Under the pieces are notes generated by a model. It was not told where the DNA came from. It searched no databases and saw nothing but the letters and a program-made list of their open reading frames with translations. From positions 1-12,062 of the forward strand of contig CAKTJM010000050.1 in the NCBI GenBank assembly GCA_934567745.1: 12,062 nucleotides of DNA, in the 5' to 3' direction. The translations under genes were made by a program, and so were the position numbers. Shown here in pieces: positions 1 to 12,062 of the stretch (within the stretch, counting starts at the first letter, position 1; each line of letters opens with the position of its first letter). Origin of the DNA: an uncultured Eubacteriales bacterium (lineage in GTDB: Bacteria > Bacillota > Clostridia > Oscillospirales > Oscillospiraceae).

Positions 1-42
1 TTTTTGTGCCAGCCGGTGGGGTCGCCCTCACACAGCTCGATT

Positions 43-71
43 AGGATACCACCTCTGGAACGGTTTGTCAA
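43..71 (-). promoter_or_regulatory. Sigma-A type promoter firing out of the left edge
   Basis: On the minus strand a perfect -35 TTGACA (66-71) is separated by 17 bp from a -10 TATCCT (43-48). Transcription would start near position 36 and leave the window to the left, so the product is unknown. No start codon with a ribosome binding site is visible in the last 35 bases. This is a sequence match only. Confidence 0.6.
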
Positions 72-152
72 GCACTTTTTCCACCGAGGGCCATTTTTCT
101 TGCGCAGGGCGCGCTCCCCTCTCCACATATCCACATTCTTTTCTAATATGTA

Positions 153-177
153 CCCCCGGTGTTTTCCACACCGGGGG
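153..177 (-). terminator. Hairpin at the end of spoIVB
   Basis: CCCCCGGTG (153-161) pairs perfectly with CACCGGGGG (169-177) around a 7-nt loop. It sits 6 nt after the spoIVB stop codon on the minus strand, the usual place for a terminator. The bases that follow on that strand are AT-rich but lack a clear run of T, so it may be a weak terminator or a 3'-end stabilising hairpin. Confidence 0.5.
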
Positions 178-183
178 CGCGTG

Positions 184-1248
184 TCACCCTGCCGCCTGTT
201 CCGCGGCGGCGAGCATCCGTTCTGCGAAGATGCCATATCCGCGGTCGGCGTGGTCGATCAGCACATGCGTCACGGCCCCGACCAGTCTGCCGTCCTGTAG
301 GATCGGCGATCCGGACATCCCCTGCACGATGCCGCCCGTCTGCTCCAGCAGGCGCGGATCGGTGATGCGGACCATCAGGTCCCGCCCGTCCGGCGCATCC
401 TGCCAGACCTTGACCAGCTCCGCTGCATACTCCTCCACCCGATCGCCCATGATATTGGCGAGGATGGTGGCCGCACCGGTGTGGACCTGGTCCGGCCGGG
501 CGACCTCCCGGGCCTGCTGCCCCGCGAAGGGGCCGAGGTCGGTCAGCCGTCCGAAGACCCCGCTGCGCGTGTTCGCGTAGAGCGTCCCCAACGGCTGCCC
601 GGACGTGAGCTGCCCGCGCAGCTCGCCGGGGCGGCCGTCCTGGCCCTTCACGATCCCCGCCACAGTGGCGGGCGCGATGGACCCGGCCTGGAGCCGCATG
701 AGCACGGCCGTATCGACGTCGTTGATGCCGTGGCCGAGCGTGGCGAACAGCCCCGTCTGCGGGTCGGCGAAGGTCAGCGTGCCGATCCCGGCCATCGAGT
801 CGCGGATCCACGCCCCGAGCTTATAGGCCCCGTCCGCGCTGCACTTGACCGCGCGGGTGGCGACCTCGTCGGCCGCGTCGCCGCGCAGGACGCGCAGCTG
901 CATCCGTGCCCCGTCGAGGTCCTGCAGGATCTCCTGGACCTGTTCGATGGAGCCGACCTGCTCGTCGTTGATGTGGGTGATGACGTCGCCCTCGCGCAGG
1001 CCGCAGGCCTTGGCGGGGGAGGCAAGCCCGGCCTCGGTGTCGATGTCCGACAGGCCCACCACCAGCACGCCCTCCGAGAAGAGCTTGATGCCCACGGTCT
1101 GTCCCAGCGGGACGACGGTGCGGGCGTGGGCGGCCTGTGCCGGGGCCGTCAGCATCGCGGCGGCCAGCGCCGCGGCGGCGAGGATGAGAAAAAAGCGAGC
1201 CAACCAGTGAAGGACGGTCTCGCTGCGGCGCCCTTTGGCGTCCGGCAT
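184..1248 (-). CDS. spoIVB: SpoIVB sporulation signalling serine peptidase (family S55)
   Basis: The protein is 354 aa from this start. An N-terminal hydrophobic anchor (about residues 14-38) is followed by a PDZ domain (about 55-130) and an S55 peptidase domain. The active-site histidine is in LGHGI (His173) and the nucleophile in GGIVQGMSGSP (Ser312), both matching SpoIVB. In the known pathway SpoIVB is secreted from the forespore into the intermembrane space, cleaves itself and SpoIVFA, and so releases SpoIVFB to process pro-sigma-K. I chose the ATG at 1248 because GGGGTGAT lies 7 nt upstream of it; ATGs at 1296 and 1266 have poorer ribosome binding sites. It is somewhat shorter than the Bacillus protein. 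The gene is divergent from the TSCPD gene and appears monocistronic within the window. It indicates a spore-former. Confidence 0.93.
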   Translation of the reverse strand: MPDAKGRRSETVLHWLARFFLILAAAALAAAMLTAPAQAAHARTVVPLGQTVGIKLFSEGVLVVGLSDIDTEAGLASPAKACGLREGDVITHINDEQVGSIEQVQEILQDLDGARMQLRVLRGDAADEVATRAVKCSADGAYKLGAWIRDSMAGIGTLTFADPQTGLFATLGHGINDVDTAVLMRLQAGSIAPATVAGIVKGQDGRPGELRGQLTSGQPLGTLYANTRSGVFGRLTDLGPFAGQQAREVARPDQVHTGAATILANIMGDRVEEYAAELVKVWQDAPDGRDLMVRITDPRLLEQTGGIVQGMSGSPILQDGRLVGAVTHVLIDHADRGYGIFAERMLAAAEQAAG

Positions 1249-1352
1249 GAGATCACCCCATTCCATGGTGTCTGCGCGGTCGTGCCGCGCAAGCATTACT
1301 ATGGCCGTTTTCCTCGAAAAAAGCCAAGGGAAAGATCCTCAGCGCTTCCTGC

Positions 1353-1380
1353 TTGCTTTTTCGCGTCCGGTCTGTTATCT
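1353..1380 (+). promoter_or_regulatory. Probable promoter of the TSCPD gene
   Basis: TTGCTT (1353-1358) and TTATCT (1375-1380) are separated by 16 bp and lie 36 bp before the start codon of the small TSCPD gene. Each box differs from consensus at two positions, and the spacer is one base short of the optimum, so this is a moderate match. Confidence 0.45.
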
Positions 1381-1416
1381 TTGAGTCACACTGAACGATA
1401 GAAAGGAACCGATCAC

Positions 1417-1686
1417 ATGACCATCCAATACAAGACGAAGGGCACCTGCTCCCAGCAGATGAACGTGAAGGTGCAGGACGGCGTCATCGAGGACGTCCAG
1501 ATCATCGGCGGATGCAGCGGCAACACCCAGGGCCTGTGCCGTCTGGTGAAGGGGATGCAAGCCCAGGACGCCATCGATCGCATGGAGGGCATCCGCTGCG
1601 GGAACAAGGCGACCTCCTGTCCCGACCAGCTCGCCAAGGCGCTGAAGATCGCCCTGGCCGAGGAGCAAAAGCGCAAGGACGCCTGA
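1417..1686 (+). CDS. TSCPD-domain small protein (TIGR03905-like)
   Basis: This 89-aa protein begins at an ATG 9 nt after AAGGA. It has the features of the TIGR03905 family: GTCS near the N terminus, GGCSGN (residues 31-36), and the signature TSCPDQLA near residues 66-73. Five cysteines (11, 33, 41, 61, 68) are spread along the chain, which suggests metal binding or redox chemistry. The TSCPD domain is otherwise known from the C-terminal part of some class II ribonucleotide reductases, but the role of the stand-alone form is not known to me. The gene stands alone with its own promoter and terminator. Its last 11 codons, stop codon and the next bases are repeated exactly at 4185-4224, so this 3' end appears to have been a recombination or integration site. 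Confidence 0.9.
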   Translation: MTIQYKTKGTCSQQMNVKVQDGVIEDVQIIGGCSGNTQGLCRLVKGMQAQDAIDRMEGIRCGNKATSCPDQLAKALKIALAEEQKRKDA

Positions 1687-1689
1687 CCG
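1650..1689 (+). repeat. 40-bp direct repeat, copy 1 (3' end of TSCPD gene)
   Basis: These 40 bases are identical, in the same orientation, to 4185-4224. The copy spans the last codons (protein ALAEEQKRKDA), the TGA stop and a few bases after it. The flanks on both sides differ completely between the two copies, so the edges are sharp. This copy keeps the reading frame intact and is followed by the gene's terminator. Confidence 0.95.
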
Positions 1690-1692
1690 CCT

Positions 1693-1725
1693 GAAAGGCC
1701 CTCGACCGTTGGTCGAGGGCCTTTC
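1693..1725 (+). terminator. Terminator between convergent genes
   Basis: A perfect 15-bp stem, GAAAGGCCCTCGACC (1693-1707) with its complement at 1711-1725, closes a 3-nt loop only 6 nt after the TSCPD stop codon. The following bases are pyrimidine-rich (TCATCTGTC) rather than a pure T run. It also faces the 3' end of the convergent membrane-protein gene at 1744, so it may serve both directions. Confidence 0.8.
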
Positions 1726-1743
1726 TCATCTGTCGAAAAACGA

Positions 1744-2196
1744 TCATCCGGTGGGGCCGGGGATCGGGCTGCCGTTATAATAGGTCTTTCCAAAGGGCTT
1801 ATAGTCGAACACGCTGACCACACCGGTCTCGACGGTCGTCAGCTCGATATGGTACGCACCGAGCACGCTGCGCGTCACCCACGCATCCGTCTCCCCTTGG
1901 TCCTCGTCGATGTCCGTGTAGATGATGTGTCCATCCTCTACGCCCCGTATCTTCTCCGGGACGAAGTACATCTTCTGGTCGAGATATACCACGTCTCTCG
2001 CCACGTCGCTCATCGACAGCTGCTCTCCCGTCTCCTCCTGGTACGCCGCGATCAGCTCCTCCGCACAGGCCTGGACCGCGCTGCTCCGCTGCAAGACCAT
2101 GTTCCAAAGAAGGGGGAAGACGAATAGGACGACCACGACACACACCACGAGGAGGGCCACGATCAGACCAACACTGGACCGTTTTCCTTTTTTCAT
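1744..2196 (-). CDS. Small single-pass membrane protein, unknown function
   Basis: The 150-aa product starts MKKGKRSS and has one strongly hydrophobic segment at about residues 9-34, with the charged end preceding it, so a cytoplasmic N terminus and an exposed C-terminal domain are expected. The rest is soluble and rich in acidic residues (for example DIDEDQGETD near residue 96) and ends in a Gly/Pro-rich tail. I do not recognise the family. The ATG at 2196 has GAGGTGA about 8 nt upstream. It is the last gene of the minus-strand block; a hairpin at 2249-2270 separates it from the gene upstream, and I could not find a convincing promoter in the 74 bp between. It may depend on read-through. Confidence 0.75.
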   Translation of the reverse strand: MKKGKRSSVGLIVALLVVCVVVVLFVFPLLWNMVLQRSSAVQACAEELIAAYQEETGEQLSMSDVARDVVYLDQKMYFVPEKIRGVEDGHIIYTDIDEDQGETDAWVTRSVLGAYHIELTTVETGVVSVFDYKPFGKTYYNGSPIPGPTG

Positions 2197-2248
2197 GTTT
2201 CGCTCACCTCATCATCGCAAGATCTCTGGCTGCCATTAAGATAACATG

Positions 2249-2270
2249 GTCCCTGCCAACTGGCAGGGAC
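2249..2270 (-). terminator. Hairpin directly after the small secreted-protein gene
   Basis: GTCCCTGCC (minus strand, 2270-2262) pairs perfectly with GGCAGGGAC (2257-2249) around the loop AGTT. The stem begins immediately after the TAG stop codon at 2271-2273. The bases after it on the minus strand contain T-rich patches but no uninterrupted run, so termination may be partial and feed the membrane-protein gene. Confidence 0.5.
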
Positions 2271-2536
2271 CTATGCTATTGTATTTATCTTATCTTGCAC
2301 AGAAATGGAATCGACCGTCCCATCTGAGAAAGTGCACTGATATGTTTCTTTTCCTTCAGAATCAACAGATGCCACAGAAAGCGTATTCTCGCCTGCACCC
2401 GCCTCCAACAAAATATCCCAATCGGATAAAGCCGAAAGGCTCTCAACATCGGCATTCGTTTGCTCTGGAGAAACGGCTGCAGCAGGAATCGCCATAAGAA
2501 AAACCAGGCTCAGCGTCAACGAAATAAGCTTTTCAC
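2271..2536 (-). pseudogene. Small secreted protein with a frameshift in its signal peptide
   Basis: A very strong ribosome binding site (AAGGAGGTGATT, 2537-2548) leads directly to a GTG at 2536. Reading from it gives MKSLFR and then TGA. One base later the other frame continues as LTLSLVFLMAIPAAAVSPEQ and on to a stop at 2271. Joined, the two pieces make a textbook signal peptide (basic start, hydrophobic core, Ala-x-Ala exit) and a mature acidic domain of about 65 aa containing one cysteine in YQCTFSDGTV. This implies that one base is missing near 2519-2521. The alternative, a TTG start at 2519, would leave the ribosome site about 17 nt too far upstream. I do not recognise the mature protein. 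It has its own promoter at 2740-2768 and a hairpin right after its stop. Confidence 0.6.
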
Positions 2537-2548
2537 AATCACCTCCTT

Positions 2549-2739
2549 ATTTTGCATCGTTCTAGGGAACAAAACACCCAGTCATCACATTTTCTTCCTT
2601 TTTATAGGTACAAAGATGTTCCTCCTGCATTGGACTCGCCCCCTTCCTTTGATTTTTCCGGTTCCGCAGGACATCAAGATACAAACTCCTTTTTATCTCA
2701 AACAGATGAGTTGCTCTTGATATATCCTTCTATGTCCAT
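2549..2739 (-). other. Leader of the small secreted-protein transcript; two tiny ORFs
   Basis: About 190 nt separate the expected transcription start (near 2733) from the ribosome binding site at 2537-2548. On the minus strand the leader holds an ATG ORF of 29 aa (2674 to 2585) that contains ten Lys/Arg and no acidic residue, with GGAG 11 nt upstream, and an overlapping 22-aa ORF in another frame (2630 to 2562, MQEEHLCTYKKEE...), with AAGGAAGGGGG 8 nt upstream. Neither resembles a family I know. They could be leader peptides, a toxin-like or antimicrobial peptide, or chance. No stable RNA family is recognisable. Confidence 0.3.
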
Positions 2740-2768
2740 AATATACCGCAAAGAAAAACATTCGTCAA
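2740..2768 (-). promoter_or_regulatory. Promoter for the small secreted-protein transcript
   Basis: On the minus strand TTGACG (2763-2768) and TATATT (2740-2745) are exactly 17 bp apart, in an AT-rich stretch. It lies about 60 bp past the stop of the secreted-protein gene 2828-3292 and points towards 2536, so the block has at least two transcription units. Confidence 0.6.
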
Positions 2769-2794
2769 TACAGAATTATTTAGAATTAGTTTAA

Positions 2795-2821
2795 CTGCCC
2801 CAGCATCTCTACCGGAGGCAG
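2795..2821. terminator. Weak hairpin after the secreted-protein gene
   Basis: CTGCCCC (2795-2801) pairs with GAGGCAG (2815-2821) with one mismatch, and a TTTTT run follows on the plus strand at 2824-2828. On the minus strand the hairpin is just past the stop codon at 2828, with an AT-rich tail. The loop is 13 nt long, so the structure is modest. It could end the padR transcript. Confidence 0.3.
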
Positions 2822-2827
2822 CCTTTT

Positions 2828-3292
2828 TCAAAAACTGACTTCCCCATTTTTATTGCAAGAAAGCTTTAGGTCTACACCCAGCGTAGGATATGACAGTTTT
2901 GACACGCTCCCACTCAGGACGATAGTACTGCCACTCGAAGAAAACGTTCTCTGAGTAAAGCTCCATCCACTATATGTGTCCGACCGTGATACTCTCTTTG
3001 AGACGACACTTGATGTACTTCCATCATATCGAAACGTCCCTGTGACCGCAATGACCGCTATCACGTCATTGCCTCGTTTATATTCTTTCTGATTCGTTAC
3101 CGTTTTCGTGCTGGCAGCACGAAGTGCCACCTCTTCCCTGATCGTCTGTGTTCCCGTGATCCCATCATCGAGCTCCTGCACGAACACTGTTTCCACACAG
3201 TTCTTCTCTCTGATATCCACCGCACCGCAAACAGGCGCAAGGATACCTATAACGAAAGCACTGCAAATCATGAGCGAAAAAAACTTTTTCAT
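2828..3292 (-). CDS. Secreted protein of unknown function
   Basis: The product has 154 aa. Residues 1-24 are a clear signal peptide (MKKFFSLMICSAF..., with an exit near PVCGA), and the start is set by AAAGGAAAGTGA about 8 nt before the ATG at 3292. The mature part is rich in Ser and Thr, carries VAVTGTFRYDGSTSS (from about residue 79) and closes with DLKLSCNKNGEVSF. That layout, a TGTF-x-Y-G-S strand followed by alternating beta-like segments and a final LSC-x-NG, resembles a group of small secreted Clostridia proteins without known function that I recall only in outline. It follows the HAAS-type gene by 29 bp, so it is probably part of the padR operon and its expression would follow that regulator. 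Whether it stays attached to the envelope is unclear: no sortase or lipobox motif is seen. Confidence 0.75.
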   Translation of the reverse strand: MKKFFSLMICSAFVIGILAPVCGAVDIREKNCVETVFVQELDDGITGTQTIREEVALRAASTKTVTNQKEYKRGNDVIAVIAVTGTFRYDGSTSSVVSKRVSRSDTYSGWSFTQRTFSSSGSTIVLSGSVSKLSYPTLGVDLKLSCNKNGEVSF

Positions 3293-3321
3293 GTCGTCAC
3301 TTTCCTTTCTTTCGTCACTCG

Positions 3322-3678
3322 TCACTCCTCGATGATGATCGTCTGCGTCACCTCGACCTCGAAATGCGCGAACCATATCACGTAGATGCTCCAGGCCACG
3401 GCGAGCGCGACCACGACCCCCACTACGATCCGTATCAGCTTCTTCCTTCGCGCATAGCGAACGCGTTCGGCCCGCGTCAGCTTTTCCGCCAGCATCGCCA
3501 CCATCTCTTCCGGCGTCCCGAACGCCTCGGCCAGCTCTTCGTAGCATGCGTCCGGACGCTCCTCCAGATACGCCTGCAACGAAGCGAGGAATGGCCGCAT
3601 CAGCTCTTCGCGCTCCTCACGACAGCATGGGAGCCCGGCACGCACCTACCGAACGTACTGCTTCACCTGCTCATCCAT
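3322..3678 (-). pseudogene. HAAS-type membrane protein gene with in-frame amber codon 11
   Basis: Translation from ATG 3678 gives MDEQVKQYVR, then TAG (3648-3646), then without change of frame VRAGLPCCREEREELM and on to a stop at 3322, 118 codons in all before the stop. The joined protein has a HAAS-like helical domain (about residues 1-70, including YEELAEAFGTPEEMV) followed by one membrane helix (about 83-105) and a short beta-like tail. Such proteins are commonly encoded next to PadR regulators and are thought to act as their signalling or anti-regulator partners. The first ten residues match the usual start of the family, so TAG probably replaced a sense codon such as CAG. Restart at the adjacent GTG (3645) or at ATG 3600 could still yield a shortened protein, as could amber readthrough. 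The start overlaps the end of padR by 16 bp. Confidence 0.65.
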
Positions 3679-4055
3679 GTTATCTTGTCCCCCCTTTCCA
3701 CCTCTTTGAGCATCAGATCGATCGCGGCGGTATAGCGGTGATACGCCTCGCGCAGCTCCGCCAGATACTCCCGTCCGGCCTCCGTGATGGAATAGTACTG
3801 CCGGATCCTCGCCTCCGGCCCCTCCCGCCGCTTCACCTCGTCCACATAGGGCGGATTGGCCTCCGCCAGACGCAGGATCACCGCGTAGGGCCGCCGAATC
3901 AGGATGGTATGGCCGCTCCGCTCCACGATGGCGTCGGACAGCTCCCCGATGTAATGGTCCCGCTCGGAGAGCAGGAGCAGGACGAGCATCTCCGTGAAAG
4001 CCTTTTTCATATTTTCCTCGAAGCCCTCTGCGCTGCGAGACCGGTTCCTTGCCAT
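3663..4055 (-). CDS. PadR-family transcriptional regulator
   Basis: The 130-aa protein has a winged-helix domain: helix FTEMLVLLLLSERDHYIGEL (about 20-39), a recognition region around 50-65, and the wing motif RIRQYYSITEAGREYL (83-98), which is the hallmark of PadR proteins. A C-terminal helix (about 99-121) would give the dimer contact of the short PadR class. The ATG at 4055 is chosen because AAAGGAGGG lies about 10 nt upstream; an upstream ATG at 4130 falls inside the promoter. PadR proteins are dimeric repressors that often control their own operon and respond to small molecules or, through a partner membrane protein, to the envelope state. Here the partner gene overlaps its 3' end, followed by a secreted protein. 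The ligand cannot be told from sequence. Confidence 0.87.
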   Translation of the reverse strand: MARNRSRSAEGFEENMKKAFTEMLVLLLLSERDHYIGELSDAIVERSGHTILIRRPYAVILRLAEANPPYVDEVKRREGPEARIRQYYSITEAGREYLAELREAYHRYTAAIDLMLKEVERGDKITWMSR

Positions 4056-4090
4056 TTGGACCGGCCCTCCTTTCATCCTTCGATCGATGT

Positions 4091-4103
4091 CTGATATGGT
4101 CAG
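4091..4103. promoter_or_regulatory. Candidate PadR operator
   Basis: CTGATATGGTCAG is an inverted repeat (CTGA, 5-nt spacer, TCAG) that overlaps the -10 box and the expected start site of the padR transcript. Position and symmetry suit autorepression by a dimeric PadR protein, but the half-sites are only 4 bp and the match could be chance. Confidence 0.3.
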
Positions 4104-4130
4104 TATAACAAGAGCGGCGCGAATCGTCAA
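4102..4130 (-). promoter_or_regulatory. Promoter of the padR operon
   Basis: On the minus strand TTGACG (4125-4130) and TATACT (4102-4107) are 17 bp apart, each one base from consensus. The transcript would start near 4095 and run through padR, the HAAS-type gene and the secreted-protein gene. Confidence 0.7.
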
Positions 4131-4184
4131 TGCACTCTGCGTCTCCCGTCACGGTGGATCGCCCTCTTTTTTCAGGCCCTTTTC

Positions 4185-4224
4185 CGCCCTGGCCGAGGAG
4201 CAAAAGCGCAAGGACGCCTGACCG
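4185..4224 (+). repeat. 40-bp direct repeat, copy 2 (orphan)
   Basis: This is an exact copy of 1650-1689, in the same orientation, outside any gene. It contains the last codons and stop of the TSCPD gene but no upstream part of that gene and no terminator. It sits between the padR promoter and the gcv promoter, and its right edge may be the original junction with the gcv region. Confidence 0.95.
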
Positions 4225-4271
4225 TTTTTGCCCCCGTTTTCCGGCGCATTGGATAAAACAGGGAAAGACCG

Positions 4272-4300
4272 TTGACATCCGGCCCCCTGGTTATTATAAT
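4272..4300 (+). promoter_or_regulatory. Consensus promoter of the gcv operon
   Basis: TTGACA (4272-4277) and TATAAT (4295-4300) are both perfect matches and are 17 bp apart, the ideal sigma-A arrangement. The start site is expected near 4307, giving a leader of about 200 nt before gcvT. So strong a promoter would need repression, attenuation or a high constant demand. Confidence 0.9.
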
Positions 4301-4403
4301 GTGCCTAGATCTAACACATCCCAGACACCGCGCGGCCCGGCCGCGGACACCTCCCCGGCATGAGGAACGACCGGTCCCACCGGCCGCAGGAGCTTCCGGA
4401 GGA

Positions 4404-4439
4404 GCAGACCGAACAGAGAGAAAGGGCTGTTCTGTCTGC
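4404..4439 (+). promoter_or_regulatory. Long hairpin in the gcvT leader, possible attenuator
   Basis: GCAGACCGAACAG (4404-4416) pairs with CTGTTCTGTCTGC (4427-4439), with one central C-T mismatch, around a 10-nt loop AGAGAAAGGG, and is followed by CTTTTGT. The T run is short for a terminator. Small GC-rich stems occur upstream (for example CCGGT/ACCGG near 4370). I looked for the conserved core of the glycine riboswitch in this leader and did not find it. It may be an attenuator, a diverged or different sensor, or a stabilising 5' structure. Confidence 0.45.
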
Positions 4440-4506
4440 CTTTTGTCACGCCGAGACGCGCCTGTCACCAGCTGATCCCACATCAACGAAAAGGAGCGGA
4501 ACGCTT

Positions 4507-5592
4507 ATGGAACGCAAGACCCCCCTCTATGACGTGCATGTCGCCGAAGGCGGCAAGATCGTCCCCTTCGCGGGCTACCTGCTGCCCGTGCAGTACGGTA
4601 CCGGCGTCATCAAGGAGCACATGGCCGTCCGGAAGGAGTGCGGCCTCTTCGATGTCTCCCACATGGGTGAGATCCTCTTCACCGGCCCCACCGCCCTGGC
4701 CACCCTCAACCACCTGCTCACCAACGACTACTCCAACATGCCCCTGAACAAGGTCCGCTACGGCGTCATGTGCACCCCCGAGGGCGGCACCATCGACGAC
4801 CTGGTCGTCTACAAGTTCGGGGAGGAGGCCTACCTCGTCGTCGTCAACGCCTCCAACCGCGAGAAGGACTACGCCCACATGGTCCAGAACCTCCTCGACG
4901 GCACCAAGGCCGAGGACATCTCCGACTCCGTGGCGCAGCTCGCCCTCCAGGGCCCCAAGGCCCCCGCGATCCTCAAGACCCTGCTGCCCGAGGACCAGAT
5001 CCCCAAGGGCTACTACACCGCCCTGCCCCACGTCATGATCGACGGCATGGACTGCATGATCTCCCGCACCGGCTACACCGGCGAGCTGGGCTATGAGATC
5101 TACACCGCCAAGGAGAACGCCGAGAAGCTGTGGAAGACCCTCCGCCGCGCCGGTGAGGACTTCGGTCTGATCCCCTGCGGTCTGGGCGCGCGCGACACCC
5201 TGCGTCTGGAGGCCGCCATGCCCCTGTACGGCCATGAGATGGACGAGACCGTCACCCCGCTCGAGGCCGACCTCGGCTTCGGCGTGAAGCTGTCCAAGCC
5301 CGAGTTCATCGGCCGCGACGCCCTCGTCGCCGCCGGCGATCCCAAGCGCGTGCGCGTGGGCCTCGTCGTCACCGGCCGCGGCATCGCCCGTGAGCATCAG
5401 GACGTCTTCATCGGCGACGAGAAGATCGGCGCCACCACCTCCGGCACCTTCGCCCCGCTGCTGCAGAAGGCCATCGCCATGGCGCTGGTCGATGCCAAGC
5501 ACGCCGCCGTCGGCACCGCCGTCGAGATCGACGTCCGCGGCCGCCGCATCCCCGCCGAGATCGTCCCCCTGCCCTTCTACAAGAGAGGCTGA
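4507..5592 (+). CDS. gcvT: Glycine cleavage system T protein (aminomethyltransferase)
   Basis: GcvT takes the aminomethyl group from the lipoyl arm of GcvH, releases ammonia and passes the carbon to tetrahydrofolate as 5,10-methylene-THF. The 361-aa length is normal. Landmarks are the N-terminal [23 protein letters not shown] (46-55), the folate-site loop [10 protein letters not shown] with Asp97/Asp98, [34 protein letters not shown] and a C-terminal barrel domain ending near LPFYKRG. The ATG at 4507 follows AAGGAGCGGA with good spacing. The same frame stays open upstream to an ATG at 4360, but that has no ribosome site and would add a non-homologous 49 residues, so I reject it. It is the first gene of the operon and is separated from gcvH by 77 bp. 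Confidence 0.97.
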
Positions 5593-5617
5593 TCCCGCAC
5601 CTGTCGTAAGCTATTAT

Positions 5618-5623
5618 TATAAT
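5618..5623 (+). promoter_or_regulatory. Possible internal -10 box before gcvH
   Basis: TATAAT lies inside an AT-rich patch in the 77-bp gcvT-gcvH gap, and the ten bases ending with it (5614-5623) are identical to those of the main promoter (4291-4300). No recognisable -35 lies 16-18 bp upstream, so any activity would be weak or need an activator. Confidence 0.25.
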
Positions 5624-5669
5624 ATGTATAAGCAACACTGAAACATCTACATCGAATGGAGGAACCAAC

Positions 5670-6053
5670 ATGTCCATCATCCCCGAAGAACTGAAGTACA
5701 CCAAGTCCCACGAGTGGGTCCGTGAAGAAGAGGGCGAGTATGTCATCGGCCTGACCGACTATGCGCAGAGCGCCCTGGGCGACATCGTCTTCATCAACCT
5801 GCCCGAAGAGGGCGACGACGTCGTCGCCGGTGAGACCTTCTCCGACGTCGAGTCCGTCAAGGCCGTCTCCGACGTGTTCTCCCCCGTGACCGGCACCGTC
5901 GCCGCCATCAACGAGGACCTGCTCGACAACCCCGCCCTGGTCAACGAGGACCCCTATGAGGCCTGGATGATCCGCGTCAAGAACGTCTCCGACACCGAGG
6001 ATCTCCTCGACGCCGAGGCCTATGCCGCCGTCGTCGCCGCTGAGGAGGGCTGA
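5670..6053 (+). CDS. gcvH: Glycine cleavage system H protein (lipoyl carrier)
   Basis: GcvH is the mobile carrier that moves the aminomethyl group between the P, T and L proteins on its lipoyl arm. The 127-aa protein is of usual size and fully formed: KYTKSHEWV near the N terminus, [19 protein letters not shown] (27-45), and the lipoylation site [10 protein letters not shown] with Lys64 as the acceptor. The C-terminal part has [11 protein letters not shown] strong site GGAGGA is 6 nt before the ATG. gcvPA begins 1 bp after the stop codon, so the two are translationally coupled. lplA further down the operon is the obvious enzyme for loading lipoate on Lys64. Confidence 0.97.
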
Positions 6054-6054
6054 G

Positions 6055-7371
6055 ATGGGCAGCTACATCCCCTCGACGCAGGCCGAGCGGCAGGCGATGC
6101 TCGAGAGCATCGGCTTGACCTCCCTCGACCAGCTCTACGGCGTCGTGCCGGAGGCGGTCCGGGTCAAGGATCTGGACCTGCCCGACGGCCTGTCCGAGCT
6201 GGAAGTGGCCGAGGTCGTCTCTGAGAAGGCCGCGCGCGACCGCGTGTTCCGGAGCATCTTCCGGGGCGCTGGCGCCTATCGCCACTACATCCCCTCGATC
6301 GTCAAGACGGTCACCTCCAAGGAGGAGTTCCTGACCGCCTACACGCCCTATCAGGCCGAGATCAGCCAGGGCGTGCTGCAATCCATCTTCGAGTACCAGA
6401 CCCAGCTGTGCGAGCTGACCGGGATGGACGTCTCCAACGCCTCCGTCTACGACGGGGCCACCGCCGCCGCCGAAGCCATCTTCATGTGCCAGGAGCGCAA
6501 GCGCTCCGCCGCGCTGGTGTCCGAGACCACCGACCCCCAGGTCCTCGCCGTCATCCGCACCTACTGCGCCAGCCGTGACGTGCCGGTCATCATGATCCCG
6601 GCCAAGGACGGCGCGACCGACCTCGACGCCCTCCGCGCCGCCGTCGCCGCCGACACCGCCGCCGTCTATGTCCAGAGCCCGAACTACTTCGGCGTCATCG
6701 AGGACATGGACGCCGTCGTCGAGGCCGCCCACGCCGCCGGGGCCAAGGTCATCATGGCCGCCAACCCCATCTCCCTCGGTCTGCTCAAGACGCCGGGCGA
6801 ATACGGCGCGGACATCGCCGTGGGCGAGGGCCAGCCGCTCGGCATGCCCCTGTCCTTCGGCGGCCCGTACCTCGGGTACATGACCTGCAAGAAGGGCATG
6901 ATGCGCAAGCTGCCCGGCCGCATCGTCGGCGAGACCACCGACCACGACGGCAACCGCGCCTACGTCCTGACCCTCCAGGCCAGAGAGCAGCACATCCGCC
7001 GCGAGAAGGCCTCGTCCAACATCTGCTCCAACGAGGCGCTGTGCGCCATGACCGCCTCGGTCTACCTGGCCGCGATGGGTCCCGCGGGCCTGCGCCAGGC
7101 CGCCGAGAGCAGCGCGGCCCACGCCCATCACCTGGCCGAGGAGCTGGGCAAGCTGCCCGGCTTCCGGCTGTGCTACGACCAGCCGTTCTTCCACGAGTTC
7201 GTCATGACCTGCCCGATCGATGCGAGCGATCTGTGCAAGGCCCTGGAGGACAAGGGGATCCTGGGCGGTCTGCCCGTCGAGGGCGGCATCCTGTGGTGCT
7301 GCACCGAGATGAACTCCAAGCGTGACATCGACGCCCTCGTGGCGCTCATCGGGGAGGTGTGTGGGAAATGA
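6055..7371 (+). CDS. gcvPA: Glycine dehydrogenase (decarboxylating) subunit 1
   Basis: This is the N-terminal half of the pyridoxal-phosphate enzyme GcvP, which in many Firmicutes and archaea is split in two. It forms a heterotetramer with GcvPB. The protein has 438 aa. Typical segments are YIPSTQAERQAMLESIG at the start, FRGAGAYRHYIPSI (about 68-81), YTPYQAEISQGVLQSIFEYQT (from 96), SNASVYDGATA, and EQHIRREKASSNICSNEAL near residue 308. As expected, it lacks the cofactor lysine, which is on subunit 2. The ATG at 6055 is chosen because GAGGAGG lies just before it inside the end of gcvH; an ATG at 6022 would overlap gcvH by 32 bp without a ribosome site. It overlaps gcvPB by 4 bp (ATGA). Confidence 0.97.
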   Translation: MGSYIPSTQAERQAMLESIGLTSLDQLYGVVPEAVRVKDLDLPDGLSELEVAEVVSEKAARDRVFRSIFRGAGAYRHYIPSIVKTVTSKEEFLTAYTPYQAEISQGVLQSIFEYQTQLCELTGMDVSNASVYDGATAAAEAIFMCQERKRSAALVSETTDPQVLAVIRTYCASRDVPVIMIPAKDGATDLDALRAAVAADTAAVYVQSPNYFGVIEDMDAVVEAAHAAGAKVIMAANPISLGLLKTPGEYGADIAVGEGQPLGMPLSFGGPYLGYMTCKKGMMRKLPGRIVGETTDHDGNRAYVLTLQAREQHIRREKASSNICSNEALCAMTASVYLAAMGPAGLRQAAESSAAHAHHLAEELGKLPGFRLCYDQPFFHEFVMTCPIDASDLCKALEDKGILGGLPVEGGILWCCTEMNSKRDIDALVALIGEVCGK

Positions 7372-8801
7372 AGCTGCTGTTTGAACGGAGCCGTCCCGGC
7401 CGTGGGATGGCCTATCTGCCCGCCTGCGACGTAGCGCCCGCCGCCTTCGACGCGAAGCTCCTGCGCGGCGCGGCCCCGCGCCTGCCGGAGATCTCCGAAG
7501 TCGATCTGGGCCGCCACTACACCGAGCTGGCCAAGCAGACCCACGGTGTCAACGACGGGTTCTATCCCCTCGGCTCCTGCACCATGAAGTACAACCCCCG
7601 CGTGGACGAAGAGATGGCCGCGCTGCCCGGCTTCACCCAGCTGCACCCCCTCCAGCCCCAGGAGACCGTCCAGGGCGCGATGGAGGTCCTGTATGAGTCC
7701 GAGAAGCTGCTGTGCGAGATCACCGGCATGGACGGCATGACCTTCCAGCCCGCGGCCGGCGCCCACGGCGAGTACACCGGTCTGCTGCTGATCCGCTGCT
7801 ACCACCTCTCCCGCGGCGACAAGGCCCGGACGAAGATCATCGTCCCGGACTCCGCCCATGGCACCAACCCCGCCTCGGCCACCATGGCCGGGTTCCACGT
7901 CGTGTCCATCCCGTCCAACGACAAGGGCGGCGTCGATCTCGATGCTCTCCGCGCGGCGGTCGGTCCCGACACCGCGGGCCTGATGCTGACCAACCCGAAC
8001 ACCGTCGGCCTGTTCGACCCGAACATCCTGGAGATCACCCAGATCGTCCACGACGCCGGTGGCCTGTGCTACTACGACGGCGCGAACCTGAACGCGGTCA
8101 TGGGCCAGGTCCGCCCGGGCGACATGGGCTTCGACTGCGTCCATCTGAACCTGCACAAGACCTTCGCTGCCCCCCACGGCGGCGGCGGCCCCGGCAGCGG
8201 CCCCGTCGGTTGCAAGGCCTTCCTGGAGCCCTTCCTGCCCACGCCGCGCGTGCGCTGCGAGGACGGCGCCTATCGCTTCTATGCCCCCGAGCAGAGCATG
8301 GGCCAGGTCCGCAGCTTCTACGGCAACTTCCTGGTGGTCGTCCGCGCGCTGACCTACATCCGGACCCTCGGCAAGCAGGGCATCCCGGAGGCCTCCGCGG
8401 GCGCGGTGCTCAACGCCAACTATCTCATGAAGAAGCTGGCCGACGCCTACACCATGTCCTACAACGAGATCTGCATGCACGAGTTCGTCATGACCCTGGA
8501 GGGCATGGCCCACGACCTCGGCGTCACCGCCATGGACGTCGCCAAGCGTCTGCTCGACTTCGGCATGCATCCGCCTACGATGTACTTCCCGCTCATCGTC
8601 CACGAGGCCCTCATGGTCGAGCCGACCGAGACCGAGAGCCCCGAGACCCTCGACGCCGCGGCCGAGGTCTACCTCAAGATCTTCGAGGAGGCCAAGACCG
8701 ACGCCGAGTCCCTGCACAACGCCCCCCTCGACTGCGCCATCGGCCGTCCCGACGAGGTCAAGGCCGCGCGTCAGCCCGTGCTCCGGTACGAGTTCGACTG
8801 A
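7368..8801 (+). CDS. gcvPB: Glycine dehydrogenase (decarboxylating) subunit 2
   Basis: This is the cofactor-bearing half of the glycine decarboxylase. The 477-aa protein contains the expected landmarks: FYPLGSCTMKYNPR (about 65-78), LLCEITGMDGMTFQPAAGAHGEYTG, PDSAHGTNPASA, and the pyridoxal-phosphate site NLHKTFAAPHGGGGPGSGP with Lys264 as the Schiff-base residue. The C-terminal part has HEFVMTLEG and PPTMYFPLIVHEALMVEPTE. The start ATG overlaps the gcvPA stop as ATGA and has GGGGAGGTG upstream. With GcvPA it releases CO2 from glycine and transfers the aminomethyl group to lipoyl-GcvH. lplA starts 9 bp after its stop. Confidence 0.97.
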   Translation: MKLLFERSRPGRGMAYLPACDVAPAAFDAKLLRGAAPRLPEISEVDLGRHYTELAKQTHGVNDGFYPLGSCTMKYNPRVDEEMAALPGFTQLHPLQPQETVQGAMEVLYESEKLLCEITGMDGMTFQPAAGAHGEYTGLLLIRCYHLSRGDKARTKIIVPDSAHGTNPASATMAGFHVVSIPSNDKGGVDLDALRAAVGPDTAGLMLTNPNTVGLFDPNILEITQIVHDAGGLCYYDGANLNAVMGQVRPGDMGFDCVHLNLHKTFAAPHGGGGPGSGPVGCKAFLEPFLPTPRVRCEDGAYRFYAPEQSMGQVRSFYGNFLVVVRALTYIRTLGKQGIPEASAGAVLNANYLMKKLADAYTMSYNEICMHEFVMTLEGMAHDLGVTAMDVAKRLLDFGMHPPTMYFPLIVHEALMVEPTETESPETLDAAAEVYLKIFEEAKTDAESLHNAPLDCAIGRPDEVKAARQPVLRYEFD

Positions 8802-8810
8802 GGAGGCCGC

Positions 8811-9794
8811 ATGATCGAGACCCTTTCCGCGATCCGCACCCATGAGACCGACCCGCGCCACAACCTGGCGCTGGAGGAGTACCTGCTGCGGGCCGTCCGG
8901 CCCGGCCAGTGCATCCTCTACCTCTGGCAGAACCAGCGGACGGTCGTCATCGGGCGCAACCAGGACGCCGAGAACGAGTGCCGCATCCAGGACCTGGAGG
9001 CGGACGGCGGACACCTCGTCCGCCGTCTCTCCGGCGGCGGGGCGGTGTACCACGACCTCGGGAACCTGAACTTCACCTTCCTCGTCTGCCATGAGGACTA
9101 CGACGCGGCCCGGCAGACGGAGACCATCCTGCGCGCCGTCCAGAAGGTCGGCATCCGCGGGGAGCGCAACGGCCGCAACGACCTGACCGTGGACGGCTGC
9201 AAGTTCTCCGGCCACGCCTACTACCGCACGGGCGACCAGTGCTATCACCACGGCACCCTCATGGTGGCCGTGGACATGGCCCCGCTGGAGCGCTACCTCA
9301 ACGTCTCGCCGCTGAAGCTGCAGGCGAAGGGCGTGCAGTCGGTCCGCTCGCGGGTGACGAACCTGCGCGACCACCGGCCCGACCTGAGCATCGACGAGCT
9401 GGCCGACGCCCTCATCGCGGCGTTCGGCGAGGCCTACGATCTGCCCGTCCGGACCCTCCGCGAGGAGGACCTGGACCAGGCGCACCTGGCCGAGGGCATC
9501 CGGCGCTTCTCCGATCCCGCGTGGATCTACGGCGAACGCCGCCCGCTCCAGGAGAGCCGCGAGGGCCGCTACGACTGGGGCACGGTCCGCGTGGACTGGA
9601 CCCCGGCGGACGGGCGCATCGCCGAGGCGGCGCTGTGGTCCGACGGACTAGACGCCGACTTCCTCAGCCGCGTCCCGGCGCTGCTGACGGGCTGCCCGCT
9701 CACGGCCGTGGCCATCGCCCAGGCCCTGCGCACCGACCCGGAGAGCACCGACGAGCTGGTGGCCGGTCTGGTCGATCTGCTGACCGCGCACTGA
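8811..9794 (+). CDS. lplA: Lipoate-protein ligase A
   Basis: LplA activates free lipoate with ATP to lipoyl-AMP and transfers it to the acceptor lysine of carrier proteins, here most likely Lys64 of GcvH. The 327-aa protein has the catalytic domain with RRLSGGGAVYHDLGNLNFTF (from residue 71) and CKFSGHAYY, in which Lys131 corresponds to the essential lysine, then HHGTLMV. Residues from about 235 form the C-terminal accessory domain (ESREGRYDWG, LWSDGLDADFL), so this is the two-domain type able to do both half-reactions. AGGAGG overlaps the gcvPB stop, 4 nt before the ATG. The fit with the operon is strong: no lipoate synthase gene is in the window, which suggests scavenged lipoate is used. 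Confidence 0.95.
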   Translation: MIETLSAIRTHETDPRHNLALEEYLLRAVRPGQCILYLWQNQRTVVIGRNQDAENECRIQDLEADGGHLVRRLSGGGAVYHDLGNLNFTFLVCHEDYDAARQTETILRAVQKVGIRGERNGRNDLTVDGCKFSGHAYYRTGDQCYHHGTLMVAVDMAPLERYLNVSPLKLQAKGVQSVRSRVTNLRDHRPDLSIDELADALIAAFGEAYDLPVRTLREEDLDQAHLAEGIRRFSDPAWIYGERRPLQESREGRYDWGTVRVDWTPADGRIAEAALWSDGLDADFLSRVPALLTGCPLTAVAIAQALRTDPESTDELVAGLVDLLTAH

Positions 9795-9817
9795 CCCCAT
9801 CCAACATCAAAACGAAC

Positions 9818-9853
9818 GAGGCCCTGCCCACCATCTCAATGGGCAGGGTCCTC
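9818..9853 (+). promoter_or_regulatory. Hairpin between lplA and lpdA
   Basis: GAGG CCCTGCCCA (9818-9830) pairs with TGGGCAGGG T CCTC (9840-9853) with one bulged T, around a 9-nt loop. It lies between the lplA stop and the lpdA ribosome binding site and lacks a T run, so a processing or stability element, or partial attenuation, is more likely than full termination. Confidence 0.45.
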
Positions 9854-9876
9854 GTCCTATGAAGGAGCGAACCACC

Positions 9877-11235
9877 ATGACTTACGATATCGCCATCATC
9901 GGCGGCGGCCCCGGCGGCTACACCGCCGCGGAGCACGCGGCCAAGCTGGGCAAGAGCGTCGTCCTCTTCGAGAAGGACCTGCTCGGCGGCACCTGCCTCA
10001 ACCGCGGCTGTATGCCCACCAAGTCCCTCCTCCACGGCGCGGAGACCTACGTCGCCATGCGCCACGCCTCCGACCTCGGCCTGGTCGCCGAGAACGTTGG
10101 CTATGACTTCTCCGCCATGCACCGCCGCAAGACCGAGGTCATCGACGCGCTGCGCCAGGGCGTCGAGAAGCTCATGAAGGCCGGTAAGATCGCCGTCGTG
10201 CGCGGCAAGGCCCGCGTCGAGGGCGAGGGCAAGATCTCCTGCGACGGCGAGATCTACGAGGCCGCAGACATCATCCTGGCCACCGGCACGAAGGTCTTCT
10301 GCCCGCCGATCCCCGGCTGGGACAACGCGGGCGTCGTCACGAGCGACGATCTGCTCGAGGGCAAAGGCCGCGCCTTCTCCTCCCTGGTCATCATCGGCGC
10401 GGGCGTCGTCGGCGTCGAGTGCGCCTGCCTGTACCTGGCGCTCGGCGCGGAGGTCACGCTGATCGAGGCCGCCGACCACATCCTCCCGGCCATGGACCGC
10501 GAGCTGGCCCAGCGCCTGGCCATGATGCTCAAGAAGCAGGGCTGCAAGGTCGAGGCCAAGGCCACCGTCCAGTCGATCGCCGGGGCCCCCGGCGCGATGA
10601 CCGTCACCTACCACGACAAGAAGGGCGGCGAGCACACCGCCACCGGCGAGGGCGTCCTCCTGGCTGCGGGCCGCAAGGCCGACCTGGACGGGCTCTTCGC
10701 CCCCGGCGCGGAGCCGGAGCTCGAGCGCGGGGCCATCGTGGCCGACGAGGTCGGGCGGACCAGCATCCCGCACCTGTACGCCATCGGCGACGTGCGCGCC
10801 CGGAACATCCAGCTCGCCCACGTGGCCGAGGCCCAGGGAAAGAACGCCGTCGAGGTCATCGCGGGCAACGAGCCGCCGATCGACATGCACGTCGTCCCGA
10901 GCTGCGTCTACACCACCCCGGAGATCGCCTCCGTCGGCCTGACCGAGGACCAGGCGAAGGCCCAGGGCCTCAAGGTCAAGACCGGCAAGTACCTCACCGG
11001 CGCCAACGGCAAGTGCCTGATCGAGGGCACGGAGAGCGGCTACGTCAAGCTCGTCGCGGATGCCGAGACCGGCCGTCTCCTCGGCGCACAGATGGTCTGC
11101 CCGCGCGCGACCGACATGATCGGCGAGCTGGGCCTGGCCGTCCAGCGCGGCGTGACCGCCGACCAGCTCGCGCACGTCATCCATCCCCACCCCACCTTCT
11201 GCGAGATGATCTCCGGCGCGGCCGAGACCCTGTGA
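9877..11235 (+). CDS. lpdA: Dihydrolipoyl dehydrogenase (glycine cleavage L protein)
   Basis: The L protein reoxidises the dihydrolipoyl arm of GcvH, passing electrons through a disulfide and FAD to NAD+. The 452-aa protein has the FAD-binding IIGGGPGGYTAAEHAAKLG (7-25), the redox pair GGTCLNRGCMPTKS (Cys40, Cys45), the NAD-binding IIGAGVVGVECACLYLALGA, a second FAD segment LYAIGDV, and the C-terminal HPHPTFCEM whose His and Glu act as the catalytic base pair. It has no extra lipoyl domain. GAAGGAG lies 9 nt before the ATG at 9877; an ATG at 9859 in the same frame precedes that site and is unlikely. Its stop overlaps the next start by 4 bp (GTGA). Presence in this operon suggests a copy dedicated to glycine cleavage. 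Confidence 0.96.
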   Translation: MTYDIAIIGGGPGGYTAAEHAAKLGKSVVLFEKDLLGGTCLNRGCMPTKSLLHGAETYVAMRHASDLGLVAENVGYDFSAMHRRKTEVIDALRQGVEKLMKAGKIAVVRGKARVEGEGKISCDGEIYEAADIILATGTKVFCPPIPGWDNAGVVTSDDLLEGKGRAFSSLVIIGAGVVGVECACLYLALGAEVTLIEAADHILPAMDRELAQRLAMMLKKQGCKVEAKATVQSIAGAPGAMTVTYHDKKGGEHTATGEGVLLAAGRKADLDGLFAPGAEPELERGAIVADEVGRTSIPHLYAIGDVRARNIQLAHVAEAQGKNAVEVIAGNEPPIDMHVVPSCVYTTPEIASVGLTEDQAKAQGLKVKTGKYLTGANGKCLIEGTESGYVKLVADAETGRLLGAQMVCPRATDMIGELGLAVQRGVTADQLAHVIHPHPTFCEMISGAAETL

Positions 11236-11954
11236 GGGCCGTCGAGGTCCTGCCGGGCGTCTGGCACATCGAGGAGTCCTACCGCGACCACTGCACCCTC
11301 GTCTGCGGGACGGACCGCGCGGTCCTGTGGGACACCGGCCAGGGCGCGGGCGACCTGCGCAGCTTCGTGGCCGAGCGGACCGCAGCACCGCTGACGGTCT
11401 GCCTCAGCCACGGGCACGACGACCACACGGGCGGCCGGGCGGCCTTCGCCCGGCCCCTGATCCACCCGGCGGACCGCTGGATGCTCGCCGCGCAGGACGC
11501 GCGGCGCGGCGGCACGGCGCAGGAGGTCGGCGACCTCCTGCCCGGCCGACGCTGGGACCTGGGCGGCCGCCACGTCGCGGTGGTGGACCTGGCCGGGCAC
11601 ACGCGCGGCTCGGTCGGGCTGCTGCTGGAGGAGGACCGCCTCCTGCTGGCGGGCGACGCGCTGGGACCGACGCTGCTGATGCTCGGCGCGGAGTGCGCCC
11701 CGTTGGACGCGCTCCGGCAGACGCTGGAGCGGACGCTGACGCTCCCCTTCGACCGGTTCCTCGCGAGCCACAGCCCCAGGCCGCTCCCGAAGGAGCTGAC
11801 GGCGGTGCATCTGCGGCACCTGGACCGGCTCCACACGGAGCCGCCGTCCCATCCCGGCCCCTACGGGCCGGACCTGCGGCGGAGCGAGCGCAAGGAGCAC
11901 GGCCTGCGCTCCGTCCTCTACATCCACCGGAGCCTTTTGGCAGGAAGCACATAG
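11232..11954 (+). CDS. Metallo-beta-lactamase fold hydrolase, unknown substrate
   Basis: The 240-aa protein has the complete MBL-fold metal set: SHGHDDHTGG (His60, His62, Asp64, His65), AGHTRGSVGL (His123), AGDAL (Asp142) and a last His180 in SHSPRPL. It has the size of glyoxalase II-like and related hydrolases, but the substrate cannot be told; the N-terminal VEVLPGVWHIEE is usual for the superfamily. I place the start at GTG 11232, which overlaps the lpdA stop as GTGA; there is no ATG nearby and no strong ribosome site, so it is probably translated by coupling to lpdA. That makes it a true member of the gcv operon, not a chance neighbour. A role in thioester or metabolite repair is only a guess. 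Confidence 0.85.
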   Translation: MRAVEVLPGVWHIEESYRDHCTLVCGTDRAVLWDTGQGAGDLRSFVAERTAAPLTVCLSHGHDDHTGGRAAFARPLIHPADRWMLAAQDARRGGTAQEVGDLLPGRRWDLGGRHVAVVDLAGHTRGSVGLLLEEDRLLLAGDALGPTLLMLGAECAPLDALRQTLERTLTLPFDRFLASHSPRPLPKELTAVHLRHLDRLHTEPPSHPGPYGPDLRRSERKEHGLRSVLYIHRSLLAGST

Positions 11955-11988
11955 CCCCGCCCCGCTGCGAATGCAGCGGGGCGGGGCT
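11953..11988 (+). terminator. Terminator hairpin of the gcv operon
   Basis: A perfect 16-bp GC-rich stem, AGCCCCGCCCCGCTGC (11953-11968) with its complement at 11973-11988, closes the loop GAAT. The stem starts inside the TAG stop codon of the hydrolase gene. No T run follows, so it may work as a strong 3'-end block together with the next hairpin. Confidence 0.7.
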
Positions 11989-11992
11989 GAGA

Positions 11993-12025
11993 CTGTCGAA
12001 AAACCCCTGCGGGGTTTTCCGACAG
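11993..12025. terminator. Second, bidirectional terminator hairpin
   Basis: CTGTCGAAAAACCCC (11993-12007) pairs with GGGGTTTTCCGACAG (12011-12025) with a single mismatch, around the loop TGC. The A-rich and T-rich arms make it look like a terminator on both strands, so a convergent minus-strand gene probably lies beyond the right edge. The last 37 bases of the window contain nothing I can recognise. Confidence 0.75.
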
Positions 12026-12062
12026 GGTGGATGCAGCCCGTTGCGCAAACGCACCGTCCGCC

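What the first reader, a model, noticed from the sequence alone, without database searches (positions are those of the whole stretch)
1650..4224. Exact 40-bp direct repeats bracket an AT-richer gene block at the 3' end of the TSCPD gene
Positions 1650-1689 and 4185-4224 are identical over 40 bases with unrelated flanks. One copy completes the TSCPD gene, the other is orphaned next to the gcv promoter. Everything between is on the minus strand and less GC-rich than its surroundings. Elements that integrate at gene 3' ends leave exactly this pattern, but no integrase is present, so this could be a small dependent or decayed element that uses the end of a TSCPD gene as its attachment site.
Basis: partly seen in the sequence, partly recalled or inferred. 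Interest (0 to 1): 0.75.

Follow-up and report, generated by a model that had tools for sequence, protein, structure and literature searches.

The report
Small gene cassette duplicating TSCPD's end
A 2.5-kb block of accessory regulator and secreted-protein genes sits between two identical 40-base copies of the end of a bacterial gene, which looks like a small passenger insertion without its own recombination enzyme, although a local copying accident is not excluded.

Summary
Confirmed: 1650-1689 and 4185-4224 are identical over 40 bases; the left copy ends an Evtepia-like TSCPD gene. Between them, on the minus strand, lie a PadR regulator, a DUF6120-like membrane protein with an in-frame stop, and three small membrane/secreted proteins. 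For: the repeat ends 3 nt after the stop codon; block GC3 is 0.40-0.82 against 0.89-0.96 outside; no relative tested has these genes here. Against: no recombinase or core inverted repeat, no second TSCPD end in 71 loci, no empty site seen; PadR clusters of this sort are ordinary chromosomal genes elsewhere.

Controls turned up a clearer case at the neighbouring gene spoIVB. In three genus genomes, spoIVB 3' ends recur behind different accessory genes. Most remnants follow a conserved 27-bp motif; 12 of 15 further motif-bearing Oscillospirales genomes also show a spoIVB end behind it. No recombinase was found in the cargo scanned. The window lacks the motif, so this supports the reading by analogy only. 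A rearrangement scar remains the main rival.

The parts
184..1296 (-). spoIVB (sporulation peptidase), divergent neighbour of TSCPD
   Evidence: PF05580 8.7e-75, TIGR02860 340 bits; the pair is seen together in 11 of 14 TSCPD-bearing genus genomes
1417..1686 (+). TSCPD-domain gene (TIGR03905), complete
   Evidence: PF12637 1.1e-30, TIGR03905 above cut-off
1650..1689 (+). left 40-bp copy: last 11 codons and stop of TSCPD plus 3 nt
1694..1724 (.). perfect 14-bp hairpin, A-run and T-run at its two ends (bidirectional terminator by sequence)
   Evidence: read from the sequence, arms checked; no terminator scan was run
1744..2196 (-). i150: 150-aa protein with an N-terminal membrane anchor (by eye); distant relatives in Evtepia genomes and two Evtepia phages
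   Evidence: no family hit above cut-off
2271..2519 (-). i91: small secreted-type protein whose frame does not join the ribosome-binding site and GTG upstream (apparent frameshift at the start)
   Evidence: read from sequence; GC3 0.40
2828..3292 (-). i154: secreted-type protein, relatives behind PadR genes in two other genomes (L160, L167)
   Evidence: tblastn 1.4e-6 and 1.4e-16
3322..3678 (-). DUF6120/HAAS-like membrane protein with an in-frame TAG at 3646-3648
   Evidence: DUF6120 1.7e-3, below cut-off; tblastn alignments run across the TAG, 4e-17 in L157; start and TAG checked
3663..4055 (-). PadR-type regulator
   Evidence: PF03551 1.1e-4 (below cut-off), TIGR03433 9.6e-7 (below cut-off); 98% cluster P0129 of 16 sequences
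4102..4130 (-). sigma-70-like promoter of the PadR operon (TTGACG-17-TATACT)
   Evidence: read from sequence, checked; no promoter scan was run
4185..4224 (+). right, orphan 40-bp copy
4272..4300 (+). gcv promoter (TTGACA-17-TATAAT), conserved in relatives
   Evidence: alignment with five relatives
4507..5592 (+). gcvT, first gene of the glycine-cleavage operon
   Evidence: PF01571 2e-89

Best explanation
The block is a small passenger insertion at the 3' end of the TSCPD gene. A DNA segment carrying the PadR/DUF6120/secreted-protein genes entered at the stop codon, and the 40-bp end of the gene was duplicated at its borders. The copy joined to the block (left) now completes TSCPD; the old gene end (right) is stranded before gcv. 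The segment has no recombinase, so one acting in trans, or one since lost, must have done it (cis-mobilizable-like state). Shown: repeat, borders, gene content, no recombinase in the window, no such genes at TSCPD in the relatives tested. Inferred: that it inserted, the direction (left copy brought in, right copy native), and any recombinase.
For: The exact 40-bp repeat ends 3 nt after the TSCPD stop and has no flanking homology. A random breakpoint falls within 3 nt after one of about 14 stop codons of this window in about 0.5% of cases (own arithmetic; post hoc). GC3 of the block departs from the rest. The junctions are private: none of the genus's TSCPD or gcv loci tested shows them, and the only matches of block DNA in 16 genus genomes are 95 bases of PadR in G015 and 35 bases in G019, both on contigs other than that genome's TSCPD. 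The right copy also has the Q and D codons of the window's TSCPD tail, where the 93% relative P0001 has K and E, so the duplication looks younger than that split. Neighbouring spoIVB shows the same event type with conserved element ends.
Against: No recombinase in the window. No empty TSCPD-gcv site in any relative tested. No TSCPD-end duplication in 71 other loci. No inverted-repeat core (194 of 300 shuffles as good). 40 bp absent from viral contigs (21-base core also); no credible match of a 65-base query in phages (best E 0.1) or plasmids (E 0.4 for the best-ranked); block DNA matches no phage or plasmid. No spoIVB-type motif in the window. A terminator within 2-9 nt of the TSCPD stop is seen in 4 of 10 genus loci, so the left copy could be native. 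Exact direct repeats of 40 bp or more are not rare: 13 of 140 loci, window included. PadR/DUF6120 pairs are ordinary chromosomal neighbours elsewhere, once upstream of gcvT (L011, by reading).
Confidence: 0.48

Rival explanations
1. Rearrangement scar. TSCPD, its terminator and perhaps i150 are native neighbours; a chromosomal rearrangement brought gcv (and PadR) next to them, and a 40-bp piece of the nearby TSCPD end was copied into the junction by template switching during repair. The right copy is then a filler and not an attachment site.
For: TSCPD and gcv are not neighbours in any close relative tested (a distant one, L057, has a 37% TSCPD about 4 kb upstream of gcvT on the other strand), and the gene after TSCPD varies within the genus. 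A terminator within 2-9 nt of the TSCPD stop occurs in 4 of 10 genus loci (G003, G009, G010, G016). No recombinase or core motif. i150 relatives at 91-93% exist, close to the 93% of TSCPD P0001, as if both were old residents. A PadR/DUF6120-like pair sits upstream of gcvT in G012 (L011).
Against: Does not explain why the copied piece ends 3 nt after a stop codon. No microhomology at either junction by eye. Atypical GC3 across the block.
Confidence: 0.37
2. Decayed larger integrative element: an IME or prophage with its own integrase entered at TSCPD and lost everything but accessory genes.
For: In-frame TAG in the DUF6120-like gene, frameshifted start of i91, AT-rich stretch 2520-2827 without a gene. 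i150 relatives lie in two Evtepia phages at 33-34%.
Against: No recombinase, phage or transfer remnant: best PHROGs hit of five block proteins E 0.017. PHROGs was not run on translated fragments of the stretch without a gene. No related element at TSCPD in 71 loci. i150 relatives in G001 and G015 sit in plain chromosomal settings by reading.
Confidence: 0.1
3. Assembly artefact joining unrelated pieces through the 40 bp.
For: The source is unnamed and no genome of the species is held. The junctions could not be checked in reads.
Against: A false join would still need the 40 bp to exist twice. Near-identical PadR (98% cluster, 16 sequences, contigs to 12,182 bases) and i150 (98% cluster, 11 sequences) recur in other assemblies, though their junctions were not seen.
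Confidence: 0.05

Closest known systems
Cis-mobilizable elements (CIMEs) and tandem accretion at gene 3' ends (PMC5704250, passages seen; Pavlovic 2004 cited there, not read)
   Same: Direct repeats of a gene 3' end bracket genes without integration or transfer functions.
   Different: [quoted passage not shown] no such relative was found for TSCPD.
Insertion with long target duplication (PMC3031569 and PMC4978471, passages seen; Nobusato 2000 cited there, not read)
   Same: Genes inserted with a long, variable target duplication.
   Different: Described there for restriction-modification genes by comparing related genomes; here no R-M cargo and no empty relative.
Dehalococcoides ssrA genomic islands (PMC3146451, passages seen)
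   Same: Tandem islands bounded by 20-bp copies of a gene end, with a 15-bp motif just before each repeat: very like the spoIVB arrays found here.
   Different: Sixteen of those islands carry a serine-recombinase integration module; none was found in the spoIVB cargo scanned, and the TSCPD case has no motif.

Membership tests
Cis-mobilizable element (CIME) | flanking attL/attR-like direct repeats, one restoring the target gene | tested here: met
Cis-mobilizable element (CIME) | no integration or transfer genes of its own | tested here: met
   five block proteins scanned with Pfam, NCBIfam, PADLOC, PHROGs; none found
Cis-mobilizable element (CIME) | related element with a recombinase at the same site | tested here: not met
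   0 of 71 TSCPD loci show an end duplication; recombinase genes themselves were not scanned in the 71
Cis-mobilizable element (CIME) | recombinase-type core (inverted repeat) in the shared sequence | tested here: not met
   194 of 300 shuffles as good
Cis-mobilizable element (CIME) | can be excised or mobilized | not testable with these tools
   needs cells or reads
Insertion with long target duplication | long direct duplication of target at both borders | tested here: met
   40 bp exact
Insertion with long target duplication | empty, single-copy target in a close relative | tested here: inconclusive
   no genome of the species held; no TSCPD-gcv neighbour in the genus loci tested
spoIVB 3'-end cassette arrays (found here) | 27-bp right-end motif before the duplicated gene end | tested here: not met
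   0 matches to its first 22 bases in the window at up to 3 mismatches

The most novel reading that the evidence does not exclude
The divergent spoIVB/TSCPD pair is a landing site where accessory operons without a recombinase accumulate behind duplicated gene ends: an integron-like gene-capture locus of gut Oscillospirales, run by a recombinase acting in trans. The spoIVB side is a cassette array with a conserved end motif, and the window's TSCPD block is the mirror-image version on the other gene.
Probability: 0.15. Interest if true: 0.8.

Novelty: new member of a known kind. Interest (0 to 1): 0.47.

Why it matters
If it is an insertion, TSCPD joins the genes whose 3' ends serve as attachment sites, and it shows how regulator/secreted-protein operons may move in gut Clostridia without carrying a recombinase. 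The spoIVB arrays found on the way make the question testable: a conserved 27-bp end, a fixed crossover codon and several gene ends per locus allow a search for the enzyme that moves them.

Tried and rejected
Dispersed repeat: rejected. A TSCPD-tail pattern with up to 2 mismatches finds the TSCPD gene itself in 6 of 16 genus genomes (G001, G002, G003, G004, G008, G015); the other 14 sites listed each have two mismatches and are scattered (one reversed-control hit, in G015).

Degraded second TSCPD gene: rejected, no homology upstream of the right copy.

Phage, plasmid or viral origin of the block: block DNA has no match. A 65-base query around the left copy gives only weak partial hits, 116 phage and 64 plasmid records at E up to 10, none covering 80% of it. 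PadR protein gave one 31% plasmid hit and no relative in viral contigs; TSCPD none there. i150 has two weak phage relatives and relatives in 3 of 400 family genomes; I read those of G001 and G015.

Defence system: PADLOC hits only at E 0.0025 or weaker.

TSCPD C-terminal remnants at protein level: best E 8.6e-4 among 71 loci, on the opposite strand and unconvincing.

Repeat control: 140 loci, 2.41 Mb; exact repeats of at least 24 bp at least 400 bases apart occur in 20 loci including the window, of 40 bp or more in 13. Of these I read L065, L189 and L255 and L123; the others were not examined.

Absence in print: searches found 0 papers for their term sets, a looser search, listed 10 of 20,058 papers, none of the ten containing spoIVB.
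Full report
Observation. The window holds spoIVB (minus), TSCPD (plus), a minus-strand block, and a gcvT-gcvH-gcvPA-gcvPB-lplA-lpd operon (gcvH, the two gcvP genes and lpd were named by reading the translations). The 40-base repeat is exact and alone, and homology stops at its borders. The left copy ends TSCPD: its last 11 codons, stop and 3 nt. The right copy is an orphan 47 bases before the -35 box of gcv.

Where it comes from. GcvT is 86% identical to Candidatus Evtepia faecigallinarum and 85% to Evtepia gabavorous; the best TSCPD among the genomes searched is 77% (G015). No genome of the species is held. TSCPD is found in 14 of 16 genomes of the genus; in 11 of these 14 spoIVB is beside it in the DNA fetched, and in G011 and G017 spoIVB lies on another contig. 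The next gene after TSCPD changes. Upstream of gcv, five of five relatives aligned carry the conserved promoter and a glycine riboswitch (RF00504; two aptamers above the cut-off in L001, L002 and L003, one in L004 and L047). The window has no Rfam hit there.

The block. From the right: a PadR promoter and gene, a DUF6120/HAAS-like membrane protein with an in-frame TAG across which homologues align, a secreted-type protein (i154), a small secreted-type protein with a broken start (i91), and a membrane-anchored protein (i150), then a bidirectional hairpin against TSCPD. By tblastn, PadR with a DUF6120-like neighbour recurs in six other places (L115/L117, L157, L159, L160, L161, L166), PadR with an i154 relative in two (L160, L167), all three only in L160; a further pair in G012 was seen by reading. 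So the cargo is an ordinary accessory cluster. GC3 is 0.40-0.82 against 0.89-0.96 outside. Near-identical PadR and i150 recur in other assemblies.

Is TSCPD's end an attachment site? In 71 TSCPD loci (downstream DNA from 80 bases to 19.6 kb) no second copy of the gene end was found; chance matches reached 12-17 bases, and a protein-level repeat found nothing convincing. The 40 bp and a 21-base core are absent from viral contigs. A 65-base query gives no credible phage or plasmid match. Block DNA matches no phage or plasmid. No inverted-repeat core stands out.

Age and direction. The TSCPD tail of relative P0001 (93%) ends KKRKEA where the window has QKRKDA. The right copy has the window's version, so the duplication is probably younger than that split, or was homogenised. 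Which copy is native is open: a terminator-like hairpin follows TSCPD in 4 of 10 genus loci and 25 of 69 loci overall, which allows the left copy to be native.

The neighbouring gene. A repeat control over 140 loci led to spoIVB in G009. A search with the spoIVB end alone, made without using the motif, finds extra ends in 3 of 16 genus genomes: one in G009, one in G014, two in G016 (the second at E 0.115); four more weak matches in other places are at E 0.4-0.8 and probably chance. In these three the last 39 or so codons recur 0.8-1.0 kb behind the gene, beyond different accessory genes. The three long remnants start at the same codons (the SGSP motif) and are preceded by TGTTGTCCNTAATGACRATCACYCGTG. 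That motif (up to 2 mismatches) occurs in 9 of 400 family genomes and a longer form (up to 3) in 8 of 394 order genomes, G009 being in both; reversed controls are zero in the rows shown. In the 18 loci fetched or held, 19 motif copies were found: 15 are followed by a spoIVB end that tblastn detects (two of them truncated, in L314 and L329, and one frameshifted, in L310), L308 by only the first codons, and L311 (8768), L312 (1185) and L331 by none. By genome that is 12 of the 15 beyond the genus set. Conversely, of 20 stranded ends I count, 15 have the motif and 5 do not (L311, third ends of L125 and L313, first and third of L326); 15 of the 18 loci were chosen by the motif, so this share is biased upward. 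A full spoIVB and a stranded end lie on one fetched stretch in seven genomes: G009, G014, G016, G106, G165, G187, G580. Three gene ends, the gene's own included where seen, occur in L125, L313 and L326.

Cargo. Twenty proteins were scanned. Thirteen lie between gene ends or before a motif: an Lrp/AsnC regulator, an M20 peptidase, an aminotransferase, an AraC regulator, a glycyl-radical enzyme and its activase (six, L326); an SDR enzyme, a VanW-like protein and a protein without a hit (three, L313); a protein without a hit (L126); a cyclase (L314); a nucleotidyltransferase and a MerR/TipAS regulator (two, L311). The other seven (L325, L327, L329, L330) lie just beyond the last gene end seen and may not be cargo. 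None of the twenty is a recombinase. One serine-recombinase seed finds nothing in these loci; tyrosine recombinases were checked only through those Pfam scans. The G009 and G016 cargo (DUF1275-like; DUF2975-like with an XRE regulator) is named by eye only. In G014 the stranded end resembles the genus's usual end while the intact gene carries a different one, as expected when the insert supplies a new 3' end. In 400 family genomes, 340 match the spoIVB end and 23 have at least two matches by my count; nine of these 23 have weak best matches and may be paralogues, and most of the 23 were not checked.

Weighing. The spoIVB arrays suggest that gene-end capture of cassettes without a recombinase happens at this very gene pair. 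The window's block shares the geometry but not the motif, and the best rival, a rearrangement with a 40-bp filler, explains the unusual TSCPD-gcv adjacency as well. I favour insertion modestly because the repeat ends at the stop codon and the block's codon use is atypical.

Known kinds. CIMEs are elements that lost integration and transfer genes but kept attL and attR (PMC5704250, passages). Restriction-modification genes insert with long, variable target duplications (PMC3031569, passages; PMC4978471, passages). Dehalococcoides ssrA islands form tandem arrays with a 15-bp motif before each gene-end repeat (PMC3146451, passages). The window's block works like these; membership in the CIME class is not shown because no partner recombinase or related element was found.

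Noticed in passing
L123, L125, L126, L307-L314, L325-L331: Arrays of accessory genes behind spoIVB: stranded spoIVB 3' ends, long ones starting at the SGSP codons, a conserved 27-bp motif before 15 of 20, up to three gene ends per locus, no recombinase found among the proteins scanned.
   Followed up: partly
window 4301-4506: The gcv leader has no glycine riboswitch hit, whereas all five relatives tested carry one or two (RF00504).
   Followed up: partly
window 3646-3648 and about 2519-2546: In-frame TAG in the DUF6120-like gene and an apparent frameshift at the start of i91: the block looks partly decayed.
   Followed up: partly
L065:6253-6356 and 9764-9867: What reads like a gene 3' end recurs 3.5 kb apart (100 of 104 bases) in a Phascolarctobacterium locus, around what reads like a DNA-methylase gene (both by eye).
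   Followed up: no
L249:660-2084: A serine recombinase next to what reads like a sigma-factor fragment, as in skin-type elements (by eye).
   Followed up: no
L263:2639-2971, L264:1282-1614: Relatives (33-34%) of the block's i150 protein in two Evtepia phages, annotated hypothetical.
   Followed up: partly
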